Translations under genes and position numbers: made by a program
Source of the DNA: a bacterium
GTDB taxonomy: Bacteria; Hinthialibacterota; Hinthialibacteria; OLB16
Direction of reading: 5' to 3'
DNA: 64,000 bases
NCBI GenBank assembly: GCA_022072055.1
Contig: JAJVIK010000015.1
Coordinates: forward strand, 62,001-126,000
The notes under the pieces: generated by a model
Told to the model about the DNA's origin: nothing
What the model saw: only the letters and a program-made list of their open reading frames with translations
Databases searched by the model: none
In this document: positions 1-64,000 of the stretch, piece by piece
How the letters are laid out: every line of letters starts with the position of its first letter
How positions within the stretch are numbered: position 1 is the stretch's first letter

Positions 1-486
1 GTGAAGGTCAATGAAAACTTCCGCTCGCGCGAGGAGATCCGCCTCCAAAACGAGACCGAATCCGAGGTGACCTTCAATGTGGCCAGCTTCTGGAACAAGG
101 CGTTGGACCCGAAGATTTTCGGAACCGAGGGAGGAGCGACGGATTACCCCAACACCGGGATCACCGGCACGGATGACTACGACGCCGAGTCTCGCGGGCG
201 CCGTCAAAGCCAACTCACCATCGACATTCCCTGCACGGTGACCAAGTTCACCACGGAGGGGGGGCTGCTGATCGAGGGTCGCCAGGCGCGGGTCATCGGG
301 CGCGACAAGAAGGTCCGCGTGTTTAGCGGCGTGGTGCGCCCGGAGGACGTGGACCCGGTCTCCCGCACCGTGGCCAGCACCCGAGTGGCTGACAGTCAGC
401 TCAAGTGGGAAGGCAAGGGACCCGGCGAGAACACCGCCAATCCCGGGCTGATCCACCGAATCCTGGATTACATCCCACTGTTCTAA
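1..486 (+). CDS. flgH: Flagellar L-ring protein FlgH, C-terminal part (5' end outside window)
   Basis: This is the C-terminal portion of FlgH, the outer-membrane lipoprotein ring around the flagellar rod. The reading frame is open at the window edge, so the GTG at base 1 is an internal codon; the signal peptide and lipobox lie upstream. Visible FlgH features are the stretch starting VKVNENF, the polar region rich in T and N, and the closing pattern GLIEGRQ-like (GGLLIEGRQARVIG) followed by SGVVRPEDVD and VADSQL. The segment is 161 residues against about 220-240 for the full family. flgI follows 20 bases after the stop, as in the usual flgHI order, which supports the call. Confidence 0.93.
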   Translation: MKVNENFRSREEIRLQNETESEVTFNVASFWNKALDPKIFGTEGGATDYPNTGITGTDDYDAESRGRRQSQLTIDIPCTVTKFTTEGGLLIEGRQARVIGRDKKVRVFSGVVRPEDVDPVSRTVASTRVADSQLKWEGKGPGENTANPGLIHRILDYIPLF

Positions 487-506
487 ACAGGCAAGGAGAA
501 CCGAGC

Positions 507-1745
507 GTGCCGACTTCACCCATGCTGACAATCCTGAAATGGTTTGCGGGCTTCCTGATCTTCGCGGGTGGGCTGATCCTGGGGTCCATCTCGGAGGCGG
601 CCCAGGTGCGGGTCAAGGACATCGCGCGGGTTGAACTGGAGCGCGGCAACCAGCTCATGGGTTATGGGCTTGTGGTCGGCCTCAACGGAACCGGGGATGA
701 CTCGACCAACGCGGAGAGCGCGCGGGCGATCCGCAATTATCTCGCGCTTCTTTCCCGGCAGGGACGCGGTTTGGACATCGACTTTTCCCGCGCCGAGGCC
801 AAGAACAGCGCCTTGGTGGTGGTCACCGCCGAGCTCCCGCCCTATGTCCGGGCCGGGGCGCGGCTTGACATCACCATCAGCTCTCAGTTTGACGCCAAGA
901 GCCTGGTCGGCGGGACACTCCTTGCCACCCCGCTCTTCGGCATGGACGGCAAGATCTACGCGGTCGCCCAGGGGCCGGTCTCCGTGGGTGGGTTCTCCCA
1001 AGGCGGCGCCGGCGGCGGCGCGCAGAAAAATCACCCCACCGTCGGAACCATCGCTAACGGCGCGCTGGTCGAGGAAAACGCTAATTTCCTCCGGGAGCAT
1101 GACCGCGCCCGACTCAACAGCGGACGGGTCAACCTGATCCTCAAGAACCCGGACTACATCCAGGCCCGCAACCTTCAGAAATCCATCAACGAGAGTTTCA
1201 GCTTGGTCAAGGCCGCGCGCGCCCTCGATCCGGGAACGGTCGAGGTGGACCTGTCGATGCTCATGGCGCGCTACGAGTACAGCACGCCCATGGAGGTGAT
1301 CAGTGAAATCGAAGAGCTCACTCTCCAGACCGACCTGCCCGCGCGCGTGGTGGTGAGCGAGCGAACCGGGGTCGTGATTGCGGGCGGCGAGGCCAAACTC
1401 TCCGCGGTCGAAATCGTGCAGGGCGAGCTCCGGATCGTGGTCGAGCCGGGGGTCCCCGAGGAAGTTCATATTCAAGCCCAGCCCCCGGTCGTGGATCCGA
1501 CCGGCGCCATGGTTCAGCCCCCCACCCAGCAGGTGCAGCGCGTGGGAGCCCGTCCCGGACGAACCCAAGTGGTGGAGGGGGACAAGACCCTTGTCCAACT
1601 CAAGGAAGGCGACACGGTCGGGAACATGATCCGCGCGATCAGCGCGAGCGAGGTGGGGGCCTCCCCTCGCGACATCATCGCGATCCTCCAGGCGCTCGAC
1701 CGCATGGGCGCCCTGCATGCCCAGCTGATCTTCGTGGAGGACTAA
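507..1745 (+). CDS. flgI: Flagellar P-ring protein FlgI
   Basis: FlgI builds the periplasmic P ring, the bushing around the flagellar rod in peptidoglycan. The protein shows the family opening after a signal peptide (VRVKDIARVELERGNQLMGY), then GLVVGLNGTGDD, the AELPPYVRAGARLDITISS block and the C-terminal LKEGDTVGNMIRAI with a terminal AQLIFVED. The GTG at 507 is chosen as start because AAGGAGA lies 8 bases upstream; the ATG at 522 is five codons in. Length is 412 residues, slightly above the usual 365-380, mostly from a Gly/Pro/Gln-rich insertion near residues 335-355. It sits between flgH and flgJ and is probably cotranscribed with them. Confidence 0.97.
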   Translation: MPTSPMLTILKWFAGFLIFAGGLILGSISEAAQVRVKDIARVELERGNQLMGYGLVVGLNGTGDDSTNAESARAIRNYLALLSRQGRGLDIDFSRAEAKNSALVVVTAELPPYVRAGARLDITISSQFDAKSLVGGTLLATPLFGMDGKIYAVAQGPVSVGGFSQGGAGGGAQKNHPTVGTIANGALVEENANFLREHDRARLNSGRVNLILKNPDYIQARNLQKSINESFSLVKAARALDPGTVEVDLSMLMARYEYSTPMEVISEIEELTLQTDLPARVVVSERTGVVIAGGEAKLSAVEIVQGELRIVVEPGVPEEVHIQAQPPVVDPTGAMVQPPTQQVQRVGARPGRTQVVEGDKTLVQLKEGDTVGNMIRAISASEVGASPRDIIAILQALDRMGALHAQLIFVED

Positions 1746-1748
1746 GCG

Positions 1749-2207
1749 ATGAACGGATCAGCCCTTTCGTTTTCCGCCGCTCGAACCGCGCCGCCCACCG
1801 GTGGGGGAGGGCTTGAAAAACTCCAGTTGATTGCCGAACGGAGCAAGAACGGCAAACAGCTCTCCGAGTCGGAAATCCAGGAAGTGGGCCGTCAATTCGA
1901 GTCGCTCCTACTTCACCAGCTCCTCACCACCATGCGGCGCTCCATCCCCGATAGCGGACTCTTTGGGGACTCCTCGGCCAAGGACATCTACGAGGACCTC
2001 TTTGACCAACACATCGCGGAAACAGTCTCGCAAGGAGGACAAACCGGGATCGCCGAAACCATTGTGGAGGAGCTCCGCCGGCAGCAATCCCAGGTCGTTC
2101 CCTCTGAGACTGCCTCGGTTTTTCGCCCCCTAGGACGGGAAACCTTGGATTATAAGGCAATTCAGCAAAAAGAAAATTTAATCAAGAGAGTGGACAAACA
2201 TGTTTAA
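1749..2207 (+). CDS. flgJ: Rod-binding protein FlgJ, muramidase-less form
   Basis: This is the rod-capping domain of FlgJ, which helps assemble the rod through the periplasm. The core pattern is clear: QFESLLLHQLLTTMRRSIPD, then GLFGDSSAKDIYEDLFDQH and a Gly-rich turn followed by GIAETIVEEL. At 152 residues it carries only the N-terminal rod-binding domain; the C-terminal peptidoglycan hydrolase domain of gammaproteobacterial FlgJ is absent, as in many other phyla, so a separate muramidase should exist elsewhere. It starts 3 bases after flgI and overlaps the next gene by 8 bases, which argues for translational coupling. Confidence 0.92.
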   Translation: MNGSALSFSAARTAPPTGGGGLEKLQLIAERSKNGKQLSESEIQEVGRQFESLLLHQLLTTMRRSIPDSGLFGDSSAKDIYEDLFDQHIAETVSQGGQTGIAETIVEELRRQQSQVVPSETASVFRPLGRETLDYKAIQQKENLIKRVDKHV

Positions 2208-2757
2208 GTCAGATTATACTCCTTCTAACCGACCAAAGGAGTGGGAGGTCATGCGAAGGCACGAGGAGCGCCTGGCGGAGATCTTGGAAAGGGAAACTCA
2301 CCTTTACGAGGATCTTCGCGGGGTCAAGGACGACGAGGCGCGCGCCCTCTTGGTGTTGTCTTCAGTTGAGATCGAGGCATCCACCGCCAAGCAGGAACGC
2401 TTGGTGGAGGAGGCCATGCGACTGGAGCAGGAGCGGCGCGACATCGTGCTGCGTCTCAGCGCGGGGCATGGTCCTTGGGACCATGAGCCTTCGTTGCGGG
2501 AAATCGCCCCCTATCTCTCCCCGGACATCCGTCGGCGCGTGATCCAATCGGCGCGCGCTCTCTCGGCCGTGTGCGTGGATATCGGGAAGGCGCAGATCTC
2601 GAATTCGGGCTTGATTCGGCGTTCCATCGACTACCTCCACGACTTCATGGAGACCCTCCTGCGCCGGGCGCAAGCCCGGGCGGCGGTCTACGGACCCACG
2701 GGGACATTCTATTCCGGCAAGGAAGCGGTCCCGGGGTTTGTCGACAGAAAGATCTGA
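2200..2757 (+). CDS. flgN: FlgN-family flagellar chaperone
   Basis: A 185-residue, highly charged, mostly helical protein directly upstream of flgK and flgL. FlgN is the export chaperone for these two hook-filament junction proteins. The helical register (EERLAEILERETHLYEDL, then a long EASTAKQERLVEEAMRLEQE helix) and the position match the FlgN family; family sequence identity is always low, so the assignment rests on length, composition and neighbours. The C-terminal tail (about residues 150-185) is Arg- and Gly-rich and may be the partner-binding end. The start overlaps flgJ by 8 bases, indicating coupling. Confidence 0.8.
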   Translation: MFKSDYTPSNRPKEWEVMRRHEERLAEILERETHLYEDLRGVKDDEARALLVLSSVEIEASTAKQERLVEEAMRLEQERRDIVLRLSAGHGPWDHEPSLREIAPYLSPDIRRRVIQSARALSAVCVDIGKAQISNSGLIRRSIDYLHDFMETLLRRAQARAAVYGPTGTFYSGKEAVPGFVDRKI

Positions 2758-2772
2758 TAAGGGAGCAACGAG

Positions 2773-4545
2773 ATGGTCACCCTATTCGGCGCGTTTGAGG
2801 TGGGGGCGCGGGGGCTTCTGGCCCAGCAGCAGGGCCTGAATGTCACTGGCCACAATATCGCCAACGCCAACACCGAGGGTTTCTCGCGCCAGCGGGTCAA
2901 CCTCGCGACCTCCTACCCTCTTAATGTCACCCCCGGTTCGGTCGGCACCGGAGTTCGAGTGGAGTCGATCCAGCGACTCCGCGATGAGTTTCTGGATTTC
3001 CAGCTCCGCGAGGCCACCACCGAGAACGGGTTTCTGGACGCGAACTCGGACATCTTTCTGGAGCTCCAGACGATCCTGCAGGACCCGCTCAACCCACTGG
3101 CCGACACCCTGGAGAACAGCCCCGCCGAATCGGGCTTGAACGGCCTTCTTTCACGGTTCTTCGGGGCCTTCCAGGAACTTGCCGCGAATCCGGAAAGCAT
3201 CGCGGTGCGCGCCACGGTCCGCGAGACCGCGATTTCCCTCGCCGAGGGAATCAGCACGGTGCGCGGGAACCTGAGCGACCTTCGGGAAACGCTGAACAAT
3301 CGGATACGAGACACGGTGAGCGGGGTGAACTCGCTGCTTGAGCGCATCGGAACCCTGAACGAGGACATTGCCCGAATCGAGGCGGTCTCCGGAAACAGCG
3401 CCAACGACCTGCGCGACCTGCGCGACCAAGCCCTCACGCAGCTTTCGGAGTTGGTCCCGATCACGGTCACCCCGCAAGCCAATGGCTCCGTGGATGTGCG
3501 CGTGCTTGGAACCGGGGCGGTGATCGGCAATCGGGTTTCCCCCTTCGAGGCCCTGATCGCCCCTGGGGATTCGAGTGGGGACTATCAGATTGTCAACTCC
3601 CTGGAGCGTTCAAGGGTCCTCACCAACGACCTGGAGGGCGGGAGACTTGGGGCGCTCATCCATGCCCGGGATGATCTGGTTCCGGATTTCATCAATCAGA
3701 TCGACACGCTCGCGGCGACCGTGATCCGCGAGGTCAATCGCGCGCACTCGGGGTCCATCGGCTTGGAGGGCTTCACCTCGCTCACCGGCTCCCAGGACGT
3801 GGCAAATCCGGCCACGGTCTTCGACTCGTTGGGACTGCCGTTTCCGCCCCAGGCGGGGAGCTTCACCCTGCGCGTGGTCAACTCCGAGGGCGTGGTTCAG
3901 AACCTGTACTCCATCAACTTCGATCCCGCGGTGGACAGCTTGGCCGATCTGGCCGCCCGGATTGACGCCATCGATGGGGTCGCGGGACCTGGCGGGGGAT
4001 CGATTTCCGCCTCGGTCACGACGGATAACCGTCTTTCCATCACCGCGAACGGCGGTCTGGAATTCACTTTCCAGGGCGACACCAGCGGAGCGCTGGCCTC
4101 GCTTGGCTTGAACACCTTCTTCTCGGGGAGTGACGGTTCGGACATCGCGGTGAGCGATTTCATCCTCGACCCCACCGAGGGGCTCCGTCGAATCGCGGCC
4201 TCCGCCACCGGCGCGCCGGGAGACAACGGCGGGGCCTTGACCTTCGCGGGACTCCAGAACGCGCTTGTGGCCGGAAGCGGCTCCACCACCATCGGGGATT
4301 TCTACCGCCAAACCATCGCGGAGCTCGGAGTCCGGGCGCAAAGGAACGCGAGCCGGATCGACGCCTCCGAACGGACTCTGAACGGCCTTCGAGACCAGGT
4401 CGAATCGGTTTCAGGGGTCTCATTGGATGAGGAGGCGGTCAACCTGATCCGTTTCCAGCAAGCCTTTAACGCCGCCGCGCGTTACATCACCACGGTCGAC
4501 TCCCTCATCGACCGCGTGGTCAACGGCATGGGTGTGACCAGGTAG
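2773..4545 (+). CDS. flgK: Flagellar hook-filament junction protein FlgK
   Basis: FlgK (hook-associated protein 1) joins hook to filament. The N-terminal rod/hook motif is typical: FEVGARGLLAQQQGLNVTGH followed by NIANANTEGFSRQRV. The C-terminal coiled segment GVSLDEEAVNLIRFQQAFNA followed by ARYITTVDSLIDRVVNGMG is equally diagnostic. Between them lies a variable region (roughly residues 340-460) with a beta-rich, Flagellin_IN-like stretch. At 590 residues it is near the usual length. A GGGAG ribosome site lies just upstream of the ATG. It sits between its chaperone gene and flgL, 13 bases from the latter. Confidence 0.97.
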   Translation: MVTLFGAFEVGARGLLAQQQGLNVTGHNIANANTEGFSRQRVNLATSYPLNVTPGSVGTGVRVESIQRLRDEFLDFQLREATTENGFLDANSDIFLELQTILQDPLNPLADTLENSPAESGLNGLLSRFFGAFQELAANPESIAVRATVRETAISLAEGISTVRGNLSDLRETLNNRIRDTVSGVNSLLERIGTLNEDIARIEAVSGNSANDLRDLRDQALTQLSELVPITVTPQANGSVDVRVLGTGAVIGNRVSPFEALIAPGDSSGDYQIVNSLERSRVLTNDLEGGRLGALIHARDDLVPDFINQIDTLAATVIREVNRAHSGSIGLEGFTSLTGSQDVANPATVFDSLGLPFPPQAGSFTLRVVNSEGVVQNLYSINFDPAVDSLADLAARIDAIDGVAGPGGGSISASVTTDNRLSITANGGLEFTFQGDTSGALASLGLNTFFSGSDGSDIAVSDFILDPTEGLRRIAASATGAPGDNGGALTFAGLQNALVAGSGSTTIGDFYRQTIAELGVRAQRNASRIDASERTLNGLRDQVESVSGVSLDEEAVNLIRFQQAFNAAARYITTVDSLIDRVVNGMGVTR

Positions 4546-4558
4546 AGGGAGGGGAGCG

Positions 4559-6409
4559 ATGCGAATCACCAATAACATGATTTCACGGCAGGTGTTGTCC
4601 AACCTCCAGCGGAACTTCCAGTCGGTGGCAAGCCTCCAGAATGTCCTTTCCACGGGGCGTCAGTTCCAGTTCCCGGAACAGAACCCGATTGCCTTCACCG
4701 AGTCCCTGAATCTCCGCCAGGAAATCGCGGAGAATCGCCGCTATCAGCGCAACATCAGCCTGGGAACCACCAACCTGGAACTGACCGAATCCACCCTGGC
4801 GAATGTGAATGACCGTCTCCAGCGCGCCCGCCAGCTCGCCATCCAAGGCGCGAATGAGACTCTTTCCGGCGAGGCGCGTAACGCCATCGCCAACGAGATT
4901 GAGCAAATTCTTTCCAACGTGATCGAACAGGCGAACTCCAACTTCGAGGGGCGTTTCCTGTTCGCCGGGGATGAAACCCTCCGAAAACCCTTCGAGGCCA
5001 TCTCGTCGGGAGGTTCTTCCCTGGGGGTGGTTTACCGAGGGGACTTCGGGGATCGATTGGTCGAGATCAACCAGGGCGAGTTCCTGCCGATCAATCTCAC
5101 CGGACCGGGGGCCTTCTTCACCTCGCTCAATGAGATTCGGAGCCGGGTGGCGGTGACCGCGAGCACTCCGCTCGCGCCGCAGTTGGCCGCGGTCGATCCG
5201 CCCCTCGCCGCCGGCGCGGGAACCTTCACCGTGAACGGGGTCGCCATCAGCTTCGATCCCGCCACGGACACCCTTGAGAACCTCCGGGACTCGATCAACC
5301 GGGAAGTCGACACCGCCGAGGCGAGCATTGATTCGAGTGGCCGCTTGGTCATTCGCTCGCTCACCAGCAACGATGTGGAACTGGCCAACGGGACCTCTAA
5401 TGTCCTTGAGGTTCTGGGCCTCTACCATCGCGTGGAGGGAGGCGCGATTGGCGCGGGGATCACTCCCGCCACCACTCTCGCCTCGCTCGGAATCACCGGC
5501 GATGCTCTGCGGATCGCGGTGGGGGATGAGGAATTTGAGGTGGACCTGGCCGGGGCGACCACGGTGGGCGATGTTCTCACCGCCATCAATTCCTCCGGGG
5601 CGCCCGTGGAGGCATTCATCAACGGCGCCGGGACAGGCCTCACCTTCAGCGCCACGCGCACGGTCGATTCGCTCGAGATTACCTCGCTCCGGAAGGTTTT
5701 CGGGTCCACCGCGCTTGCTCCCGGCGCGGTGACCGCCGACACCACCTTGGCTTCGCTGGGGATCCTGAATCCCGGAATCCTTCAGATCACCAATGATGGC
5801 GCGCTGACCGAAGTCGATCTCTCGGGCGCCGCCACGGTCGGACAGGTCCTGTCGGCGATCAACTCCCAGGTCAACGGGGTGACTGCCTCGATCAACGCCG
5901 ATGGGACCGGACTTGACCTTGAATCCGCTTTCCTCAGCGGTTCGCTCTCAGCGGCGGATGTCGGTCCCTCGAACATCGCCGCCGTGCTCGGATTCGCGCA
6001 GACCCGCTCAGAGGACAACGCCAGTGATTTCGCGGTCACCAATTCCGGAACGGTGGATGAGACTCAGGGGCGCAACATCTTTCGTTCGCTTTCAGACTTG
6101 GTTCAGGTTCTCCGGTCGGACAACCCCGCATCCTCCGATTTCGACTCGGTCTTGGAAGCTTTCGACACGGACCTGACCACGATTCAGACCAATCGCTCGA
6201 TTGTCGGCGCGCGAATGAACCGCACGGAATCCGCGTTGGATCGGTTCCAAGCCTTCGAGGTCTTTCTCACCCAGCTCCTTTCCGAGAATGAGGATGCCGA
6301 TCTCGCGGAAACAGTCACCCAGCTGTCCACACAGACCAATGTCCTCAACGCCGCTCTGGCCTCCGGGTCCCGGGTCCTGCTTCCCTCCTTGATCGATTTC
6401 CTGCAATAG
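4559..6409 (+). CDS. flgL: Flagellar hook-filament junction protein FlgL, enlarged
   Basis: FlgL (hook-associated protein 3) is recognised by its N-terminal flagellin-like helix (MRITNNMISRQVLSNLQRN, QIANL-type region to residue 140, FLFAGDET at 134-140) and C-terminal helix (LSTQTNVLNAALASGSRVL). It is 616 residues, about twice the common 300-320. The extra length is a central insertion near residues 215-470 made of three related beta units, each with a TLASLGI or GTFTVNG opening, a TVGDVLTAIN-type helix and a GTGLTF/GTGLDL strand, resembling Flagellin_IN repeats. This surface-exposed expansion is typical of filament-cap-proximal proteins. GGGAGGGGAGCG precedes the ATG. Confidence 0.93.
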   Translation: MRITNNMISRQVLSNLQRNFQSVASLQNVLSTGRQFQFPEQNPIAFTESLNLRQEIAENRRYQRNISLGTTNLELTESTLANVNDRLQRARQLAIQGANETLSGEARNAIANEIEQILSNVIEQANSNFEGRFLFAGDETLRKPFEAISSGGSSLGVVYRGDFGDRLVEINQGEFLPINLTGPGAFFTSLNEIRSRVAVTASTPLAPQLAAVDPPLAAGAGTFTVNGVAISFDPATDTLENLRDSINREVDTAEASIDSSGRLVIRSLTSNDVELANGTSNVLEVLGLYHRVEGGAIGAGITPATTLASLGITGDALRIAVGDEEFEVDLAGATTVGDVLTAINSSGAPVEAFINGAGTGLTFSATRTVDSLEITSLRKVFGSTALAPGAVTADTTLASLGILNPGILQITNDGALTEVDLSGAATVGQVLSAINSQVNGVTASINADGTGLDLESAFLSGSLSAADVGPSNIAAVLGFAQTRSEDNASDFAVTNSGTVDETQGRNIFRSLSDLVQVLRSDNPASSDFDSVLEAFDTDLTTIQTNRSIVGARMNRTESALDRFQAFEVFLTQLLSENEDADLAETVTQLSTQTNVLNAALASGSRVLLPSLIDFLQ

Positions 6410-6469
6410 CGGCGGGGGGGACGCCACTATTCCCACCGCCGAGGATTCCCCACTATCCTCTCCATGGCC

Positions 6470-6538
6470 GTTGACCTTATCGTGTAGCGCCTTGGGGGGC
6501 CACGCTCAGTCGTGGCTGGTCTTGCGGGGCCACGGGAT
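6470..6538 (+). repeat. Dispersed hairpin repeat, copy A
   Basis: A 69-base element between flgL and xseB that recurs, inverted, near 57.1 kb with about 80-85 percent identity by eye. Both copies contain TATCGTGT, GCGCCTTGG, GGCCACGCTC and a closing CCACGGGA, and can fold through GGCCAC/GTGGCC arms. It lies outside coding sequence in both places, so it is a mobile or structural repeat, not a gene relic that I can identify. Confidence 0.7.
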
Positions 6539-6608
6539 GCGACGAAGAGCATCCCTCCAACGCTACATTCGAGTGAGAAACGCTCTAGAAGGGAGTGGCG
6601 GTGTCCCC

Positions 6609-6869
6609 ATGCCATCCAAACGCGCTGGAGAAAAAGCAACCGAACCGACTTTCGAGGAGTCCTATGCCCGTCTTACGGAGGTCGTGGGGAAGCTCGAGGC
6701 GGGGGAAGGAACGCTGACCGAACGCACCGCCCTTTTTGAGGAAGGAGTCCGACTCGCCGGCCTGTGCTCCGAGCATCTGGATTCCATCGAAAAGAAGGTC
6801 GAAATCCTCCTGCGGGCCGGCGCCAAAGATGAGGAGCGCGTCCCCTTCGAGGAGGACGATGAAGACTGA
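6609..6869 (+). CDS. xseB: Exodeoxyribonuclease VII small subunit
   Basis: XseB partners the large subunit XseA to degrade single-stranded DNA from both ends. The 86-residue protein contains the signature FEESYARLTEVVGKLEAGEG, then LTERTALFEEGVRLAGLCSE and a helix ending KKVEILLRAGAK, with an acidic tail. Length fits the family (70-90). The start at 6609 is chosen because the conserved domain begins shortly after it and AAGGGAG lies upstream; the longer frame runs through the dispersed repeat and is unlikely to be translated. xseA is not in the window. Confidence 0.93.
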   Translation: MPSKRAGEKATEPTFEESYARLTEVVGKLEAGEGTLTERTALFEEGVRLAGLCSEHLDSIEKKVEILLRAGAKDEERVPFEEDDED

Positions 6870-6945
6870 ACCGCATCCCGCGCGGCTTTCCGGCTCCGCG
6901 CTCTGCTGATATGCTCCTCCCGAGTTGGAGGTCTCCCCAAACCCC

Positions 6946-7800
6946 ATGAATATCCCAGTCCGTATCGGAGTGGTTCCCTACCTGAACGCCAAGCCCCTCG
7001 TGGAGGGGTGCGAAGTCTGGGGAGACCTCGCCGAATTCAGTTTCCTCCCCCCTTCCGAACTCGCGGTCCGGCTCGCGCGCGGGGAACTCGATGCCGCCCT
7101 GGTCTCCTCGGTCGAATACCTGCGCGGGACCTATGAAATCCTGCCCGAGGTGGCGATTGTCTCGCGCGGCGCGGTCAACAGTGTCCTCCTCACGGGGGAT
7201 GCGCCAATCGAGGAGGCGGAGACGGTCAACCTCGATCCTTCCTCGCTCACCTCCTGTGTCATGACCGCCCTTTGGTACCGTTTGCGGCTCCGCCGGAACC
7301 CGACCTTCTCCCGTCACCCCGTCGATAGCCCGGAAGCCCTGCGATGCGATGCCCAGCTCGCGATTGGAGACACCGGCCTTGGACGGTGCGGGGCCAGACC
7401 ATACCAGCTCGACCTCGGCGCGGCCTGGGAAGAGTGGGTCGGGCACCCCTTTGTATACGCCCCCTGGATTGTTCGGAAAGGGGCCGACCTGGGACCACTT
7501 GCGGACTTCCTCATGTCCGCCCCTGCCCGATGCGGCAAGTCCATCCCGGCCCTCGCCGAACAGGCTTCCTCACGGCTCGGAATCGAGCAGGACATCTGTG
7601 TCCGATACCTGACCCATTCGCTCCAGTTCACCCTGGACCATGAAGCTCGGATGGGCTTGGAGACTTTCCTGAACATGGCCGCCGAGAATCACGATTGGCT
7701 CGCCCAGATCATCGAAGACCTCCCGCCTCTCGGCGTGGATCTCCCCATTGCCATCGAACTCTACTCCCTGCCCGCGGATAGCTGCTCCATGGGAACATGA
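6946..7800 (+). CDS. mqnA: Chorismate dehydratase (menaquinone via futalosine)
   Basis: MqnA converts chorismate to 3-enolpyruvylbenzoate, the first committed step of the futalosine menaquinone pathway. It has a periplasmic-binding-protein fold but acts in the cytosol. Family signatures are IGVVPYLNAKPLVEG at the N-terminus, FLPPSELAVRLARGELDAAL, SVEYLRGTY, and the acidic-basic active region GDTGLGRCG. Length 284 residues is normal. ATG 6946 is preferred to the TTG at 6925 because TTGGAGGT lies 13 bases before it and homology begins there. Its stop overlaps the next start (ATGA), so a sensor kinase is translated from the same message. Other mqn genes are not present here. Confidence 0.92.
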   Translation: MNIPVRIGVVPYLNAKPLVEGCEVWGDLAEFSFLPPSELAVRLARGELDAALVSSVEYLRGTYEILPEVAIVSRGAVNSVLLTGDAPIEEAETVNLDPSSLTSCVMTALWYRLRLRRNPTFSRHPVDSPEALRCDAQLAIGDTGLGRCGARPYQLDLGAAWEEWVGHPFVYAPWIVRKGADLGPLADFLMSAPARCGKSIPALAEQASSRLGIEQDICVRYLTHSLQFTLDHEARMGLETFLNMAAENHDWLAQIIEDLPPLGVDLPIAIELYSLPADSCSMGT

Positions 7801-9314
7801 AAGTCCGCTTTAACCTCATCCAGCGCTTTGTCTTCCTGAACCTGTTTTGGCTGGCGGGAATGGGGATTTACTTCGGCTACTGGTTCTCCGATGAGCTGAT
7901 CAAGACTGTCACCCGCCTGCAGAGCGTCGACCTCGCGGATGCCCTTCAGCTGGATGTCAACCGCCGCATCCTGCTCGATGATTTCGACATTCCTCCGACC
8001 GACCCGGGTGCCGAGGATAAGACCAAATCCATCGAAAAACAGGTCTCCGGCATCCTGAAACCCTCCGAATACCGAGTACAAATCCTCTGGGGCCGAGACC
8101 GAGCCATCTGGTCCAATCGGAGGAATCTGATCGGGACCCCCCTGGAGGTCGATCCCCTCCTGAGCGAGGCTTTCAGCGGTCTTGACCGGGCCGAGCTGGT
8201 CAGCTCCCTCTCACGCCTCTCCTGGATGTGGGACGCCATCGCGCACGGGGACCGGATCGTCAATGACGCCTCCAGCTATGTCCGCATCCTGATCCCGATC
8301 CGCTTTTCCAAGGAGCAGGCCGTCCTGGCCTCAGCCAAGCTCAAGTCCGAGTCCCTAAAAAAGCTGATCAGCGAGGCGCCCGAAGGGGCTCAGATCATTC
8401 CGGGGGTCCTTGAACTCCATCGGAACGCCCGCGACATCCTGGATAACGCCGTCGGGACCGTGAAATCGATCTGGAAGCGCGTGGTCGTGGTCACTCTGCT
8501 CACCTTCATCATCCTCTTCAGCCTGTTCAAGAGCGCCTTCAACACCATCGAGCGGCAGGGCCGTCAACTACGCGAACAGGAGCGCCTCTCCAACTTGGGC
8601 AAAATGGCCTCGTATCTCGCCCACGAAATCCGCAATCCGCTGTTCATCATTCGCGGGTCGGCGCAAACCATCGAGGAGACCACCGATGAGAACGATCCCC
8701 CCCGCAAACTCTCGCGCTACATCATTGACGAGGTGGATCGCCTCAACAACATGGTCCAAGACCTTCTCGGCCTGGTGAAACCGAGGCTCGCCCCCAGCCG
8801 CGACCCGACCAGCCTCAAACAGGCCATCGAGGACTCGCGTGAGCGCTCGCTCAAGCAAGCCCCCAAGATGACCCTCGTTCCGCAGCTCGATCCGGCGCAC
8901 GACTTGATCTGGTTCAACCGCGACCAGCTGGTCCAGGTGTTCACAAACCTCTTCCGGAACGCGCGGGATGCCTGCAGGGGACAGGGCGCCATCCTGGTCG
9001 AGAGTCGCGCCACCGGGGACGGAAACCTCCAAATTCGGATCACCGATGACGGACCTGGGATTCCCGAGGCCGACCTACCGATGATCTTTGAACCCTTCTT
9101 CAGCAACAAGGAGAACGGGACCGGATTGGGTCTCGCGATTGTCAAACATTTGGTCACTCGCAATAACGCCACCATTGACGCCGTCACTCCCGCCGCGACC
9201 GGCGCCTGCTTCATCTTGACCGTTCGCTTGGCCCCCGAGGGGGCCGCCGAGGCGGGTCAAGACGAGGCCGTACAGGCCGATAATCCGGCGGGAGGGGTTT
9301 TGCACGACGGCTGA
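7797..9314 (+). CDS. Membrane sensor histidine kinase
   Basis: A 505-residue transmembrane kinase. Predicted membrane spans lie at about residues 8-30 and 226-248, enclosing a 195-residue extracytoplasmic sensor of no family I recognise. A short linker (ERQGRQLREQERLSNLGKM) leads to the HisKA motif ASYLAHEIRNPL with phosphoacceptor His276, then the ATPase with NLFRNARDA (N box), DDGPGIPEADLPMIFEPFFS (G1/F box) and GTGLGLAIVKHLV (G2). The tail after about residue 485 is acidic and low-complexity. It overlaps mqnA by 4 bases and is followed by a receiver protein, its probable partner. The signal sensed is unknown. Confidence 0.93.
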   Translation: MKVRFNLIQRFVFLNLFWLAGMGIYFGYWFSDELIKTVTRLQSVDLADALQLDVNRRILLDDFDIPPTDPGAEDKTKSIEKQVSGILKPSEYRVQILWGRDRAIWSNRRNLIGTPLEVDPLLSEAFSGLDRAELVSSLSRLSWMWDAIAHGDRIVNDASSYVRILIPIRFSKEQAVLASAKLKSESLKKLISEAPEGAQIIPGVLELHRNARDILDNAVGTVKSIWKRVVVVTLLTFIILFSLFKSAFNTIERQGRQLREQERLSNLGKMASYLAHEIRNPLFIIRGSAQTIEETTDENDPPRKLSRYIIDEVDRLNNMVQDLLGLVKPRLAPSRDPTSLKQAIEDSRERSLKQAPKMTLVPQLDPAHDLIWFNRDQLVQVFTNLFRNARDACRGQGAILVESRATGDGNLQIRITDDGPGIPEADLPMIFEPFFSNKENGTGLGLAIVKHLVTRNNATIDAVTPAATGACFILTVRLAPEGAAEAGQDEAVQADNPAGGVLHDG

Positions 9315-9368
9315 CCGCCAGTTTCCGTGGAATTCCCCGCCGGGGCGCGACTCAAGGGGGAAAATCAG

Positions 9369-9770
9369 GTGGGCGAGCAGCTGCGCATCTTGGTGGCGGA
9401 TGACGAGGAGCGGATCCTGCTTCTCCTGGAGGCCAATCTCAAGGCCGCCGGATATGAGGTCGTCACCGTGCACGACGGCAAACAGGCCATCGAGGCGCTT
9501 TCCTCCACCCCCGTGGATGCCGTCATCACCGACATGAACATGCCCGAGGCGGGCGGACTCGAAGTCACCGAGGCAGCGCGCAAGCTGCACGGCCCCCATC
9601 TCCCCGTGATCATCATCACCGCGTACGGAAGCGTGCAGAACGCTGTGGAAGCCATGCACCGCGGCGCGACCGATTACCTCGAGAAACCCTTTGACATGGG
9701 CGACCTTCGCGCTTGCTTGGCCAAGTGGCTGGAGGAGGCCGAAAAGCGCCGCTCCTTCGAAAAGCGCTGA
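9369..9770 (+). CDS. Single-domain response regulator (CheY-like)
   Basis: A stand-alone receiver domain: acidic pocket VADDEE, phosphoacceptor Asp55 in VITDMNMP, switch Thr in IIITAYGS, and Lys in DYLEKPF. There is no output domain, so it must act by protein contact or in a phosphorelay. GTG 9369 is chosen over the GTG at 9327: AAGGGGG sits 8 bases upstream and the receiver fold begins at once, giving 133 residues. It lies 54 bases after the kinase gene and is its obvious partner. The receiver resembles those of NtrC-family regulators rather than CheY proper. Confidence 0.9.
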   Translation: MGEQLRILVADDEERILLLLEANLKAAGYEVVTVHDGKQAIEALSSTPVDAVITDMNMPEAGGLEVTEAARKLHGPHLPVIIITAYGSVQNAVEAMHRGATDYLEKPFDMGDLRACLAKWLEEAEKRRSFEKR

Positions 9771-9797
9771 TTCCCCCCGGCCCCTCTCGGTGGTCTC

Positions 9798-10379
9798 ATG
9801 AAAACCGGTCGAATCCTTTACCCAGCTTGGCTTGACCTGCGAAATGCTCCGGTCCTGGTAGTCGGGGCGGGCCGAGTTGCGCTGCGAAGAACCACCGCCC
9901 TTCTCGAGGCCGAAGCCGCTGTTCGGGTGGTTTCCCCGCGGCGCCTGCCGGAATTCAAGAGCTGGATCACAAGCGGCAAGGTCGAATGGATCAACCGGGA
10001 GTTTCAGGATTCGGATGTCGAATCGGCTCGGCTCGCGCTGGCCTGCACCAACGATCCGGAGGTGAATCGCTCCGTGGTCCGGGCGGCAAGGTCCCACGGC
10101 GTCTGGGTGAGCAGCTGCACAGTCGAAGAAGAAACCGATCTTTATCCCTCGGCTTTTCTGAGAAGAGGCATCCTCGGGATCTCGGTCACCTCTTCGGCGG
10201 CCGCTCCCATCCTCTCGCGAGTCCTCCGGGACTGCCTGGCCGAGATCTTCGCGGACGACTGGTCGAGTGCGGCCGAGGAGATCGCGCGGGGAAGGGGCGC
10301 GGGCATGGACACGGTGGAGGCGCGAGTGCGCGCGGAGTTTGGACGATCCGTCGCGCGCTGGCTCGGCTCTACCCCTTAA
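9798..10379 (+). CDS. Precorrin-2 dehydrogenase (siroheme synthase N-terminal type)
   Basis: An NAD-dependent enzyme of the CysG N-terminal/Met8 family, which oxidises precorrin-2 to sirohydrochlorin and often also inserts iron. It opens with YPAWLDLRNAPVLVVGAGRVALRR, the dinucleotide-binding motif with the family's basic residues, then ALACTNDPEVNRSVVRAA and the FLRRGILGISVTSSAAAPIL segment that contributes to the active site. Length 193 residues is complete for the dehydrogenase unit, with no methyltransferase fusion. Its end overlaps the convergent permease gene by 11 bases. No other tetrapyrrole gene is adjacent, so whether it serves siroheme or heme is unresolved. Confidence 0.88.
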   Translation: MKTGRILYPAWLDLRNAPVLVVGAGRVALRRTTALLEAEAAVRVVSPRRLPEFKSWITSGKVEWINREFQDSDVESARLALACTNDPEVNRSVVRAARSHGVWVSSCTVEEETDLYPSAFLRRGILGISVTSSAAAPILSRVLRDCLAEIFADDWSSAAEEIARGRGAGMDTVEARVRAEFGRSVARWLGSTP

Positions 10380-12000
10380 GCCCGGTGAGGGTCACTCCCT
10401 GGATGAAGTAACGCTGGGTGAAGAAAAACAGGAAGATAATCGGAAAGGTCATCATGGATGCCGCCGCCATCAGCTCCGCCCATTGTCCCCCCTGCGCTTG
10501 GGTCTGTCGGAAGATGAAAAGCCCCACGGACATCGGAGTCTTGTCCTCATCCGTGATGTAGATCAGAGGCTGGAGAAACTCGTTCCATGTGTTCTGGAAC
10601 TGGAAGATGGCGATGGCGGCCAGCGCGGGCTTCACCAGCGGCAGCAGGATCCGCCAATAGATCGTGAAGTATCCGCACCCGTCAATCTTGGCGGCGTCTG
10701 TCAGATCCTGTGGGATTCCCATGTAGAACTGGCGCATCAAGAAGATGAAGAAAGGGGCGCCGGTGAAGGACATGATCGTGAGCGGAAAGAGGGTGTTGTA
10801 CATCCCAAGCTTCGAGAACAGCACAAACTGCGGGACCATGGTCACCTGGGGCGGAAGCATCATCGTGGCGAGCATGAGAACAAACAGCAGGTCCCTTCCG
10901 GGGAAGCTCAGTCGCGCGAACGCGAATCCCACCAGGGAGCAGGCCAGGAGCTGGCCGAGGATGTTCCAGAAGGTGATCTTGACCGTAACCCACGTGTAGG
11001 TTGCGTATGGGACCCAGCGAAAGACCTCCTGACAATTCTCCGTGAGGCGCTCCCAGACCACGCGCCAGTAGGGGGTGGGAAGCAGATAGAGGATCATCCG
11101 CGCCATGTGGTCGGGGAGATCGTTCCTCAGGTTCGGGTCCGGGGTGAGGGTCAGGTGCTCGACCTCATATTTCCGCTGTGGATTGAAAGTCCAGAACACA
11201 TCCTGGTACTCCCCAAGACTGAGCAAGGTTGGGGCTTCGGTGCGATAGCCGGACCCCCGATAGAGCAGAGTCGCGGAGAGCCGATGGTACGAGGCATCCC
11301 CCTTGATCCGGACCATGATCTGCTCAAGTTTTTCCGAGGGTGAAACAATCCCGATGTCGGCTCTAGCGATTTCCACGGGCTGTTCCGAACCGCGAATGGT
11401 GTAGGGGACCTTTCGTCCCATCGATCCCTCGCCCCGTCCGATGTCCCTGGCCGATGCGTTTCGGAAGTAAAAGCCCCCGATCTCGATTCCCCGGTAAACC
11501 CGGAGCCAGGCCTTGGCGACATCCTCCTGAGTGATGCGTTCGACAAAGAGGCGAGCGGCCTCCGGCCCGGCCCAGTCCCCCTCGGGAACCCGATTGTGGA
11601 CCGCCATCCACAGGAAATCCTCAATATCCTTGCGCGCCTTGGTGAAGAACGCGGGCTCCTCGGGCCCGCGCGCCTGGGGCCAGCTCGGATCGGTGAATAG
11701 GGTTTTGGCCCTTGTCCAGGTCTCCTCTCGGAGCTGCCTGACAAAGCCATCCCAGTCACGGCTCTCGGGGAATGTCGAGGGGCGCCGCCAGCGCGGCGGA
11801 TGCGCCTCGACATCCAGGTAAGGGGAATGCCTCACCCGGTTTGGAATCTCCGGGAACCACACCATGGGATCATGAATGATCTCATCGTCCGCCTTCATCG
11901 AGGTTGAGAGCATCCAAAGGAATGGGAGCGAAAAGACCAGCGACAGAAATGCCAATAGCCCATGATGGAGGAGCGTGACAGAACGGCGGTTCGCGCTCAT
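10369..12000 (-). CDS. ABC sugar transporter permease (MalG type) with large exposed insertion
   Basis: The C-terminal 220 residues are a standard binding-protein-dependent permease: five spans and the EAA loop around residues 437-455 (AAKIDGCGYFTIYWRILLP), which docks the ATPase. The N-terminal span is at residues 12-32. Between it and the next span (about 335-360) lies about 270 residues predicted outside the membrane, so the protein is 543 residues against 270-300 for MalG. The insertion is not one I recognise; it has strands such as IEIGGFYFRNASARD that could form a beta-sandwich. It overlaps the upstream fusion gene by 4 bases. No ATPase gene is adjacent; a shared MsmX/UgpC-type subunit is likely. 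Confidence 0.9.
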   Translation of the reverse strand: MSANRRSVTLLHHGLLAFLSLVFSLPFLWMLSTSMKADDEIIHDPMVWFPEIPNRVRHSPYLDVEAHPPRWRRPSTFPESRDWDGFVRQLREETWTRAKTLFTDPSWPQARGPEEPAFFTKARKDIEDFLWMAVHNRVPEGDWAGPEAARLFVERITQEDVAKAWLRVYRGIEIGGFYFRNASARDIGRGEGSMGRKVPYTIRGSEQPVEIARADIGIVSPSEKLEQIMVRIKGDASYHRLSATLLYRGSGYRTEAPTLLSLGEYQDVFWTFNPQRKYEVEHLTLTPDPNLRNDLPDHMARMILYLLPTPYWRVVWERLTENCQEVFRWVPYATYTWVTVKITFWNILGQLLACSLVGFAFARLSFPGRDLLFVLMLATMMLPPQVTMVPQFVLFSKLGMYNTLFPLTIMSFTGAPFFIFLMRQFYMGIPQDLTDAAKIDGCGYFTIYWRILLPLVKPALAAIAIFQFQNTWNEFLQPLIYITDEDKTPMSVGLFIFRQTQAQGGQWAELMAAASMMTFPIIFLFFFTQRYFIQGVTLTGLKG

Positions 12001-14486
12001 GGCTCGCCCCCCTCATAGTGAACCCAGTTGCGCGAGGAGCGGAGCTGAATCACCGTGAGGATCAGCGTGATGACCAGGAGAATCCAGGCCATCGCGGAGG
12101 CGATCCCCATTCGGAACCAAAAGAAAGCGTTGTTGAACAGATAGTAGGCATAGAACAAGGTGGCGTTCGCCGGACCCCCATAGGTCATCACCATCGCCTG
12201 AGTGAAGATCTGCAAAATGCCGATGGTGCTCATGATCAGGTTGTAAAGGAGATACGGGGTGAGGAGGGGGAGCGTGATCGAAAAAAGCTTTCGGAAGAAC
12301 CCGGCGCCATCGATCTCGGCGGACTCGTAGTAGTGCCGTCCGATGCCCTTAAGCCCCGCCAGCCACACAATCATGCTCCCGCCGGCGCCCCAGGCCAGCA
12401 TCAGGATGATCGCGGGCTTGGCGGTCTCCTGCCCCGCAAGCCAATCCGGCCCCTCAAAGGGCAGGAGCGCTTCCAGGCAGACATTGAGGAGGCCGCTCTC
12501 CGGCTTGAGCATGAAGAACCACAGCACCGAGCTCGCGACAAAGGGGACAATCGAGGGGAGATAGAAGAGAGTCCGGTAGGTGGCCATCCCACGGACTTCC
12601 TGCTGAAGGAGGAGCGCGATTCCCAGCCCCACCGCCAAAGTGAGCGGAATCGAGAGCATCATGAAGACCGTGTTGGCCATCGATTTCCAGAACAGCGGAT
12701 CGTTCGCGGTCCATTTCCAGTTCCAGGGGAGCCAGGAGGTCACCTCAACCTGAATCCCCACGAGCTCGGTGTAATTCCGAAATCCGACCCAACTCGGGGG
12801 GTGAAGGACATCGTACCGGGTGAACGACAAGAACAGCGAGGCCAGGATCGGCCCGGCCATAAATACAATGAAACCGACCAGCCAAGGCGAGATGAACAAG
12901 TAGCCCCAGGCCATCTCCTCGCGGCCCGCGGCGCCCTTCGGGCCATGAACTTTCAGATAGGCCAGAAACGCCAGGAACAGCGCAATCCCCAACGCGACGG
13001 CCACCCCATACGGCGCACGGGGATCGATGGGGGGATTGGCCTCCGCCAAGCGGTCCAGCTCGGCGTTTACCTCGGCGCTGTAACGGTCCAGGATCTCCTT
13101 GGGCTCGGCGTTTCCGAAGGCGGCCTGATCCAGCGCGTCCACCTGTTTGTTCCAAAGGAACTGTCCCACGGGGGTGACCGGTCTGAAGCGGGCGTTCGGG
13201 AGCATGTCATAGAACTTGCGCAGCTCGGTCTTCAGATTCGTGGGGATGTCCGGGTCATCCTGGATGACATCGTCAAAGACCCGCTCGTTGGCGATCCGAT
13301 TGGCGCTCATCTTCGGGATCGCGATGCGCCCCTTGCTGCGGTTGTAGTCGCGCTGGTGACGGCATGAGAGGAAGTAGGCCTCGGGCGAGCTCATCCATTT
13401 GATGAAATCCCAGGCGAGCTCGATCTTGTCCTCGCGCACCCCGCGCGGAATCACCAGCGCGAATCCGCCCGACCAGGTAATCGGCTGCTTGTCCGCGGGG
13501 TAGGGAACCGGAATCACCCCGAAGCGAAACTCGGGCTTGTAGCGCGCGATGACCGTGATGAACCCATCCACGTCAATCCAGAGACTGTTGAGTCCCTCCA
13601 GGAAAGGTTGATTGATTCCCCCTTGAAAGGATTGCGCGAAGCGCGCCGCGACCTGTTTCCCCTCGATCCGGTCTTTCCCGTTCTTGGAGTAGTCGGCGTA
13701 AATTCCGCACATGTACTCCAAGGCCGCGAGGACTCTTGGATCGTTCAGCGTGCATCGGTTTCGGACGAGGTCCATGAACTCCCCGCCCATCTGCCAGCCG
13801 TACATGTAGAGGAAGCAGTTCCCCTGGTCCGGCAGGTATCCCACCGAGGTGAGGTTCCCACGGCTATCGCGGCGCAGCAGCAGACGGTTGTGGGTTTTCA
13901 TCTCCTCCCAGGTGAGCGGGGGACGCGGCTTGCCTTGGTCATCGAACAGCTTCCAATCCGGGTGGCCCGCGGCCGCCTCGATCAGGTCCTTGTTCCAGAA
14001 CATCAGGCGGCAATCGGTGTCGGCGGGGACCGCGTAGACCTTGTCCATATACTCCCCCTCCAGCCAGCAGGCGGGGTAGTAGTGAGAGGCGGTGACCGCG
14101 TGCGGCGCGCCCGCCTTCCAATCGCGTTCGATCAAGTCATCCAGGGGCAGAAAGGCGTCTCGCGCCGCCCACCCCCCGATGGTGAAACGATCCTGGAGCA
14201 CCACCTCCGGGGGATCGCCACCCGCGATGGAGCAGAGCAACTTCTGGTCCTGCGGATTGTAATGCGTAAGACCGGTGATGCGGGTGATCCGCACCTGGAC
14301 CCCGGGGTGAGTCCTCTCAAACTCCGCGACCGCCGCGAGCTTCCCCGGCATCTCCTCGGGCAGCCAGCTGTACCAGACGCGCAGGACTGTCTCTCCCGAG
14401 GCGGGGCCGCACGCCGCAAGGGCGGTCACAAGCGCGGCAAGGAGGGCAATCGGCAGCGGTCGCGGGTTCGTTCCAGGCATGAGCAT
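11997..14486 (-). CDS. Solute-binding protein fused to ABC permease (MalF type)
   Basis: One polypeptide of 829 residues joins two usually separate importer parts. Residues 1-26 look like a lipoprotein signal (hydrophobic run ending LAAC, Cys26). Residues about 32-485 are an extracellular family-1 type sugar-binding protein (LRVWYSWLPEEMPGKLAAV, GGDPPEVVLQD, WEEMKTHNRLLLR, FIKWMSSPEAYFLSCR). A span near 493-513 then leads into a MalF-like permease (YLFISPWLVGFIVFMAGPIL, RTLFYLPSIVPFVASSVLW) with EAA loop SAEIDGAGFFRKLFSITLP. The binding domain is thus tethered to the channel twice. The partner permease overlaps by 4 bases. Substrate is not deducible; the family fold suggests an oligosaccharide or polyol. 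Confidence 0.92.
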   Translation of the reverse strand: MLMPGTNPRPLPIALLAALVTALAACGPASGETVLRVWYSWLPEEMPGKLAAVAEFERTHPGVQVRITRITGLTHYNPQDQKLLCSIAGGDPPEVVLQDRFTIGGWAARDAFLPLDDLIERDWKAGAPHAVTASHYYPACWLEGEYMDKVYAVPADTDCRLMFWNKDLIEAAAGHPDWKLFDDQGKPRPPLTWEEMKTHNRLLLRRDSRGNLTSVGYLPDQGNCFLYMYGWQMGGEFMDLVRNRCTLNDPRVLAALEYMCGIYADYSKNGKDRIEGKQVAARFAQSFQGGINQPFLEGLNSLWIDVDGFITVIARYKPEFRFGVIPVPYPADKQPITWSGGFALVIPRGVREDKIELAWDFIKWMSSPEAYFLSCRHQRDYNRSKGRIAIPKMSANRIANERVFDDVIQDDPDIPTNLKTELRKFYDMLPNARFRPVTPVGQFLWNKQVDALDQAAFGNAEPKEILDRYSAEVNAELDRLAEANPPIDPRAPYGVAVALGIALFLAFLAYLKVHGPKGAAGREEMAWGYLFISPWLVGFIVFMAGPILASLFLSFTRYDVLHPPSWVGFRNYTELVGIQVEVTSWLPWNWKWTANDPLFWKSMANTVFMMLSIPLTLAVGLGIALLLQQEVRGMATYRTLFYLPSIVPFVASSVLWFFMLKPESGLLNVCLEALLPFEGPDWLAGQETAKPAIILMLAWGAGGSMIVWLAGLKGIGRHYYESAEIDGAGFFRKLFSITLPLLTPYLLYNLIMSTIGILQIFTQAMVMTYGGPANATLFYAYYLFNNAFFWFRMGIASAMAWILLVITLILTVIQLRSSRNWVHYEGGEP

Positions 14487-14540
14487 GCGATTCAGCCGGG
14501 CGAGTCTACCCCGATGGGCGACCCCGCGCCATATCGGATT

Positions 14541-15305
14541 TCAAGTCGCCGAGGGAGTCTCGGGGGGCGGCACGCGGAGCTCCGTGTCATTCGGCAGACC
14601 TTCCGAGCTGAGCTTCGAGGCCCACACAATTTGAAAGAGCTCGCGAACCCGCGCCAGGACCGCCCTGGAATCCTCCGGCGACTGTCCAAAATCGATGCCG
14701 GTGTCCACGAACAGCCCCCAGAAGAGGTCGAAATCCGGCATCCGCGGCGCCAGGTCCGCTCCGATTCGGTCGAGGCGGCGTAGCAGACGCAACTTGCGCT
14801 GAGGGTCAAGCCGCGGTTCATTGGTGAAAAGCTCGCGCAGCTCCACAAGCAAAGTCTTGATCCGGTCCAGTTCCTCGCCGGACAAACGGTAGGCCAGCGA
14901 GCGTTTGAAGCGGACACTGAGCGCGCGCTCCACCTCCTGGATGACCATGCGCGTGTCGCGGACATGGATCGCGTGCTCGATCCAGGTTCGCGCCGTCTGG
15001 AAGAAGTTGACAATCTGCGCGATGTTGGCGCGCACCCCCTCGCGCAGCTCCGGAAACTCGTAGGCTTGGTTGTATTGGGCGGCGTAGGACTTAAACAGGC
15101 CGAAGGCGTACAGATACTTCCGGTACTCCTTCTCGGTCTCCTCGGGAGTGTTCAGCTCGTGGAACTCCTTAAAGGCGCGGCAGATCGAAAGGCCCGCGTG
15201 GAGCACATCCTCAGGCAGGCCCTCCACAAAGCCATCATCGAAAAGGCCCAGCTTTCGCCCCGCCTCCTCTTCCGTTCGACTGGATGGAATCCGGTTGATG
15301 CGCAT
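14541..15305 (-). CDS. Hypothetical helical protein
   Basis: A 254-residue soluble protein with no family I recognise. It is almost all helix-forming, rich in Arg, Glu and Leu, with long amphipathic stretches (RANIAQIVNFFQTARTWIEH, EVERALSVRFKRSLAYRL) and no signal peptide or membrane span. The ATG at 15305 is chosen because GGAGGAGGAAGG sits about 8 bases upstream; a longer frame would overlap hisC. It lies between hisC and the ABC importer on the same strand, with a 73-base gap from hisC and a 54-base gap to the importer, so it may share either transcript. Its function cannot be inferred from context. Confidence 0.75.
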   Translation of the reverse strand: MRINRIPSSRTEEEAGRKLGLFDDGFVEGLPEDVLHAGLSICRAFKEFHELNTPEETEKEYRKYLYAFGLFKSYAAQYNQAYEFPELREGVRANIAQIVNFFQTARTWIEHAIHVRDTRMVIQEVERALSVRFKRSLAYRLSGEELDRIKTLLVELRELFTNEPRLDPQRKLRLLRRLDRIGADLAPRMPDFDLFWGLFVDTGIDFGQSPEDSRAVLARVRELFQIVWASKLSSEGLPNDTELRVPPPETPSAT

Positions 15306-15378
15306 GAACGCCTTCCTCCTCCATGTTCCCTTGGCCCTGGGATCAACCGCCGTTTTCCCGGGGGCGAAATCCTTGGCG

Positions 15379-16452
15379 TTATTCCGGGGTGATCGAATCG
15401 ATTTCCTCAAGCAGCCGGCCCATCTGTTCGGGTGATCCGATGGAAATCCGCAGCCCCCCTACGAGCGGCGGGGTCGAGAAATAGCGCACGAAGACCCCCC
15501 TCTCGGCCAACGCCGCATAGAGATCCCGGGCATTTCCTCCCGGAGGTTCGGCAAAAATGAAATTGGCGTGGGAAGGATAGACCCGCCAGCCCCGCTTACG
15601 CAGGTCCTCGGATGTCCGCTCGCGCGTGGTCACTATCTTCCTGGCGTTCGCGCACATCCACTCGGCATCCTGCAAGGCCGCGGTCGCCAACGCCTGCGGC
15701 AGCGCTCCCAAGTTATAGCTGTCCTTCACCGCCCAAAGGGGTTCAAGCAGGGAAGGCTGTCCCACGGCGATGCCGAGACGCAGCCCCGCCAGGGAAAAAG
15801 ACTTCGACAAGGTGCGGGTGACCAGGAGGTTCTCGAATTCTCCAACCAGCCCCACCGCGCCGCCATCGGAGAAGTCCACATAGGCCTCATCCGCCACGAC
15901 GACACCGTTTCCCCGGCGAGCTGCGCACAGGCGCGCGATCTCCTCCGCGCTCACCAGGTATCCATCGGGGGCGTTGGGAGTGGCCACGAAGGTAACCTTG
16001 GCGGGGACCTCTAGCACCGCCTCGATCTTGGGGCCACCCATCGGCGCGGGACACTCACAAACCCGCGCGCCCTCGATCTCGGCGAGCACCGGGTAAAGCG
16101 AGTAGGTCGGGACCGGATAGGCCACCACCTCCCCCGGATCGACAAAGGCGCGCAGCACCATCGCAAGCAGCTCATCGGAGCCGTTCCCGGCAATCACCCA
16201 TTCGGGGGGGACACCGAGGAGGTTTCCAGCCGCCTGCCGAAGGGCGGTGAAGGTCGGATCGGGGTATCGGCGCAGGGCGTCGGGATCGAAACCTCGCATC
16301 GCCTCGATCACCTTGGGAGAGGGGGGGTATGGGTTCTCGTTGGTGTTGAGTTTGACCAGACGGTCGCTCGACGGCGGCTGTTCGCCGGGGGTGTAGGCGG
16401 CGAAACCTGCCAGCGACCGGCGGAGGTAAGGGGACTTGCAGGGTTGGGACAT
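15379..16452 (-). CDS. hisC: Histidinol-phosphate aminotransferase
   Basis: A PLP-dependent class I/II aminotransferase of 357 residues, converting imidazole-acetol phosphate to histidinol phosphate in histidine synthesis. Seen are KLNTNENPYPPSPKV at the N-terminus, AGNGSDELLAMVLRAFVDPG, VVADEAYVDFSDGG (PLP-contacting Asp and Tyr) and the PLP lysine in TRTLSKSFSLAGLRLG, followed by LRISIGSPEQMGRLLEEI. HisC homologues can also act on phenylalanine or tyrosine precursors; no other his gene is adjacent, so substrate range is not proven. It is divergent from the phosphoesterase gene, with about 100 bases of shared upstream DNA. Confidence 0.92.
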   Translation of the reverse strand: MSQPCKSPYLRRSLAGFAAYTPGEQPPSSDRLVKLNTNENPYPPSPKVIEAMRGFDPDALRRYPDPTFTALRQAAGNLLGVPPEWVIAGNGSDELLAMVLRAFVDPGEVVAYPVPTYSLYPVLAEIEGARVCECPAPMGGPKIEAVLEVPAKVTFVATPNAPDGYLVSAEEIARLCAARRGNGVVVADEAYVDFSDGGAVGLVGEFENLLVTRTLSKSFSLAGLRLGIAVGQPSLLEPLWAVKDSYNLGALPQALATAALQDAEWMCANARKIVTTRERTSEDLRKRGWRVYPSHANFIFAEPPGGNARDLYAALAERGVFVRYFSTPPLVGGLRISIGSPEQMGRLLEEIDSITPE

Positions 16453-16554
16453 GGCGTGAACTATAGCGAAGGGATCGGGCGAGTGGAGCGGGGATCGCTG
16501 ACGGCTAGGAGCGATTTTGTTACGCTAGAACAGGAATTCAGACGGAGCCTGGGC

Positions 16555-17370
16555 ATGAACCTTCGTCTCACTCGCCGCAAATTCCTGAAGCTGTGCTTTC
16601 CAGTTGCCGGGATGGCTTACCCGTTTGTGGAAGCCTGTTGGCTACGCAAGGTTCATGTGACCTTGCGCGTGCCCAATCTCCCCGATCCTTTCAAGGGTTT
16701 CAAGATTGCCTTCGCCGCCGACCTCCATCATGGGCCTGTCACGGGAATCGGGTTTATCCGGAAGACCGTTCGATCAGTCAACGCATTGGGCGCGGACCTG
16801 ATCGCGCTTGGGGGGGACTATGTTCTCGCCGGCAAGGTTTTCATCGATCCCTGTTTCGATGCCCTCAAGGCCCTCAACGCCCCTCATGGGGTCTTTGCGG
16901 TTCTCGGGAACCATGACCACTGGACAGACCCTGTTCGGACACATGGGCGCATCAAGGAGTGCGGATTCACCGACCTCACGAACGGCGGTCGCTGGATTGA
17001 AAAGGACGGCGCCCGGTTCCGCCTTGCGGGGGTGGGAGACCTCTGGGAGGACAAGCAGGACCTGGAGGCGGCCCTTGGAGAGGCCACCGAAGAAGACGCC
17101 TGTATACTCCTTTCACACAACCCGGATTACACCGAGATCGTGGAGGACAAACGAGTGGGTCTGATTCTCTCCGGTCACACGCATGGAGGGCAGGTGGTGC
17201 TCCCGTTCTACGGCGCTCCGTTGGTTCCTTCCGCGTATGGGCAGAAGTACCTCCATGGCCTGGTGAAGACTCCGGTCACCCAGGTGTATGTCACTCGCGG
17301 AGTGGCCACGATCTACCCGCCGGTCCGCTTCTGCGCCCCGCCGGAGGTGGTGCTGGTGAGTCTGGCGTGA
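16555..17370 (+). CDS. Exported metallophosphoesterase, YaeI-like
   Basis: A calcineurin-like phosphoesterase of 271 residues with a complete two-metal site: DLHHG (Asp56, His58), GGDYV (Asp88), LGNHDHW (Asn119, His120), LSHNPDY and GHTHGGQ. The N-terminus RRKFLKLCF is a twin-arginine-type signal, so the enzyme is probably exported folded. ATG 16555 is used because the signal begins there and GGAG lies upstream. The closest family in my knowledge is the YaeI/LpxG-like group acting on phospholipid or lipid A precursors near the membrane; the real substrate is unknown. The final motif VYVTRGVATIYPPVRFCAPPE is typical of this group. Confidence 0.88.
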   Translation: MNLRLTRRKFLKLCFPVAGMAYPFVEACWLRKVHVTLRVPNLPDPFKGFKIAFAADLHHGPVTGIGFIRKTVRSVNALGADLIALGGDYVLAGKVFIDPCFDALKALNAPHGVFAVLGNHDHWTDPVRTHGRIKECGFTDLTNGGRWIEKDGARFRLAGVGDLWEDKQDLEAALGEATEEDACILLSHNPDYTEIVEDKRVGLILSGHTHGGQVVLPFYGAPLVPSAYGQKYLHGLVKTPVTQVYVTRGVATIYPPVRFCAPPEVVLVSLA

Positions 17371-17371
17371 G

Positions 17372-17400
17372 TTGGATTTCCCGGAACGTGCGTCTATCAT
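17372..17400 (+). promoter_or_regulatory. Probable promoter of the MNT/HEPN pair
   Basis: TTGGAT and TATCAT are separated by 17 bases, a good sigma-70-type promoter, with a leader of about 27 bases to the ATG of the nucleotidyltransferase gene. It begins just after the phosphoesterase stop, so the pair is probably transcribed independently. Confidence 0.5.
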
Positions 17401-17433
17401 GATGGAAGATCAAATTGGACATCCGACGGATCC

Positions 17434-17739
17434 ATGTTGACAACCGACCACAAGGAATCAATCAAGCGCAGACTCGTGTCCTGCCTCCAGGGTGAACCGG
17501 AGATCAAGAAGATTGTTGTTTTTGGGTCGTTCCTCGAAAGACCTGATCCAAACGACCTGGATGTCGCCGTCTTCCAGGACAGTTCGGAGACCTATCTCCC
17601 ATTGGCCCTGAAATACAGGCAACGAATCCGCGCGGTGACCCGGGAAATTCCAGTCGACATCTTCCCTATCCGACCCGGCGCAAAGGGAGGACTGTTGCTG
17701 GCGGAAATCGAGCGGGGGGAAGTTCTCTATGAAGGATGA
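17434..17739 (+). CDS. MNT-type nucleotidyltransferase (antitoxin of MNT/HEPN pair)
   Basis: A 101-residue minimal nucleotidyltransferase. The catalytic motif is present: GSF at 31-33 followed by DLD at 41-43, the GSx-DxD signature of the pol-beta fold, with VDIFPIRP as a possible third acidic strand. In MntA/HepT systems this protein adds AMP to the HEPN toxin and silences it. The gene overlaps the next by 11 bases, the usual MNT-HEPN arrangement. Such pairs can be defence or stability modules; here it opens an accessory island that also holds integron remains. An alternative is a housekeeping adenylyltransferase, less likely given the partner. Confidence 0.88.
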   Translation: MLTTDHKESIKRRLVSCLQGEPEIKKIVVFGSFLERPDPNDLDVAVFQDSSETYLPLALKYRQRIRAVTREIPVDIFPIRPGAKGGLLLAEIERGEVLYEG

Positions 17740-18115
17740 GGTCCGGGTGTGGCTGACCTATGCTGAAGAGAACCTTCACTCCGCCGAAATCCTACTTGAG
17801 AGCGGTCTCCTGAATCCATCCCTCCAGAATTCACAGCAATCAATTGAGAAGAACCTTAAGGCGCTCCTCTTGGCCTTCGACCTTCCGCTTAAGAGGATCC
17901 ACGGCATCGAAGACCTCTGTCGGATTCTTGAAAAGAAGGGAGTTCAGATTGACCTGACCGTGGAGGAAAGGGAGCTTCTTGATTCGGTATATCTTCCCTC
18001 CAAGTATCCCACTTTCAGTGTGCTCCCAGATTTCATACCTGATACAGAAATCTGCATGGCTTGTCTCAATCTGGCTCGGAAAGTACAGAGACAAACCACC
18101 CAAATCCTGAAATGA
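17729..18115 (+). CDS. HEPN-domain protein (toxin of MNT/HEPN pair)
   Basis: A 128-residue, four-helix HEPN protein. Helix 1 reads WLTYAEENLHSAEILLES, helix 2 NPSLQNSQQSIEKNLKALLL, and the loop KRIHGIEDL corresponds to the R-x-H motif of this HEPN subfamily (Arg56, His58). HEPN toxins are RNases, often cleaving tRNA or being controlled by AMPylation from the MNT partner. The C-terminal region ends QRQTTQILK. Length matches the family. It is translated from the same message as the nucleotidyltransferase. Confidence 0.87.
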   Translation: MKDEVRVWLTYAEENLHSAEILLESGLLNPSLQNSQQSIEKNLKALLLAFDLPLKRIHGIEDLCRILEKKGVQIDLTVEERELLDSVYLPSKYPTFSVLPDFIPDTEICMACLNLARKVQRQTTQILK

Positions 18116-18323
18116 CCCCCATCCTTGCTCCCCCAGGCCAACTCCATTTGCCCAGAGATGGGAGTTCCCGCATGGGATGAATGAAACCGTCCCAATCCCG
18201 TCCAAGGGAGAGGACTCGCCCATGTGACGGGATTCCGGTCCAAAGTCGTGATTGCCCCCTCCAAAATACATGGTATCCTTTCCTATGAAAGTTGCGGCTT
18301 CGGGCGATTGAGACAGGGTAAGG

Positions 18324-18389
18324 ATGATCTACACCCATGTGTTGAACAGGGGCGGCAAGGGTGTCAAGAGCCCCGTGGACGATCTGTAG
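18324..18389 (+). pseudogene. intI: Integron integrase C-terminal fragment
   Basis: Twenty-one codons beginning MIYTHVLNRGGKGVKSP and ending VDDL-stop reproduce the invariant C-terminus of IntI-type tyrosine recombinases, including the catalytic Tyr (third residue). Immediately upstream the frame has a TGA and no recognisable recombinase sequence, so more than 90 percent of the gene is gone. The fragment reads toward the cassettes, that is, in the same direction; this is the arrangement of the so-called reverse integrons known from Treponema and planctomycetes rather than class 1 integrons. Confidence 0.8.
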
Positions 18390-18604
18390 AGGAGCAATGA
18401 GGGTGTTTTATACAGAAACCATATATCCCCATGCGCACATTGCAGAGCTTGATTTAGCGCTCTGGAAATAAAGGCTTTATGCAAACATTGCTGGAGGGTT
18501 CTTGTGCCGCGATGTCGCGGCCCAAAGGTGTTATGAAGAAACGACATAACCGTTGTTAGGGCGCCGGGAGCGCGTTTACATGAAGGCTCGGGGCACCCGC
18601 AACC
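18390..18604 (+). other. attI-like integron end and cassette leader
   Basis: No gene is visible between the integrase remnant and the first cassette-like gene. The stretch holds an imperfect hairpin (GTGCCGCGATGTCGCGGC, at 18504-18521) and then GTTGTTAGGGCGCC at 18552-18565. GTTAGGG at 18555 fits the integron crossover core GTTRRRY except for its last base. By analogy this is the attI recombination site, with the cassette beginning at the TTAGGG. The assignment is by position and motif only. Confidence 0.55.
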
Positions 18605-19306
18605 ATGACGACGACCACCGATAGCAGATCTCGCCCACTACCTCATCACGTCGCCGTACTCGGAGCTGCGGGTGGTCTTGGTCAAGGCATCCTCCGCGTC
18701 TGCCGAGCAGAGGGAATCGGGTTCACTGCCATTGTCCGCTCCCGACCAGAGCGCATCACCGTGGTGCCGGCCCGCTCGCGCGTTGCCGTTGTCCAGTCTC
18801 TCGCCGATCGGGCCGCCCTCACGGGCGCCTTTTCCGGCGCAGATGCCGTTCTCACCGCCCTAGGAGTGACGTCCAAAAGCTACGATCGTTCAGCCCTGCT
18901 CTCGGCGAACATGGCCACCGTTGAGGAGGCAATGCTCGCGGCAGGTGTTGACCGCGTCATCGTGATCAACACACTGATCGCCTCACAACCGGGGAAGCCC
19001 GCGCGGTGGATCATGCGCTTCTTCTCATGGATGCCGGGATCCGTCGGCCGCGGGGCTTCTGAGCAACAAGCGGTAGTAGATGCCCTCGGTCGGGGCGCGT
19101 TCTCGTCGCTTCGGTGGACGCTTGTCCGGGCCGGACTCAACTCTCGCGGTAAGAACGAGCCTCCCGTCGCCTCGGTGGACTGGGATGGGGCTCTGAACTC
19201 ATGGTTGCCCGTCTCGTACGAAGCCATGGGTCGATGGATGCTAGAGGAGGCCGCGGCGAATGTGTTTGTCCGCGCAGCACCGATTGTGTCGCGACGTCGA
19301 ACGTGA
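18605..19306 (+). CDS. NAD(P)-binding Rossmann protein, cassette-like
   Basis: A 233-residue NAD(P)H-binding protein of the NmrA/atypical short-chain dehydrogenase type. It shows the nucleotide motif VAVLGAAGGLGQGILR, then VQSLADRAALTGAFSGADAV, LTALGVTSKSYDR and VDRVIVINTLIASQP. Such proteins range from NAD(P) sensors to quinone or sugar-nucleotide reductases; no substrate can be named. It lies just after the attI-like core and its stop is 17 bases before an attC-like site, the structure of a gene cassette with a short leader. No promoter of its own is clear, consistent with expression from outside. Confidence 0.8.
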   Translation: MTTTTDSRSRPLPHHVAVLGAAGGLGQGILRVCRAEGIGFTAIVRSRPERITVVPARSRVAVVQSLADRAALTGAFSGADAVLTALGVTSKSYDRSALLSANMATVEEAMLAAGVDRVIVINTLIASQPGKPARWIMRFFSWMPGSVGRGASEQQAVVDALGRGAFSSLRWTLVRAGLNSRGKNEPPVASVDWDGALNSWLPVSYEAMGRWMLEEAAANVFVRAAPIVSRRRT

Positions 19307-19322
19307 CCTCTGCCGACAAGCG

Positions 19323-19382
19323 GTCTAACAACGGCATGCAGCGGACGGCGCTCCGCGCCGCCGCTGAACCGGAGCGTTCTGC
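19323..19382 (+). other. attC-like recombination site
   Basis: A 60-base imperfect palindrome. The left core GTCTAAC (19323-19329) fits RYYYAAC. The centre CAGCGGACGGCG pairs with CGCCGCCGCTG, leaving extrahelical bases as in attC hairpins. CAACGG near the left core answers CCGGAGCG near the right. The right core GTTCTGC matches GTT of GTTRRRY but diverges after it, so the site may be decayed. It separates two cassette-like genes. Confidence 0.65.
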
Positions 19383-19389
19383 CAAAGAG

Positions 19390-19914
19390 ATGAAGATCGA
19401 AACGAAAGAGCATGCTGATGCCGTCAATGGGAAGTTCAACCACTTCCACGACGGCTTCATCAAGCAGATCCGCGTCACAAGCGATAACGAGTTTCTGACA
19501 GACATGCCGTGGGAGGAACAACGGCAGTTCCCAACCAACGAGGAGGAACTCCAAGCCGCCGGTCTCTGCCTCCTGAATACGAACTCCGTGGAACTCGTTA
19601 TCCACCACTACAACTACGACTGGCCGAATCAACCCCGCCGGAGATCAATCGTCATCCGGGCCAAGGAAGCCCGGATGACAGACGGATTGCTCAAGTTCAT
19701 AGGTGCTGACATATTCGAGCTCGCCTTCTCCAAGGACGACGGCGGCATCGCGTGCGTTCTTACTCATCACGCAGACGATGCCGGACCGGTTCGGAGCATG
19801 GACAATGGAACCACCACAGTCCTCTTTTCTGCAGATGTGGTGGAACTCGAAGAAACGGAATGGGCAGAACGAACTCCTGCAGGCGACGTCCTAAAGGCCG
19901 CGCCTGAGGAGTGA
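19390..19914 (+). CDS. Hypothetical protein, cassette-like
   Basis: A 174-residue soluble protein of unknown function. The ATG at 19390 is chosen because the longer frame reads through the attC-like hairpin and yields an Arg/Ala-rich stretch (MQRTALRAAAEPER), a well-known artefact of translating such sites. The protein is acidic and beta-rich, with FNHFHDGFIKQIRVT near the N-terminus and VELVIHHYNYDWPNQPRRRS centrally, then FELAFSKDDGGIACVLTHHA; the pattern resembles immunity or DUF-type small proteins that bind a partner. No signal peptide or membrane span. Its own downstream attC is not recognisable; GTTAGTG follows the stop by one base. Confidence 0.7.
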   Translation: MKIETKEHADAVNGKFNHFHDGFIKQIRVTSDNEFLTDMPWEEQRQFPTNEEELQAAGLCLLNTNSVELVIHHYNYDWPNQPRRRSIVIRAKEARMTDGLLKFIGADIFELAFSKDDGGIACVLTHHADDAGPVRSMDNGTTTVLFSADVVELEETEWAERTPAGDVLKAAPEE

Positions 19915-19915
19915 C

Positions 19916-20040
19916 GTTAGTGTCTTGCCGTCATCCGCTGACACCAGAGAAATGCCGTAAGACCTCCCCACCGGCGCACCTTTTATATACCACCCCGTTC
20001 TCCTCTCCCCGGCATGGCGAGTCTGGAGTCTGTAGTCCGG
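19916..20040 (+). repeat. Direct repeat R1 flanking toxin-antitoxin pair
   Basis: About 110-125 bases that recur near 20.62-20.75 kb in the same direction, roughly 80 percent identical by eye. Shared blocks include GCCGTCATCCGCTGACACCA, CCTCCCCACCGGC, ATACCACCCCGTTCT and CTCTCCCCGG. No coding capacity. With R2 it brackets the toxin-antitoxin genes, as if they had been inserted or duplicated with this DNA. Confidence 0.8.
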
Positions 20041-20143
20041 AGTCTGGAGCAAAGGTTGAGAACTATAGGGCCCCCATTTCTCTTGCCGGTTGGTGGCTGG
20101 CGTGGGATACTATCAATATTCGCCTGCTTTCTGGGAGGTGGTT

Positions 20144-20341
20144 GTGGGCCTGCACGAATTGGAAACCGCCGTAACCGACTTACCTGCCGCGGAATTGGCC
20201 GCGTTTGCGCGGTGGTTCGAGGAATATCTGGCCGACGCTTGGGACCGGCGAATCGAAGCGGACATCCAGGCGGGACGACTAGACCAGGTCGGTCGCCAAG
20301 CGGATGCCGATTTCGAGGCGGGGCGGTGCAAGCCGCTTTAA
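20144..20341 (+). CDS. Antitoxin of a RelE/ParE-type pair
   Basis: A 65-residue protein with a helical N-terminus (ELETAVTDLPAAELAAFARW) and an acidic/basic tail (ADIQAGRLDQVGRQADADFE), the pattern of small antitoxins of RelE/ParE systems whose C-terminus wraps the toxin. GTG 20144 is chosen because GGGAGG lies five bases upstream; an earlier ATG or GTG would extend into the repeat. The stop overlaps the toxin start by 16 bases, indicating coupled translation. DNA-binding structure at the N-terminus is not evident, so it may be one of the non-RHH antitoxins. Confidence 0.75.
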   Translation: MGLHELETAVTDLPAAELAAFARWFEEYLADAWDRRIEADIQAGRLDQVGRQADADFEAGRCKPL

Positions 20342-20592
20342 ACCATTTTGCCACGCCGGATTTCTGGCATTGCTATCGTCGCTTACCGGCCGAAGTGTGC
20401 GAGCTGGCGGACAAGCACTTCGAGTTGCTTCGCCAAAACCCACATCACCTTTCGCTGCGACTGAAGAAAGTCGGATCGTTTTGGTCGGCCCGGGTGGGGT
20501 TGCACTACCGCGCATTGGCGCGAGACAGAGCGGAAGGGCTGGTCTGGTTTTGGATCGGCCACCATAGTGAATACGACAAGCTGCTAGGTTAA
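20326..20592 (+). CDS. RelE/ParE-type toxin
   Basis: An 88-residue toxin of the RelE/ParE superfamily: a helical N-terminus (DFWHCYRRLPAEVCELADKH), then FELLRQNPHHLSLRLKKVGS, then strands WSARVGLHYRALARDRAEGL and VWFWIGHHSEYDKLL. The Arg- and His-containing strands and closing H-x-x-Y-D-K-L are typical of RelE-like mRNA interferases, though some relatives target gyrase. GTG 20326 is used because it overlaps the antitoxin as expected and the fold begins there, with GAGGCGGGG just upstream. Confidence 0.85.
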   Translation: MQAALNHFATPDFWHCYRRLPAEVCELADKHFELLRQNPHHLSLRLKKVGSFWSARVGLHYRALARDRAEGLVWFWIGHHSEYDKLLG

Positions 20593-20616
20593 GGAGGAAT
20601 CTCCTGACTCATTCGC

Positions 20617-20745
20617 CATTAGCGTCTTCGCCGTCATCCGCTGACACCAAAGAAAGCCCACGTAAGATCCCCCTCCCCACCGGCACACCCCTTAAATACC
20701 ACCCCGTTCTTCTCTCCCCGGTAGTGTAAGACTGGAGACTGTCCA
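20617..20745 (+). repeat. Direct repeat R2 flanking toxin-antitoxin pair
   Basis: Second copy of the 110-125 base element seen at 19.92-20.04 kb, same orientation, about 700 bases further on. It has CGCCGTCATCCGCTGACACC, CCTCCCCACCGGCACACC and ATACCACCCCGTTCTTCTC. Small indels separate the copies. The DNA after it, to 20.92 kb, holds no gene that I can support. Confidence 0.8.
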
Positions 20746-20921
20746 CACATTCCCCCTGGAATTGTGAATGAACCCCCGCCGATCCTCGTCCAACCCACAG
20801 CGACTTTGGATCCCACGGATTCCAGGGCAACCCGATGGGACTCCAACCGCCCGGAAATACGTTACAATGTCGGTGTTCGCGCCTTTCTCGGAATTCAACG
20901 GGCGCGCGTGGGGATGGGGCA

Positions 20922-21824
20922 GTGAATCGTCATCTGAGGTTTTTCCCGCATCTCTTCCTCGTGTTGCTGCTCCCCGCTCTTTCGGGCTGCAACAGCTATT
21001 TCTATTGGCCCAAGTCCAGGCCCCCGCTCCCGAAAGACTACCACGGGCTTCAGATTCGCCATTTCGCCAGCAAGGATGGGACCCGACTCCAGGGTTGGGT
21101 CATGCCCGCCCAGGCCGAACAGGCCCAGGGGTTGGTGGTCTATTGTCATGGGGCCGACTCGAACATCGAGGACTACTACGAGGCGGTCGAGTTCCTCCCC
21201 CGTCACGGTTACGACCTCTTCCTCTTCGACTACCGGGGCTATGGCGCCTCGGAGGGAAGGCCCGATCGACGAGGAACCATCGACGACGCCCACGCCGCGA
21301 TTGATTTCGCCAAGGCCGACCCGCTGGTGGCCAAGAACCCAGTGGTTCTGTATGGCTACTCCCTCGGCAGCGCCATCGCAATTGTCACCGCCTCCGAAAG
21401 GAGCGATGTCGCCGGGGTGATAGCGGAATCAGGGTTTACCTCGTATCGCGAGATCGGACGCAAAGTCGTGCGCGAACGCTGGCGCACCTGGCCCCTGGTG
21501 ATCCTCGCGCCGGTATTGGTCTCCAGCGGCTGGGACCCCATCGACACTGTGGACAAGATTTCCCCGCGACCGATCTTCTTTGTTCATGGCGACAGCGACC
21601 AACTTGTGCCCTACACCATGAGCGAACGCTTGTATCAGCAGGCCAAGGAGCCGAAGCGCCTGTGGGTCATGCGCGGTCGCACGCATTACAACCCCCCGCC
21701 GCGTCGTCACCCTGAGTTCGAGCGACGGGTGGTCGGTTACATCAAGTATATCGTGGACAAGTCCAAGGGAATCGACCCGCTTGTGGCCCGCGATTGCCTG
21801 CCGGGTGGGGCGACATACGACTGA
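20922..21824 (+). CDS. Alpha/beta hydrolase lipoprotein
   Basis: A 300-residue membrane-anchored hydrolase. The N-terminus is a lipoprotein signal ending PALSGC. The hydrolase fold has VVYCHGADSNIEDYYEA (oxyanion region), FLFDYRGYGASEGRPDRRG, nucleophile Ser in GYSLGSAIA, the acid region PRPIFFVHGDSDQLVPY and His in RTHYNPPP. This is the Bem46/YfhR-like serine hydrolase family, of broad and mostly unknown substrate range. GTG 20922 is preferred since the signal peptide starts there, although its ribosome site (GGGATGGGG) is weak. It follows the R2 repeat and is the first non-accessory gene of this side. Confidence 0.88.
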   Translation: MNRHLRFFPHLFLVLLLPALSGCNSYFYWPKSRPPLPKDYHGLQIRHFASKDGTRLQGWVMPAQAEQAQGLVVYCHGADSNIEDYYEAVEFLPRHGYDLFLFDYRGYGASEGRPDRRGTIDDAHAAIDFAKADPLVAKNPVVLYGYSLGSAIAIVTASERSDVAGVIAESGFTSYREIGRKVVRERWRTWPLVILAPVLVSSGWDPIDTVDKISPRPIFFVHGDSDQLVPYTMSERLYQQAKEPKRLWVMRGRTHYNPPPRRHPEFERRVVGYIKYIVDKSKGIDPLVARDCLPGGATYD

Positions 21825-21870
21825 GAATGATATACCCCTGGTGATTCGTTTGGTTACCCTGACAAGCAGG

Positions 21871-22050
21871 TCAGGGATTCGCCAGCATCTTCAAAATATG
21901 ATTGGCCAGGCGCTCATTGATCTCTCGGTGTCTTGGGACTGGCTGAGAGACCCTCGTGGCCGGGTTTTGATACCAGTCGTGCTTCCCTCCCCGACGAATA
22001 AGAAGGCAGCCCTCTTTCTCGATCTCCCGTATCAGCTCCACGCGCTTCAT
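21871..22050 (-). CDS. hicA: HicA-type toxin
   Basis: A 59-residue protein: MKRVELIREIEKEGCLLIRR, then GGKHDWYQNP and VSQPVPRHREINERLANHIL. This is the HicA double-stranded-RNA-binding-like fold, with the catalytic His in GGKHDWY and the second conserved VPRHREI block. HicA cleaves mRNA and tmRNA until bound by HicB. The ATG overlaps the hicB stop by 4 bases. The gene is shorter than 60 codons, so it is easily missed by automatic calling. Order here is antitoxin first, the reverse of the classical hicAB. Confidence 0.9.
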   Translation of the reverse strand: MKRVELIREIEKEGCLLIRRGGKHDWYQNPATRVSQPVPRHREINERLANHILKMLANP

Positions 22051-22238
22051 GAGACTTGAAGCCGGGCAAGCCTCCGAACTCCAGGGATCTCGCCGCTCTT
22101 GAGATCTTCGTAAAGGTCCTTCAAGTGGCGTTGAAGATCTTCGATGGACTCGCCTTGTGTAAGATAATCAGGGTACTCCTCCAGGTATCCGACCCAGAAA
22201 TCCCCATCATTCCAGTAAATGTAGTTGACCATTTCCAT
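22047..22238 (-). CDS. hicB: HicB-type antitoxin
   Basis: A 63-residue protein with the partial RNase-H-like fold of HicB: VNYIYWNDGDFWVGYLEEYP, DYLTQGESIEDLQRHLKDLY, EDLKSGEIPGVRRLARLQV. The WVGYLEEYPDYLTQGESIED block is diagnostic. It lacks the C-terminal DNA-binding domain of longer HicB proteins, so transcriptional autorepression would need another partner. It precedes hicA and is coupled to it by ATGA. Confidence 0.9.
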   Translation of the reverse strand: MEMVNYIYWNDGDFWVGYLEEYPDYLTQGESIEDLQRHLKDLYEDLKSGEIPGVRRLARLQVS

Positions 22239-22244
22239 GCCGTC

Positions 22245-22272
22245 ATTCTATTGATCCAGGTTTCCGCCGCAA
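22245..22272 (-). promoter_or_regulatory. Probable hicBA promoter giving a near-leaderless message
   Basis: On the minus strand TTGCGG (22272-22267) and TAGAAT (22250-22245) lie 16 bases apart. The -10 box ends only six bases before the hicB ATG, so transcription would begin at or next to the start codon. No ribosome site is visible upstream of hicB. Confidence 0.45.
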
Positions 22273-22320
22273 GGCGCGCGGATGTGGCGAGCCTGGAGTT
22301 CCGCACGAACGACCGAACCT

Positions 22321-22350
22321 TGTAGGACAGGCCTCCCCGCCTGTCCTACA
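22321..22350. repeat. Dispersed palindrome overlapping the uvrC stop
   Basis: A perfect 12-base stem, TGTAGGACAGGC and its complement, around the loop CTCCCC. The uvrC stop codon TAG lies inside one arm on the minus strand. A close relative overlaps stop codons at 48.73 kb. It could act as a terminator-like structure or 3' end protector; there is no U-tract. Confidence 0.85.
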
Positions 22351-24208
22351 AGCCCCCACAGACCCTCACGATCTCCCTCGCCATCTCCAGCGTGATCCCC
22401 GGAACCGTGGCCACCTCCGCCGGATCGGTCCTGGCGAGTTGTTCCATCGAGCCGAATCGAATCAGCACCTTCTCCAGACGCGCGGGGCCGATTCCGGGAA
22501 TCGAGGCCAGCGACGAGGTCTGACGAAGCCCGCCCTTCCGCTTGCGGTGGAACCCAATCGCGAATCGGTGCGCCTCATCCCGGACCTGCTGAAGAAGCTT
22601 CAAACCCACATGGTGAAGATCGAATCGAACCGGGGCCGCGTGGTCCGGAAGGAAGACCTCCTCCTCCCGTTTGGCCAGGCTGACCATCGGCTGCTCATGG
22701 AGCCGGGCGCGCATCGCCTCCTCCATTCGCTCCGCGACCTCAAGTAACGCCTTGCGCGCGAATTCGAGCTGCAGCGGCCCGCCATCGATGAGCACAAGGT
22801 CGGGCAGGACTCCAAACTCCGGTTCGTTGTGCAAAAACCGCCTGCCGATCACCTCCGCCATGCTCCGGAAATCATCCCCACCCGCGGCGGTCTTGATCTT
22901 GAACTTGCGATAGTCGGATTTCTTGGCTGCCCCGTTCTCGAAGACCACCATCGAGGCCACCGGCTCCTCGCCGCGATGGTGGGAAATGTCGAAGCCCTCG
23001 ATACGGATCGGCATCCTCGGGAGCGCGAGGTCCGCGCCGAGACGAAGGACCGATTCGTGGATGCGGCGCTTGGCCCCGTGCCGCTTGCGATACTGTTCGG
23101 CGGCATGGAATTCGGCGTTCCGCTCCGCGAGGGCGATCAGGCGCAGCCTCGGACCCCGATGGGGTTTGCGGATTTCCACCCGCTTGCCGATCAGGCTGGT
23201 GAGCCAGGCCTCCAGCGCCTCGGGCAAGCTCGGAAGCGCCGAACACAAAAGTCGTCGCGGAACCTCCGGCGCGGCCTCGTAATGCTGTTCGATGAAGGCC
23301 GAGAAAAGCTCCGAGGTCTCCGTATCCGGCTCGGCCTCCAGGAAGTAATGCTCGCTCCCCCGAATCGATCCGCCGCGCCTCCTGAGCGCCACCACGCAGT
23401 TCACATCCCCAAGCCGCGCGCAGGCGAGGATGTCCTCGGAGTCCTCCTCGATCATCGACACGGACTGCCGCTGGGAAAAAGTCTCCAGCGCCTTGAGGCC
23501 ATCGCGGTAGATCGCCGCTTTCTCATAGGAGAGATCCTCGGCGGCCCGGTTCATTCGGTCCTCCATTTCCCTCGCCACCGCCTTGTGGTCTCCCTCGAGG
23601 AATCGATTCACCTGGAGCGCGACCGCGCGATACTCCTCCGCTCCACAGATATTCTCCACGCAGGGGGCCAAGCAACGGTGCATCTCGAATTCGAGGCATG
23701 GACGATCCAGCGCGAGCTCCTCGGAGGGAATCCGGCAGCTCCGCAACGGGAAAATCTCCTGGAGGGTCTCAGTCACTTGGCGCGCCTCCCGAACTTGGGG
23801 AAAAGGACCGAAGTATCTCGCCTTGTGACCGGCGCGACTCTTGTGCCCCTCGCCCTTCTTGGGCAGGGTTCGGGTGAGATGCAGCCTCGGGAAGCGCTCA
23901 TCCAAGGTCAGCTTCAGGTAAGGGTAACGCTTGTCGTCCTTGAGACGCGCGTTGTATTTCGGGCGTTTCTCCTTGATCAGCGAAATCTCCAGCAACAACG
24001 CCTCGATTTCGTTCTTGGTGACCACATAGTCGATATCGTCGACCAGCCGGTAAAGCTTGGAGGGAGCATGCCCGGAGGAGAAATGCGAGCGCAGACGATT
24101 TTGGATGTTGATGGCCTTGCCGATGTACAGGATTTCACCTTCGGAGTCCTTCATGAGGTAGACCCCGGGTTCGGCGGGAAAACGGCTGAGATCTTCGGTT
24201 GAGATCAT
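22346..24208 (-). CDS. uvrC: Excinuclease ABC subunit C
   Basis: UvrC makes both incisions in nucleotide excision repair. The 620-residue protein has the N-terminal GIY-YIG nuclease (FPAEPGVYLMKDSEGEILYI then GKAINIQNRLRSHF), a UvrB-binding UVR motif near residues 200-235, the RNase-H-like C-terminal endonuclease (IEGFDISHHRGEEPVASMVV, LPDLVLIDGGPLQLEFARKA) and a terminal helix-hairpin-helix pair (SLASIPGIGPARLEKVLIRF). Length is standard. It is not flanked by other repair genes. Its stop codon lies within a dispersed hairpin. Confidence 0.97.
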   Translation of the reverse strand: MISTEDLSRFPAEPGVYLMKDSEGEILYIGKAINIQNRLRSHFSSGHAPSKLYRLVDDIDYVVTKNEIEALLLEISLIKEKRPKYNARLKDDKRYPYLKLTLDERFPRLHLTRTLPKKGEGHKSRAGHKARYFGPFPQVREARQVTETLQEIFPLRSCRIPSEELALDRPCLEFEMHRCLAPCVENICGAEEYRAVALQVNRFLEGDHKAVAREMEDRMNRAAEDLSYEKAAIYRDGLKALETFSQRQSVSMIEEDSEDILACARLGDVNCVVALRRRGGSIRGSEHYFLEAEPDTETSELFSAFIEQHYEAAPEVPRRLLCSALPSLPEALEAWLTSLIGKRVEIRKPHRGPRLRLIALAERNAEFHAAEQYRKRHGAKRRIHESVLRLGADLALPRMPIRIEGFDISHHRGEEPVASMVVFENGAAKKSDYRKFKIKTAAGGDDFRSMAEVIGRRFLHNEPEFGVLPDLVLIDGGPLQLEFARKALLEVAERMEEAMRARLHEQPMVSLAKREEEVFLPDHAAPVRFDLHHVGLKLLQQVRDEAHRFAIGFHRKRKGGLRQTSSLASIPGIGPARLEKVLIRFGSMEQLARTDPAEVATVPGITLEMAREIVRVCGGL

Positions 24209-24252
24209 GGCGCGACTGGAGCGGGGGGGACCTGCGCGGTCGCTCCCGCTGT

Positions 24253-24594
24253 TTAAGGATAGCGAATGCGGGACCCGCGCACATGACTTACCGGGACCGC
24301 GACCGAGAAGGCCCCGGCGGGGCGATCCGGCTTGTTCATCAATCGGTCGATGAAGTCGAGCGCCTCTTCGAGCTTCGATTCTCCGTCAATCAGGCACAAG
24401 AGCACCTTGCTGCTCGGCTGGCTCCCCGCGAAAACCGATCGAAAGCCGGCGAATAGCGGGACATCGCGCCCCAAGATGCTCCCCATTCCCACCGAGTCGA
24501 TGACTGTCGCCCCGGGGATATCATGCTCGATAAACCCCTCCAGGAGCTCCTCAAGGCGCTCGGTATGGTTCAGGACCACGATCAACAGGTGCAT
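24253..24594 (-). CDS. PII-like small protein
   Basis: A 113-residue protein with the ferredoxin-like repeat pattern of the PII/CutA superfamily: HLLIVVLNHTERLEELLEGF, then DIPGATVIDSVGMGSILGRD, a variable loop near residues 45-55, and VLLCLIDGESKLEEALDFID. It lacks the conserved Tyr of classical GlnB in the T-loop, so it would be a PII-like sensor of unknown ligand. ATG 24594 is used; the TTG two codons upstream is closer to GAGG and is possible. It lies downstream of the EIIA-like gene on the same strand with a gap of 42 bases, so the two may be cotranscribed. Confidence 0.6.
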   Translation of the reverse strand: MHLLIVVLNHTERLEELLEGFIEHDIPGATVIDSVGMGSILGRDVPLFAGFRSVFAGSQPSSKVLLCLIDGESKLEEALDFIDRLMNKPDRPAGAFSVAVPVSHVRGSRIRYP

Positions 24595-24636
24595 GTCCAA
24601 AACAACCTCGTGTCGGATCGCTTCGCGCGCGGGCGA

Positions 24637-25098
24637 CTAGATCAGGGCTTCCTCATCCCGGATGCAACGGATCACATCCGCGGGAGTTTCCATCGATAGC
24701 AGCCGGTCCCGAAACTCCGCCTGCTTGAGCAGACGCGCGGTCCGCGAAAGGATCTTGAGCTGCTCCTTGTCGGCGGTTTCCGGCCCGACAATGGTGATGA
24801 AGATGTGGACCGAGTCGCCATCAAGGGCATCGAAGTCCACCCCAGCCTTACTCCGCGCGAAGAGGATCGAAATCTTTTCGGGACCCTCGTAGCGCGTGTG
24901 CGGAATCGCGATCCCATCCCCGATTCCGGTGCTGATCAGGTTCTCCCGGTCGGTGAGCCCCTTGAGGAATCCCTCGGATGTGGGCACCAGGCCCAACTCG
25001 AAGGCGCGGTCAGCGATCTCCTTCAAAACCTCCGCCTTGGTGGCGGCCTTCAGCTCCAAGAGGACCTGATCCTCGGTGAGGTAATCGGTCAAGTTCAT
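24637..25098 (-). CDS. PTS fructose/nitrogen-type EIIA protein
   Basis: A 153-residue stand-alone PTS EIIA domain of the fructose/mannitol/PtsN type. The phosphoacceptor is His67 in [11 protein letters not shown]; also present are [13 protein letters not shown] and [20 protein letters not shown]. No EIIB or EIIC gene is nearby, so it more likely acts in regulation (PtsN-like) than in sugar uptake. The start is 4 bases inside the threonine synthase end, so it is coupled to thrC, a pairing that hints at amino acid or nitrogen control but is not proof. Confidence 0.9.
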
Positions 25099-26201
25099 CC
25101 TCCGCCCCCCCCACTCAATTCTTCAATGTGTCGCGCAACCTGTTTCAAGTCCGGATCGACCGAAATCGGGCGCTCGGACTGTTCAATGGCGGTGTTCGGA
25201 TCCTTGAGGCCATGCCCGGTCAACGTGGCGGTCACCGTGACCTCCCGGTCCGCCTCGCGGAAATACCCGCGCATGCCGAGGCGAATCAACCCGGCCAAGG
25301 AGGCGGCGGAAGCCGGCTCCACGAAAACCCCTTCCAACGCGAGCAGGCGCTGCGCGGCAAGGATCTCCTCATCGCTCACCGCCTCGATCAGCCCCCCCGA
25401 TTCATCCCGCGCCGCCTCGGCCTTCGACCAGCTCGCGGGATTTCCGATGCGGATGGCGGTCGCCACGGTCTCCGGGCTTTCGATCGGATGCCCGTGCACA
25501 ATGGGCGCCGCGCCCGCCGCCTGGAACCCAAGCATCCTTGGGACCCCGCTTACCAAGCCCCGATCCCGGTATTGGCGGAATCCCATCCAATAGGCGGTGA
25601 TGTTCCCGGCGTTTCCGACCGGGATGGCGTGATAGTCCGGGGCTTGCCCGAGGCTGTCGCAGATTTCAAAGGCCGCGGACTTCTGGCCCTCCAGGCGGAA
25701 AGGGTTCACTGAGTTGACCAAAGCCACTGTCGGGATCGACTCGGTGATCTCACGGACCAAACGGAGGGCGTCATCAAAATTCCCCCGGATCGCGATCACA
25801 CGGGCCCCATGCATGCAGGCTTGGGCGAGCTTGCCCATCGCGATGGCCCCCTCAGGGAGCAGGACCGCGCATCCCAGCCCGGCGCGCGCGGCATAGGCCG
25901 CGGCGGAGGCCGAGGTGTTGCCGGTGGAGGCGCAGATCACGGTCCGATATCCCTCCTCCACCGCGCGGGAAATGGCCACCGTCATCCCACGGTCCTTGAA
26001 CGATCCGGTCGGATTCAAGCCCTCACACTTGAGAAACAGGCGGACCTTGGGATCGATCCGCTCGGCCAGACACGGCGCCTCGACCAGTGGGGTGTTCCCC
26101 TCCAGCAGAGTGACAACGGGACCTGAGTCCGACAGAGGCAGGAAATCGCGATACCGCTCAATGACTCCCGGCCAGCCGGCCTTGGCGGCGGCAAAGTTCA
26201 T
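25095..26201 (-). CDS. thrC: Threonine synthase
   Basis: A PLP enzyme converting O-phosphohomoserine to threonine. The 368-residue protein has [12 protein letters not shown], the PLP lysine at Lys69 in [31 protein letters not shown] and the phosphate-contacting [20 protein letters not shown], with [21 protein letters not shown] 26201 is chosen from homology; AAGG lies 6-8 bases upstream and a GTG two codons earlier is an alternative. Longer in-frame extensions upstream are not protein-like. It overlaps the EIIA gene by 4 bases. The 230 bases between this start and the next gene contain promoters for both directions but no other gene. Confidence 0.95.
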
Positions 26202-26433
26202 GGACACCTTTCCGAGGGCGGATGGATGGATACTTTTCCACAGCGCGCGTCCGCGCTTTGTGGAAGGATGGAGGATAAACCGACACGCCCTTCCGGAAAA
26301 GACCACGACCTGTCGGCAACCTTGTCGTTTGCCATGATCCTCCCTCGACCCCCTTCGGACTTTTTCGTGAATCAACGGTTGCTTGCTTCCCGGCCCGCGC
26401 CTAGGATTGTCCAATCACGCTTCGCGGGATCCC

Positions 26434-28416
26434 ATGAAACGAACCGCTTTCGCCGTCCTGGGCCTCATTTTCTCGGCGCTCCCTCCCCACAGGGCCGCGG
26501 CCGCGGACTCCTTTCGCTGGAATCACGAACTTACCGGCGAGGCGGTGGCGGACTCCCTGAGGGACGCGCATGTCGAATGGAACGCCCAAGAGCTCTGTTT
26601 CACCCTCGCCCCCACACACTTGCTTTCCGACTGCATGGGAAGGACAGCAACCCACCCCGAGCCGCTCAGCCCGGAGGTGAGGCTCAAGAAGGTCTTCCAC
26701 CTGGACTCTCGGCCGACATCCGCCGAGGCCCTGTTCTATGTCAATTGGGACAAGCGGCCGATTCCGATGGAGGTCACCCTGAACGGGCATCCCATCCCGC
26801 ATGTCCGGGACCCCGCCAAGATGCGTCGCGGCGGCTGGGACCGGGTCACTCTCCCGGGCAACCTGCTTCGGTCCGGAGCCAATGAGATCGTGCTTGGCGG
26901 GACCGGAACTCTGTTTCTCGACACCGATGCTCCGGGTGGAAACACCTTCAAGCGTCTGACCCGGGATGGCGAGTGGCGCTCCGACACCCTCGGCAACGAC
27001 AAGAACCTGCGCGGCGAACTCCTCCTCCGTGTCCGCGTGAAAGGTTTCCCTCGGGAGGGGGTGGTCACCTCAGAGATCCAGGACCTTTGGGAGCTCCTGG
27101 TGGAGGGGTTCCCAGCCGGGCCCGCGCCGATTCTCGAAACCCAGACTTTGTTCCTGACCCCCAAGGTTGAGGTTCCGCCTCGAGCCTCGGTGGTTTTCGA
27201 GGCCCGCACCGGCGCCGCTCGCGATGGCGCTCCGGAGCATTGGTCCCCTTGGCGTCCCCTTGAGGTGGTTCGCTCGATGCCGCGAGGGCATCGGTTCTTT
27301 CAGTGGCGCGCGACGATGCGGACCGAGGATTGCCTTGTCACCCCGCGCGTGTTTGGGATCCGATTGGAGGGGGAAACTCACCGCTTGGGCGTGAATCGCT
27401 CCGCCGTGAAGGTGGTCGAGCCACCCGACCAGGAAGTCGCGGTGTCCTCCTATCCTTTCGCCCACGCCGAACCGAACCACCCCAAAATGAAACTGCTGCG
27501 CGACAGGCACGAGCTCGCCAAGGTGGTCGAGGCCGGAAAGACCGACCTGGAGAAGTTGCATCTCCTCGCCCGATGGGCGCGCGGCCGGTGGGAAGGGTGG
27601 GATGATGGAGTCTACGGTTACTCGCCGCAGTGGGATGCCCTGGAGATCCTCGATTGGGGCGCGCGGAAATTGGGACACTGCATGTGCGCCCACTATGCGG
27701 TGGTGTTCGTACAAGCCGCCGCCGCGTTGGGCTATCCGGCCCGCGAGGTGATCCTCGATTACCACTGCCTCGCGGAGGCGTGGTCGGATGAGTATGGCAA
27801 GTGGGTGGTGGTGGATGTCGGGCTGCTTCCGAACTATCCGGAATCGCTCCTGTATTTCGAGAATGGAGTCCCGCTGAACGCCCTGGAGCTGCACCGTCGC
27901 TATCTCGCCGGGACCATCGCCTCGGTCACCTCCTCTCCGCCGCCGAATGCTCCCTTGCCCGAATTCTGGAATCGCTTTGGGGACCTCTACACCCGCTTCG
28001 CGATCCCTTTACGGAACGACCACTTGTATGTTCCCGAGCCGCAGGAGCTTCGTCACGGGCGCGACCAGTATCGCTGGGATGGATTCCTGTGGTGGACCGA
28101 CAGCCTGGACCCCGAATATCCCGAATTCTCGCTGCAGAGCAACCGACCGGAGGATTTCTATTGGACACTGAACAAGACTCTGATCGACCTGGAGGACACG
28201 GAAACAGCGGGAGCGCTCCGAGTGCGCCTTTCCGGACCGATCCCCAACTTGAGGACCTTCCAGTTGAAGCGGTCGGAGGATGATGCGTGGCGCGACAGCC
28301 CCGCCGAGTTCGACTGGAACCTCAAACCCGGCGTGAACCGACTCCAGGCGCGCGCGGTGAACACGATGGGGAGGGAGCTCCCCCCCAACGCGCTCACCCT
28401 GGAATACAGCCCCTGA
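26434..28416 (+). CDS. Secreted transglutaminase-like protein
   Basis: A 660-residue exported protein; residues 1-24 are a signal peptide ending AAAADS. The N-terminal half is beta-rich with a jellyroll-like stretch (MEVTLNGHPIPHV, NEIVLGGTGTLFLD). The central part is a transglutaminase-like cysteine peptidase fold: KLGHCMCAHYAVVFVQAAAA (Cys416 or 418), REVILDYHCLAEAWSDEYGK (His) and WVVVDVG (Asp), giving a full Cys-His-Asp triad. The C-terminal region (about 560-660) is a further beta domain, ending VNTMGRELPPNALTLEYSP. Such proteins may process or crosslink surface proteins; the substrate is unknown. The ATG at 26434 fits the signal peptide. Confidence 0.82.
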   Translation: MKRTAFAVLGLIFSALPPHRAAAADSFRWNHELTGEAVADSLRDAHVEWNAQELCFTLAPTHLLSDCMGRTATHPEPLSPEVRLKKVFHLDSRPTSAEALFYVNWDKRPIPMEVTLNGHPIPHVRDPAKMRRGGWDRVTLPGNLLRSGANEIVLGGTGTLFLDTDAPGGNTFKRLTRDGEWRSDTLGNDKNLRGELLLRVRVKGFPREGVVTSEIQDLWELLVEGFPAGPAPILETQTLFLTPKVEVPPRASVVFEARTGAARDGAPEHWSPWRPLEVVRSMPRGHRFFQWRATMRTEDCLVTPRVFGIRLEGETHRLGVNRSAVKVVEPPDQEVAVSSYPFAHAEPNHPKMKLLRDRHELAKVVEAGKTDLEKLHLLARWARGRWEGWDDGVYGYSPQWDALEILDWGARKLGHCMCAHYAVVFVQAAAALGYPAREVILDYHCLAEAWSDEYGKWVVVDVGLLPNYPESLLYFENGVPLNALELHRRYLAGTIASVTSSPPPNAPLPEFWNRFGDLYTRFAIPLRNDHLYVPEPQELRHGRDQYRWDGFLWWTDSLDPEYPEFSLQSNRPEDFYWTLNKTLIDLEDTETAGALRVRLSGPIPNLRTFQLKRSEDDAWRDSPAEFDWNLKPGVNRLQARAVNTMGRELPPNALTLEYSP

Positions 28417-28419
28417 ACC

Positions 28420-29235
28420 TCACCAATACTGCTCGATGTGGATGTTCCCCGGCACCTTGTTCGCGGGCATCTTAAAGCCGCGTTCAAGCAGGTTCGATTT
28501 CATGGTCTTGACCATGTCCGGGTTGCCGCACAGGAACACATGGCACTGCTCCGGATCGAGAGGCGCGCCCACAATCTTCTCGTAGGCGTCCCCCTCGAAG
28601 GCCTTGTAGATTCTCCCGCGCATCCCCTTGTAATCCGAGTTCTCCGGCTCGCGGGTCACCAGTGGGATGTACACCAGGCGCGGGTCTTCCTTGGCCATCT
28701 GCTCGAGTTCCGCGCGATACCCCAGGTCCGGGGCGTAGCGGACACCGTGGATGATGACAAACCTCCGCCAGCGGTTGGGCGCATTCCGATAGGTGTGGAG
28801 CATGGAGATATAGGGGGCCAGGCCGGTTCCGGTCCCCACCATCACCAGATCCTTGTCCGGGGGAACATCCTTGAGCGTGAACTTGCCCTTGGGCGCGGTG
28901 TCCATCCACAGCTTCCCGCCTTCCGGAACCTTCCAGAGCTTGGGAGTGAGCTGCCCATCGGTGATCAACACAATATAGAAATTCAGGCTGTCGCGTTGCG
29001 TGGCGGGCGAGGCGATCGACATCGCGCGCTTGATGAGCTTGGGCTTCTTGGGGTCACCCCCTTCGGCATCCCCGCGCGGCTCCTCGGAGGGGTCCGGGGG
29101 AAGTCCGATCATGATGAACTGGCCCGGCTCAAATTCCGGCGCGGGACCGCTATTGGGGCGCACCCTGAAAACGGCCAACTCCGGGTTGAGGTCGGTGCGT
29201 GAAACCAGCGTGGCGTTCAGAAGTTCATCGGACAT
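28420..29235 (-). CDS. Ferredoxin/flavodoxin-NADP(+) reductase
   Basis: A 271-residue FAD/NADP oxidoreductase. It shows the FAD domain EPGQFIMIGLPP with the flavin-contacting RAMSIASP and the NADP domain VMVGTGTGLAPYISMLHTYR, CHVFLCGNPDMVKTM and a C-terminal aromatic IEQYW that stacks on flavin in bacterial FprA-type enzymes. It moves electrons between NADPH and ferredoxin or flavodoxin. A Lys/Pro/Gly-rich insertion at residues 47-68 (between GLPP and RAMS) is unusual. It is convergent with the preceding transglutaminase gene, whose stop lies 3 bases away, and divergent from blaI. Confidence 0.93.
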   Translation of the reverse strand: MSDELLNATLVSRTDLNPELAVFRVRPNSGPAPEFEPGQFIMIGLPPDPSEEPRGDAEGGDPKKPKLIKRAMSIASPATQRDSLNFYIVLITDGQLTPKLWKVPEGGKLWMDTAPKGKFTLKDVPPDKDLVMVGTGTGLAPYISMLHTYRNAPNRWRRFVIIHGVRYAPDLGYRAELEQMAKEDPRLVYIPLVTREPENSDYKGMRGRIYKAFEGDAYEKIVGAPLDPEQCHVFLCGNPDMVKTMKSNLLERGFKMPANKVPGNIHIEQYW

Positions 29236-29367
29236 GGTTCAAAGAAAGATCCCTTTCGATGGCTGAGAAAAGCGCCACGGTATACTCGCGGCTGAACGAA
29301 TTGGAATTATCTCACGGAAATAGGGCCAAGGTCGAGATGCTTGCCCGTGCTCCACCCCCCCCGCTAT

Positions 29368-29427
29368 CTGTGGAAGTTTCCGCAGAACAGCCTTGACAGG
29401 CGTTTCCAACTGCGGTATTTTCCGCAG
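29368..29427 (+). promoter_or_regulatory. blaI promoter with two operators
   Basis: TTGACA (29393) and TATTTT (29416) are 17 bases apart. Operator 2, CTGCGGTATTTTCCGCAG (29410-29427), is a palindrome covering the -10 box. Operator 1, CTGTGGAAGTTTCCGCAG (29368-29385), is a near match upstream of the -35. Their centres are 42 bases apart, four helical turns, so two BlaI dimers would bind the same face. This is the usual autoregulation of BlaI/MecI families, with a GC-rich operator variant. Confidence 0.85.
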
Positions 29428-29452
29428 ATGAGAGTCATGGGAGGACCCACGC

Positions 29453-29833
29453 ATGGCGAAATTCACGGCCGCTGAACTTGAAGTAATCGAAATCCTCTGG
29501 CGAGAAGGGGAGCTCAGCGCCACGCAAATCGAGGAGCACCTGGCGCGTCCCATCACCAACTCCTCAATCCGCTCCATCCTCACCATCCTCCTGGATAAGG
29601 GCCACCTCTCCCGCCGCAAGGTCGGCAAAGCCTTCCTCTACAAGGCCAAGACTCGACCGGAGTCGGCCTTCACCACCGCATACCGCCGTCTGGTGGATGC
29701 CTTCTTCCGAGGCTCCACGGAAGCCTTCCTCGCGCACCTGATCGAACGCGAAAACCTCTCTGAGGCCGAGCTGCTCAACCTGAAGCGCCTCGGCGAGAGG
29801 AATCCTGAGGGAAAGGGAAAGAACAAATCATGA
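29453..29833 (+). CDS. BlaI/MecI-family transcriptional repressor
   Basis: A 126-residue winged-helix repressor: KFTAAELEVIEILWREGELS, then NSSIRSILTILLDKGHLSRR (recognition helix) and VGKAFLYKAK. The C-terminal half has the dimerisation helices typical of BlaI. The partner M56 protease normally cleaves it to relieve repression. GGGAGGA sits 7 bases before the ATG. Twin palindromes cover its promoter. The gene overlaps the protease gene by 4 bases. No beta-lactamase is adjacent, so the controlled response here is probably not penicillin-specific. Confidence 0.95.
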   Translation: MAKFTAAELEVIEILWREGELSATQIEEHLARPITNSSIRSILTILLDKGHLSRRKVGKAFLYKAKTRPESAFTTAYRRLVDAFFRGSTEAFLAHLIERENLSEAELLNLKRLGERNPEGKGKNKS

Positions 29834-32800
29834 CAACCCCGCAACCGATTCTCGGCTGGCTGGATTGGGCCGCCGACCTTTCGCCTCTGCCGGACTTCCT
29901 GCTGAAAGCCACCGCCCTGCTCCTCGTGGGGTGGTTTACCGCGCTGATGCTTCGCGGGCGAAACCCGCACTGGAGGGTGCTGCTCTGGCGCTGTGTCGTC
30001 GCGAGCCTGGTGCTGTTGCCCGTGGTTTCCTGGTTGGCCCCCAAGGTTTCGCTGGTGGTCGCGGGACCGGTGGAGAAAGACTTGCCGGGACCGTCGGTCA
30101 TCGCCGCGCCTTCCGCGCAAGTCCTGCCGCCCGGCTCCGCCGGGCCCCTCAAGCCGTTGCCACACCCCTGGGAAGGATTTCCTCCCGTGGCCTCCGGTCC
30201 CTTCTTCAACATCCCCCTCTATTTGCGAACTCAGCCGGATCCCGCGGCCGCCGTGTCGCCGCCCCGAATCTTCCTTGGGAAATCGGTGGAGCAAGCGAAC
30301 GAGGGTCCTGGAATCCGGACTTGGGTGTGGGGAATTGGCGCCCTACTCCTGGTTCTCCGCTTGTTCTGGTCACACAGGCGAGTCCGCGCCTTTGTCCGGG
30401 GATCCCGTCCGGTCCCCATCGCCGTTGTCACCCGAGTCCGAGAAGTGGCCCGCGACTTGGGAGTGTCGGACCGAGTAGAGACCCGAGTTTCCTTGTCACT
30501 GCGAACCCCGTTCCTCACCGGGGTCTTCCGTCCTGTTCTGTTGTTGCCGGTTGAGATGACCGAACCGGAATTCTCCGGGGACTTGTCCGCGGTGCTCGCG
30601 CATGAGCTCAGCCATGTGCGCACGAACGATCTTGCCTGGGGTTGGATATTCCATTTGATCGGGATCGCGCTCTGGCCGCATCCGCTCCTGTGGAGGGCGC
30701 GCAAGGTCCACATGACCGCCTGCGAGGAGGTCTGCGACTCGGTGGCGGCTCGATACATCGGCTCCTCGGAGAGTTACTCGAGAGTCCTGGCGCGGGTTGC
30801 CTACGCGCTTCACTCCTCGGCGCCCGCGGCATGCGGGATTGCGATGGCGCGGGTCTCGACCGTGAGCCGGAGGCTCGATGCCCTCAAGCGCTTGGTTCCT
30901 GTCACTCCGCTTGCTCGAAGGAAGATTGCGGGCGCGTTGGCGCTGGGGAGCGTTTCACTCCTTTTCGTCGCGGCCCTGGATTTCGTCCGCGCCGAACCGG
31001 CGTCTGACCAACCCGATTCCGAAGCCGCCGCTGAAAGCCCAAGACCCGCCACTCCGCCGGACAAGAGCCAAGTCTCCAAGTCCGCTCCCACTCTTCGCAT
31101 TCGCCTGGTGGACAAGGCCACCCAGGCGATTCTCCCCGACACCACCGTTGAGATGCGCGTCAATGTGAGCGGCGGCTGCAACAACTATATCGACACTCCC
31201 ATTCGGACCGGACCCGTGGGCGAGGCGACCCTCGTCAGCACCGCCGCCAACCCCGTGGCCTTCGGCTTTCGCGCCTCGGTTCCGGGATATGTCCCGCTGC
31301 ACGGCATGTGGTTTCGAGAGATCGAACCCAGATTCGCAAGACTCCCGGGATTTATCCTCCTGGAATTGGAGAAGGGAACCCGCATCGGCGGGATCGTGAA
31401 GGATGAAGCCGGGAATCCGGTTTCGGGTGCGGAGGTCGAGATTTCGATCTATCGCCAGGAGAAGGACACCGACCCGGATCCGGTACGCCCAAACCTCTCG
31501 GGACTTGCCGAAACCACCGATTCCGAAGGGCGCTGGTCTTGCGCGAAGCTTCCCGAATCTCTCGTCGGCTACAACCTCAGCCTTTCGTACTCCCATCCGG
31601 ACTACATGCTGGAAAGAGCCTGGAATTCCGCCGGCTCGGCGGAGGTCAGCCGTCTCCGCGAAGGCAATCAAGTCGTAACCCTCCGGAGGGGGGCCTCCCT
31701 TTCGGGACGGGTGGTCGATGACCTCGGAAGGCCGATCGAGGGGGCGACAGCTAGGACCGGGCAATTCAGCGGCGCCAAGGAAAGCAAGACCGACTCCGAG
31801 GGAATCTTTGTCCTCGACCATGTCCCAGGGCACTCGACCACCTTATTGGTGACCGCCGACAATTATGCCCCCACCGTTGTGCAGGTCGCGCCCACCGGGA
31901 AGGGCGCACAGTTCCAGGTGGAGCTGAAGGCTGGGGTCCCCCTACGCGGCCGAGTCCAGGATGAGGCCGGCGCCCCCATCCCCGGGGCGTGGATCTCTCT
32001 TGACCGAAGTGGGTTTGAAACCCTCTCGGACATGCTGGATGAGAGGCTGGAAACCGACTCGGACGGTCGGTTTGAGTGGGTCAACTCCCCATCCCGAACC
32101 TTGAGTTACTCGATCACCAAGAAAGGCCTACAGGGGATTCGCCAGCTCCCGCTCGCGCCGGGTGAAAAGGAACACCTCATCACCTTGAACCCCCCGATCC
32201 GTGTTTTCGGTCGGGTGCTCGACGCCACAACCCTGGAGCCAATCAAGGAGTTCCAAATCATCCCTGGAATCCAATGGCGCGCCGAGGATAAGCGGGTCAC
32301 TTGGCAGGAGAGTTCGGGGTGGGCCAAGGATTTTCGGGATGGAGCCTATGAGTTCGAGCTCACCGAGGGCTATCTCGGGATGGCCCTGCAGGTGAAGGCC
32401 AGGGGGTATCTTCCCGCCGAATCCCCGATCATTCCGCGGGACGCTCCCCGCGAATTTGAGCAGGATTTTGTGCTGCTGAAAGGCGCCGGACCCGGCGGGC
32501 AAGTTCTGGACTTGGAGGGGAAGCCGCTGGCGGGGGCCGCCGTGATCCTTTGCACCACCGCGGCGGGAGGGTATATCCGCAACGGCTTGGACTTATCCAA
32601 TGGCTCGGGGAAACCGGTCACCACCGATTCCGAGGGGAAGTTCGCCTTCGAGGAACCTGCCGCGGTGTTCAAGATGGTCTGTGTTCACGAGAAAGGCCAT
32701 GCAGTGGCGTCCCACACCGAATTTCCCAAAGACCGCTTGATCCGCCTTCAACCGTGGGGACGAGTTGAGGGGCGGGTGTTCATCGGCGCCAAGCCCGCCG

Positions 32801-33441
32801 CATCCGAACCGGTGGTTCTCTCGTTTCCGGATGGTGGGGAGCGCGAGCCGCGCTGCTACCTCGACTATCGGACCACCACCGACGGCGAAGGACGGTTTGC
32901 CTTTGAGTATGTCTTCCCGGGCGAGGCCAGCGCGGCGCGACAGTTTACCCTTGCCTCAACCGGAAGCGGGATGAGGACGGCGAACACTCACACGACCCCG
33001 GTGGAGGTTCGATCCGGCGAGACCGCGACCGTTCAGGTCGGAGGAACAGGGCGTCCGCTGATCGGGAAGCTCAAATTCTCTCAAGGGTTTCCAGACGCGG
33101 CCAAGGTTCAGTGGGCCTTGGCGCAGGGAAACCTCTTCGAGGTTTCGCAATCCAGGGGAATCCTCTCCGCGCTCCTCAACACCAAACCCAAGGAACCCCC
33201 GCGACAGCGAAAAGGGTTCCAGGCCAAGGCGGAACCGGAGGGGAGTTTCCGGTTTGAGGATATCCCAGAGGGAACTTACAATCTCATCTTCACTGTTCTC
33301 GACCCAACCTCTCCCGACCAGATGATGGGGAAGGCAATGGGGACCCTCAGGACAGAGATCACAGTCCCTCCCATAGAGGGTGGCCGAAGCGATGAGCCGC
33401 TGGACCTTGGGGTGTTCGAGGTCACCCCGACCAAGAAGTGA
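29830..33441 (+). CDS. BlaR1/MecR1-like M56 sensor peptidase with long repeat tail
   Basis: A 1203-residue membrane sensor. Residues 1-390 form the M56 peptidase: spans near 23-41, 55-75, 163-183 and 366-386, and the zinc site HELSH at 258-262 with downstream Glu in TACEEVCDSV. Instead of a penicillin-binding domain, residues about 410-1203 are a chain of carboxypeptidase regulatory-like beta domains (for example GTRIGGIVKDEAGNPVSGAE, GASLSGRVVDDLGRPIEGAT, GVPLRGRVQDEAGAPIPGAW). These lie outside the membrane and may bind ligand or cell wall. It pairs with blaI. A stop is followed in the same frame by a toxin fragment, a coincidence of insertion. Confidence 0.92.
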   Translation: MTTPQPILGWLDWAADLSPLPDFLLKATALLLVGWFTALMLRGRNPHWRVLLWRCVVASLVLLPVVSWLAPKVSLVVAGPVEKDLPGPSVIAAPSAQVLPPGSAGPLKPLPHPWEGFPPVASGPFFNIPLYLRTQPDPAAAVSPPRIFLGKSVEQANEGPGIRTWVWGIGALLLVLRLFWSHRRVRAFVRGSRPVPIAVVTRVREVARDLGVSDRVETRVSLSLRTPFLTGVFRPVLLLPVEMTEPEFSGDLSAVLAHELSHVRTNDLAWGWIFHLIGIALWPHPLLWRARKVHMTACEEVCDSVAARYIGSSESYSRVLARVAYALHSSAPAACGIAMARVSTVSRRLDALKRLVPVTPLARRKIAGALALGSVSLLFVAALDFVRAEPASDQPDSEAAAESPRPATPPDKSQVSKSAPTLRIRLVDKATQAILPDTTVEMRVNVSGGCNNYIDTPIRTGPVGEATLVSTAANPVAFGFRASVPGYVPLHGMWFREIEPRFARLPGFILLELEKGTRIGGIVKDEAGNPVSGAEVEISIYRQEKDTDPDPVRPNLSGLAETTDSEGRWSCAKLPESLVGYNLSLSYSHPDYMLERAWNSAGSAEVSRLREGNQVVTLRRGASLSGRVVDDLGRPIEGATARTGQFSGAKESKTDSEGIFVLDHVPGHSTTLLVTADNYAPTVVQVAPTGKGAQFQVELKAGVPLRGRVQDEAGAPIPGAWISLDRSGFETLSDMLDERLETDSDGRFEWVNSPSRTLSYSITKKGLQGIRQLPLAPGEKEHLITLNPPIRVFGRVLDATTLEPIKEFQIIPGIQWRAEDKRVTWQESSGWAKDFRDGAYEFELTEGYLGMALQVKARGYLPAESPIIPRDAPREFEQDFVLLKGAGPGGQVLDLEGKPLAGAAVILCTTAAGGYIRNGLDLSNGSGKPVTTDSEGKFAFEEPAAVFKMVCVHEKGHAVASHTEFPKDRLIRLQPWGRVEGRVFIGAKPAASEPVVLSFPDGGEREPRCYLDYRTTTDGEGRFAFEYVFPGEASAARQFTLASTGSGMRTANTHTTPVEVRSGETATVQVGGTGRPLIGKLKFSQGFPDAAKVQWALAQGNLFEVSQSRGILSALLNTKPKEPPRQRKGFQAKAEPEGSFRFEDIPEGTYNLIFTVLDPTSPDQMMGKAMGTLRTEITVPPIEGGRSDEPLDLGVFEVTPTKK

Positions 33442-33621
33442 GCGGACGCGCTGCAAGTGGCGCTGGCCACAATCCTTGCTTGCCGTGTGATCGTGAGCTG
33501 GAACTTCAGGCACATCGTCCATTTCCAGAAGATTCCGCTCTACAATGCTGTTAACAGGCTGATGGGGTATTCGGAGATCGGAATCCACACCCCCCTGGAG
33601 GTGATTGCCGATGAAGACTAA
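33442..33621 (+). pseudogene. PIN-domain toxin remnant
   Basis: Sixty codons in the same frame as the preceding gene, directly after its TGA: ADALQVALATILA, then IVSWNFRHIVHFQKIP and YNAVNRLMGYSEIGIHTPLE. These are the C-terminal strands of a VapC-like PIN nuclease, including the DAL..ALA and WNFRHIVH blocks of a common family. The N-terminal half with the first catalytic Asp is absent and there is no start codon, so it is a 5'-truncated pseudogene. It overlaps the small partner gene by 11 bases, the original order being preserved. Confidence 0.75.
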
Positions 33622-33778
33622 GACATTCGATTGCGTTGAGATGAAGCACAAGGCGGGACAACGCATTTACGAGCAGCTCAAGGGAAAAACCGTGGAGGAG
33701 CAAATTGATTTCTGGCGGAAGGTTGAAGAGAAATACAGAAACCGACAGCGAAACCCACGCGCCGCCACTTCAGGCTGA
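33611..33778 (+). CDS. Small partner of PIN-domain toxin
   Basis: A 55-residue protein: MKTKTFDCVEMKHKAGQRIY, EQLKGKTVEEQIDFWRKVEE, then a basic tail. From memory, proteins of this pattern (KTKTFD-V-MKHK, then a helix with EE-x-FW) commonly sit just after PIN-domain genes of the type remnant here and are likely antitoxin or accessory subunits. The frame is intact although the toxin upstream is truncated. No ribosome site distinct from the remnant is seen, so it would need read-through transcription from blaI. Confidence 0.65.
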   Translation: MKTKTFDCVEMKHKAGQRIYEQLKGKTVEEQIDFWRKVEEKYRNRQRNPRAATSG

Positions 33779-33849
33779 TCGGATGGCTTCATGCCTCGAT
33801 GGAAATACACTCCTGCATTCACCAGAACCAACCCAAGAAGAAGCTCCCC

Positions 33850-34716
33850 TTACCCCTTGGTCCACGCCACCGCGCCGTAACCCACCACCCGGTGCGGGTC
33901 CCCGTGCGGCCCGCGCCCGCTGTTGGTGTAACCGAGCAGCGAGGCCCCATCCGCCCCCAAGTGGATTGCGGTGGCCATTCCCGAAAACACCGCCGCCTTG
34001 CTGCACACCGCGCAATGCACCCCGGGCAACCCCTTCTGCTCCAAACGGCGGATCTCGTGCTGAGCCTTGTGGAGATTGAGCGACAGAATCCACTCAAGAG
34101 CCTCGTGGTCCACCCTCTCAGCCACCTCCATCGTGGGGTAATGCGAAAGGTCGGTGGAGGCCACCACCAGAATGCGCCGATCCAGTTTGCGCGCGACCTC
34201 AAAGATCGCCTTCCCCACGGTCTCAGGGAGTGGAGACTCATCATCCTGGGTCAGGATCTCCACCACCCTGGCCTCCGGGAAGGTGCGCTTGACGAACGGA
34301 AGCTGGGTCTCCACCGAGTGTTCGGAAAGGTGCGCCTCGATGTCAAATCCCGCGAAGAGAATCTTCTTCGAAAGCAGCTCTTGAAACTCACGGTCGCAAG
34401 GGATGGATCCCAAAGGGGTCTCGCACCCTTCGGCATCGAGAATCGAAACCCCTTCAATTCGAGTCCGATGGGAGAGACCCAACGCCACCACAGTCTCCGG
34501 ATCGGTGTTTCTGGCCGCGTGAAAGGACTGCGCCGCGGTGGACCCGGAATAAACATACCCGGCGTGCGGGACCACAATCCCCACGATCTCGCCGGGGACA
34601 CGCTTACGACCCTCGGCGGCATCCTCCTCAAAGGACGCGAGAGCCTTCTCCAGAGCCTTACGGGACCCGGGGTAAAAGCGGTCGGCGAAGTTGGCGGGTT
34701 TGATTCGGAGTGTCAT
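33850..34716 (-). CDS. Memo-family protein (AmmeMemoRadiSam system protein B)
   Basis: A 288-residue protein of the MEMO1/AmmeMemoRadiSam B family: RFYPGSRKALEKAL, GIVVPHAGYVYSGSTAAQSF, LGLSHRTRIEGVSI, EAHLSEHSVETQLPFVKR, VVASTDLSHYPTM and ASLLGYTNSGRGPHGDPHRV followed by VGYGAVAW. The conserved His residues form a site related to class III extradiol dioxygenases, though the family's reaction is unsettled. In many bacteria it sits with an AMMECR1 protein and a radical-SAM protein; neither is in view. The gene is monocistronic by spacing. Confidence 0.9.
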   Translation of the reverse strand: MTLRIKPANFADRFYPGSRKALEKALASFEEDAAEGRKRVPGEIVGIVVPHAGYVYSGSTAAQSFHAARNTDPETVVALGLSHRTRIEGVSILDAEGCETPLGSIPCDREFQELLSKKILFAGFDIEAHLSEHSVETQLPFVKRTFPEARVVEILTQDDESPLPETVGKAIFEVARKLDRRILVVASTDLSHYPTMEVAERVDHEALEWILSLNLHKAQHEIRRLEQKGLPGVHCAVCSKAAVFSGMATAIHLGADGASLLGYTNSGRGPHGDPHRVVGYGAVAWTKG

Positions 34717-34811
34717 GGCGCCGACAAGTATTGTACCACGAACACGCCGCTTGGAGTTCCACCTTCGGTTCTCCGGGGACCTTCTGGATCGGAATCCGAC
34801 TTGCCCCGCGG

Positions 34812-36182
34812 CTAATTCTCCTCGCCCCGGACCCCATATTCATTCAACTTTCGGATCAGAGTGCGCCGTCCGATCCCTAGCGCCTGCGCGGCGTGCGTGC
34901 GGTTGCCTCCGAAGGAATCCAGGGTCCGGAGAATGTACTCCTTCTCCACATCGGCCAGGGGAGTTCCGAGCGGGATGAGGACCGCCCGATCCCCCGAATC
35001 CAGGTGGGTGTGGTCGCGCAAGTCCTCCGGACGAATCGGGCGCCCCTGGTTCATGATCACCAGATGTTGGATGAGGTTGCGCAATTCGCGCACATTCCCC
35101 GGCCAATCGTAGGCCCGCAGGAGGTCAAGCGCCTCGGGGGTGGGCAGGACCGGCGCCTTCCCGATCTCCTGAGAGAACTCCCGTATGAAGTATTCCGTAA
35201 GCGGCTGGACATCCTCGCGGCGTTCGCGCAGCGGCGGGATATGCAGGGTCACCACCTTGAGCCGGAAATAGAAATCCTCCCGGAAGGTTCCTTCCTCCAC
35301 CTTCCTCCGAAGGTCCGCGTTGGTGGCGAAGATCAGGCGAACATCCACGCGGATCGTGCGATTGCCGCCGACCCGCTCGAATTCTTTCTGCTCCAGGATC
35401 CGAAGGAGCTTCACCTGAATGTCCAGGGACAGCTCGCCGATCTCGTCGAGAAACAGCGTGCCCTTGTCGGCCAGCTCGAAACGCCCCTTCCTTTGGCGAA
35501 TCGCCCCGGTGAACGATCCGCGCTCATGCCCGAAGAGCTCGCTCTCCAGCAGGTTTTCATTGAGCGCGCTGCAGTTGACCTTGATCAGCGGCTCCTCGCG
35601 GCGTGTGGAGAGGTGGTGGATCGCCTCGGCGATGAGCTCCTTGCCGGTTCCGCTCTCCCCGGTGATCAGGACCGTGGCCTTGGTCGGGGCGATTCTCCGC
35701 GCCTCCTCAAACAGGCGCTTCATCGACTCCGAGGCCCCGATCAGCTCCCGGAAACCATCCCTCTCGCGCAGCTTGGCGCGCAGGTATTCGTTCTCGGAGA
35801 GCAGTTTCCGCTGCTCCAACACCCGGCGGACCACGAGTTCGAGTTCATCCAGGTTGACCGGCTTCTGGAGGTAATCGATGGCGCCGAGACGCATCGCCTC
35901 GACCGCCATCTCGATGGTCCCATGACCGGTGAGCACAACGATCTCGGTCGTGGGTTGCTTCTCCTTGCAGCGCCGCAGGAGCTCCATCCCGTCGATGTGC
36001 GGCATGCGAATGTCGGTGATGACCAGGTCAAAGGCCGACTCGCTCATCTTCCGGAGCGCGACCAAGCCGTCCTCGGCGGTGTCCACCACCAGTGTCCCGG
36101 ATCCGAACGCGGTTTCGAGGAACTGGGCGCACCCCTCGCGGGCGTTCTTTTCGTCGTCAGCGATCAGGATGGAAGCGGACAT
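34812..36182 (-). CDS. NtrC-family sigma-54 response regulator
   Basis: A 456-residue transcription activator. Receiver (1-120): ILIADDEKNAREGC, phosphoacceptor Asp57 in VITDIRMP, YLQKPV. AAA+ domain (about 145-375): GESGTGKELIAEAIHHLS (Walker A), ELFGHERGSFTGAIRQRKGR, where the sigma-54 contact loop reads GSFTGA rather than GAFTGA, and TLFLDEIGELSLDIQVKLL (Walker B). Fis-type helix-turn-helix at the end: NRTHAAQALGIGRRTLIRKL. ATG 36182 is chosen because the receiver begins there; the longer frame is not protein-like. No sensor kinase is adjacent. It implies sigma-54 promoters elsewhere in the genome, and flagellar or nitrogen control are both possible. Confidence 0.95.
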   Translation of the reverse strand: MSASILIADDEKNAREGCAQFLETAFGSGTLVVDTAEDGLVALRKMSESAFDLVITDIRMPHIDGMELLRRCKEKQPTTEIVVLTGHGTIEMAVEAMRLGAIDYLQKPVNLDELELVVRRVLEQRKLLSENEYLRAKLRERDGFRELIGASESMKRLFEEARRIAPTKATVLITGESGTGKELIAEAIHHLSTRREEPLIKVNCSALNENLLESELFGHERGSFTGAIRQRKGRFELADKGTLFLDEIGELSLDIQVKLLRILEQKEFERVGGNRTIRVDVRLIFATNADLRRKVEEGTFREDFYFRLKVVTLHIPPLRERREDVQPLTEYFIREFSQEIGKAPVLPTPEALDLLRAYDWPGNVRELRNLIQHLVIMNQGRPIRPEDLRDHTHLDSGDRAVLIPLGTPLADVEKEYILRTLDSFGGNRTHAAQALGIGRRTLIRKLNEYGVRGEEN

Positions 36183-36276
36183 GGATGGGGCTTGAGTTCG
36201 CGCCTTCTGTAAGGTATGGTGACTAGTTGCCGGATTTTCCAGGAAAACTTGATGTCTGACCAGTGGAGAAGAGCAA

Positions 36277-36540
36277 ATGGCGCATGTAAAGAGCGGTGGT
36301 GGTAAACTCAAGAACGGGCGCGATAGTAACGCCCAGCGGCTGGGAGTGAAAGCGTCCTCGGGCCAGTGGGTCAGCGCGGGTTCGATCCTGGTTCGCCAAA
36401 GGGGCACCCATTTCCATCCCGGCGAGAATGTCGGCAAGGGTGGGGACGACACCTTGTTTGCCAAGATTGATGGAGTCGTTCAGTTCGGGCGTCGCGGGCG
36501 TGACCGTCGCTTCATCTCGGTGGCCCCCGAAACCAATTGA
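36277..36540 (+). CDS. rpmA: Ribosomal protein bL27
   Basis: bL27 (87 residues) contacts the peptidyl transferase centre. It begins [20 protein letters not shown], then [20 protein letters not shown] and [20 protein letters not shown], the conserved family core. The N-terminus lacks the cleavable extension of Firmicutes. The usual partner rplU (bL21) is not upstream; the preceding gene is a divergent regulator, so rpmA has its own promoter. GGAGAAGAG lies before the ATG. A strong terminator follows, as expected for a monocistronic ribosomal gene. Confidence 0.95.
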
Positions 36541-36562
36541 GAACCCATCGGACCGGAACGCT

Positions 36563-36597
36563 AAGGCCCGCCGGGGATTTCCTTGGCGGGCCTTTTT
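36563..36597 (+). terminator. Rho-independent terminator of rpmA
   Basis: GGCCCGCC (36565-36572) pairs with GGCGGGCC (36585-36592), followed by five T. The T-run ends one base before the ATG of the next gene, so that gene's message must start inside or after the hairpin. Confidence 0.93.
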
Positions 36598-36598
36598 C

Positions 36599-37735
36599 AT
36601 GGCAATGACCCCCGATTTCTCGCTGGACAATGTTTGCCGAGAGGTGGCCGAAGCCACCCGGTTGGAGGAAGGACCGCCGGGAGTCGAGGCGCTTCTCCGA
36701 GTGGTCCACCGCGAGGGACCGATTTCGCCCAAGGAAGTGGCGCGCTCCTTGGGGGTGGCGATCCCGATTGTCTCCGCGATCCGCCGCGAACTCGAAAGGC
36801 GCGGCTGGCTGGTCCGCAAGGGGGGAATGCTCCTATCGAACGAGGGCCTCCCCGCGGCCTCCGCCCGATGGGGCGCCCCGGCTTCGCCATGCGAGGAGGT
36901 TCCGGCGCAAACGATTCCTCCGGATGAGGAGGCGGAGGGTCTGGGGAGTGAAGAGGAAGTCGAGGACGAATCCTCACCCGATCTGGATTACATCCCCCTC
37001 AAATTGTCCGCCGAATCCGGAAACTCCGCATCCGATCCGTTCCTTGAATTGCTCGATGAGATTTTGGAGGAGCGCCCGGAGGCCGATCCCAGGCTCGATC
37101 AGTCCCACGCCACCCTGGAGACTGTTCTTCGACGGGCGGAGCTCTTTCTTGAGCACGGTTGGGTGACCGGCAAGCGTGTCCTCTTTCTGGGGGATGATGA
37201 CCTCACCTCGCTGGTCACCTTGCTGGTGATTCGGAGAGACTTGGGGGAAGAGGCGCTGCGCGGCTGCGCGGCGGCGGTGGCCGAGGTGGACCCTCGACTC
37301 GTCGAATTCATCCAGGAGATCGCCTTGGGAGAGGACCTTCCGCTCGCCGTGGTTCCGACCGACCTGCGAGAACCGCTTCCCAAACCGCTGACTGGCGCCT
37401 TTGACTTCTTTTTCACCGACCCGCCTTACACCCCCGCCGGGGTGAGGCTGTTCCTTGAGCGGGGCTGCTTGGCGCTCGATCCGAATGGCGCTCGGAAAGC
37501 GGCTCTCGCGGTCCCGGTCTCGCCCCCCAGCCTCCAACGCGCCACCCAAGAGGCTCTGCTTGATCTCGGGTTTGTCGTGGATTTCCTCGATCCGGGTTTC
37601 AACGAATACCTGGGGGCCAGCATGCAGGGAGGAGTAAGCGCCCTCTATGGGCTTTCGCTGGTTGCGACCGAAGCAGGCGAGCGGACAAAATTCGAGACCT
37701 CGATTTACACCGCGCAAGCGCGAAAGAGGCGTTAG
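36599..37735 (+). CDS. Branched polyamine synthase homologue (BpsA family)
   Basis: A 378-residue protein with an N-terminal winged-helix-like region (ISPKEVARSLGVAIPIVSAI, residues 42-61), an acidic linker (100-130) and a C-terminal aminopropyltransferase of the N4-bis(aminopropyl)spermidine synthase family. Family signatures are LFLGDDDLTSLV (198-), AEVDPRLVEFI (228-) and FFFTDPPYTPAG (271-); GDDD and DPPY are catalytic in archaeal BpsA, which makes branched polyamines that stabilise nucleic acids in thermophiles. ATG 36599 is taken; a second ATG is two codons later. No ribosome site is visible and a terminator abuts the start, so translation may be leaderless. Confidence 0.85.
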   Translation: MAMTPDFSLDNVCREVAEATRLEEGPPGVEALLRVVHREGPISPKEVARSLGVAIPIVSAIRRELERRGWLVRKGGMLLSNEGLPAASARWGAPASPCEEVPAQTIPPDEEAEGLGSEEEVEDESSPDLDYIPLKLSAESGNSASDPFLELLDEILEERPEADPRLDQSHATLETVLRRAELFLEHGWVTGKRVLFLGDDDLTSLVTLLVIRRDLGEEALRGCAAAVAEVDPRLVEFIQEIALGEDLPLAVVPTDLREPLPKPLTGAFDFFFTDPPYTPAGVRLFLERGCLALDPNGARKAALAVPVSPPSLQRATQEALLDLGFVVDFLDPGFNEYLGASMQGGVSALYGLSLVATEAGERTKFETSIYTAQARKRR

Positions 37736-37782
37736 CTCCACTCGCGGGTTCGCCCCATCGCGGATGGCCGTCGGTGGGTTCT

Positions 37783-39273
37783 TCAGAAAATCGGATCGAG
37801 CCGAGGAGGCTCGTCCTCGCGATCCTCCTTGCCCCCAAGGGGAGGAATCGTTCGGGTTCCTCGAATCGGCTCCAGCGGCGTGGCGCCCAACTCGAGCTGA
37901 TCCGGCCAGGGGGAGCCGCCTCCAGACCCGTTGAGGGTCTTTCTGGGTTTGGGCTTCCTTGGTCGAAAGAGCCACTTTCCGGCGGTCCACCCCCCCCAGG
38001 AGACGAACACCGCGAAGAGCGGCCAGTATGCCAAATGATCAGGCGGCGGGTTGTTGAAAAGGACATCCGCGCCCGTGGCCGAGACCAGCACTCCCGCCAT
38101 CACCCAAGCATCCACCCGAAAAAACGCCGAAAAGAAACCCAGGACCGCGAGGCTCACCAAGGTCAGGGTGAGAGACAAGAGGAAAGCCCGGTAAACCATC
38201 GAGGCCTCGATCCGAGAACCGCGGCCATCCCCTTCTCCGACTCCACCCAAAAGACCGGGATAGCTGCTCACCCAATAGGGAAATGCTCGGACACCGATCC
38301 GCAGCCACCCCCGCGCCTCCAGCTCCCCGATCTGGTGCAAGGTGGATTTGACCGCGGCGCTGTATTGGAAGGCCTCATCCTGGCCCGCCGATCCCTCGGT
38401 CTCGCCGAGAGGCTGGGCTCCAGCTTCCGATAGACTCTCCACCAGGGCATGCGCCGATCCGGTGGTGAAGGGAATGAAACCGCCAACGACCAGGAAGTTC
38501 CTCCCCACCCAGGGCATCAGGGAAAGGATGCAGGCGAGCATCAGCGCAACCGCTCCCAAGGTTCCGGAGAGACGGTCGTAGGCTCGCAGCCCCGCCCACA
38601 GGGCCAGCAGGGGGACCAGGACCAACAGGCGGGGTGTCAGGTACAGTCCCATGATGAACAGGATCCCCGCGGCCAAGTAAAACCCGATGTGGAACGAATC
38701 CCCGAGCACAAAAGTCAGCAGCCATAGCCCCAACACCAGGAGAAAACCATAAGCCACGAGCGGCTCGAGCTTGAGGCAGGCCAGAACCAAGGGCGGATAG
38801 AGGGCGCAGAGAGCCAGGGTGCTCCAGGCCACCACCGCGTTCCGGCTGACACGCCACGCCACGCGGAAAGCCAGCCAGCAGGTCAGCGCCCCGAAGATCG
38901 CCTGGAGGACAAGGACGCTTCTCCACGATTCCGGGTTGAACCACCGCAAGACCCCGAGGGCGATTGGATAGAGCGGCATGACCACCGCGGTCGGGCGCCC
39001 ATCCAACGAGAAATCGAGGCTGGTCCGCCATTCGTCCGCGAGTTGCGCGTACAGGAGTTCACGCTCGCTTGTGGGAGCGACAGGGAGCAGGTGGACCGCG
39101 ATCAGGCGCGCAAGCAGGGCCAGGAGAACCAGGGAAGAAGTCAGGGACGCACACTTCCAGGTGAAACGGTCGAGGTCCCAACCCGTCCCGATCCGATCCC
39201 TGTCGGCGGTCAATTCGGCGCCCGAACGTGGAGCCCATGCTTCCACCCTTGCCATCCCCCTCCGGGGGATCAT
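37783..39273 (-). CDS. GT-C-like polytopic membrane protein
   Basis: A 496-residue protein with about 9-10 predicted spans, an N-terminal cytoplasmic stretch of 40 residues and a 45-residue polar C-terminal tail. The layout (first span, then an exposed loop with acidic residues SERELLYAQLADEWR, then closely packed spans) is that of GT-C glycosyltransferases of the PMT/ArnT type. A long loop near residues 270-330 holds FTTGSAHALVESLSEAGAQP, also typical. No catalytic signature is strong enough to name a substrate. It may attach sugars carried on polyprenol phosphate to proteins or glycolipids. Convergent with the bpsA homologue, 47 bases apart. GGAGA precedes the ATG. Confidence 0.7.
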   Translation of the reverse strand: MIPRRGMARVEAWAPRSGAELTADRDRIGTGWDLDRFTWKCASLTSSLVLLALLARLIAVHLLPVAPTSERELLYAQLADEWRTSLDFSLDGRPTAVVMPLYPIALGVLRWFNPESWRSVLVLQAIFGALTCWLAFRVAWRVSRNAVVAWSTLALCALYPPLVLACLKLEPLVAYGFLLVLGLWLLTFVLGDSFHIGFYLAAGILFIMGLYLTPRLLVLVPLLALWAGLRAYDRLSGTLGAVALMLACILSLMPWVGRNFLVVGGFIPFTTGSAHALVESLSEAGAQPLGETEGSAGQDEAFQYSAAVKSTLHQIGELEARGWLRIGVRAFPYWVSSYPGLLGGVGEGDGRGSRIEASMVYRAFLLSLTLTLVSLAVLGFFSAFFRVDAWVMAGVLVSATGADVLFNNPPPDHLAYWPLFAVFVSWGGWTAGKWLFRPRKPKPRKTLNGSGGGSPWPDQLELGATPLEPIRGTRTIPPLGGKEDREDEPPRLDPIF

Positions 39274-39434
39274 AGGGGAATCTCCGGGGAAAGGTCAAAG
39301 ACTCCCAGCCCCCGCAACGGATCAAGTTCTGATGGAAAAAGCGTGGGAATCAAGTTAAGGTACCCCCGCTTTCTTTTTTCCGAGGGGGCTTCCTCTCGCT
39401 TTGACTCTCACGAAATCCGAGGAGGTTTATGGGA

Positions 39435-40970
39435 ATGGCCGAGAATGCTCGTGGCAACCATCGTGGGGCCCTGCACCCGGATCACGGCCTCAATGAAACG
39501 ATCCTGTTCTGGGGGTGTTTTCTCGCGCTGATCGCGACCGCTTTTGGGTTTGTCATTCGTTCGCAAATCATCGGCGATTGGGAAGTGCAGTTCAACCTTT
39601 CCGAAACCGAAAAGGGCCACATTCTCGGAGTCGGATTGTGGCCGTTCGCGGTCAGCATTGTCCTCTTCAGTTTGATCATTGACAAAGTGGGTTACGGCAA
39701 GGCGATGGTCTTCGCGTTTATCTGTCACATTACCTCCGCCATCATGACCATCACCGCCAAGAACTATGACATGCTCTACTGGGGAACCTTCATCGTGGCG
39801 CTCGGCAATGGGACGGTGGAGGCGGTCATCAATCCGGTTGTGGCCACGATGTTTCCGCGGGAGAAGACCAAGTGGCTGAGCATCCTTCACGCGGGTTGGC
39901 CGGGCGGCTTGGTCTTCGGAGGAATGCTCGCGATTTACCTGGGCGATATCAGTTGGCAGTATAAGGTCGCGCTGATATTCCTCCCGACCATCGGCTATGG
40001 GCTTGTCATGCTCGGGAGGCATTTCCCGGTGCAGGAGCGAGTGGCCGCCGGAGTCTCTTACCTCGATATGTTGAAGGAGGCGGGGGTCATCAGCGCCTTG
40101 GTGATTGTGGCCCTCATGGTCCGTGAAGTCGGCACTTTCTTCTCCGTTCCAAATTGGGGTCAGATCGCCGCGATTGTGGTGATCATCGGAGCCTATGGGG
40201 CTTATGTGCGATCTCCGGGGAGACCCATGTTCATCTTCTTGATCCTGGTCATGATTCCTCTCGCCACCACCGAGCTGGGAACAGACACCTGGATTACCGA
40301 CCTCATGACCCCGGTCATGACCGAAATGAGCCTCCATCCCGGTTGGGTTCTGGTTTACACCTCCTTCATCATGATGGTGCTCCGATTCTGCGCGGGGTCC
40401 ATTGTCCACCGGATTTCCCCGCTTGGGCTGCTCGCGGTGAGCGCCACCATCGCGGCCGTGGGCTTGGTGTTCCTCTCCAAGGCCGCCGGAATCGGAATCC
40501 TGGCGGCGGCCACCATCTATGCGTTCGGCAAGACCTTCTTCTGGCCGACCATGTTGGCCGTCGTCTCGGAACAGTTCCCGAAGGGCGGCGCGCTCACGAT
40601 CAACCTCATCGCGGGCGTCGGCATGCTCGGGGTCGGAATTGTCGGAAGCGTGTTCCTGGGATACATCCAGGACAGCGCGATCGACAAGAAGCTCATGGCA
40701 CACGACGCGGCTCTGCACGCCAAGCTCACCAGCGACCGGACCGGAATCTTCGGAGACTATCGAGCCGTGGATCAGGAGAAACTGGCGCAATCCACCGAAG
40801 ACGAAAAAGGGGTCGTGAAGACCATAGCCGGGGAAGCCAAGAAGGGTGCCCTGGCCACGGTGGCCGTCTTCCCGGTTATCATGTTGGTGTGTTACTTGAT
40901 CCTTATCGCCTACTTCAGATCGATCGGGGGCTATAAGGCCGTCCACCTGACCACCGTCGAAGGCGAGTAG
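39435..40970 (+). CDS. Major facilitator superfamily transporter
   Basis: A 511-residue transporter with 12 predicted spans. It begins NETILFWGCFLALIATAFGF and has the A-motif-like SLIIDKVGYGKAMVFAFICH after the second span. The second half repeats the fold (MMVLRFCAGSIVHRISPLGL). A 70-residue loop near 410-480 (DSAIDKKLMAHDAALHAKLT, then EEKGVVKTIAGEAKKGALAT) is rich in Asp, Lys and Ala and faces outside or inside the last pair of spans; it is longer than usual. The nearest family type is sugar or organic anion symporters; substrate is unknown. ATG 39435 fits GGAGG with a 9-base spacer; ATG 39429 is only 3 bases from it. A strong terminator follows. Confidence 0.88.
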   Translation: MAENARGNHRGALHPDHGLNETILFWGCFLALIATAFGFVIRSQIIGDWEVQFNLSETEKGHILGVGLWPFAVSIVLFSLIIDKVGYGKAMVFAFICHITSAIMTITAKNYDMLYWGTFIVALGNGTVEAVINPVVATMFPREKTKWLSILHAGWPGGLVFGGMLAIYLGDISWQYKVALIFLPTIGYGLVMLGRHFPVQERVAAGVSYLDMLKEAGVISALVIVALMVREVGTFFSVPNWGQIAAIVVIIGAYGAYVRSPGRPMFIFLILVMIPLATTELGTDTWITDLMTPVMTEMSLHPGWVLVYTSFIMMVLRFCAGSIVHRISPLGLLAVSATIAAVGLVFLSKAAGIGILAAATIYAFGKTFFWPTMLAVVSEQFPKGGALTINLIAGVGMLGVGIVGSVFLGYIQDSAIDKKLMAHDAALHAKLTSDRTGIFGDYRAVDQEKLAQSTEDEKGVVKTIAGEAKKGALATVAVFPVIMLVCYLILIAYFRSIGGYKAVHLTTVEGE

Positions 40971-40985
40971 GGTTCGAGGTCTGAA

Positions 40986-41015
40986 GGGGGCAACCCGGCA
41001 TCAAGGGTTGCCCCC
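40986..41015 (+). terminator. Perfect 11-base-pair hairpin after MFS gene
   Basis: GGGGGCAACCC and GGGTTGCCCCC enclose GGCATCAA, 15 bases after the MFS stop. There is no U-tract, so it may act as a message-end barrier rather than a classical terminator. Confidence 0.75.
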
Positions 41016-41032
41016 ATTGATGCCGGCCCCAT

Positions 41033-41061
41033 AAGAAAAAAGGGGTCCATTCGCGGACCCC
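41033..41061 (-). terminator. Rho-independent terminator reading leftward
   Basis: On the minus strand GGGGTCC and GGACCCC enclose GCGAAT, followed by TTTTTTCTTAT. It probably ends the message of the DUF4198 gene, whose stop is 200 bases upstream on this strand. Confidence 0.85.
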
Positions 41062-41182
41062 TTGAAGGAGGATGGAGAAGCGGCATGGCGGAGGAGACAA
41101 GCCCCCAAAACCGCTTCCCGGAACTGTCCGGCTCCGGACCGACTCGCGGTCGGCCCCTCGTTGCTCCACTCCTGGGATGTTT

Positions 41183-41206
41183 AATCTGGTACAATAATAC
41201 CAGATT
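41183..41206 (+). promoter_or_regulatory. Orphan operator-like palindrome with -10 box
   Basis: AATCTGGTA and TACCAGATT form a perfect 9-base inverted repeat around CAATAA; TACAAT within it resembles a -10 box. It lies in a 290-base gap between convergent genes. A short frame of 33 codons starts at 41222 (MKVPGLSGESGVFQ) but is not convincing. No other gene is seen in the gap. It may be the leftover control region of a lost gene pair. Confidence 0.45.
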
Positions 41207-41260
41207 TGGTCTGGAAGACAAGATGAAGGTCCCAGGATTGAGCGGTGAATCGGGAGTCTT

Positions 41261-42109
41261 TCAACCTCCGGGGCGCGGTCGCTTGGACTCCCCCAGCACC
41301 TCAAAGGTCAAAGTGGCCCAATAACTTTCCCACTCGGCGTTCACATCCGCCGGAGGCATGTGAACACACTTGATCATCCAAGTCCCCGGACAGTCCAAGC
41401 GGAACCGAACCCGGCCGCGCTCATCCGTTCGATGCGATTCCCGCGGAACCTCCTCGCCGCGGAGGAGCGCGCGAACCATCACCCCCGCCGGCTCACACCT
41501 CCTGAAGCGGATTCGACACTCGAATTCACCTGTCGGCTGGAATGCGAACGGACTGGATTCCGCGAGGATCTCAAGCGGCATCCCAAAGTCGCGGCTTGGA
41601 GCGGGCGAGGCATCCTCTCCCACCCGGAGGAGTGTCTTTGCGCATCGGGTGAAACGCTCCTTGGCGGGAAGGTCGGTTTCGTTCCGCTCCGCGCGCAGCT
41701 CCGAGAGAGCCTCCAGCCCCTCTTCCTTGAGGTGCTGCTCGAAAATCTCACCGGAAAGCTCCATCGGCTCCGGGTAAGACTCATAGGCCACAATCTGGAG
41801 GCCCGGACTGGCCGCGCGGATGTATCCCGCCGGGTCCGCGCCCTCAAGGCCCGGAATGTCCCGCTCCCCCCCATTGCTCCAAACCATAAACCGGCGGATG
41901 CGCGATTCCGCGCGTTGGACCGGACTTCCCCGCCAGCTCACTCCCACCCGGAGCGAAAGGGCGACCACGCTGTTCGCGGAAGGGGAGAAGGTTGAGGGTT
42001 CGATCCAGAAATCGTGCGCGCGCGCGGGCTCGCCCCTGATGAAGAGCCCTAAGGCGAGCGCGAGCACGCGAATTTGAGGGCATCGCGCCAAGAACGGGTG
42101 GCGCCCCAC
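41261..42109 (-). CDS. Secreted DUF4198-type protein
   Basis: A protein of about 282 residues of the DUF4198 family (NikM-like periplasmic proteins linked to metal uptake). It reads RAHDFWIEPSTFSPSANSVV after a hydrophobic leader (VLALALGLFIRGEPARA), then VALSLRVGVSWRGSPVQ and AGYIRAASPGLQIVAYES, and closes RFRLDCPGTWMIKCVHMPPA with AEWESYWATLTFEV. The HDFW and the WMIKCVHMP blocks are diagnostic. GTG 42109 is a guess for the start since the leader follows it; other starts upstream overlap the next gene. No nickel or cobalt permease lies nearby; the preceding gene encodes a DUF4331 protein and is probably cotranscribed. Confidence 0.72.
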   Translation of the reverse strand: MGRHPFLARCPQIRVLALALGLFIRGEPARAHDFWIEPSTFSPSANSVVALSLRVGVSWRGSPVQRAESRIRRFMVWSNGGERDIPGLEGADPAGYIRAASPGLQIVAYESYPEPMELSGEIFEQHLKEEGLEALSELRAERNETDLPAKERFTRCAKTLLRVGEDASPAPSRDFGMPLEILAESSPFAFQPTGEFECRIRFRRCEPAGVMVRALLRGEEVPRESHRTDERGRVRFRLDCPGTWMIKCVHMPPADVNAEWESYWATLTFEVLGESKRPRPGG

Positions 42110-42167
42110 GAATAGAATCCGGCGCTCGGTAAAACCCCCTCGTCCCGGGGGCAATATGACCGGCCCC

Positions 42168-43682
42168 TTAGCTTCCTCCGGGGTCTGGAGTGGTGAGATA
42201 CGGGAACGCATTATGGAAGAAGGTCGCGTCCTTAAGGACTCCATCCGTCCAGGGGAGCTGCCCCGCGGGGGCATCCGCTTGCGGTAGACGCTGCCCCATC
42301 AGGGCGCGCAAGGAGATATCCACCACATCATCCCCCGGCCTCCTGCCGTTCGGCCAGCCCGCGTTGTCTCCGCCGATGACCCCCAAGCGGTTCTGGCCCG
42401 CCGAGGAAACCGGGGGCGTGTCCAGGTTCAAGCGGAGGATGTCGGCGATGGTGTTGCCCGGCGGGTCGTTAACCCCTGGGATTCCGGAGAGGAAGAACTC
42501 GACCACATCCTGGCGGGGGAAGACATTCGGCGCCTGCTGACCGGTCAGAAACCCGAGGTGGAACGGCAACACCGGATTTGTGAAATACGGCAGGAAGTCC
42601 ACATCATTCCTGGGTGCCGACCTATTCCACCGATCCTTGTCCTTGAATCCGATGATCAACATGTTCACCAGCGGGTTCCCCAACCGAGAGACCTGGGCTG
42701 GGGCGGTGAACGTGGAGGTGATGGGGCTCTGCCAGCTCCCGGCGACATTGAGGACATCGGACACATCGACAATTCCGTCGCTGTTCGTGTCGGGGCCATT
42801 TCCCGCGCTTCCCCGCGACACCGCGGCGCTGGCCCAAACCCCGATCACCTTGTTTCCGCCAGGACCTTCAAGGAATTCTTTCGGGAGCTCGAGCGCAAAG
42901 GTGGTCACGCTCGCGTTCTCATAGTTGCTCGTGTTTCCAGTTTCCGATCCCGTGGGGTTCGGAATGTTCAAGAGGTCCAGGATTCCGCCGATGTCGGCGA
43001 AAAAGGAGTCCTTACGCTGACCGACAAACACCTTCCCCGAAGTGGACAGCCCGGGAACGTTGATTGAGTGAATGAAGGTTCGCGCGTAATCCTCGTAATT
43101 GGTGATGGATTGGGTCCCGATATTGTCCACCGGCTTGGGAAACGCCTGGGAGCCGGAAAGGGTTTGGGTGATTGAAATGACCCGAGTCGGGGCCTCAAAC
43201 AGTCCCTCGACCAAATCGATTCGGTATTGCTCCAGGACAGTCTGGTTCCCGGTGAATCCCGGAAAGATCGCCCCCCGATTGAAAAGTGGGATCGAGACCG
43301 GAATCCCGCCGATGACCGCCTGCTGGTCCACGATCACGTTCTCGAACGAGAACTGGAACGAGAGGTCTTCTCTCGCGTCCCCATCGTTGTCCACATGGAT
43401 TCGATATCTCGCGTCGGGGTTCAGCAGGTGGTATGTCGGTCCCCCGTACGGGGACTCGAACGGAATCCAGTTGGCGATCAGCGTGACAAAATTGGAGCGC
43501 CCCCCCTCGTAACTGACAAAGGCATAGACATCCGTGTTGTCGGCGCTGGGGTCTTGGGAGATCAAGGGGGCCTCCCGATGGCTCGAGCCCATGGCTGAGC
43601 CGACAAGCCATCCCGAGAGGCCGAGGATGGTGAAGATGGTCTGACTGGCGAGGGACCCATGCGGGCGGTTCATGGCGCTCAT
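42168..43682 (-). CDS. Secreted DUF4331 protein with dockerin-like insert
   Basis: A 504-residue secreted protein of the DUF4331 family. After a signal (to about residue 32) come SSHREAPLISQDPSADNTDV, YAFVSYEGGRSNFVTLIANW and YRIHVDNDGDAREDLSFQFS, the standard family opening. The C-terminus has PRQDVVEFFLSGIPGVNDP, IADILRLNLDTPP, DVVDISLRALMGQ. In the middle NGPDTNSDGIVDVSDVLNVA is a dockerin-type EF-hand loop embedded in the domain rather than at the end. Function of the family is unknown; members are often induced outer-surface proteins. The upstream DNA is shared with the divergent ATPase gene. Confidence 0.88.
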   Translation of the reverse strand: MSAMNRPHGSLASQTIFTILGLSGWLVGSAMGSSHREAPLISQDPSADNTDVYAFVSYEGGRSNFVTLIANWIPFESPYGGPTYHLLNPDARYRIHVDNDGDAREDLSFQFSFENVIVDQQAVIGGIPVSIPLFNRGAIFPGFTGNQTVLEQYRIDLVEGLFEAPTRVISITQTLSGSQAFPKPVDNIGTQSITNYEDYARTFIHSINVPGLSTSGKVFVGQRKDSFFADIGGILDLLNIPNPTGSETGNTSNYENASVTTFALELPKEFLEGPGGNKVIGVWASAAVSRGSAGNGPDTNSDGIVDVSDVLNVAGSWQSPITSTFTAPAQVSRLGNPLVNMLIIGFKDKDRWNRSAPRNDVDFLPYFTNPVLPFHLGFLTGQQAPNVFPRQDVVEFFLSGIPGVNDPPGNTIADILRLNLDTPPVSSAGQNRLGVIGGDNAGWPNGRRPGDDVVDISLRALMGQRLPQADAPAGQLPWTDGVLKDATFFHNAFPYLTTPDPGGS

Positions 43683-43801
43683 CCCCCTTTCCTGGCGTTG
43701 CGGCGTTCATCTTAGCCCCGAATGGAAGCCGGCGGAAGCGGAAATTTTGGGGGTTCCCCTGACACGGCGAGCGTGGGGTATGTGGGTAGCACATGGGTGA
43801 A

Positions 43802-43845
43802 ATTCGTCCGCACAACGGTTGACATTCATCCGCAAAGGAGTTGAT
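43802..43845. repeat. Two tandem 22-base direct repeats before ATPase gene
   Basis: ATTCGTCCGCACAACGGTTG and ATTCATCCGCAAAGGAGTTG begin exactly 22 bases apart and agree at about 16 of 22 positions. TTGACA falls within the first. They lie 30-70 bases before the ATPase start in a divergent intergenic region and could be regulator sites; nothing else shows a function. Confidence 0.45.
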
Positions 43846-43875
43846 TTTCAGCCGGCTGCGGCGTAAGCGCTTCTC

Positions 43876-45110
43876 ATGTTTCGACGAAACATTGAGTCAT
43901 CCCTCCTTGCGGCCCTTGGGGACACTCCCGTGGTGCTCCTGCATGGGGCGCGTCAGACCGGGAAGACCACTCTGGTTCGATCCCTGAGCTGGGGGGGCAT
44001 CCGGTCCGGTATCTGACCTTGGATGATTCGACAGTGTTCTCCTCGGCGACAGGAGATCCGGACGGTTTCCTCCGTGGCCTCGATAGGGCGGTGGTCCTGG
44101 ACGAAATTCAGAGGGTCCCCGAGCTGTTCCGCGCGCTAAAAGCCGAGGTGGACCGTAACCGGGCGCCGGGAAGATTCCTCCTTACCGGTTCGGCAAATGT
44201 CCTGCTCCTCCCTCGGCTCGCGGAGACTCTGGTGGGGCGAATGGAAATACTCCCCCTCCGAACCCTTTCTCAAGGGGAAATCCTGGGTGTCAAAGAAACC
44301 TTTGTCGACTCCCTCTTCGCGCGAACTCCGCCAAGCAGCGCGACCCCAACGGAATCGAGAACCGCCCTATTCGAGCGTATCCGCGCGGGGGGATTCCCCG
44401 AAGCGGTCCAACGGGAGGATCCCACCCGCCGGCGACGATGGTTTGACTCGTACATCACCACACTTCTTCAGCGGGACATTCGAGACTTGAGCCAAATTGA
44501 AGGGCTCGCCGAGGTTCCCCGCCTTCTTTCCCTCCTTGCAACCCGCGTCGCTTCCCACCTGAATCACGCCGATCTGTCACGAAGCTTGGGAATCCCTCAA
44601 ACCACCCTCAAGCGATACATGGCCCTGCTCCAGGCCACTTTTCTCATCCGGACATTGCCGGCTTGGTCCGGCGACCTCGGAAAGCGCTTGGCGAAAGCTC
44701 CCAAGGTCCTGTTTTGCGATACAGGTCTGTTGTGTCACTTGCTCGGGGTGACCGACGAAGCTCCCGCCCGCGAGGGCAATCTGCTTGGACCGATCGTGGA
44801 GAATTTTGTCGCCATGGAGGTTATTAAGCAGATCTCCTGGAGCCGAACCCGGCCCCAGATGTTTTGCTTTCGCACCCACTCCGGCGAAGAGGTGGACTTG
44901 GTTCTGGAGGATTCCCGCGGGCGGATTGTGGGCATCGAAATCAAGGCCAAGGATTCTCTCCGACCCGAGGACCAGCGGGGGCTGAGGTCCTACTCAGAGT
45001 GCCTGGGGGATCGGTTTCACCTGGGAGTCTTGCTTTACCGGGGATCGGAGACAATCCCGCTCGGGAAACGCCTCATCGCAATGCCGATTTCCGCGCTGTG
45101 GACCGGATAG
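43876..45110 (+). pseudogene. DUF4143-type AAA ATPase with frameshift in a G run
   Basis: Two frames together encode one ATPase. The first starts MFRRNIESSLLAALGDTPVV and has Walker A GARQTGKTTLV, but stops at 44015. The second resumes with HPVRYLTLDD and continues through VVLDEIQRVPELFRALK (Walker B), LLTGSANVLLLPRLAETLVG and the C-terminal nuclease-like GEEVDLVLEDSRGRIVGIEI. The break is at seven G (43991-43997); adding one G restores a single 411-residue protein. It may be a sequencing error, a true null mutation or slippage. The family is a mobile accessory ATPase (AAA_14 with DUF4143), often called a predicted DNA-binding ATPase of unknown role. Confidence 0.85.
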
Positions 45111-45129
45111 GAGTCGGAGGGGGGAATGG

Positions 45130-45205
<76 letters not shown>

Positions 45206-45628
45206 CTGGATGGCGTTCTGAATATACACGCGGGCGGGAACAGGTCAAGACAACCCCAAAACGCGCAAAAAAACCAACCCCCGCCGCAACCGTGCGAATT
45301 CGATCTGTGCTGAGACCTACCTCTCAACACTTTGGGTCCATTTGGGGTCTTTTGGCTTCCCTCTACGCGGAGGGCCTGCTCGGTCCCCAAAAGAAGGACC
45401 CTTCTTGATTCTGTAGCCTCACAAGACCGACGTCACGTGAAGGGCAGGGGTCGATGCTTTGATCCCAACTCTCTTTCTCAGATTATACACGCGCCCCGAA
45501 GGACAGACAACCTTTTGTGAGAGGTCTGAATCCTCCCATCCGGAGTCCGGGAAATCCTCGGATCCCGGGATCGGAACTTCTTCCTGCGAGGGGCCACGCA
45601 TGAACCGCGGACACGCGGCTGTTGCAGG
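45206..45628. other. Gene-free stretch
   Basis: About 420 bases without a gene I can support. Short frames on both strands are low-complexity or lack starts. The DNA is locally less GC-rich and holds several short runs of C, T and A. The promoters of the tRNA and of the next gene must lie here, but no box pair stands out. Confidence 0.6.
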
Positions 45629-47992
45629 ATGAAGTTTCTGGGGGGACTGGTAATATGGTTCCATTCCGCCATGGTACAGCCACTTCCCGAACTCCCAGCC
45701 CAAGCGGCGGCGCGGACCAACCCGCTGATGAGACTTTCCTGGTGGGGCGTGTTGGCGGCTATAGTCGTGCTTGCCGTCTGGCTTCGATGGACTGTTTTTC
45801 AGGTCTACCTCGACAACGAATCGCTCTTCCCCGTTCCCGCGCGCGCCGAGCGCGCCATGCAGTGGGCGTCCGAAATACTGGGGGATGCCGCCACCGGGGG
45901 AATGGGTGGGGTTGCCACGCATGATGACCCGGGATACGCCCTGCTGGTGGCCCTTTTCTGGGGGGTGTCCGGAGTCCACACGGCGGTCGCCATTCAGGTC
46001 GGGACCCTCCTGTGCGACCTGCTCGCGCTGGTGCTGCTTTCACACGCCACTCGCCGACTCTTCGGCCCCAGCCCCGGCCTAATCGTCGGCGCTCTCTACG
46101 CCGTGTACATGCCCATCATCATCGAGGGTTGTTTTCTGAATAACCTGGCGGCGGTCGTACATTTCGCGATCTTCGCCATCTGGCTCCTTGCTATCCCCCG
46201 CGCCTCAAATCGACTCCAATTCGTGTCCATGGCGCTTGCTGGGCTGGTCGCTGGGTTGGCCTCGGTGGTTCGCGTGACCTTTCTCCTCTTCCCGGTCCCG
46301 GCGGGACTTCTGCTGCTCTGTCGGGACGGGTGGAGGAAGGGGGGGCTGTTGGCATTGACCTTCTGGATGACTGGCTATGGGGCCTTCTTCGCTATCAGCG
46401 GCTGGATGGGTGGAGGCGCGCACACCTTCTGGCACTCGTTCCACACGGGACTCGGAGACTTCCCCAATCCTCTCGGGATCGGACGAACCGATTTGACCAC
46501 CTTCATCGACGCCGATGAAACCGCGCGCGGGACCCTGCCGTATCAGGGGGATTACGACGCCATCTTGAAAGCTCGCTCACTGATGATTGTCGCCGACAAT
46601 CCGGGTTTTTATCTCAATCTCCTGGCCAAGAGAACGTGGAAGGTCCTGTTCGGACAACAAGACTGGTGGATCCTGGCCGGTTTTGGAGTGGTTGCCCCTC
46701 AGCTGAAGATCATTACATGGTCTCTTTTCTCACTATGCCTTGTGGGAATCGCCATCGTCTGTAGACACTCCTGGTCGTCGGCGGCCTTTCTGATCCTGGG
46801 CCATCTGTATTTCGCCCTCTGCGTGGTCCCAGTGATCGTGTATCACTCTGGGTACTATCTGACCGCCTCGGTCCTCCAACTGCCGTTCGCCGCGCTCGCG
46901 CTTTCGCGCCTTTGCAGGCTTTTTCCTCTGGCGGATCCGAGTAGGGAACACGAAGCCTGGAGGCTGTCGCCGCTCTCGCCACGCCCTCTGCTTGGGGCGG
47001 TTGTCGTGGGGACCTTGATCGCCCTCGTTTCGGTGGGCGCGCTTTTCCTCCACGCTCGGCGGGTCTCCGGATCTTGGAAACAGGACCTGCTCCAGCGAAT
47101 CTCCTCACACGCAGCGGTTTCGAGGTGGGGCGAACACGCCCCGGCGAATCACCTGGATGAAATCGTCTTGGACATCACCCCCGAACTCGCGATCGGCGAC
47201 ACCTATTTGGCCCATGTGACTCTTGATGTCGAACGCGGACGCATCGCGACGGTAGTCGAGGACGCCACTGGGAAACCCTGCGGCAAACCCGCCTACACCA
47301 CCGCCCCGGGACTGGCCCATTGCCTTTTCGGCTGGACAGCCAAGTCCTCCGGATCCTTCCGACTGCGCGTGTGGGATTCCCTCCCGATCCATTTCCCGGC
47401 TTACTATGACGAGCTCAGCTCGGCCACCCTGGAGGGCGCCTTTCGCCACTTTGGCATACTCGACCACGCCAAGTTTGAGTTCTTCCCGAACCTCCGCGTG
47501 GAAGCCAGCGCGTCCAACTTCCCGAATGGGCACGAGTCACTCCCCTTCAAGTTCGATAAGATCCGGTGGTCGCTCAACGAAACCCAGAAGATTCCAAACT
47601 ACTGGGCCACGCATGCTCCCTGTCACCTGCAACTCACTCTTCCGCATGAGCCCACCGTTTGCCGACTCATTCTGCATCTGTTGCCCACGAGTTTTTTCCC
47701 ACCCGTGGTTACAGTCCAGAAGCCCGGCGGGAAAGGCCTATCCTGGCTTGAGCCGCTTCGGACACTCCGGGATTCGGAAGGTGGCGAGATCCGCTATGAT
47801 TTTGTCCCCACGCAAATCAACCGCCTCCGACTTTCATTTCTTGGGGCCGAGGTGGAGAACCGACTTGTGAGCATCCGGGATGTTTCCATTCCCGATCCGG
47901 CGCGATTCCGGTTGCGCGAGGCGGCCCTGTATCACCTCGGGAGTGCTCGGGTTGCCGGTTACCCGACACGCCTCTCCTTCCTGGAGCATTGA
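45629..47992 (+). CDS. GT-C glycosyltransferase-like membrane protein with C-terminal domain
   Basis: A 787-residue protein: about 11-12 spans in residues 30-480, then a 300-residue exposed C-terminal part. The first exposed loop after span 1 carries VYLDNESLFPVPARAERAMQ, whose acidic pair resembles the GT-C catalytic region, and THDDPGYALLVALFW follows. Polyprenol-phosphate sugar donors are likely. The C-terminal part is beta-rich (GDTYLAHVTLDVERGRIATV, SSGSFRLRVWDSLPIHFPAY), perhaps carbohydrate binding. ATG 45629 has a weak ribosome site; ATG 45671 is an alternative. It is followed closely by two small genes on the same strand. Confidence 0.75.
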   Translation: MKFLGGLVIWFHSAMVQPLPELPAQAAARTNPLMRLSWWGVLAAIVVLAVWLRWTVFQVYLDNESLFPVPARAERAMQWASEILGDAATGGMGGVATHDDPGYALLVALFWGVSGVHTAVAIQVGTLLCDLLALVLLSHATRRLFGPSPGLIVGALYAVYMPIIIEGCFLNNLAAVVHFAIFAIWLLAIPRASNRLQFVSMALAGLVAGLASVVRVTFLLFPVPAGLLLLCRDGWRKGGLLALTFWMTGYGAFFAISGWMGGGAHTFWHSFHTGLGDFPNPLGIGRTDLTTFIDADETARGTLPYQGDYDAILKARSLMIVADNPGFYLNLLAKRTWKVLFGQQDWWILAGFGVVAPQLKIITWSLFSLCLVGIAIVCRHSWSSAAFLILGHLYFALCVVPVIVYHSGYYLTASVLQLPFAALALSRLCRLFPLADPSREHEAWRLSPLSPRPLLGAVVVGTLIALVSVGALFLHARRVSGSWKQDLLQRISSHAAVSRWGEHAPANHLDEIVLDITPELAIGDTYLAHVTLDVERGRIATVVEDATGKPCGKPAYTTAPGLAHCLFGWTAKSSGSFRLRVWDSLPIHFPAYYDELSSATLEGAFRHFGILDHAKFEFFPNLRVEASASNFPNGHESLPFKFDKIRWSLNETQKIPNYWATHAPCHLQLTLPHEPTVCRLILHLLPTSFFPPVVTVQKPGGKGLSWLEPLRTLRDSEGGEIRYDFVPTQINRLRLSFLGAEVENRLVSIRDVSIPDPARFRLREAALYHLGSARVAGYPTRLSFLEH

Positions 47993-48011
47993 GGACCTGG
48001 AATACGACACC

Positions 48012-48293
48012 ATGACCGGCGACTGCCTCCCATTGGAAACCGTCCAGGATTTCCTCGACCTTCTGGCGACCGAGTCGGACCTCGCGTTGGACCTCGCAGC
48101 GCTCGATTCCTTGGACAACCTCGAAACCGCCGCCGCCGTGAGCGCGATCAAGAACCGCCTCCTCCAATCGCGACGTTTGATTCTGACACGAGCCCCGCAG
48201 AGCCTGGCGCACAACCTCTATCGACTCACCCTGCTCGATCACCCTCTGCTCGAGCTCCGAGAGACCCGCAAGGATGAAGCCCATGCAGGATAG
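48012..48293 (+). CDS. Small hypothetical protein
   Basis: A 93-residue helical protein, MTGDCLPLETVQDFLDLLAT to the C-terminal LRETRKDEAHAG. No family is recognised. It has no signal or span. ATG 48012 is chosen from the coding pattern; upstream in-frame sequence belongs to the preceding gene in another frame. It lies 20 bases after the GT-C gene stop and overlaps the Nudix gene by 20 bases, so the three are probably one operon. Confidence 0.6.
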   Translation: MTGDCLPLETVQDFLDLLATESDLALDLAALDSLDNLETAAAVSAIKNRLLQSRRLILTRAPQSLAHNLYRLTLLDHPLLELRETRKDEAHAG

Positions 48294-48735
48294 TCCAAAT
48301 CGAATCACGCGGATTCGCGTGGCTGTGTTGATTGTGGAGAACGGCAATGTCCTCCTCGCGGAGCACGAAAAGGGGGGACGTCGCTATTGGCTGCTCCCCG
48401 GTGGCGGGATGGAATTCGGCGAATCGGTCGAGGAGGCCGCCAAGCGGGAACTCTTCGAGGAGGCGGGGATCGAAATCGAAGTGGGGGACCTGCTCTGGGT
48501 GGTGGACTCGATCCCCGGCGACCTCCACCGGCATGTTCTTAATCTGATTGTCGAGGGGCGCGCGCTCTCCACAAATCTTGTCCCGGGGCAGGATCGAGTC
48601 CTCCGCGATATGCGTTGGTGGCCGGTGGAGGCGATAACCGACCTCGAAATCTTTCCGGACACGCGCGAGGAAATCCTGAGGTATGTGAGAACCGGACAAC
48701 GTGGACCGGCGCTGTTGGGGAAGCGATGGAAGTAG
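48274..48735 (+). CDS. Nudix hydrolase
   Basis: A 153-residue pyrophosphatase. The Nudix box is complete: GGGMEFGESVEEAAKRELFE then EAGIEIE, matching Gx5Ex7REUxEExGU. It begins VAVLIVENGNVLLAEHEKGG and has a C-terminal helical finish (REEILRYVRTGQRGPALLGK). Such enzymes remove nucleoside diphosphate-X compounds, including nucleotide sugars; linkage to a GT-C gene makes a sugar-nucleotide substrate attractive but unproved. The TAG stop lies in one arm of a dispersed hairpin shared with the convergent esterase gene. Confidence 0.9.
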   Translation: MKPMQDSPNRITRIRVAVLIVENGNVLLAEHEKGGRRYWLLPGGGMEFGESVEEAAKRELFEEAGIEIEVGDLLWVVDSIPGDLHRHVLNLIVEGRALSTNLVPGQDRVLRDMRWWPVEAITDLEIFPDTREEILRYVRTGQRGPALLGKRWK

Positions 48736-48759
48736 GGCAGACATCCCCGCCTGTCCTAC
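48732..48759. repeat. Dispersed hairpin between two convergent genes
   Basis: GTAGGGCAG and CTGTCCTAC form a 9-base stem with one G-T pair around ACATCCCCGC. The plus arm supplies the TAG of the Nudix gene, and the minus arm supplies the TAG of the esterase gene. It matches the element at 22.32 kb (GCC/GCA, CCCC loop, GCCTGTCCTAC). Confidence 0.85.
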
Positions 48760-50762
48760 GGGATCACCTCAACCTCGGGTCCATAGAGGGACCGAACCTC
48801 TTCCTCAGTCGCCCGATCCCCGGTTACCTTTAGAGCGGATCGCAATACCACCTTGCGCGGGAGAATGGATCGCGCCAGGTCTGGTATATCCGCCGCAAGG
48901 AGCATCCCGGGGGCAACATTCGAAAGAACCCCCAGCGTGTAGGGCGCCTCGAATACCGAATCCCACGAGATCAGCCCCTCGGTCAGGACCAGCTTTGCCA
49001 CGGTGGGTTCAAGTGTCGTGGCCATGAGCGCTGCCGGAGTGGTCTCCCGGAAGGCGTTCACCTCGATGGCTTTTCCGGGGAACCGAGCCTTGAGCAGGTC
49101 CAAAGCGGCCAAGACATCCTCTGTCCGTTGGGCGAGGAGCGGGCGGTTCAGGTGCAGCGCGAGAAACGAAACCACCCAATCGCCAAAAAACTTGTCCAAC
49201 TCACCCCCCTTGTACCGGTCGCCCTGGTCGAGACCTCGCGGAGAGACGACAAGGACCGGATGTCCCGCGCGCGCCTCCGTCTCGGGGGACTCGTCGCCTT
49301 CCGCGCGGGCCAGGTCGGCCAGCCACAAGACCGGGTCGGAGGTCGCCCCCGCTTCGGGTTCGAGGAGCCGCGCTTGGAGTTCCCAACCCGGCTCGATCTC
49401 AGCGGTCAAGGTGGTTTCCACCAGGGTGTCGTGCACGACCCCGCCGCTCTCGGTCCACTTAAGCTCTTTTGGGCGCTCCACTTTGGCCACCCAGACAGCG
49501 GAGCGAGCGCGTTCCTCCACGCCGCGCGACTGTCGGATCTCCCGCAACTCAGCCGCCTCCTCGGCGTAGATCGAGGCCATGGTCCGCGCTCCGGGAACGG
49601 AGGTGAGAACCTGTCCGCTTTCCGTGCAATTCAATTCCTTGGCCGGGAGCAGCGGGGTTTCCGGCTCGGGCGTCTCATCGAACTCGCGTTTGAGCCAACG
49701 GGCCATCCAGTGGTACATCGCGGTCCGCTGCGGCTGATGGTAGCCGTGCTCTCCCGGCGATTCGATGATGTCCACTCGCTCCGGCATCCCAAACCGTCCG
49801 AAGAAGCCCTTCGCTTCGCGGAAGGTCTCCCAGGTTCCCTGAATGTCAAAGAAGTCCTTTGTTGCACAGCAGAGTAGGACCGGTCGCGGCAGGCAAGCCT
49901 CCACAAAATCGGCCTGATCGAAACCCGCGGCCACCTGACCGATCAGATTCTGTTCGGCGTCCTGGGGACCGATGGTCTCGAAAAGCCTCTTGAGGGAAGT
50001 GATGTAACAGGACACCGCCGCGCATTGGATTCTCTTATCGAGCGCCATCAGATAGGCGGTCTGCGTTCCTCCGCCGGAGTTTCCCGTACATCCGATCCGC
50101 GTCCTGTCGATCTCCGGGCGTGTTTCGAGATAATCGATGGCGCGCATCCCATCCCAGATCATCTCGCGCGCGAAGGACTTGCCGAGGAGCAGCGCCATCA
50201 CCCCGAGCTGAGTGTGCTCCGTGGTGCCCCAGAACAGCGGGCTTTTGTCCTCTTTGAGATACGAAAGGCGCTCGCCTTGGCCGATCGGGTCAAACGAGAG
50301 GACCGCGAAGCCCCTTCGCGCGAGATTGATCCAGCAGGTCTGGTAGGTGTCGTGGGCCTTCGCGTCCAAACCATGCCCACAGGGACCCAGCACGGCGGGG
50401 AAGGGGGGAGTTCCCTTGTTTGGAAGATACAGATTGGCGGTGACCGGGAAATTGGGGCGGGACTCGAAGATCACTCCCTCGACTCGGTAATCCCCGAAGT
50501 CCTTGGTCCACAGGGTCCGGGGATTGAGCGTGGTCCGATCCGGCAGCCCCCCCACGGACAGGACCATTGCCTCGCGGACCTCCTCACCGCGCGCGAGAAG
50601 GCCCTCCGGAGAGGAGATTGCTTGGATTTTCTCGTGACGTTCGTCCAAGCGCGCGCGCGCCTGCTCCAGGAGATGCTTGTACAGGGGTGATTTCACCATC
50701 TCCGCTCCTTGAGCAAGGGTCGGTATGAGCGTGAGGATGAAAAGGGCTTTGCGCATGATCAC
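48756..50762 (-). CDS. Secreted alpha/beta hydrolase, acetyl-esterase-like
   Basis: A 668-residue exported hydrolase. The signal peptide runs to about residue 20. The catalytic part resembles acetyl xylan esterase/dienelactone-like enzymes: VTANLYLPNKGTPPFPAVLG, PCGHGLDAKAHDTYQTCWIN, LSFDPIGQGERLSYL, nucleophile Ser in GCTGNSGGGTQTAYL, and catalytic His region ESPGEHGYHQPQRTAMYHWM. The C-terminal half (about 400-668) is a second hydrolase-like domain lacking an obvious nucleophile. Carbohydrate deacetylation is plausible; the exact substrate is unknown. The ATG overlaps the upstream GT-C/phosphoesterase fusion by 4 bases, so they are one operon; MRKALF two codons later is a possible start. 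Confidence 0.83.
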   Translation of the reverse strand: MIMRKALFILTLIPTLAQGAEMVKSPLYKHLLEQARARLDERHEKIQAISSPEGLLARGEEVREAMVLSVGGLPDRTTLNPRTLWTKDFGDYRVEGVIFESRPNFPVTANLYLPNKGTPPFPAVLGPCGHGLDAKAHDTYQTCWINLARRGFAVLSFDPIGQGERLSYLKEDKSPLFWGTTEHTQLGVMALLLGKSFAREMIWDGMRAIDYLETRPEIDRTRIGCTGNSGGGTQTAYLMALDKRIQCAAVSCYITSLKRLFETIGPQDAEQNLIGQVAAGFDQADFVEACLPRPVLLCCATKDFFDIQGTWETFREAKGFFGRFGMPERVDIIESPGEHGYHQPQRTAMYHWMARWLKREFDETPEPETPLLPAKELNCTESGQVLTSVPGARTMASIYAEEAAELREIRQSRGVEERARSAVWVAKVERPKELKWTESGGVVHDTLVETTLTAEIEPGWELQARLLEPEAGATSDPVLWLADLARAEGDESPETEARAGHPVLVVSPRGLDQGDRYKGGELDKFFGDWVVSFLALHLNRPLLAQRTEDVLAALDLLKARFPGKAIEVNAFRETTPAALMATTLEPTVAKLVLTEGLISWDSVFEAPYTLGVLSNVAPGMLLAADIPDLARSILPRKVVLRSALKVTGDRATEEEVRSLYGPEVEVIP

Positions 50763-53110
50763 TCCTTATGGGCCAGGTGGAATTCCGGATCTCCCCATGC
50801 CTCGTCTCCCATTCGGTCCTTCGGATCGATGGGAATGGACCCCTCGTCGATCACTTGTTCAATCCCGTTGATCGCCTGGAACCGACACTCTTTGGGCGTG
50901 AAGGTCAATACCAGCGCGATGGTGGTTTCATCATTGCCCGCGATGAGGTCCGGATCGTCCCTGGAAAGGCTCCCCTCATCCAGCTCGCCTCCCGACCCCG
51001 CGATGAAATACTGGATTCCGTTTTTCGGTCGCAATCTCTGATACACATGGCAGTGGCCCGCGAGCACAATGTCCACACCGCCATCAACCAGGATCGGCTC
51101 GAGCGCCTCGCGCAGCTTGGCGTCCGGCTCCGGGTGCTCCTTGGAACGTCCGTATATCGGGTAATGCAACCCCACTACCTTCCAGGCGGCGGAGCTCTGC
51201 CCCAATTCCTTTCGCAGCCATTCAAGCTGCTTCTCATCTCCGGGAAGCGTGTTGGAATCCAAGACAAACCCTTGCACCAGATTGTCCCCGAAGACGCGGG
51301 AGTAGTATCGCCGCCCGTTCATGTTGAAGAACGGGTGATTGATCTGAAACCCGGCGAACCCCCCATCCACGTCGTGGTTTCCGAGCACCGCGAAGAAGGG
51401 GACCCCGTTCTTGATCAGGGCGTTGTAGGGCTGCGAAATGTGGTCATCAAAGAACCTCGGGTCCCCATCGAAGGAGAGGTTATCCCCCAAGAGAAGGACA
51501 CCGTTCAGGGTCAGCGCCGCGTCCACATGATTCAAGGCGGAGCCAAGCTGAATCTGGCGAGGGTCGCCGGATCGGGTGTCCCCCATCGCGGCGAGGTGCA
51601 CCGTGCGGGCGTCATCGGGCGCGGGGGAACAGATCAACATGCGCCATTCATAGGGTCCGGGCTTCTCCTCGTAGGGGGTCCCAGTCGCTTCGATGGCTTG
51701 TTTGACCCAGCCGTAATCCTTTTCCCGCGCCAGAAAAACATGATGTTCGGCGCTTGTACGGAGTTCATGGATTTCCATCTCAAGAGGTTCGGGCAGATGA
51801 AAGAAGGGATACGGGTCGGAATGCGTGGTGACCCACTCCACATTCCCGCCGCTGTAGAACGAAAGGCCGTGACGCCTTCCGGTGACTACCACCAGTTCAT
51901 AGCGCGCGTTGGGGAGCTCCCTCCGGATCGCCTCCCAAAAGGCGCGCGTGTCCCTCTCGGTGGGCATGTGGGCGACAAACGCCTTGATCGCAAGCAGCGC
52001 CAGGCACCAAGTCGCGAAAATTGCGACAGGTTTCGGTGGGATGGAGTCCGAGAACCAAGCGGGCCTCCACGCGATCCAACAACGAGCGCAGAGGATTGCG
52101 AGGGCAGGGAAGACCGGCAGGAGATAGAGGATCAGACGGGACCGGGCGGCGCAAAAAATCAGAACCGGGACAATAATCCAAAGCCCCAGGAACAACCCGG
52201 GCCGCTGTCCTGAGGCGAACAATCGGCTCCGCCAAGTCCTTCCCGGCGACCGAAGCGATCCCAGCTGGGAATAGCAGCTGAGGGACCACGGCAAGGTTCC
52301 CACCAGGAGGACCGGGAGATAGATCACAATGGGCTTATAGAACTCAGGGTTCCGGTCGTACTTGTCGGTGAAGAGACGTCCGATGACCTGATTGTCCCAA
52401 GCGTAGGCCAGCGCGCCGGGGACAAACTCATAAATCATCACGTACCAGCTGCCTCCAATCAGCGCGGCGATAAGAACCAGAACCGGGAAGTCCCACCGGA
52501 GGAGGAACTTCCCAACCTGCTTGGTGAAAATCAGATAGAGCGCGAGGGGAGGCAGAAAAACCAGAATTGCGGGTCCCTTGGCCAGGACCCCCACGCCGAG
52601 GGAAACAGCAAACCCCAGGCGATAGAGATGCCGCGAAAGCGAGTCCTCGGCGGCCAACGACTTCCAAAAGCAGAAGGCCACGGCGGTCACCCAAAAGGCG
52701 AGCGGAGTGTCGGGTGTGACAATGTTGGCCGAGAAGAAGGGCAGGATCATTGTGGCGTACACAAGCGACGCGAGAACCCCGGAGCGCTTGTCCCACATCG
52801 AGGCGGCGAGCAGTCCGGTGAGCAGCGCGGCGAGGGAGAACCACAGGGCGTGCGCGAGGCGCGCCCCCCATTCATTGAAACCGAAGAGAAGCATCCCCAG
52901 CCCGGAGCCCCAATACATGAGCGGCGGCTTCTCGAGGAAGGGGCGCAGATTGACCTGGGGAACCACCCAATCCCCGGTCTCGACCATGTTGCGCGCCGCG
53001 CCGATATAGAAGCCCTCATCCGGCTCCCAGATCCCGCGCGTGCCTTGGAAAGAGAAGGCCAGGAAAAGGATCAGCGCGGCGAGACCGAACACCAGGCGCG
53101 ACTGGCTCAC
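50759..53110 (-). CDS. GT-C glycosyltransferase fused to calcineurin-like phosphoesterase
   Basis: A single 783-residue protein. Residues 1-385 are an ArnT/PMT-type GT-C enzyme with the catalytic acidic motif GIWEPDEGFYIG (about 26-37) after the first span and GVGVLAKGPAILVFLPPLAL, typical of polyprenol-linked sugar transfer. A beta segment (390-495) follows. Residues 499-783 form a metallophosphoesterase with all metal ligands: MGDTRSG (Asp511), LLLGDNLS (Asp543), LGNHDVD (Asn578, His579), GLHYPIY (His649), AGHCHVYQR (His686, His688). The phosphatase would sit on the outer face, next to the sugar-transfer site. No frameshift separates the halves. The esterase gene follows, coupled by ATGA. 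Confidence 0.92.
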   Translation of the reverse strand: MSQSRLVFGLAALILFLAFSFQGTRGIWEPDEGFYIGAARNMVETGDWVVPQVNLRPFLEKPPLMYWGSGLGMLLFGFNEWGARLAHALWFSLAALLTGLLAASMWDKRSGVLASLVYATMILPFFSANIVTPDTPLAFWVTAVAFCFWKSLAAEDSLSRHLYRLGFAVSLGVGVLAKGPAILVFLPPLALYLIFTKQVGKFLLRWDFPVLVLIAALIGGSWYVMIYEFVPGALAYAWDNQVIGRLFTDKYDRNPEFYKPIVIYLPVLLVGTLPWSLSCYSQLGSLRSPGRTWRSRLFASGQRPGLFLGLWIIVPVLIFCAARSRLILYLLPVFPALAILCARCWIAWRPAWFSDSIPPKPVAIFATWCLALLAIKAFVAHMPTERDTRAFWEAIRRELPNARYELVVVTGRRHGLSFYSGGNVEWVTTHSDPYPFFHLPEPLEMEIHELRTSAEHHVFLAREKDYGWVKQAIEATGTPYEEKPGPYEWRMLICSPAPDDARTVHLAAMGDTRSGDPRQIQLGSALNHVDAALTLNGVLLLGDNLSFDGDPRFFDDHISQPYNALIKNGVPFFAVLGNHDVDGGFAGFQINHPFFNMNGRRYYSRVFGDNLVQGFVLDSNTLPGDEKQLEWLRKELGQSSAAWKVVGLHYPIYGRSKEHPEPDAKLREALEPILVDGGVDIVLAGHCHVYQRLRPKNGIQYFIAGSGGELDEGSLSRDDPDLIAGNDETTIALVLTFTPKECRFQAINGIEQVIDEGSIPIDPKDRMGDEAWGDPEFHLAHKE

Positions 53111-53349
53111 TGGACCGTGCTCAACAGTCGTGGGGGTTCAAGGTTCACAGGGGTTAGGATACGTGGGGAAGAAAGGGGGCGTCAACCAAGGGGCGTGTGT
53201 CCTCTCCAATCCCGCGTTTCGGCCCCATTTGGGAACAGACTGCTGAGGCCACCAACATGTTTTCAGACTGCATTTCGCCGGACAAAGGACGCGCCTCTAC
53301 CAAGCAGGCCTGGAATACCCGAATGCGCCGTAAGTCGCATCGCCGCATC

Positions 53350-53395
53350 ATGATGCATTGACATCTTGACATCATGGGTCCGCCGCGGCGAGAAT
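53350..53395 (+). promoter_or_regulatory. Probable promoter/operator of the VapBC-like pair
   Basis: ATGATG (53350) and CATCAT (53370) form a spaced inverted repeat, and TTGACA occurs twice (53358 and 53366). From the second, GAGAAT follows after 18 bases and ends 8 bases before the antitoxin ATG, so the message would be nearly leaderless. The palindrome is a plausible ribbon-helix-helix operator. Confidence 0.45.
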
Positions 53396-53403
53396 TTGGG
53401 ATC

Positions 53404-53637
53404 ATGAGAACCACCTTGGTTATTGATGATGACCTTCTTTCAGCGGCGAGGAGCTTGGCGCGAACCAGGTCGGAAACGGTCGGGCGTGTGCTCTCCGACT
53501 TGGCGCGACGAGGTCTGGCCGCGACGCCTCGCGTGGAAAAAAGCGGTGGGCCAGGCGGGTTCCCGGTGTTCCGAGTCCCCCCGGATGCTCATCCCATCAC
53601 GCTGGAGGACGTGCGAAGGCTGGAGGATGAGATTTGA
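53404..53637 (+). CDS. VapB-like antitoxin
   Basis: A 77-residue protein with an N-terminal ribbon-helix-helix unit: MRTTLVIDDDLLSAARSLAR, then TRSETVGRVLSDLARRGLAA. The C-terminal half (VFRVPPDAHPITLEDVRRLE) is the extended toxin-binding segment. ATG 53404 is used since the RHH fold starts there; the longer frame reads through the promoter. Its stop overlaps the toxin's TTG start by 4 bases. Confidence 0.85.
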   Translation: MRTTLVIDDDLLSAARSLARTRSETVGRVLSDLARRGLAATPRVEKSGGPGGFPVFRVPPDAHPITLEDVRRLEDEI

Positions 53638-54086
53638 CCGTCGGCTTGCTGGATGTGAACGTGCTGGTGGCGTTGGCTTGGCCGTCTCACGTTCACCACC
53701 GAGAAGCACACATTTGGTTTGATGAAAACCAAATGCATGGCTGGGCGACCTGTCCCTTGACCCAATGCGGTTTCGTGAGAATCTCTTCCAACCCTCGAAT
53801 CATCCGTGAGGCAGTTTCACCGATTGAGGCACTGGTCCTCCTGAAGGAGATGACATCATTGGATCACCATGATTTCTGGCCTGACGACACACCCCTCCAC
53901 GAGGAATCATTCCCCACGGAGCTCCTCGTCGGTCACCGTCAGGTTACTGACGCCTATCTCCTTGGCTTGGCTATCCGCCACAAGGGTAAGTTGGTCACCC
54001 TTGATCAGTCGTTGTCGGGGCTGCTTCCCGCAAGCAGTCCTCATCGGGTTGCGCTGGAGGTTGTTTCCGTCAAGCCTGGTCGCTGA
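53634..54086 (+). CDS. VapC-like PIN-domain toxin
   Basis: A 150-residue PIN nuclease with the acidic site conserved: LLDVNVLVALAW (Asp7 region), an acidic position in the central part, QVTDAYLLGLAIRHKGKLVT (Asp) and LDQSL. VapC toxins cleave tRNA or rRNA. The start is TTG inside TTGA, overlapping the antitoxin stop, typical of coupled pairs. Length is slightly above the family average. The pair sits between the GT-C operon and leuB. Confidence 0.9.
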   Translation: MTVGLLDVNVLVALAWPSHVHHREAHIWFDENQMHGWATCPLTQCGFVRISSNPRIIREAVSPIEALVLLKEMTSLDHHDFWPDDTPLHEESFPTELLVGHRQVTDAYLLGLAIRHKGKLVTLDQSLSGLLPASSPHRVALEVVSVKPGR

Positions 54087-54127
54087 GCAAGGGTTTGGAT
54101 GACCCCCAATAGTGGAGCAAACCCACC

Positions 54128-55195
54128 CTACAGCGCCTCGCAGACCAGATCCCCAACCTCGCTGGTGGAATACCCCATCTTGCCCGCCGCCATGCTCTTC
54201 ATCTTGGGAGTGGTCGCTTTGATCGCCGCCACCACTCGGTCCCCGGCCTTCTTGAATCCCGAATTCTGCAGCAGCATCGCCAGCGCGCCAACCGCCGCGA
54301 GCGGGTTAATGATGTTCATTCCCGTGTACTTGGGGGCGGAGCCGCCGATGGGCTCATACATGCTCACTCCGCCCTTGTCCGGGTTGATGTTGCCGCCCGC
54401 CGCGATGCCCATCCCGCCCTGGATGATCGCTCCCAGGTCGGTGATGATGTCGCCGAACATGTTCGGCACCACGATCGTGTCGTAGAACTCCGGGTTCTTT
54501 ACAAACCACATGCAGCAGGCGTCCACATGGTTGTAGTCGCGCTTGATGTCGGGGTAGTCCTTTTCCCCGATCTCCTCGAAGGCGCGGAACCACAGGTCCC
54601 CGCAGAAGGTGAGCACATTGGTCTTGTGGACCAGGGTGAGCATCCCCTTGCCCTCGCCGGATTCCTTCTTCCGGCGGCAGAAATCAAAGGCGTAGCGCAG
54701 ACAGCGCTCCGCCCCGAAGCGCGTCGCGATCATCTCTTGAGTGGCGACCTCCTGCTGGGTTCCCTTGCGGAGGATTCCCCCGTTGCCGCAATAGAGGTCC
54801 TCGGTGTTCTCGCGAACCACATCGAAGTTGATGTCCGCGGGTCCCTTGTCCTTAAGGGGCGTGTCCACTCCGGGATAAAGCACCACCGGCCGGAGGTTGA
54901 TATACTGGTCGAGTGTGAACCGGAGACGAAGGAGCAGCCCCTTTTCCAAAATGCCGGGCTTGACATCCGGGTGCCCGATCGCCCCCAAGAGGATCGCGTT
55001 GTAAGCCCGCAGCTCGTCAATCTGGGCGTCATTGATGATCTCTCCGCCCTTGAGATAACGATCCCCGCCGTAATCGAACTCGCGGGTGGAATACTCGATC
55101 TTCTCGAGCTGGGCCACCTTCTTGAGAACCTTGAGCGCCTCGCGCACCACCTCGGGACCGGTGCCGTCACCGGGAAGAACCGCTAGCTTGAACAT
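54128..55195 (-). CDS. leuB: 3-isopropylmalate dehydrogenase family enzyme
   Basis: A 355-residue beta-decarboxylating dehydrogenase. It has [38 protein letters not shown], the substrate Arg region [31 protein letters not shown], metal-binding Asp in [20 protein letters not shown] and [20 protein letters not shown], with [12 protein letters not shown] for NAD. The [15 protein letters not shown] pattern is that of isopropylmalate dehydrogenases, but close relatives act on tartrate or isocitrate, and no leuA, leuC or leuD is near. leuB is the best reading. It is convergent with vapC. Confidence 0.85.
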
Positions 55196-55324
55196 CGGAA
55201 ATCCCTCCGGAAAAAAGGACAGTCTCAGGCCCGAATCCAGGGCGGAGGCCAGGGGGAAAACGTACCAAGAACCTGGTTCGAGTCAAGCGCGCCGACGGAA
55301 CCGAAACCGGATCTGTCGATTCAA

Positions 55325-55360
55325 TTGACTGCTCCTAGGGGGTGGTGGTATAAAAGTGGT
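55325..55360 (+). promoter_or_regulatory. Probable leaderless promoter of the MazEF-like pair
   Basis: TTGACT (55325) and TATAAA (55349) are 18 bases apart. The -10 box ends 6 bases before the ATG at 55361, so the transcript would start at or near the first codon. The direct repeat GTGGT occurs on both sides of the -10 box and may be an operator. Confidence 0.55.
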
Positions 55361-55591
55361 ATGAAAGTCAAGACTTCGATCACACTTTCCGAGGACCTAC
55401 TCCTGGCGGTGGACAGCCGCGCGGGGCATCACCGGAGCCGCTCCGACTTCATTGAAACCGCGGTACGGGATCGGCTGGCGCGTCTGGAGTGGGAGGAGCG
55501 CGAGGAAAGGGACCTGGAGATTTTGAATCGCGAGGCCGAGCGTCTCAACCGCGAGGCTGAGGATGTGCTTGGGTATCAAGTGATCCCATGA
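55361..55591 (+). CDS. Ribbon-helix-helix antitoxin (MazE-like)
   Basis: A 76-residue protein: [20 protein letters not shown] is the strand and first helix, [20 protein letters not shown] the second helix of a ribbon-helix-helix DNA-binding domain. The C-terminal part ([20 protein letters not shown]) is a charged helix that would block the toxin. No ribosome site is seen, which matches the leaderless promoter. ATGA couples it to the toxin gene. Confidence 0.88.
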
Positions 55592-55929
55592 AGCGCGGCG
55601 ATCTCTATCGAGTGGAGCGGCCGAGCTCGAAGGACCCCAAGAAGCATCGCGCCTTTGTCGTTGTCAGCCGCCAGGTTCTGATCGACTCCAAGTTCTCAAG
55701 CGTGATCTGCGCCCCGGTTTACTCCGCGCGTCATGGGTTGTCCACTCAGGTCTCCGTCGGGGTCGGGGAGGGTTTGAAGCACGACAGCAGCATCCACTGT
55801 GATGAGTTGGTCAGCCTTCCCAAAGCGATTCTCACCAACTATATCGGAGCCCTGTCGCCGGGAAAAATCCATGAGTTGGACCGCGCCCTTTGTTTCGCGC
55901 TCGCTCTCGGCCCTGGATCCCGGATGTAG
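55588..55929 (+). CDS. MazF/PemK-type mRNA interferase toxin
   Basis: A 113-residue toxin of the CcdB/PemK fold: [20 protein letters not shown], then [40 protein letters not shown] and [20 protein letters not shown]. The RGDLY start, R..VVVS, and the conserved D-x-L-x-S-L-P-K (near residue 73) are family features. MazF cleaves mRNA at short motifs. It lies on the plus strand, with its stop two bases from the convergent secreted nuclease gene. Confidence 0.9.
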
Positions 55930-55931
55930 GT

Positions 55932-56921
55932 CTACTGTTCCCGCGCGGGGGAATTGACCGGTCTCTCCGGGGCCTTCGGGCGCTCGGTCCGAGCGGGCCC
56001 GATCCAGCCCTCCGGGTGCTTGCGCGGGGCGAAGGACTTGCCGCCGTAGGGGATGAACCGGCGCTCCTGAATCACCGTGTTCCCGGTGACAATGAGACGG
56101 TCCACCGAACCCGGGCGGTAACGGGTTGAGGAGCGGAAATCTCCGGGGCGTGCCTGGTAACCGGGAGCGGTGTCATTGACCGCTCCCCCCACATAAGGCT
56201 GGACTTGAGAGAGGTTATCTCGATACGGGCCAGCCAGGGGAGGTTCCGTTCCCGACATCGCGCCCGGGTCAAAACCGGGAGCGCCCAATGCTTGACCTGA
56301 TGGACTGGGGGCGACATAGGAGGAAGCCGGGGCTTCCAGCGCCGGCAGCGGGCGAGCGTTACGGCGCTCGGCGAGCTCTTCCGGGGAAACCGAATACCGA
56401 TTCTCCTCGGTCTTTGTCTCTCGTTTTGTGGAGGCAGTCCCTTCCAACTTTGGAGGCCCGGAGGTCCGATACTTCCAGGGCTCTTGGGGATTCTCTTGGG
56501 CCCAGAGACCAACATGGGCCGCGCGCGCCCCGGATTCCAACACCTTGAGGTCCTCGCTCTTGATGTAGGGCAGCAGCCACGCATACCCCTGTTCGAGGAC
56601 CTCCTCGTTCAAGGCGTGCCCGTTGGGGAGGATGGCCCAGACGATTTCGGTCCCTTTGAGGTCGGTGGATTTGATTTCAATCGCCAGGGTGCCATCGCCG
56701 ATGGCCTCTCGCGCGAACTTGCGCGCCTCCTCCGAATAGGGTTGTCCCAGCTCGGGTGCATCGATGCCGTAAAGCCGGACCTTCTTGGGGGCTTCCTCTC
56801 CGGTCACGATCTCCAAGGTGTCCCCATCCACCACGGCGGAAACCCTCGCGGAAATCGTCTCCGAACACGCAAAGGTGGGAGGGAGCAGAACATACAGAAT
56901 GAAGGCAACGATCCGTTTCAT
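55932..56921 (-). CDS. Secreted thermonuclease-like protein
   Basis: A 329-residue exported protein. After a signal (MKRIVAFILYVLLPPTFACS) comes a staphylococcal-nuclease-type domain, residues about 22-150: ISARVSAVVDGDTLEIVTGE, VRLYGIDAPELGQPYSEEAR (Asp, Glu and Arg of the active site region), EVLEQGYAWLLPY. The catalytic Arg/Glu arrangement is present, so degradation of DNA or RNA outside is possible. Residues 160-329 are Pro/Ala/Gly-rich and probably disordered or wall-binding. ATG 56921 is used; ATG 56927 is two codons before it. No signal of regulation is visible. Confidence 0.85.
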   Translation of the reverse strand: MKRIVAFILYVLLPPTFACSETISARVSAVVDGDTLEIVTGEEAPKKVRLYGIDAPELGQPYSEEARKFAREAIGDGTLAIEIKSTDLKGTEIVWAILPNGHALNEEVLEQGYAWLLPYIKSEDLKVLESGARAAHVGLWAQENPQEPWKYRTSGPPKLEGTASTKRETKTEENRYSVSPEELAERRNARPLPALEAPASSYVAPSPSGQALGAPGFDPGAMSGTEPPLAGPYRDNLSQVQPYVGGAVNDTAPGYQARPGDFRSSTRYRPGSVDRLIVTGNTVIQERRFIPYGGKSFAPRKHPEGWIGPARTERPKAPERPVNSPAREQ

Positions 56922-57090
56922 GGCCATGCTGTCCCGACATCCGCTGAAGGGTAATTCTCTTTTCAACCTTTCCACCATTATATCGAGAGACAGCGCGGAT
57001 GGCCACGAAAAAAGGGGGGGGCCGGGGGAACCCCCGCGTGACGGAGCCGAGAGGTGAGACCGAACTGATCCGTCCACGGAAACCCTCTCG

Positions 57091-57158
57091 TCCCGTGGTC
57101 CCCTAAGACCGGCCACAACCGAGCGTGGCCCACCAAGGCGCCACACGATAGAGTTAAC
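57091..57158 (-). repeat. Dispersed hairpin repeat, copy B
   Basis: Inverted copy of the element at 6.47 kb, about 68 bases, between the nuclease gene and wecB. On the minus strand it reads TATCGTGTGGCGCCTTGG, GGGCCACGCTCGGTTGTGGC, then GGTCTTAGGGGACCACGGGA. GGCCAC and GTGGCC make a perfect 6-base stem. The 235-base gap holds no gene. Confidence 0.7.
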
Positions 57159-57161
57159 CTC

Positions 57162-58340
57162 TCAAAAGGGGACCCACATGAATGGTTCAATCCCGTGGAT
57201 GGCTTCCCTCCCAAAACTCTTGAGAATCGCATCCACAATCCGCTTCGCCGCGTGGCCGTCCCCATAGGGATTGATCTTTCGGCTCATTCCCGAGTAAGCG
57301 GCTTTGTCCTCAAGCAGTCGCGCGGCCTCGCCCACAATTCGCTCTCGGTCCGTCCCCACCAAGAGCACCGTGCCCGCCTCCACCGCCTCCGGGCGCTCGG
57401 TGATCTCCCGCAACACCAGCACCGGCTTCCCAAGCGAAGGGGCTTCCTCCTGAATCCCACCGCTATCGGTGAGGATCAGATCCGCGCGCTCCATCAGCGC
57501 CACGAACGGGGCGTACGGCAACGGTTCGATCAGGCTGAAATTGGGGAGGTTCGACAGGTGACGCCGGACCGGGTCTTGCACATTCGGGTTGAGATGCACC
57601 GGGTACACAAAACGGACCTTGGGGAACCGCGCGGACAGGTCACGTAGCGCCAGACAAATCGACTCAAACCCCTCCCCGAATGACTCGCGACGATGCGCGG
57701 TGATCAACACCATCCGCTCCTCGCCACACTCCAAACCCGCCGAGATTCCGTCAACCCCTTTCGCGTGAATCCGCTCGCGCATCCACAGCAGGGCATCGAT
57801 GGCCGTGTTGCCCACCACAAAGATGGTCTCATCGGGGATCGCGTCCGCGAGCAGGTTGGCGCGCGAGGTGGCCGTGGGCGCGAAGTGAAGGTCCGCGATC
57901 CGGCTGGTGAGCTGACGGTTGAGCTCTTCGGGGTAAGGCGCGGCCTTGTCGCGGGTCCGCAAACCGGCCTCCACATGCCCGACCTTCACCCGCGCGTAAA
58001 AGGCCGCCAGCGAAACCGCGAACGTGGTGGTTGTGTCCCCATGCACCAAAACCAGGTCGGGGCTAAGGTCCCGGAGAACTTCGCGCATGTGGGTGAGGAC
58101 TCGCGCGGTCAGGTCAAAGAGATCCTGCCCGGCGCGCATCAGGTCGAGATCACGGTCCGGAACGATCTCGAAGGCGGACAGAACCTGGTCGAGCATCTCC
58201 CGATGCTGCGCGGTGACACAAACCAGGGACTCGATCCCGGAAGCCTCCGAGAGACATCTCACCACCGGGGCCATCTTGATGGCCTCCGGACGGGTTCCAA
58301 AAACCGACAAGACCCGGATGGATCGGCTCATGGGGATCAC
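57162..58340 (-). CDS. wecB: UDP-N-acetylglucosamine 2-epimerase (non-hydrolysing)
   Basis: WecB interconverts UDP-GlcNAc and UDP-ManNAc for surface polysaccharides. The 392-residue protein has [51 protein letters not shown].. [11 protein letters not shown], the substrate site [20 protein letters not shown] and [27 protein letters not shown]. Length is standard. The GTG at 58340 (AAGGGG 9 bases before) and the ATG at 58331 are both possible. It follows the DUF92 fusion by 13 bases and is likely cotranscribed. Confidence 0.95.
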
Positions 58341-58353
58341 CTGCGGGCGCCCC

Positions 58354-59679
58354 TTACGGGATCGGCCAGACCGGCGGCTGAGTGAAGAAGGCGATCCAAA
58401 GCCCGATCCCCCCCCCGATGGCCGTGTTCGTGAAATTCAGAATCTCGTTCTTCCAGGTGAAATCCACTTTAACCATCGCGCCCAGAAAAGACTCCACGCC
58501 GGAGCCGACAAAGGCCGCCAGGACCACGATCGGGATCGCGGAGGCCGGATAAGTTCCCAACAGCCATCCAAAGAGGGCGAAGAGAATCGCGCCGAGGAGA
58601 CCGCCGAGCGTGCCCTCCATCGAAATCGCCCCTTCGGTTCCAATCGGCACCACCTCCCCGGTGGTGGGGAGCACCGGGTGCCGCCCGTAAACCTGTCCGA
58701 GCTCGCTGGAAAGGGTGTCGAACAGAGCCGTGGCCAGACTGGCGGCCACCGCGATCTTCATCCACAGCGGAAAAGGCGTGGCGGTCACCAGGAACGCGAA
58801 CACCGCGGGCACCCCGCAGTTGGCGACCACATGCCGCGCGCTGCGCCGCCCCTCATCCTCCTGCGCCACTCCGCGCCAAACCTTGCGCTGGTACCCATGT
58901 TTGGTGGCGAGAGTTCCCAACACGAAGAAACAGATCAGGAGCAGATACGAGTCCCAATCGCCGAACACCCACACAATCGGGCCGATGACCACTCCGGCCC
59001 AGGTCGCGCTGCCATGCACCAGGCGGAAGCTGGTGAGAACAATCGCCAGCGCCCCGTTCGCCAAGGTCGCGACAAAGGTGAACCAGCCGTTCAGTCGAAC
59101 CAGGTTGTCGATCTCGATCACCGAGGTGGCCCAAAGCACTCCGGCGGCGGCGAAAGGCACGGTCAGATTATCGTTGATCGGAAGCGGGAGCGACTCGATC
59201 CAGGCCGCGAACAAGGCCGCGATGATCGAGGCGATGGCCCATAGCTCCCAATTCTCGCGCAGGCCCGGATCCACGCCCATCATGGCGACGAAGCAAGTCC
59301 AGCCGCCGAAGACAAAGCAGGCCAAAGTCCCCTGGCTGGTTTTCTTCGGATTCCAGCGCAAGGGCATGGGGTGCCCCAGCCGCCCGATGAGGGTCGCCAT
59401 CCCATCCCCAAAACTCAAAATCGCCCAGGCCCCGGCGACCACCGCGAGATCATGCGGAAACAGAACCACCAGAGCGGTCACCGCGATGGGATAGAAGACC
59501 ACTCCGCGACGGTCCCCGGTGACCCCACGCATGATCGAGGGAAACAGCAGCGGTAGGACGAACAGATTGAAGAGGATTCCGAAGAGGCACATGCACAGCA
59601 GGGCCCAATAAGGCAGGAAGCGCAGCAGGATGATGAGCAGCCCCGCCGCCATGTGGACACCTTTTCTTTTCCACTCCAT
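58354..59679 (-). CDS. Fusion of polyprenol/phytol-kinase-like and DUF92 membrane domains
   Basis: A 441-residue polytopic protein. The N-terminal half (about 1-200) resembles the CTP-dependent dolichol/phytol kinase and cytidylyltransferase superfamily: [60 protein letters not shown], with the conserved FGDG and KKTSQGT sequences. The C-terminal half is DUF92 (TMEM19-like): [16 protein letters not shown] then [20 protein letters not shown] and [15 protein letters not shown]. Its role may be to make or recycle lipid-phosphate sugar carriers, fitting the wecB neighbour. ATG 59679 is a likely start; a longer frame begins at 59763. Confidence 0.82.
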
Positions 59680-59833
59680 TCCGGCCGGAAGAATCCTTTC
59701 AAGGGTCGCTGGAAGTGCAATCCGAACCCGACTCGGGAACCGGGATGGAGCTATCGCGGCCACCTTCGGCGCCCGCGCGTGAAGAATTGCACCGGGGCGC
59801 CCAAGCTCCTGGCGAGTGGGGGATTATGAACGG

Positions 59834-60481
59834 TCACGGTTGGGCTTCTTGGGGCCTTTTGCGACGCTCCATCAGGAAATGAATGAACATCGGCATGAGA
59901 GAGATCGCAATCACCACAATGATCACCTTGTCGATGCTGTCGATCATCTTGGGAAACCGGATCCCCAGAAAGTAGCCCAGGAGGACCATGCTCCACACCC
60001 AGCCAATGCCCCCGAAAATGTTGTATGAAAGAAACCGGGAGTAGTTCATCGTTCCGATCCCGGCCACGATGGGAGCGAAGGTCCGAACGATCGGCATGAA
60101 GCGAGCGATGATGATGGTCTTGCCGCCATGGCGCTCGTAAAACTCATGTGTTCGGATGAGGTGTTTGGGATTGAACAAGAGCGATTTCGGGCGAGTGAAG
60201 AGGAGCGGCCCGGTCTTGGCCCCGAACCAGTAACCCACAGTATCCCCGGCGATGGCAGCGACCGAGAGCACCGTGCAGGTGAGCAGCACATGCGTGTCGA
60301 ACATGCCGTTGGCGGTGAGCAGTCCCGCCGCGACCAGGAGGGAATCCCCCGGTAGAAAGAAACCGATCAACAGACCGGTTTCGGCGAAGACAATCACGGT
60401 CATGCCGATGAGTCCCCCCCAGGTCACCAGGGCCTCGACATTGTAGATCTGGCTAAACCACTGAATCAGCTCGGAAAACAT
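59834..60481 (-). CDS. DedA-family membrane protein
   Basis: A 215-residue polytopic protein of the DedA/SNARE-associated family, implicated in undecaprenyl phosphate or phospholipid flipping. Features are ETGLLIGFFLPGDSLLVAAG, AIAGDTVGYWFGAKTG, FYERHGGKTIIIARFMPIVR and TFAPIVAGIGTMNYSRFLSY followed by NIFGGIGWVW. The two re-entrant loops with Glu/Asp and Arg are intact. With wecB and the lipid-kinase-like gene it suggests a small lipid-carrier cluster. Confidence 0.93.
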   Translation of the reverse strand: MFSELIQWFSQIYNVEALVTWGGLIGMTVIVFAETGLLIGFFLPGDSLLVAAGLLTANGMFDTHVLLTCTVLSVAAIAGDTVGYWFGAKTGPLLFTRPKSLLFNPKHLIRTHEFYERHGGKTIIIARFMPIVRTFAPIVAGIGTMNYSRFLSYNIFGGIGWVWSMVLLGYFLGIRFPKMIDSIDKVIIVVIAISLMPMFIHFLMERRKRPQEAQP

Positions 60482-60558
60482 TCGGTCTCCATCACCCCCG
60501 AGGGTTCGATCATTTCGCTCATCCTAGCACACGCCCCGCTCGCGGCTAGTGGCGCGGG

Positions 60559-61842
60559 TCACCGTCCAAAGAAACCAAACCCCCGACGCTGTTGCTGTTG
60601 CTGGGGCATCACGAAGGGCATGCGGTTCTGCTGTTGGGGCTGACGTGACGGCGTGGCGATTTGCGCCCCCGGCTGCGCCGCGGGGGTGACCGCCGCGTTC
60701 AGAATCTGCGGGTTCGGGTAATAACCGGGCGCGCGCGGCATCTCCATCAGGACCTCGTCGTTAAACTTGAAGAACCTCCAGCCGGGGCTGACTCCCGGCC
60801 CGCCCCGTGTGGCCGCCGCGTCCACCTCGATCATTTCATTCCGCTTAAGTCCCGGTCCCCACAGGCTGTAGCGGAACCGGAAGGTGGCGTTCAGCTGATT
60901 CCCGCGCACCGAGTCCTCGTCAATCGCCAGATTCTCCACCTTCATCCACCCGTGTTGCCGGACACGGTTGCGGAATTCCTGGAGCGCGGCGCCGGGGGTG
61001 CGGACAAAGCGGCTGATGAACATCTGCTCGCTACGCATCGAATGCGCCTTGGCCCATTTCTGGAGGAGCTGGTCCCAGAGCTGCTGAACAAGGACCGCCT
61101 TCTCAATCGGGCTTTCGTTGAGGGATTGGAGGGGCGGCCGATTCTTACGTCGGCGCTCGGGAGTCGGGGCCGGGGAAGGCGGAGTCTGTGAGAGAGGTGC
61201 TCCGCTGGAGTAGGTTTGGGGGCCATCCGGAGATGTGGCCGAGATCTGAACCGGCTCGGTCACGGGTTCCGGGACAGGCTCCAGCTCGGTCGGGGGTGGC
61301 GGTGGAACCACCGGCTCGGGATCGTTTCCGAACTGCGGGAAGGCCGACTGGCCAGCTTGGCCGGCGGCCACCGCCGGGGCTTCCTCGCGGATTTCCGAAG
61401 CAATTTGCAGGTAGCCGTTACGGTTGGTCAGGCCCCAAACTCGGGTTTCATTGATGGCTTGATTATACCCCTCAATCCAGAACTCCATGGTAAAGCGGAC
61501 CTCCCCGGATAGGGGGACCCCGCCCCAGCTCTTTTCGGGCGCGGGACGAATCCCATGGACCGCAACCAGGGTGGCCTTGGTCACCCGCCGCGCCGCCAAG
61601 CGCTGTTTCCAGGGAGTCACCCCTTGGGGATCCGCATAGTACACAGCGAGCCCCTGGAGGTCATTCCGCACCAGCGCGGAGGCCCAGCCCTGGATCAATG
61701 CACCCGCCAGATCCGGGGATACAGTGACTGGCGCGGCCTGATATTGGGCAATTGCGGCGCCTGGAACAATGGAGAAAAGGGCGAGGCAGACCGTGAGGGC
61801 AAAGAACCGCCCACTCCAGAGGGGGGAGGAAGCGTTCATCAT
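60559..61842 (-). CDS. Secreted protein with two NTF2-like domains
   Basis: A 427-residue exported protein with a signal peptide (to about residue 32). Two segments look like duplicated NTF2/SnoaL-like cones: residues 40-155 (LIQGWASALVRNDLQGLAVY, WKQRLAARRVTKATLVAVHG, TMEFWIEGYNQAINETRVWG) and 260-375 (LWDQLLQKWAKAHSMRSEQM, FRFRYSLWGPGLKRNEMIEV, GWRFFKFNDEVL). A Pro-rich linker (about 175-240) joins them, and the tail is Gln-rich (QQQQQRRGFG). The fold is inferred from helix-then-strand pattern. Function is unknown. Confidence 0.6.
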   Translation of the reverse strand: MMNASSPLWSGRFFALTVCLALFSIVPGAAIAQYQAAPVTVSPDLAGALIQGWASALVRNDLQGLAVYYADPQGVTPWKQRLAARRVTKATLVAVHGIRPAPEKSWGGVPLSGEVRFTMEFWIEGYNQAINETRVWGLTNRNGYLQIASEIREEAPAVAAGQAGQSAFPQFGNDPEPVVPPPPPTELEPVPEPVTEPVQISATSPDGPQTYSSGAPLSQTPPSPAPTPERRRKNRPPLQSLNESPIEKAVLVQQLWDQLLQKWAKAHSMRSEQMFISRFVRTPGAALQEFRNRVRQHGWMKVENLAIDEDSVRGNQLNATFRFRYSLWGPGLKRNEMIEVDAAATRGGPGVSPGWRFFKFNDEVLMEMPRAPGYYPNPQILNAAVTPAAQPGAQIATPSRQPQQQNRMPFVMPQQQQQRRGFGFFGR

Positions 61843-61939
61843 GATGGGTCACTCCTGTTTCGGTTTCCCTTCCAGCCGCGGAAGAGCACTCACCGCCAGT
61901 ATAGCACCCGAAAGGCCTGTGGGGAGACGGGAACTCAAA

Positions 61940-62521
61940 TTAAACCAAATCGCACGCCTCCGCCGGCATCCAGTGGGCATCCTTCCCATCCCACTTCACA
62001 TTGCATCCGATCGGGTTGGTGAGAGGAACTCGAACCGGGCGACCGGCGAGCAGGTCCTCCAGGGCGCCCTCAAGGTCATTGACCGTCATCTTGCTCGTGT
62101 CCCGGGGCGAGTCCACCCCGCGCCCACAGTAAACCAGCTTGCGGTTCGAGTCGAACAAATAGAAATGGGGAGTTCGCAGCGCCCCGTAGGCGCGCGCCAC
62201 ATTCTGCGACTCATCATGGAGGTACTTCCAAGGGAATTGCTGCTCCGCCATTCGCTTCACCATTCCCTCGAAGGAATCCTCGGCATAGGTGTTTTTGCTG
62301 TTCGAGTTGATCCCCACGAACGCCACCCCTTCGGGGATGTATTTCTCGGCGGTCTTGCGGGTGACCTCATCCGACCCGATCACATAAGGGCAATGGTTGC
62401 ACGTGAAGAAAACCACCAGCGCCTTGGCGTCGGCGAAGTCCTTCAAGGAATAACTCTTGCCATCAGTGGCCGGGAGGGAAAACTCCGGAGGGTTTGATCC
62501 GAGTGGGAGGGTGAACGGCAT
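61940..62521 (-). CDS. Thioredoxin-fold redoxin (AhpC/TSA-like)
   Basis: A 193-residue thioredoxin-fold protein with the redox pair in [14 protein letters not shown] (CNHC), then [20 protein letters not shown] and [20 protein letters not shown]. This is the PRX-like/thioredoxin family common near the periplasm or cytosol; no signal peptide is visible, so it is cytosolic. A peroxidase or a general disulfide reductant is possible. ATG 62521 begins the conserved core ([16 protein letters not shown]). Stand-alone gene. Confidence 0.88.
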
Positions 62522-62817
62522 GGCGGTGGTTTCTCCTTTCACGCGGCGATGCATGCGCACCGGAACATGGGAAAAGGATAAACCAGGGAATCAGAGGAAG
62601 CAATTCAGGTGAATGGGGCGGGCCTGAGCTGAGGCGTCAGGCAGATCAGGCCGGGACCGACCCCAGAAGAACCAGGCGGGAGCTGGCCGCTAACTCATGC
62701 GCCAAATCCAGCTGCTCGTCCTTGCAACAAGGCCAGCCTTCAGCAACCCAGTGTTGGGGCGGTGGCTCATCCAGGCGTGTACGGAGTCCTCGAGAGAACA
62801 TCTCAGCGACTTCAATA

Positions 62818-63141
62818 TCAGCCCTTCCGTATAGCCTCCTTCCCCGAGGGTCCGCAACATGGATTCTCCCCGTGGAAGAAATCCACTCCATGAGCTTTGC
62901 TCCTCCCAAACAGCCCCGCATAGCTTAAGCGACCCTCGCCCGAAATCGAGAAGGAAAACCTCCACCGCGTTTCGATTATCCATTCAAAGCCAACTTCCCC
63001 ATCCGGATCGGCTCCAATGTCAGGCGGCGTCTCGGTCTCAGGCAGGAGTCGAATGATTTCCCTGGCGATCTCGCAGGCCCGCCGATCCACCGGCACGGCA
63101 CCATAGCCGTCCCAGTCGGGTGGCGAACGATCCAGAATCAC
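62818..63141 (-). CDS. Hypothetical protein, possibly degenerate
   Basis: A 107-residue frame with a GTG start: MILDRSPPDWDGYGAVPVDR, then PPDIGADPDGEVGFEWIIET, RFSFSISGEGRLSYAGLFGR and AHGVDFFHG. The WDGYGA, PDGEV-EW and S-YAGLFG blocks match a small uncharacterised family that I recall from accessory regions. The frame continues upstream of the start to a stop near 63235 without ATG, and the C-terminus after FFHG looks out of register, so the gene may be truncated or frameshifted. Frames in the same place, 62646-62983, are less protein-like. Confidence in function is nil. Confidence 0.4.
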   Translation of the reverse strand: MILDRSPPDWDGYGAVPVDRRACEIAREIIRLLPETETPPDIGADPDGEVGFEWIIETRWRFSFSISGEGRLSYAGLFGRSKAHGVDFFHGENPCCGPSGKEAIRKG

Positions 63142-63262
63142 CGTGTCGAGGTTCTCCAGGAGTTGCTCGTGGAAGCCCCCCCGTCCTGAAGGAGTTTGGT
63201 GGGTGAGTCCGACACTGCTGATGATCTCCTGTTAAGTGCAAGTGGTTCCCACCGACAAGAAA

Positions 63263-63292
63263 GGCGCTGGAGGCCAAGCGGCCCCCAGCGCC
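63263..63292 (-). terminator. Terminator of the dockerin-bearing gene
   Basis: On the minus strand GGCGCTGG and CCAGCGCC form an 8-base stem, followed by TTTCTTG. It lies about 30 bases after the stop of the last gene in the window. Confidence 0.8.
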
Positions 63293-63319
63293 CCATTCAC
63301 GGACACTCTCGGTCTCTCT

Positions 63320-64000
63320 TTAGGGAAGCTCGATCTTCCACTTTCTGGCCATCAGGAAGAGATCCTCCATGTCCATCTTGCCGTCGCAATTGAAATCGCG
63401 GAACGGCGACCCCTGCTGAATGCCCGCAAGGCAGAGCAGCAGGTCGCGGGCGTCCACTCCGTTCATCCCGTCGAAGTCGAAGTCGGAGTCCTGAACATTG
63501 CAGGTCGGCGTCGCGGTCTCCGCGGGAGTCTCGGTTTCCGTTTCAGTCGGAACCGGGGAGTCGGTTTCGGTCGGTTCCGGAGTCTCGGTGGCGGTCGGCT
63601 CGATCTCGGTTTCGGTCGGAGTCGGGGCCTCCACCACCGTGATCGTGGCATGGTACATCGCGGAGACATTCCCCGCGTTGTCCCTGTATTTGACGAAGAC
63701 CGTGGCGATCCCCATGGCGTTCGGTTCGATCATCCAAGGCCGCGTCGGGTTGAACGGCTCCCACAGGCCATCCGAACCGTCGCTGTGGTTCATGATCATC
63801 ATGTCCGCCACTCCGCTCACCTCGGCCATCGGGTCGTGCGCGTCACGAGGATCGAGATCAAACTCCGGCTCAAAGTTATCCTCGGCGATCAGGGTGAGTT
63901 CCACATCCAGGGAGCTCGTGGTCATCGCCCCCATGTTGATGAAAATCGAGCCGTGCGGCGGGTACGGATCCCGAGTCCCCGTGGCGTCCTCCACATTGCT
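63320..64000 (-). CDS. Dockerin-bearing secreted protein, C-terminal part (5' end outside window)
   Basis: The last 226 residues of a larger exported protein, open at the window edge. An Ig-like or cadherin-like beta segment (AEDNFEPEFDLDPRDAHDPM, ATVFVKYRDNAGNVSAMYHA) leads to a Thr/Glu/Pro repeat linker (about residues 130-165) and then to two calcium-binding loops: DSDFDFDGMNGVDARDLLLC and RDFNCDGKMDMEDLFLMARK. This is the dockerin type I arrangement, used by cellulosome proteins and, in many non-cellulolytic bacteria, for surface attachment. The cohesin partner is not in the window. Confidence 0.85.
   Translation of the reverse strand, partial: SNVEDATGTRDPYPPHGSIFINMGAMTTSSLDVELTLIAEDNFEPEFDLDPRDAHDPMAEVSGVADMMIMNHSDGSDGLWEPFNPTRPWMIEPNAMGIATVFVKYRDNAGNVSAMYHATITVVEAPTPTETEIEPTATETPEPTETDSPVPTETETETPAETATPTCNVQDSDFDFDGMNGVDARDLLLCLAGIQQGSPFRDFNCDGKMDMEDLFLMARKWKIELP

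What the first reader, a model, noticed from the sequence alone, without database searches (positions are those of the whole stretch)
11997..14486. Binding protein and permease in one chain
The lipobox, sugar-binding domain, linker span and MalF-like permease are continuous with no stop. Binding-protein fusions are well described for amino acid importers, less so for carbohydrate ABC systems. Tethering would raise local substrate delivery and fix stoichiometry at one binding domain per channel.
Basis: partly seen in the sequence, partly recalled or inferred. Interest (0 to 1): 0.65.

Follow-up and report, generated by a model that had tools for sequence, protein, structure and literature searches.

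The report
Sugar-binding domain tethered to its permease
This bacterium makes the sugar-catching part and one half of the membrane channel of a sugar importer as one protein chain; the arrangement is real and common in several little-studied bacterial groups, and the partner channel protein often carries an extra outside domain that may help grip the tethered catcher.

Summary
ORF 11997-14486(-) is one 829-aa chain: signal peptide, sugar-binding domain, one added membrane span, MalF-type permease. It is no sequencing artefact: the junction is continuous in relatives of three families of its phylum, and at least 141 of 291 Armatimonadota genomes match over nearly the whole chain (39-50% identity). 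Other SBP-MalF fusions occur in Omnitrophota, Planctomycetota and, as a second type, in this same genome. The permease tree needs about five changes; one origin is weakly rejected (p-AU 0.033). A natural MalE-MalF fusion is already in print (Licht 2019, seen only as a citation), so the kind is known; its spread and companions look new. The lipobox is real here but optional (9 of 50 fusions against 45 of 61 separate binding proteins); the linker span is constant (50 of 50). The overlapping partner gene, MalG (10369-12000), carries a ~290-aa domain in its P1 loop, homologous to Armatimonadota inserts; Omnitrophota fusions have a CBM30-like domain there. Large P1 loops accompany 26 of 38 fusions against 8 of 110 separate systems, but not demonstrably after correction for descent. 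The likely ATPase is an orphan MalK. Most likely an ordinary CUT1 oligosaccharide importer with a tethered receptor; substrate unknown.

The parts
11997..14486 (-). fused gene: sugar-binding domain + linker span + MalF-type permease, 829 aa
   Evidence: open frame; Pfam SBP_bac_1 and BPD_transp_1; AlphaFold2 model
14409..14486 (-). signal peptide with lipobox LAAC, residues 1-26; optional in the family
   Evidence: sequence; hydropathy 8-31; lipobox survey
13044..14390 (-). substrate-binding domain, residues about 33-481
   Evidence: Pfam; model; best solved match 4r9f mannobiose-binding CpMnBP1 by sequence (7.1e-27) and by fold (4.2e-22)
12948..13019 (-). linker membrane span, residues 490-513
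   Evidence: helix in the model; hydropathy 2.37; a span in this gap in 50 of 50 distinct fusions
12027..12932 (-). permease core with EAA loop (ESAEIDGAG, residues 721-729), residues about 519-820
   Evidence: Pfam; UgpA and MalF NCBIfam matches below their cut-offs; model; conserved columns
10369..12000 (-). partner MalG-type permease, 543 aa; its ATG overlaps the fusion's stop codon (ATGA)
   Evidence: fold match to E. coli MalG 2r6g_G Z 21.6, rmsd 3.1, 261 aligned
11041..11892 (-). extra periplasmic domain in the MalG P1 loop (between membrane spans 1 and 2), residues about 37-320
   Evidence: loop 293-294 aa against a usual 22-39; homologous inserts in G001, G002 and Armatimonadota; no Pfam or convincing PDB sequence match

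Best explanation
It is a CUT1-type (maltose-transporter-like) oligosaccharide importer whose receptor is built into the MalF subunit. Shown by sequence and model: the chain has a signal peptide, a two-lobed sugar-binding domain, one added membrane span, and then the permease, whose own N-terminus must lie inside; a second gene with ATGA overlap supplies MalG. Inferred: MalEF and MalG form one channel with one built-in receptor, driven by a shared MalK-type ATPase encoded elsewhere; the tether replaces the lipid anchor that keeps separate binding proteins near the membrane; the receptor closes on sugar, docks on its own channel, opens and rebinds without leaving. The extra domain in the MalG P1 loop sits where E. 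coli MalE touches MalG and where, on the other half of the channel, E. coli MalF has its P2 clamp, so it may steady the tethered receptor or, where CBM-like, hold glycan near it.
For: Domain order and frame. Constant linker span, 50 of 50, with nearly constant spacing (36-44 residues, with few exceptions) in the window's clade. Lipobox in 9 of 50 fused against 45 of 61 separate binding proteins, and 9 of 10 separate ones from the window's phylum. EAA loops kept in both permeases. Nearest solved binding protein was solved with mannobiose and mannotriose. OB_MalK in 6 of the 7 phylum genomes that have matches to the fusion and in 0 of the 7 without. GH127, ThuA, xylose-isomerase-like and Gfo/Idh/MocA genes beside some relatives. 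In E. coli, MalE interacts with MalF-P2 and MalG-P1 (title of Daus 2007 in the references of PMC3150292). P1 enlarged in 26 of 38 fused against 8 of 110 separate systems.
Against: No function was measured. No sugar gene was recognised beside the window's own system. G013's and G063's fusions have no MalG beside them, so the pairing is not universal. The P1 association does not survive correction for descent: 4 independent pairs, in which P1 mostly does not differ. Fused systems without a large P1 exist (12 of 38), so it is not required. G013 has no OB_MalK match. The insert's model is low confidence (pLDDT mostly under 50 between residues 169 and 293).
Confidence: 0.72

Rival explanations
1. 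Same importer, but the fusion is a neutral swap of anchors: it works no better and no differently than a lipid-anchored receptor, and the MalG P1 domain is an unrelated lineage trait.
For: Fused and separate systems occur side by side in one genome; 12 of 38 fusions lack a large P1 and 8 of 110 separate systems have one; lipobox kept in 9 of 50; independent pairs give no support for a link.
Against: About five changes on the tree, one origin weakly rejected, and long retention across a phylum hint at benefit; domains without detectable homology fill the same MalG loop in different fused clades.
Confidence: 0.35
2. A sensor rather than a nutrient importer: the fused receptor-permease reports sugar to the cell, or is regulated through MalK, with little flux.
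For: No catabolic gene recognised beside it in the window; fusions without a neighbouring MalG in G013 and G063.
Against: EAA loops and both permeases intact; sugar-metabolism genes beside several relatives; no signalling domain in either protein.
Confidence: 0.08
3. Assembly or sequencing error has erased a stop between two genes.
For: Separate binding-protein and permease paralogues exist in the same genome, one pair in the same frame split by a single stop.
Against: Genomes of three families of the phylum and at least 141 of 291 Armatimonadota genomes show matches over nearly the whole chain; an added span is kept in all 50 distinct fusions read.
Confidence: 0.005

Closest known systems
Natural MalE-MalF fusion of Licht et al. 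2019 (Res Microbiol 170:1-12; Bdellovibrio, organism recalled)
   Same: One solute-binding domain fused to MalF in a CUT1 maltose-type importer; PMC7756565 states MalE fused to MalF is transport-competent.
   Different: Paper not held, so domain order, linker and MalG could not be compared; here other phyla, about five tree changes, and a large MalG P1 domain.
E. coli MalEFGK2 (2r6g and relatives)
   Same: MalF and MalG relatives, EAA loops, MalK-type ATPase in the genome.
   Different: Receptor built in; no P2-sized loop in the fused MalF (about 45 residues between core spans 1 and 2); large domain in MalG P1 instead.
GlnPQ and OpuA, importers with fused binding domains (recalled)
   Same: Binding domain covalently tied to the membrane subunit.
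   Different: Amino acid or betaine families; no such binding-domain family matched here; the fused permease here needs an added span (topology of the others recalled).
CBM30 (Pfam PF21582; 1wmx, 2c24)
   Same: Domain in the MalG P1 loop of the Omnitrophota fused systems.
   Different: Not the domain in the window's MalG, which matches no Pfam family and does not align with the Omnitrophota inserts (probability 0.3%).

Membership tests
CUT1 carbohydrate ABC importers | Family-1 type sugar-binding domain | tested here: met
   SBP_bac_1 5.5e-22; closest solved chains are oligosaccharide-binding proteins
CUT1 carbohydrate ABC importers | Two MalF/MalG-type permeases with EAA loops | tested here: met
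   BPD_transp_1 in both; NCBIfam MalF/UgpA and MalG/UgpE matches, all below their equivalog cut-offs; E. coli MalG fold Z 21.6; EAA loops read from the translations
CUT1 carbohydrate ABC importers | MalK-type ATPase with OB domain | tested here: inconclusive
   One above cut-off in the genome, on another contig, and one just below (26.3 against 27 bits); pairing untested
CUT1 carbohydrate ABC importers | Transports a sugar | not testable with these tools
   no assay
Natural MalE-MalF fusions (Licht 2019) | Single binding domain fused to MalF | tested here: met
Natural MalE-MalF fusions (Licht 2019) | Homology and same domain order as the published protein | not tested
   paper not held; the Bdellovibrio record asked for is not in the collections
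GlnPQ/OpuA-type fused importers | Amino acid or betaine binding-domain family | tested here: not met
   Pfam reports only SBP_bac_1, SBP_bac_8 and BPD_transp_1
CBM30 for the window's MalG insert | Match to the Pfam model | tested here: not met
   0 families for the window insert at E 1; none of 10 inserts matches CBM30

The most novel reading that the evidence does not exclude
In fused MalEF importers the receptor clamp has changed sides: E. coli MalF holds its receptor with the P2 domain between its first two core spans, whereas here MalF carries the receptor itself and the pseudo-symmetric loop of MalG (P1) carries the clamp. Different clades filled that loop with domains that show no homology to each other: a ~300-aa domain without a known family in the window's phylum and Armatimonadota, a CBM30-like domain in Omnitrophota, which may also hold the glycan at the channel mouth.
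Probability: 0.3. Interest if true: 0.7.

Novelty: new variant of a known kind. Interest (0 to 1): 0.5.

Why it matters
How receptor excess and free diffusion shape ABC import is an open matter; phyla where the same transporter family exists both fused and separate, even within one genome, allow a natural comparison. The MalG P1 domains offer a possible second way to hold a receptor on its channel, and the Omnitrophota case a possible link between glycan binding and import. For annotation: in Armatimonadota genomes a count of binding-protein genes that does not allow for fusions will miss receptors.

Tried and rejected
Sequencing or assembly error: rejected. Lipobox as a defining feature: rejected. 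Large MalG P1 as a strict companion of fusion: 26 of 38 against 8 of 110, Fisher p 3e-13 uncorrected, but 4 independent pairs give no support. In that count L009 was called fused by hand (its frame holds the C-lobe and is cut by the contig end), L010's loop was set to about 300 by hand because the hydropathy rule missed its first span, L199 (half of a fusion broken by frame in G458) counted as separate, named duplicate loci were dropped, and systems without a MalG core within about 1.8 kb were left out. Homology of the window's insert with the CBM30-like insert: not found (probability 0.3%). Known family for the window's insert: no Pfam match for the window's copy, PDB sequence matches only at E 0.25 and weaker; the fold comparison tested mainly the membrane core, so a known fold is not excluded. 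The open_frame_aa column of the genome search merged frames across a stop for L003 and L020, so fusions in the fetched loci were re-read. In one search L009 was labelled separate; corrected. One search's first lipobox figure (1 of 14 fused rows, one of them a cut copy; 55 of 84 separate rows) was superseded; the row L034 is the N-terminally cut copy of L035, in which one search found no lipobox; the rule is strict and misses L166 and L167, whose N-termini look lipobox-like by eye. The AU test used 77 thinned rows of 148, long branches dropped; p 0.033 is weak.

Literature: searches gave in their listings no paper describing these fusions in Armatimonadota, Omnitrophota or Planctomycetota or a carbohydrate-binding domain in a MalG loop; only listings and the passages named in the report were read, so this is no proof of absence.
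Full report
What is there. The frame at 11997-14486 on the minus strand encodes 829 residues without a stop. Pfam finds SBP_bac_1 at 46-370 and BPD_transp_1 at 627-816. AlphaFold2, with 58 aligned rows from the window and named loci, gives mean pLDDT 88.5 and pTM 0.85: a signal helix 11-25, a lobed domain to 481, a helix 490-513, then the permease helices from 519. Hydropathy agrees: spans at 8-31, 489-516, 525-557 and onward. Lysines and an arginine follow the linker span, as expected for a cytoplasmic turn. The added span has a simple reason: the binding domain is outside, and a MalF-type permease core starts inside.

Is it real. In the phylum of the window, 14 genomes are held; 7 match at 1e-20. 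Full-length fused homologues are in G002, G010, G011, G012 and G013, and in G001 the C-lobe, linker span and permease are in one frame of 452 aa cut by the contig end. A search of 291 genomes of the phylum of L092 gave 201 with a match at 1e-70; of the 150 rows listed, from 142 genomes, all but one (cut by a contig end) run over nearly the whole chain, so at least 141 of 291 genomes have such a match, two of these rows with one internal stop. Of the 30 loci fetched from that search, 29 gave one fused frame by my rule; the one left out has a TAG inside. In Omnitrophota 10 of 285 genomes match the L066 fusion at 1e-80, one of them broken by frame; in Planctomycetota 11 of 246 match the L050 fusion at 1e-90 (these were not re-read frame by frame).

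How often it arose. On a tree of 120 permease domains the window's fusions and L092 form a supported clade (99). On 148 rows the fused label needs 5 changes: the window-Armatimonadota clade, L012 and L013, the Planctomycetota locus L050, the Omnitrophota clade, and a second type that includes L007 of the window's own genome, L023 and an Armatimonadota locus (L151). On 77 thinned rows one origin is rejected with p-AU 0.033, which is weak.

Anchors. One rule applied to all: a lipobox in 9 of 50 distinct fusions and in 45 of 61 separate binding proteins, 9 of 10 for separate ones from the window's phylum (Fisher p 4e-9, not corrected for descent). A membrane span between the two domains is in 50 of 50. 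The polypeptide tether seems to free the N-terminus from being the anchor.

The partner. MalG (10369-12000) starts within the fusion's stop codon (ATGA). Its loop between spans 1 and 2 is about 294 residues, where 22-39 is usual. The same insert is in G001 and G002 and in Armatimonadota (L159, L160, L163, L164, L166, L167, L170). Others have about 95-155 residues there (L092, L168, L169, L173, L175, L176, L178, L188), and the Omnitrophota systems 130-187, in which Pfam sees CBM30 in 6 of 7 inserts at E up to 1 (best 3.4e-8) and the profile finds the solved chains 1wmx and 2c24 at 3.4e-6 (that these are CBM30 is recalled). The window's own insert matches no Pfam family. Counting systems whose MalG lies next to MalF, 26 of 38 fused and 8 of 110 separate ones have a loop of 80 or more, but this may be mostly shared descent: four independent pairs, and P1 does not differ in most.

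Why the position matters. In E. coli, MalF-P2 spans residues 91-271 and contacts MalE (passages of PMC3150292), and a title in its reference list (Daus 2007) says MalE interacts with loop P2 of MalF and loop P1 of MalG. That P2 lies between the first two core spans of MalF, and so matches MalG P1 by the pseudo-twofold axis, is recalled. The fused MalF has only about 45 residues there. Hence the clamp reading, which is inference.

Energy and substrate. OB_MalK is found in 6 of 14 phylum genomes, all of them among the 7 with matches to the fusion. In the window's genome one copy is above cut-off, a 402-aa ABC ATPase whose neighbours do not look like transport genes, and one is just below. Several MalF-like permeases in the genome would have to share it. 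The best solved relatives are 4r9f and 4r9g, with mannobiose or mannotriose bound, at about 22% identity, too far to name the sugar. Relatives lie beside Gfo/Idh/MocA (G001, G221, G230), GH127 and ThuA (G242), and xylose-isomerase-like (G209) genes; for some others none was recognised.

What is known. PMC7756565 (passages) states that MalE fused to MalF is transport-competent, citing Licht 2019, whose title names a transporter with a single MalE domain fused to MalF; PMC9045158 (passages) notes binding proteins fused to permeases in general. The paper itself was not held. PMC4072686 (passages) counts 28 substrate-binding against 68 permease proteins in Fimbriimonas ginsengisoli and does not contain the word 'fused'. 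So the kind is known; its spread, the several gains, and the MalG domain are, as far as my searches show, not described.

Noticed in passing
L007 (G000:C7:100766-104761), frame 1-2508, and L023 (G002): A second, different SBP-MalF fusion in the window's own genome, with a longer helical linker region and an ordinary MalG.
   Followed up: partly
L003 1440-1500 and L015 930-1000: Binding protein and permease genes in the same frame, split by one stop codon and a few bases before the permease ATG, in two genera: tight coupling, or a place to look for stop read-through.
   Followed up: no
L133 (G013:C522) and L213 (G063:C1): Fusion genes with no MalG beside them; in L213 the next gene is a phage-integrase-type recombinase. 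A homodimeric channel or a distant MalG is possible.
   Followed up: no
L066 7259-7816, L095 7370-7927, L190-L193, L197: CBM30-like domain inside the MalG P1 loop of Omnitrophota systems: a possible glycan-binding module within an ABC permease subunit.
   Followed up: partly
L108, L146, L093, L002/L014/L018, L051: Separate (unfused) systems in Chloroflexota, Hydrogenedentota and the window's phylum with MalG P1 loops of about 80-150 residues.
   Followed up: partly
window 17434-18115: Small nucleotidyltransferase-like and HEPN-like ORFs side by side, resembling an MNT-HEPN toxin-antitoxin pair (from reading alone).
   Followed up: no

Follow-up and report, generated by a model that had tools for sequence, protein, structure and literature searches.

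In Treponema the integron integrase gene (intI) and the gene cassettes point in the same direction, and T. phagedenis has kept attC sites and lost intI (PMC3607928). An early survey found about one third of intI genes to be pseudogenes (PMC2426708). Among the origins proposed for CALINs, which are defined by at least two attC sites within 4 kb and no complete integrase (PMC9668308, PMC8618304), is the loss of intI (PMC8618304). A 2021 review's list of integron-bearing phyla does not include the group to which the present genome belongs (PMC8618304), and a full-text literature search returned no paper joining integron, Omnitrophota and attC (reports beyond the searched literature are possible). 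The locus described here, within a 64-kb window (the whole stretch of DNA analysed), is a pseudo-integron of a known kind in a group for which we found no published integron. The preliminary description had read it as a decayed reverse integron, a reading that is largely supported.

Like CALINs and intI pseudogenes, the locus is an attC cluster without a functional integrase (PMC8618304, PMC2426708), with attC sites at 19323 and 19868. Unlike a CALIN, which by definition lacks intI, it keeps the platform end (tail and attI) attached. The comparison with the reverse type of Treponema made in the preliminary description is apt: intI tail, attI and cassettes all lie on the plus strand with the intI 3' end next to attI, the same-direction arrangement of PMC3607928, and attC sites downstream of intI in the same direction are found in many close relatives. 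The differences from the Treponema integron are the phylum, the survival of a 22-codon intI stub with a complete attI, and the presence of several remnants per genome. The closest attI is that of the integron of an Olavius algarvensis spirochaete endosymbiont (L051), which also shares a closely similar intI 3' end and the direction; unlike in the window, the L051 intI (2051-3099) is nearly full length and frameshifted near its end, reflecting either decay or a low-coverage assembly error. The features of the locus are as follows.

18324..18389, plus strand: 3'-terminal 22 codons (21 residues and stop) of a reverse-type intI (TIGR02249 and IntI profile)
18391..18560, plus strand: attI, complete as judged by alignment to the L051 attI and by the attI model, with TTAT-type repeats and hairpin GCCGCGATGTCGCGGC
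18556..19376, plus strand: gene cassette 1, 821 bp, bounded by the attI and attC1 crossovers
18605..19306, plus strand: cassette 1 gene, 233-aa NAD(P)-binding Rossmann (NmrA/SDR-like) protein (PF13460, E = 3.9e-18; PF05368, E = 2.6e-6)
19323..19382, plus strand: attC site 1 (attC covariance model, 33.1 bits, E = 1.8e-5)
19377..19916, plus strand: gene cassette 2, 540 bp, bounded by the two attC crossovers
19390..19914, plus strand: cassette 2 gene, 174-aa protein of no known family (no Pfam match, one insignificant NCBIfam match)
19868..19918, plus strand: attC site 2, overlapping the stop codon of gene 2 (covariance model, 27.3 bits, E = 3.7e-4)

The intI tail, attI site and cassette array

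The open reading frame at 18324-18389 translates to MIYTHVLNRGGKGVKSPVDDL followed by a stop. Its identification as an IntI C-terminus was borne out by an NCBIfam profile search, in which it matched positions 295-315 of the 315 in TIGR02249 (24.7 bits, E = 1.3e-5), and by a profile of reverse-type IntI proteins (E = 4e-8 among 9,541 six-frame segments); all 21 residues (21/21) are the same as in the intact IntI of L034, an Aminicenantes MAG. Both of the tail's two NCBIfam matches are integron integrases and neither is a generic phage or Xer tyrosine recombinase, while Pfam models, generic integrase models included, gave no match to the 21 residues. The motif MIYTHV holds the catalytic Tyr of the IntI family. 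Everything upstream of the tail in intI is missing, so that little of the enzyme is left besides this Tyr: a complete intI with its catalytic residues and IntI-specific insert is absent from the locus, which retains the last 21 residues only. No amino-acid decay was seen in the tail itself.

Local DNA alignments of the tail region with L034 and L051 end at 18323-18324, and a search upstream of 18324 recovered no intI pieces; a 14-nt gap and patchy similarity further left, given by a forced global alignment, are not claimed, the local alignments to the closest intI genes ending where they do. As this is a single MAG assembly, a chimeric join at 18323 is possible, although unlikely because similar truncations were found elsewhere. 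A HEPN/MNT pair (PF05168, PF18765) lies at window positions 17434-18115, directly upstream of the deletion joint, and a putative MNT-like nucleotidyltransferase, assigned by sequence, is also found just upstream of the orphan attI on contig C4 of the source genome (L166 3891-4193).

The GTTAGGG core reported previously is at 18555-18561, with the crossover between G18555 and T18556, and the locus has an attI with the GTT crossover by which functional integrons are recognised. Between stop codon and core, the stretch of ∼170 bp can be aligned over its full length with the post-intI region of L051 (local score 145; shuffled maximum 23-27), and the attI also aligns, less strongly, with those of L034 and L054. 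An attI model built from 19 attI 3' regions, all from other genomes and each beside an intI gene or intI tail, matched 18494-18560 (24.1 bits, E = 2.4e-6); on both strands of the 64-kb window its sole match outside 18403-18560 had an E-value of 1.7. The site had been called attI-like; because of the end-to-end alignment to L051 and the model score, we regard it as complete. A promoter scan for Pc found the sigma-70 consensus absent from 18200-20100, though sigma-70 may not be the promoter type of the host phylum.

The gene following the core encodes the Rossmann protein attributed to it, as its PF13460 match confirms. attC sites were located with a covariance model whose training set comprised 20 sites of other genomes and excluded the window. 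The model gave two matches in the window (64 kb, both strands), the third-ranked hit reaching 11.8 bits (E = 1.1); its E-values are rough, and the gap between the two sites and background is large. A single attC-like site had been described; that site stands as attC1 (19323-19382), but it is not the only one, as gene 2 has an attC too (19868-19918), and both cassettes end in an attC that folds on the bottom strand. The bottom strand of attC2 folds at −18.5 kcal/mol (z = −5.3; 0 of 200 shuffles were as good) and its fold is canonical, the L arms pairing with one extrahelical base; its R'' box GCAGAAC is degenerate and its R' box GTTAGTG good. At attC1 the R'' box GTCTAAC is intact, the R' box GTTCTGC is degenerate, the L' arm is mismatched in part to L'' and the bottom-strand fold has a z of −1.9. 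This site resembles the left arm of one attC type (cf. L092) fused to the right arm of another (cf. L033), and homologous recombination between two attC sites could have been the source of its mixed arms.

Gene 2 more probably starts at 19390, as suggested by an AAAGAG motif and the position of the attC. Its protein had no match in PADLOC or in plasmids, and none among the other genomes of the class at the threshold applied; plasmid searches with the locus DNA and both cassette proteins gave no matches. A third cassette at 19917-20618 was considered and rejected, as the covariance model found no attC at its end. A ParE-like toxin region lies between the two copies of a direct repeat of ∼115 bp (window positions 19917-20033 and 20619-20742, 83% over the repeat core). 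Homology between the copies begins precisely with the TT of the attC2 crossover (TTAGTGTCTT / TTAGCGTCTT); no further copy was found in the genome, and no attC where the second unit ends. Elsewhere in the window, at 45130-45453 on the minus strand, a tRNA gene adjoins a 6S RNA gene.

Each part named in the preliminary description tested positive, in the order and single direction given there. With a tail of just 21 residues, the locus might be a chance placement of a generic tyrosine-recombinase end beside ordinary genes with hairpins, but the tail profile, the attI alignment, the attI model and two attC sites concur over 1.6 kb, with the order and direction expected of an integron, and generic integrase models gave no match; we consider such a coincidence extremely improbable. 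By the preliminary description's own test, the integron reading would have failed if the tail had scored better as a generic phage integrase and the genome had lacked attC sites; the opposite was seen, with no Pfam match and attC sites present.

Integrase-less remnants in the genome and the class

A whole-genome profile search found no complete intI in the source genome, which is 96.6% complete. Its tyrosine recombinases are Xer-like only, scoring at most 77 bits against a cut-off of 265 with matches that skip the IntI-specific insert, and the intact IntI of another genome of the class (G010) gave no match as query at E = 1e-20. As the genome is 96.6% complete, the absence of intI is likely rather than certain; the missing fraction of the assembly could hold one. 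The genome carries three more integrase-less remnants: contig C5 has an attI and two attC sites, C4 an attI and an attC, and C2 an attI end with half an attC 6 kb beyond it. The attI-model scores were 36.9 bits on C4, 24.0 on C16 (the window locus), 23.4 on C2 and 19.0 on C5.

The attI on C5 (L119) is of another subtype (score 60 against L033; shuffled maximum 32) and starts directly after the stop codon of an AHSA1-family gene. Its two attC sites (25.5 and 19.2 bits) lie downstream, in an array that also holds genes of no known family and a HigBA pair whose end looks like a half attC. The attI on C4 is 72% identical to it over 160 nt and is followed after 2.2 kb by an attC match of 18.9 bits. 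Four of the five attC-model matches in the genome fall 0.8-2.2 kb downstream of an attI match on the same strand (C16, C5 and C4); by our estimate, the chance of one attC match being so placed is ∼0.1%. Two loci in this genome (L025 110-1507 and L166 5945-6628) share a near-identical restriction-endonuclease-like C-terminus followed by the same attC left arm, the copy on C4 being fused to a RhuM-family N-terminus.

The comparison across the class covered 14 genomes, of which one has an intact intI: G010 (JABLXU010000034.1, labelled 'Candidatus Omnitrophota bacterium isolate Ch114'). In the genome set the class seems to be the sole representative of its phylum, which is probably Hinthialibacterota. 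Like the window locus, the G010 integron has intI, attI and attC cassettes in this order and one direction; unlike it, the IntI is complete (351 aa, 484 bits), the cores of the three attC sites are intact, and the attI is of another subtype with no significant DNA alignment to that of the window. attI-like sites at E <0.1 were found in 9 of the 14 genomes, with none in G001, G005, G009, G011 or G012, and attC arrays or single sites in G010, G004, G007 and G011 as well as in the source genome. In G004, intI tails of 43 and 40 residues adjoin attI, which is present in several copies; on contig C86 of G007, attI and attC lie 1.7 kb apart on the same strand. A search around the orphan attI sites of G002, G003, G006, G008, G013, G010 (C55), G007 (C71 and C164) and G004 (C554 and C1013) gave no attC; these sites may be older fragments, or fragments only. 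Synteny with G002, of the same family, was not informative: the ortholog of the downstream hydrolase is present, the upstream neighbours differ and there is no integron there.

In G004, one contig (C396; L020 293-357, 1242-1308 and 2540-2601) has three attI copies within 2.3 kb, including two near-identical copies of ∼65 nt without intI, and a repeated segment of ∼165 bp, with both an attI region and an intI tail adjoining its end; on another (C1251; L171 1464-1534, minus strand) an attI-like region comes after a further intI C-terminus in degraded form (GGKVVKNPMDSL-like, without its stop). In G002 (C114; L167 4366-5456) two attI 3' fragments lie 1 kb apart, each after a similar, apparently duplicated gene end.

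An array that has lost its own integrase could still be served in trans, by an integrase from the missing part of the genome, a plasmid or incoming DNA. The complete attI and canonical attC2 fold of the window, the several attI arrays within one genome, and the attI fragment that G010 carries on a second contig (C55), apart from its intact IntI, would suit this explanation, and exogenous IntI can move CALIN cassettes (PMC9668308). It is nevertheless unlikely, given that searches of a genome 96.6% complete returned no complete intI and that all four attC sites inspected, two from the window and two from C5, have at least one damaged R box.

The attI and cassettes might also have been copied to their present position without a full intI ever having been there, spreading by secondary-site recombination or in the form of attI-type cassettes. 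Such cassettes are known from class 1 integrons, where they are functional (PMC12901181), and orphan attI 3' ends of similar length (∼60-70 nt) stand at several sites in G002, G004, G006 and G007. In L041, an Actinomycetes MAG, the attI core motif also occurs twice beyond one intI (∼9134 and 12015, 2.9 kb apart), the second possibly being an in-array attI duplicate in a reverse integron. However, the window locus keeps 22 in-frame intI codons and the entire attI, which is not expected of an attI fragment moved by IntI, and we regard copying as very unlikely.

History of the locus and its meaning

From its sequence, the locus is very probably a dead reverse-type integron that lost intI and kept attI and two cassettes. 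A chromosomal reverse integron, with intI transcribed toward attI and cassettes in the same direction, would once have worked here and would have captured the two cassettes at attI via IntI-mediated attI × attC recombination. A deletion would then have removed intI except for its last 22 codons, joining the stub to the chromosomal region that now holds the HEPN/MNT toxin-antitoxin-like pair. Without an integrase, cassettes could presumably neither enter nor leave, and the attC sites would drift; one R box is degenerate in each attC of the window array, and such degeneracy, seen in a few sites, is a weak sign of age. The two genes would now belong to the chromosome like any others, and a promoter within attI or ahead of it may drive them.

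The survival of several attI sites in the absence of intI could reflect ready loss of the intI side with retention of the cassette side, or else attI-bearing remnants may be the only recognisable ones. It is also conceivable, though improbable, that integrons of this uncultured class are several dispersed attI-cassette loci per chromosome with at most one trans-acting, repeatedly lost integrase, and not one intI-attI-array unit.

The locus had been presented as a snapshot of integron decay. The reduction of intI to its tail agrees with that view, but such decay is well documented generally (PMC2426708, PMC3607928); the unusual side is that here it is multi-locus and recurrent. One little-studied class provides a graded series of decay, from the intact integron of G010 through the 43- and 40-residue tails of G004 to the 21 residues of the window, then to attI only on C5 and C4 and an attI end on C2. 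Repeated retention of attI after the loss of intI in one genome makes the reasons for array persistence testable, the candidates being the cassette genes, attI-driven expression, or a trans integrase still using the arrays. Where a survey depends on a full intI gene, most of the integron history of such genomes escapes it.

Follow-up and report, generated by a model that had tools for sequence, protein, structure and literature searches.

A protein in which a GT-C glycosyltransferase of the ArnT type is followed on the same chain by a calcineurin-like metallophosphoesterase of the purple acid phosphatase (PAP) type is encoded in the window (the whole stretch of 64,000 nucleotides analysed here), and the same pairing of domains was found in five genomes from two phyla. 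The gene (Table 1) is a single open frame of 783 codons with a GTG start, and the placement of the GT-C motif WEPDEGFY within one 783-residue protein, as claimed by the original prediction, was borne out (residues 28-35). Pfam matches were obtained to PMT (residues 5-231, E 6.8e-18, 65.5 bits against a curated cut-off of 22.7), PMT_2 (residues 61-218, E 4.7e-16, 59.8 bits against a curated cut-off of 26.1) and Metallophos (PF00149, residues 524-690, E 1.2e-12, 49.1 bits against a cut-off of 21.5). Since relatives also encode the two domains in a single frame, the pair is not a product of chance, and the fusion architecture was confirmed as real and not an artefact; a frame of 481 aa on the + strand opposite the gene was taken to be its shadow. 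Each half is of a known kind, and no description of the pairing was found in the open-access literature searched. Among plasmid records, a full-length match to the fusion was not found, the matches listed there being to GT-C only.

Table 1. Positions of the features described in the text (window positions unless a locus is named)
Feature	Position	Strand	Evidence
Fusion gene, 783 aa, ArnT-like GT-C then PAP-type metallophosphoesterase	50759..53110	-	open frame, Pfam, relatives
GT-C membrane part, residues 1-382, with WEPDEGFY 28-35, K61 (LEKPP) and R245	51965..53110	-	Pfam PMT/PMT_2, ArnT alignment, fold match Z 30, 11 hydrophobic segments
Soluble alpha/beta domain, residues 383-497, counterpart of the ArnT C-terminal periplasmic domain	51620..51964	-	AlphaFold model, alignment to ArnT up to residue 570
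Metallophosphoesterase domain, residues about 504-755	50846..51601	-	Pfam, ligand alignment, profile matches to solved structures
Acetyl-xylan-esterase-like gene, signal-like N-terminus, downstream of fusion	48756..50756	-	Pfam, sequence, orthologue loci
AAGGAG, probable esterase ribosome-binding site, within the 3' end of the fusion gene	50762..50767	-	sequence
PAP2-GT-C fusion, G008	L036:7976-10429	+	PAP2 domain match
PAP2-GT-C fusion, G013	L035:5592-8054	-	PAP2 domain match

ArnT-type enzymes use a polyprenyl-phosphate sugar donor and a periplasmic acceptor, and ArnT was the closest solved relative of the N-terminal part in the sequence search (2.5e-20). The AlphaFold model, whose input alignment contained four Acidobacteriota GT-C relatives, was usable for residues 1-497, and this part was superposed by VIA-align on residues 26-570 of ArnT (5f15) with a Z score of 30.0 at 5.0 Å over 455 residues, the match spanning the first helix through the end of the ArnT periplasmic domain; Foldseek agreed (E 1.1e-12). 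On this model, residues 1-497 constitute a complete ArnT-type GT-C enzyme, and since the match runs from end to end, the phosphoesterase begins where ArnT ends, at about residue 500. The protein shares with ArnT (5ezm and 5f15) the entire fold, down to the C-terminal periplasmic domain, as well as the loop Arg and the motifs PDEGxY and EKPP; ArnT, however, has no phosphoesterase. WEPDEGFY aligns with PDEGRY, which in ArnT is the acidic motif of the first periplasmic loop. The Tyr of the RYA motif, the Lys of FEKP and the Arg of the second periplasmic loop are required for ArnT function (PMC5377068), and Y35, K61 and R245 are plausible counterparts of these residues in the alignment. The nearest NCBIfam model was the ArnT equivalog, and as the score (141.2 bits) lies far below its cut-off (567), the sugar and the acceptor cannot be assigned.

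Both the GT-C and the phosphoesterase domains were predicted to lie on the periplasmic side, as the original prediction presupposed, on the basis of the ArnT fold and of published data on the ArnT C-terminus, which was placed in the periplasm by cysteine labelling and by the activity of a C-terminal ArnT-PhoA fusion (PMC5377068). On a simple hydrophobicity scale, 11 hydrophobic segments were counted in the GT-C half, an odd number as are the 13 helices reported for ArnT (PMC5377068), and a strongly basic loop (residues 279-303, five K/R and zero D/E) was assigned to the inside. Stand-alone relatives of the phosphoesterase carry export signals: the G037 protein has a signal anchor, and those of the two cyanobacterium-like genomes G204 and G335 have RR-type signals resembling Tat signals.

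The best solved matches of the C-terminal domain were purple acid phosphatases and mammalian tartrate-resistant acid phosphatase (1.5e-11 with the sequence alone, 3.3e-22 with a profile), with which it also shares the motif order GD..GD..GNHD..H..GHxH. The claim that all metal ligands are intact held for D510 (GDTR), D543 (GDN), N578 (GNHD), H649, H686 and H688 (GHCH), and the catalytic H579 (GNHD) is also present; it failed for the Tyr with which purple acid phosphatases bind the first metal (GDxxY), a position taken here by Ser546 (GDNLS), and for the DxH His, which is absent. In contrast to the tartrate-resistant and purple acid phosphatases, therefore, a purple Fe-Tyr centre is not expected, and the domain is fused to a membrane glycosyltransferase. 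The Tyr is likewise missing from the remaining f1 copies as well as from G322 and G037, and is retained in the fusion of G005 and in G204 and G335. Judged from these residues, the window copy retains the greater part of the metal site but not the whole of it, and its activity is not assured. The fold assignment rests on the sequence matches: AlphaFold, whose input held no homologues of this domain, modelled it at a pLDDT of about 30, and a Foldseek match to rat PAP was weak (probability 0.93, E 0.17) and was not counted as proof. No PAP2 domain, the fold of LpxE, was recognised by Pfam in the fusion protein, which is thus set apart from the LpxE/LpxF-type phosphatases.

The search for the domain pair in other genomes showed that the fusion is not unique to this assembly, although it is rare (5/386 genomes in a broad sample). 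A second full-length copy, 59% identical, is present in the window's genome (L029:6233-8695, -); GNQD replaces GNHD in it with loss of the catalytic His, so that its phosphatase activity may be altered or lost. The fusion was also found in sister genera, cut by a contig end in G002 and interrupted by a one-base frameshift in G001; in the distant family f4 of the same phylum, as a protein of 852 aa built on a different GT-C (G005); and in a second phylum, as a protein of 811 aa (G322). The split in G001 is doubtful as a natural two-gene form, as it results from a single base and the G001 orthologue of the downstream esterase is also broken into several frames; the breaks in both genes (L030:7461-9916, -, and G001:C79:3901-5855) are probably assembly noise. 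Between copies, conservation of the phosphoesterase equals or exceeds that of the GT-C part (identities of 61 versus 58%, 60 versus 42% and 51 versus 39%, respectively).

In the phosphoesterase tree, the tested fusions and the separate G037 protein grouped as a single clade (99/96) nested among stand-alone, exported phosphatases. The GT-C half of G005 fell elsewhere in the GT-C tree, and a single clade with the other fusions, hence a single origin of all fusions, was rejected for the GT-C part (AU p 1.2e-5), although the long branch of G005 calls for caution. GT-C relatives without the phosphoesterase (G055 and Acidobacteriota) fell among the f1/G322 group, and a grouping of the fusions alone was disfavoured (p 0.007). 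Since the GT-C halves are split between clades, either the joining of the two domains happened on more than one occasion, or the phosphoesterase was lost and exchanged; the exact count of origins is weakened by the long branches. Among the 388 genomes around G335, the strongest matches listed were all in frames no longer than 380 aa, which are too short for a fused GT-C. A stand-alone relative with the complete Tyr-containing motif and Tat-like signals was observed in 226 of these 388 genomes, which are probably cyanobacteria, usually as one copy (loci including L072 and L073).

G037 belongs to the same second phylum as G322, and the genes common to their loci include purB (at 79% identity), one for an acyltransferase (70%) and one for a GT-C (54%). 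This GT-C gene is followed by the fusion in G322 and by the phosphoesterase alone on a membrane anchor in G037. By this comparison, G037 has dropped the fused GT-C half or never had it, and the two domains are separable. The row of genes in G322 (GT2, LAB_N, GT-C and the GT-C-phosphoesterase fusion; L071:3191-8670) places GT2 and LAB_N upstream, so that enzymes of polyprenyl-phosphate sugar and lipid A type accompany the fusion there; the downstream part of the row is what G037 has in common with it. A general linkage to LAB_N was discarded, as LAB_N is at the G322 locus yet absent from the window's genome.

A second kind of phosphatase-GT-C chain was found within the same phylum in G008 and G013 of the sister family f5, where an ArnT-like GT-C of 817-820 aa carries an N-terminal PAP2 domain (1.1e-16). 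These proteins, too, combine a phosphatase and an ArnT-like GT-C on one chain; unlike in the window's protein, the phosphatase is of an unrelated fold and is sited N-terminally. In the PAP2 domain, KX6RP and RX5HX3D are present and PSGD stands in place of PSGH, the same His-to-Asp change as in Aquifex LpxE (PMC6581854). A metallophosphoesterase gene lies directly upstream of the f5 fusion. Phosphatase-GT-C coupling has arisen more than once, and the occurrence of two phosphatase folds on ArnT-like GT-C proteins in one phylum argues that the coupling matters.

The downstream esterase gene was proposed to be coupled to the fusion gene by ATGA, as a hint of a surface glycan-modifying unit. The esterase is a real neighbour in the window; the neighbourhood, however, is not conserved in relatives. 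The TGA of the fusion gene lies at 50761-50759 and the ATG of the esterase at 50756, two bases further on, so that the codons do not overlap; from this spacing and the AAGGAG within the end of the fusion gene, co-transcription is likely here. The esterase family was detected in 14/14 genomes of the phylum, and a conserved esterase operon was ruled out by orthologues on other contigs in the sister genera and by differing, unrelated neighbours at the other fusion loci, which leave the proposed unit unsupported. Several further features of the window were recorded. Another PMT_2 GT-C protein (787 aa, 45629-47992, +) has a long C-terminal soluble part without a recognised family, and a tRNA gene adjoins a 6S RNA (45130-45453, -; Rfam RF00013, 50.8 bits). 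A gene for an AAA_14/DUF4143 ATPase (44019-45110, +) matches PADLOC candidate PDC-S01 at 8e-142, its N-terminal part being apparently missing, as the match begins at model position 58. A PIN-domain gene (53634-54086, +) and a PemK/MazF-like toxin gene (55588-55929, +) flank an isocitrate/isopropylmalate dehydrogenase gene.

From the architecture, the GT-C fold, the periplasmic side, the recurrence and the lipid A genes, all obtained by calculation and comparison, we tentatively propose that this two-domain inner-membrane enzyme exchanges phosphate for sugar on a periplasmic phospho-acceptor; we infer for this that the phosphoesterase is active, that the two domains have a common substrate, and that lipid A is that substrate. 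The ArnT-like GT-C part would take a sugar from a polyprenyl-phosphate donor and pass it on to an acceptor in the periplasm, a lipid or a glycan, while the C-terminal metallophosphoesterase would strip a phosphate monoester from the same acceptor and so free the hydroxyl on which the sugar would replace the phosphate. Lipid A, at its 1- or 4'-position, or another phosphoglycolipid would be the most plausible source of this phosphate. Action of the phosphatase at the site of transfer is plausible, since both domains are periplasmic and the fusion recurs in other genomes and in another phylum. LpxC and LpxK are present in the window's genome, so phosphorylated lipid A is expected, and the only PAP2 match there resembles, from its sequence, a secreted, dockerin-tagged haloperoxidase-like protein and not LpxE/F. 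Dephosphorylation of lipid A followed by GT-C transfer has a precedent in LpxE/LpxF with RgtF/RgtD (PMC7663294, PMC6581854). The proposed logic of periplasmic dephosphorylation and then GT-C sugar addition is that of these phosphatases and GalA transferases of rhizobia and Aquifex, which differ in being separate proteins with phosphatases of the PAP2 fold, whereas a calcineurin-like domain is borne here on the GT-C chain. In Pseudomonas, ArnT binds LpxT, a PAP2 enzyme (PMC13142001). Against the exchange reading we counted the PAP2 proteins also carried by G002, G322 and G037, the loss of the Tyr ligand in the f1/f29 clade, GNQD in the paralogue, the separable form in G037, and the GT-C relatives without phosphoesterase in Acidobacteriota and G055. 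The narrower version, a bifunctional one-chain enzyme for the phosphate-to-sugar replacement of lipid A or a phosphoglycolipid, with a calcineurin-like lipid A phosphatase and with the same idea reached independently by the PAP2 sister family, would be doubtful.

The domain might instead be a general periplasmic phosphomonoesterase that scavenges phosphate and uses the GT-C protein as a mere anchor, as would suit its closest stand-alone relatives, which are the single exported phosphatases of the genomes around the cyanobacterium-like G335, and its persistence in G037 on a simple membrane anchor without a fused GT-C. A random anchor, however, would not be a GT-C protein each time: the same phosphoesterase clade is joined to two separate GT-C clades, its unfused form still adjoins a GT-C gene, and the phylum also has ArnT-like GT-C proteins fused to PAP2. 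Scavenging is thus rather unlikely. A phosphoesterase that has become a non-catalytic module, binding phosphate or docking the acceptor for the GT-C enzyme, would account for the lost Tyr in the f1/f29 clade and for the paralogue without its catalytic His; it is an unlikely reading for the window copy, where six ligands and the catalytic His are retained, and the G005 fusion retains the Tyr as well.

Two further explanations were considered. The product of ArnT-type transfer is already polyprenyl monophosphate, so that, from known chemistry, recycling of the carrier is not obviously needed, and hydrolysis of stalled polyprenyl-phosphate(-sugar) intermediates to return the carrier lipid is improbable. 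UpsH (YpbG) of Bacillus subtilis, a metallophosphoesterase likewise acting on polyprenyl-linked envelope intermediates, appears to free undecaprenyl phosphate from undecaprenyl-diphosphate-linked polymers (PMC11898649) and lends this explanation some support; UpsH, however, is unfused, works at the cytoplasmic face on diphosphate-linked intermediates, and is a member of a different superfamily group (COG1408). Alternatively, the domain could dephosphorylate the polyprenyl-phosphate-linked sugar before its transfer by GT-C, as with decaprenyl-phospho-ribose-5-phosphate, and a phosphatase, a polyprenyl-phosphate sugar synthase and a GT-C are known to cooperate in pentofuranose addition (PMC11127046). 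The known dephosphorylation, however, belongs to donor synthesis before export, while this domain is predicted to be periplasmic, and a phosphoribosyltransferase was not seen in the fusion-locus neighbourhoods examined; such processing of the donor is distinctly unlikely.

Sugars stand in place of lipid A phosphates in some bacteria, and in several of them it has proved difficult to trace the phosphatases involved; those of Aquifex could not be identified in one study (PMC7663294), and a 1-phosphatase was described in another (PMC6581854). If the exchange of phosphate for sugar applies, one protein may both remove the phosphate and add the sugar. That one phylum has two phosphatases of unrelated fold, each fused to an ArnT-like GT-C, suggests a candidate enzyme class, and the coupling of phosphatase and GT-C can be tested directly on single proteins.
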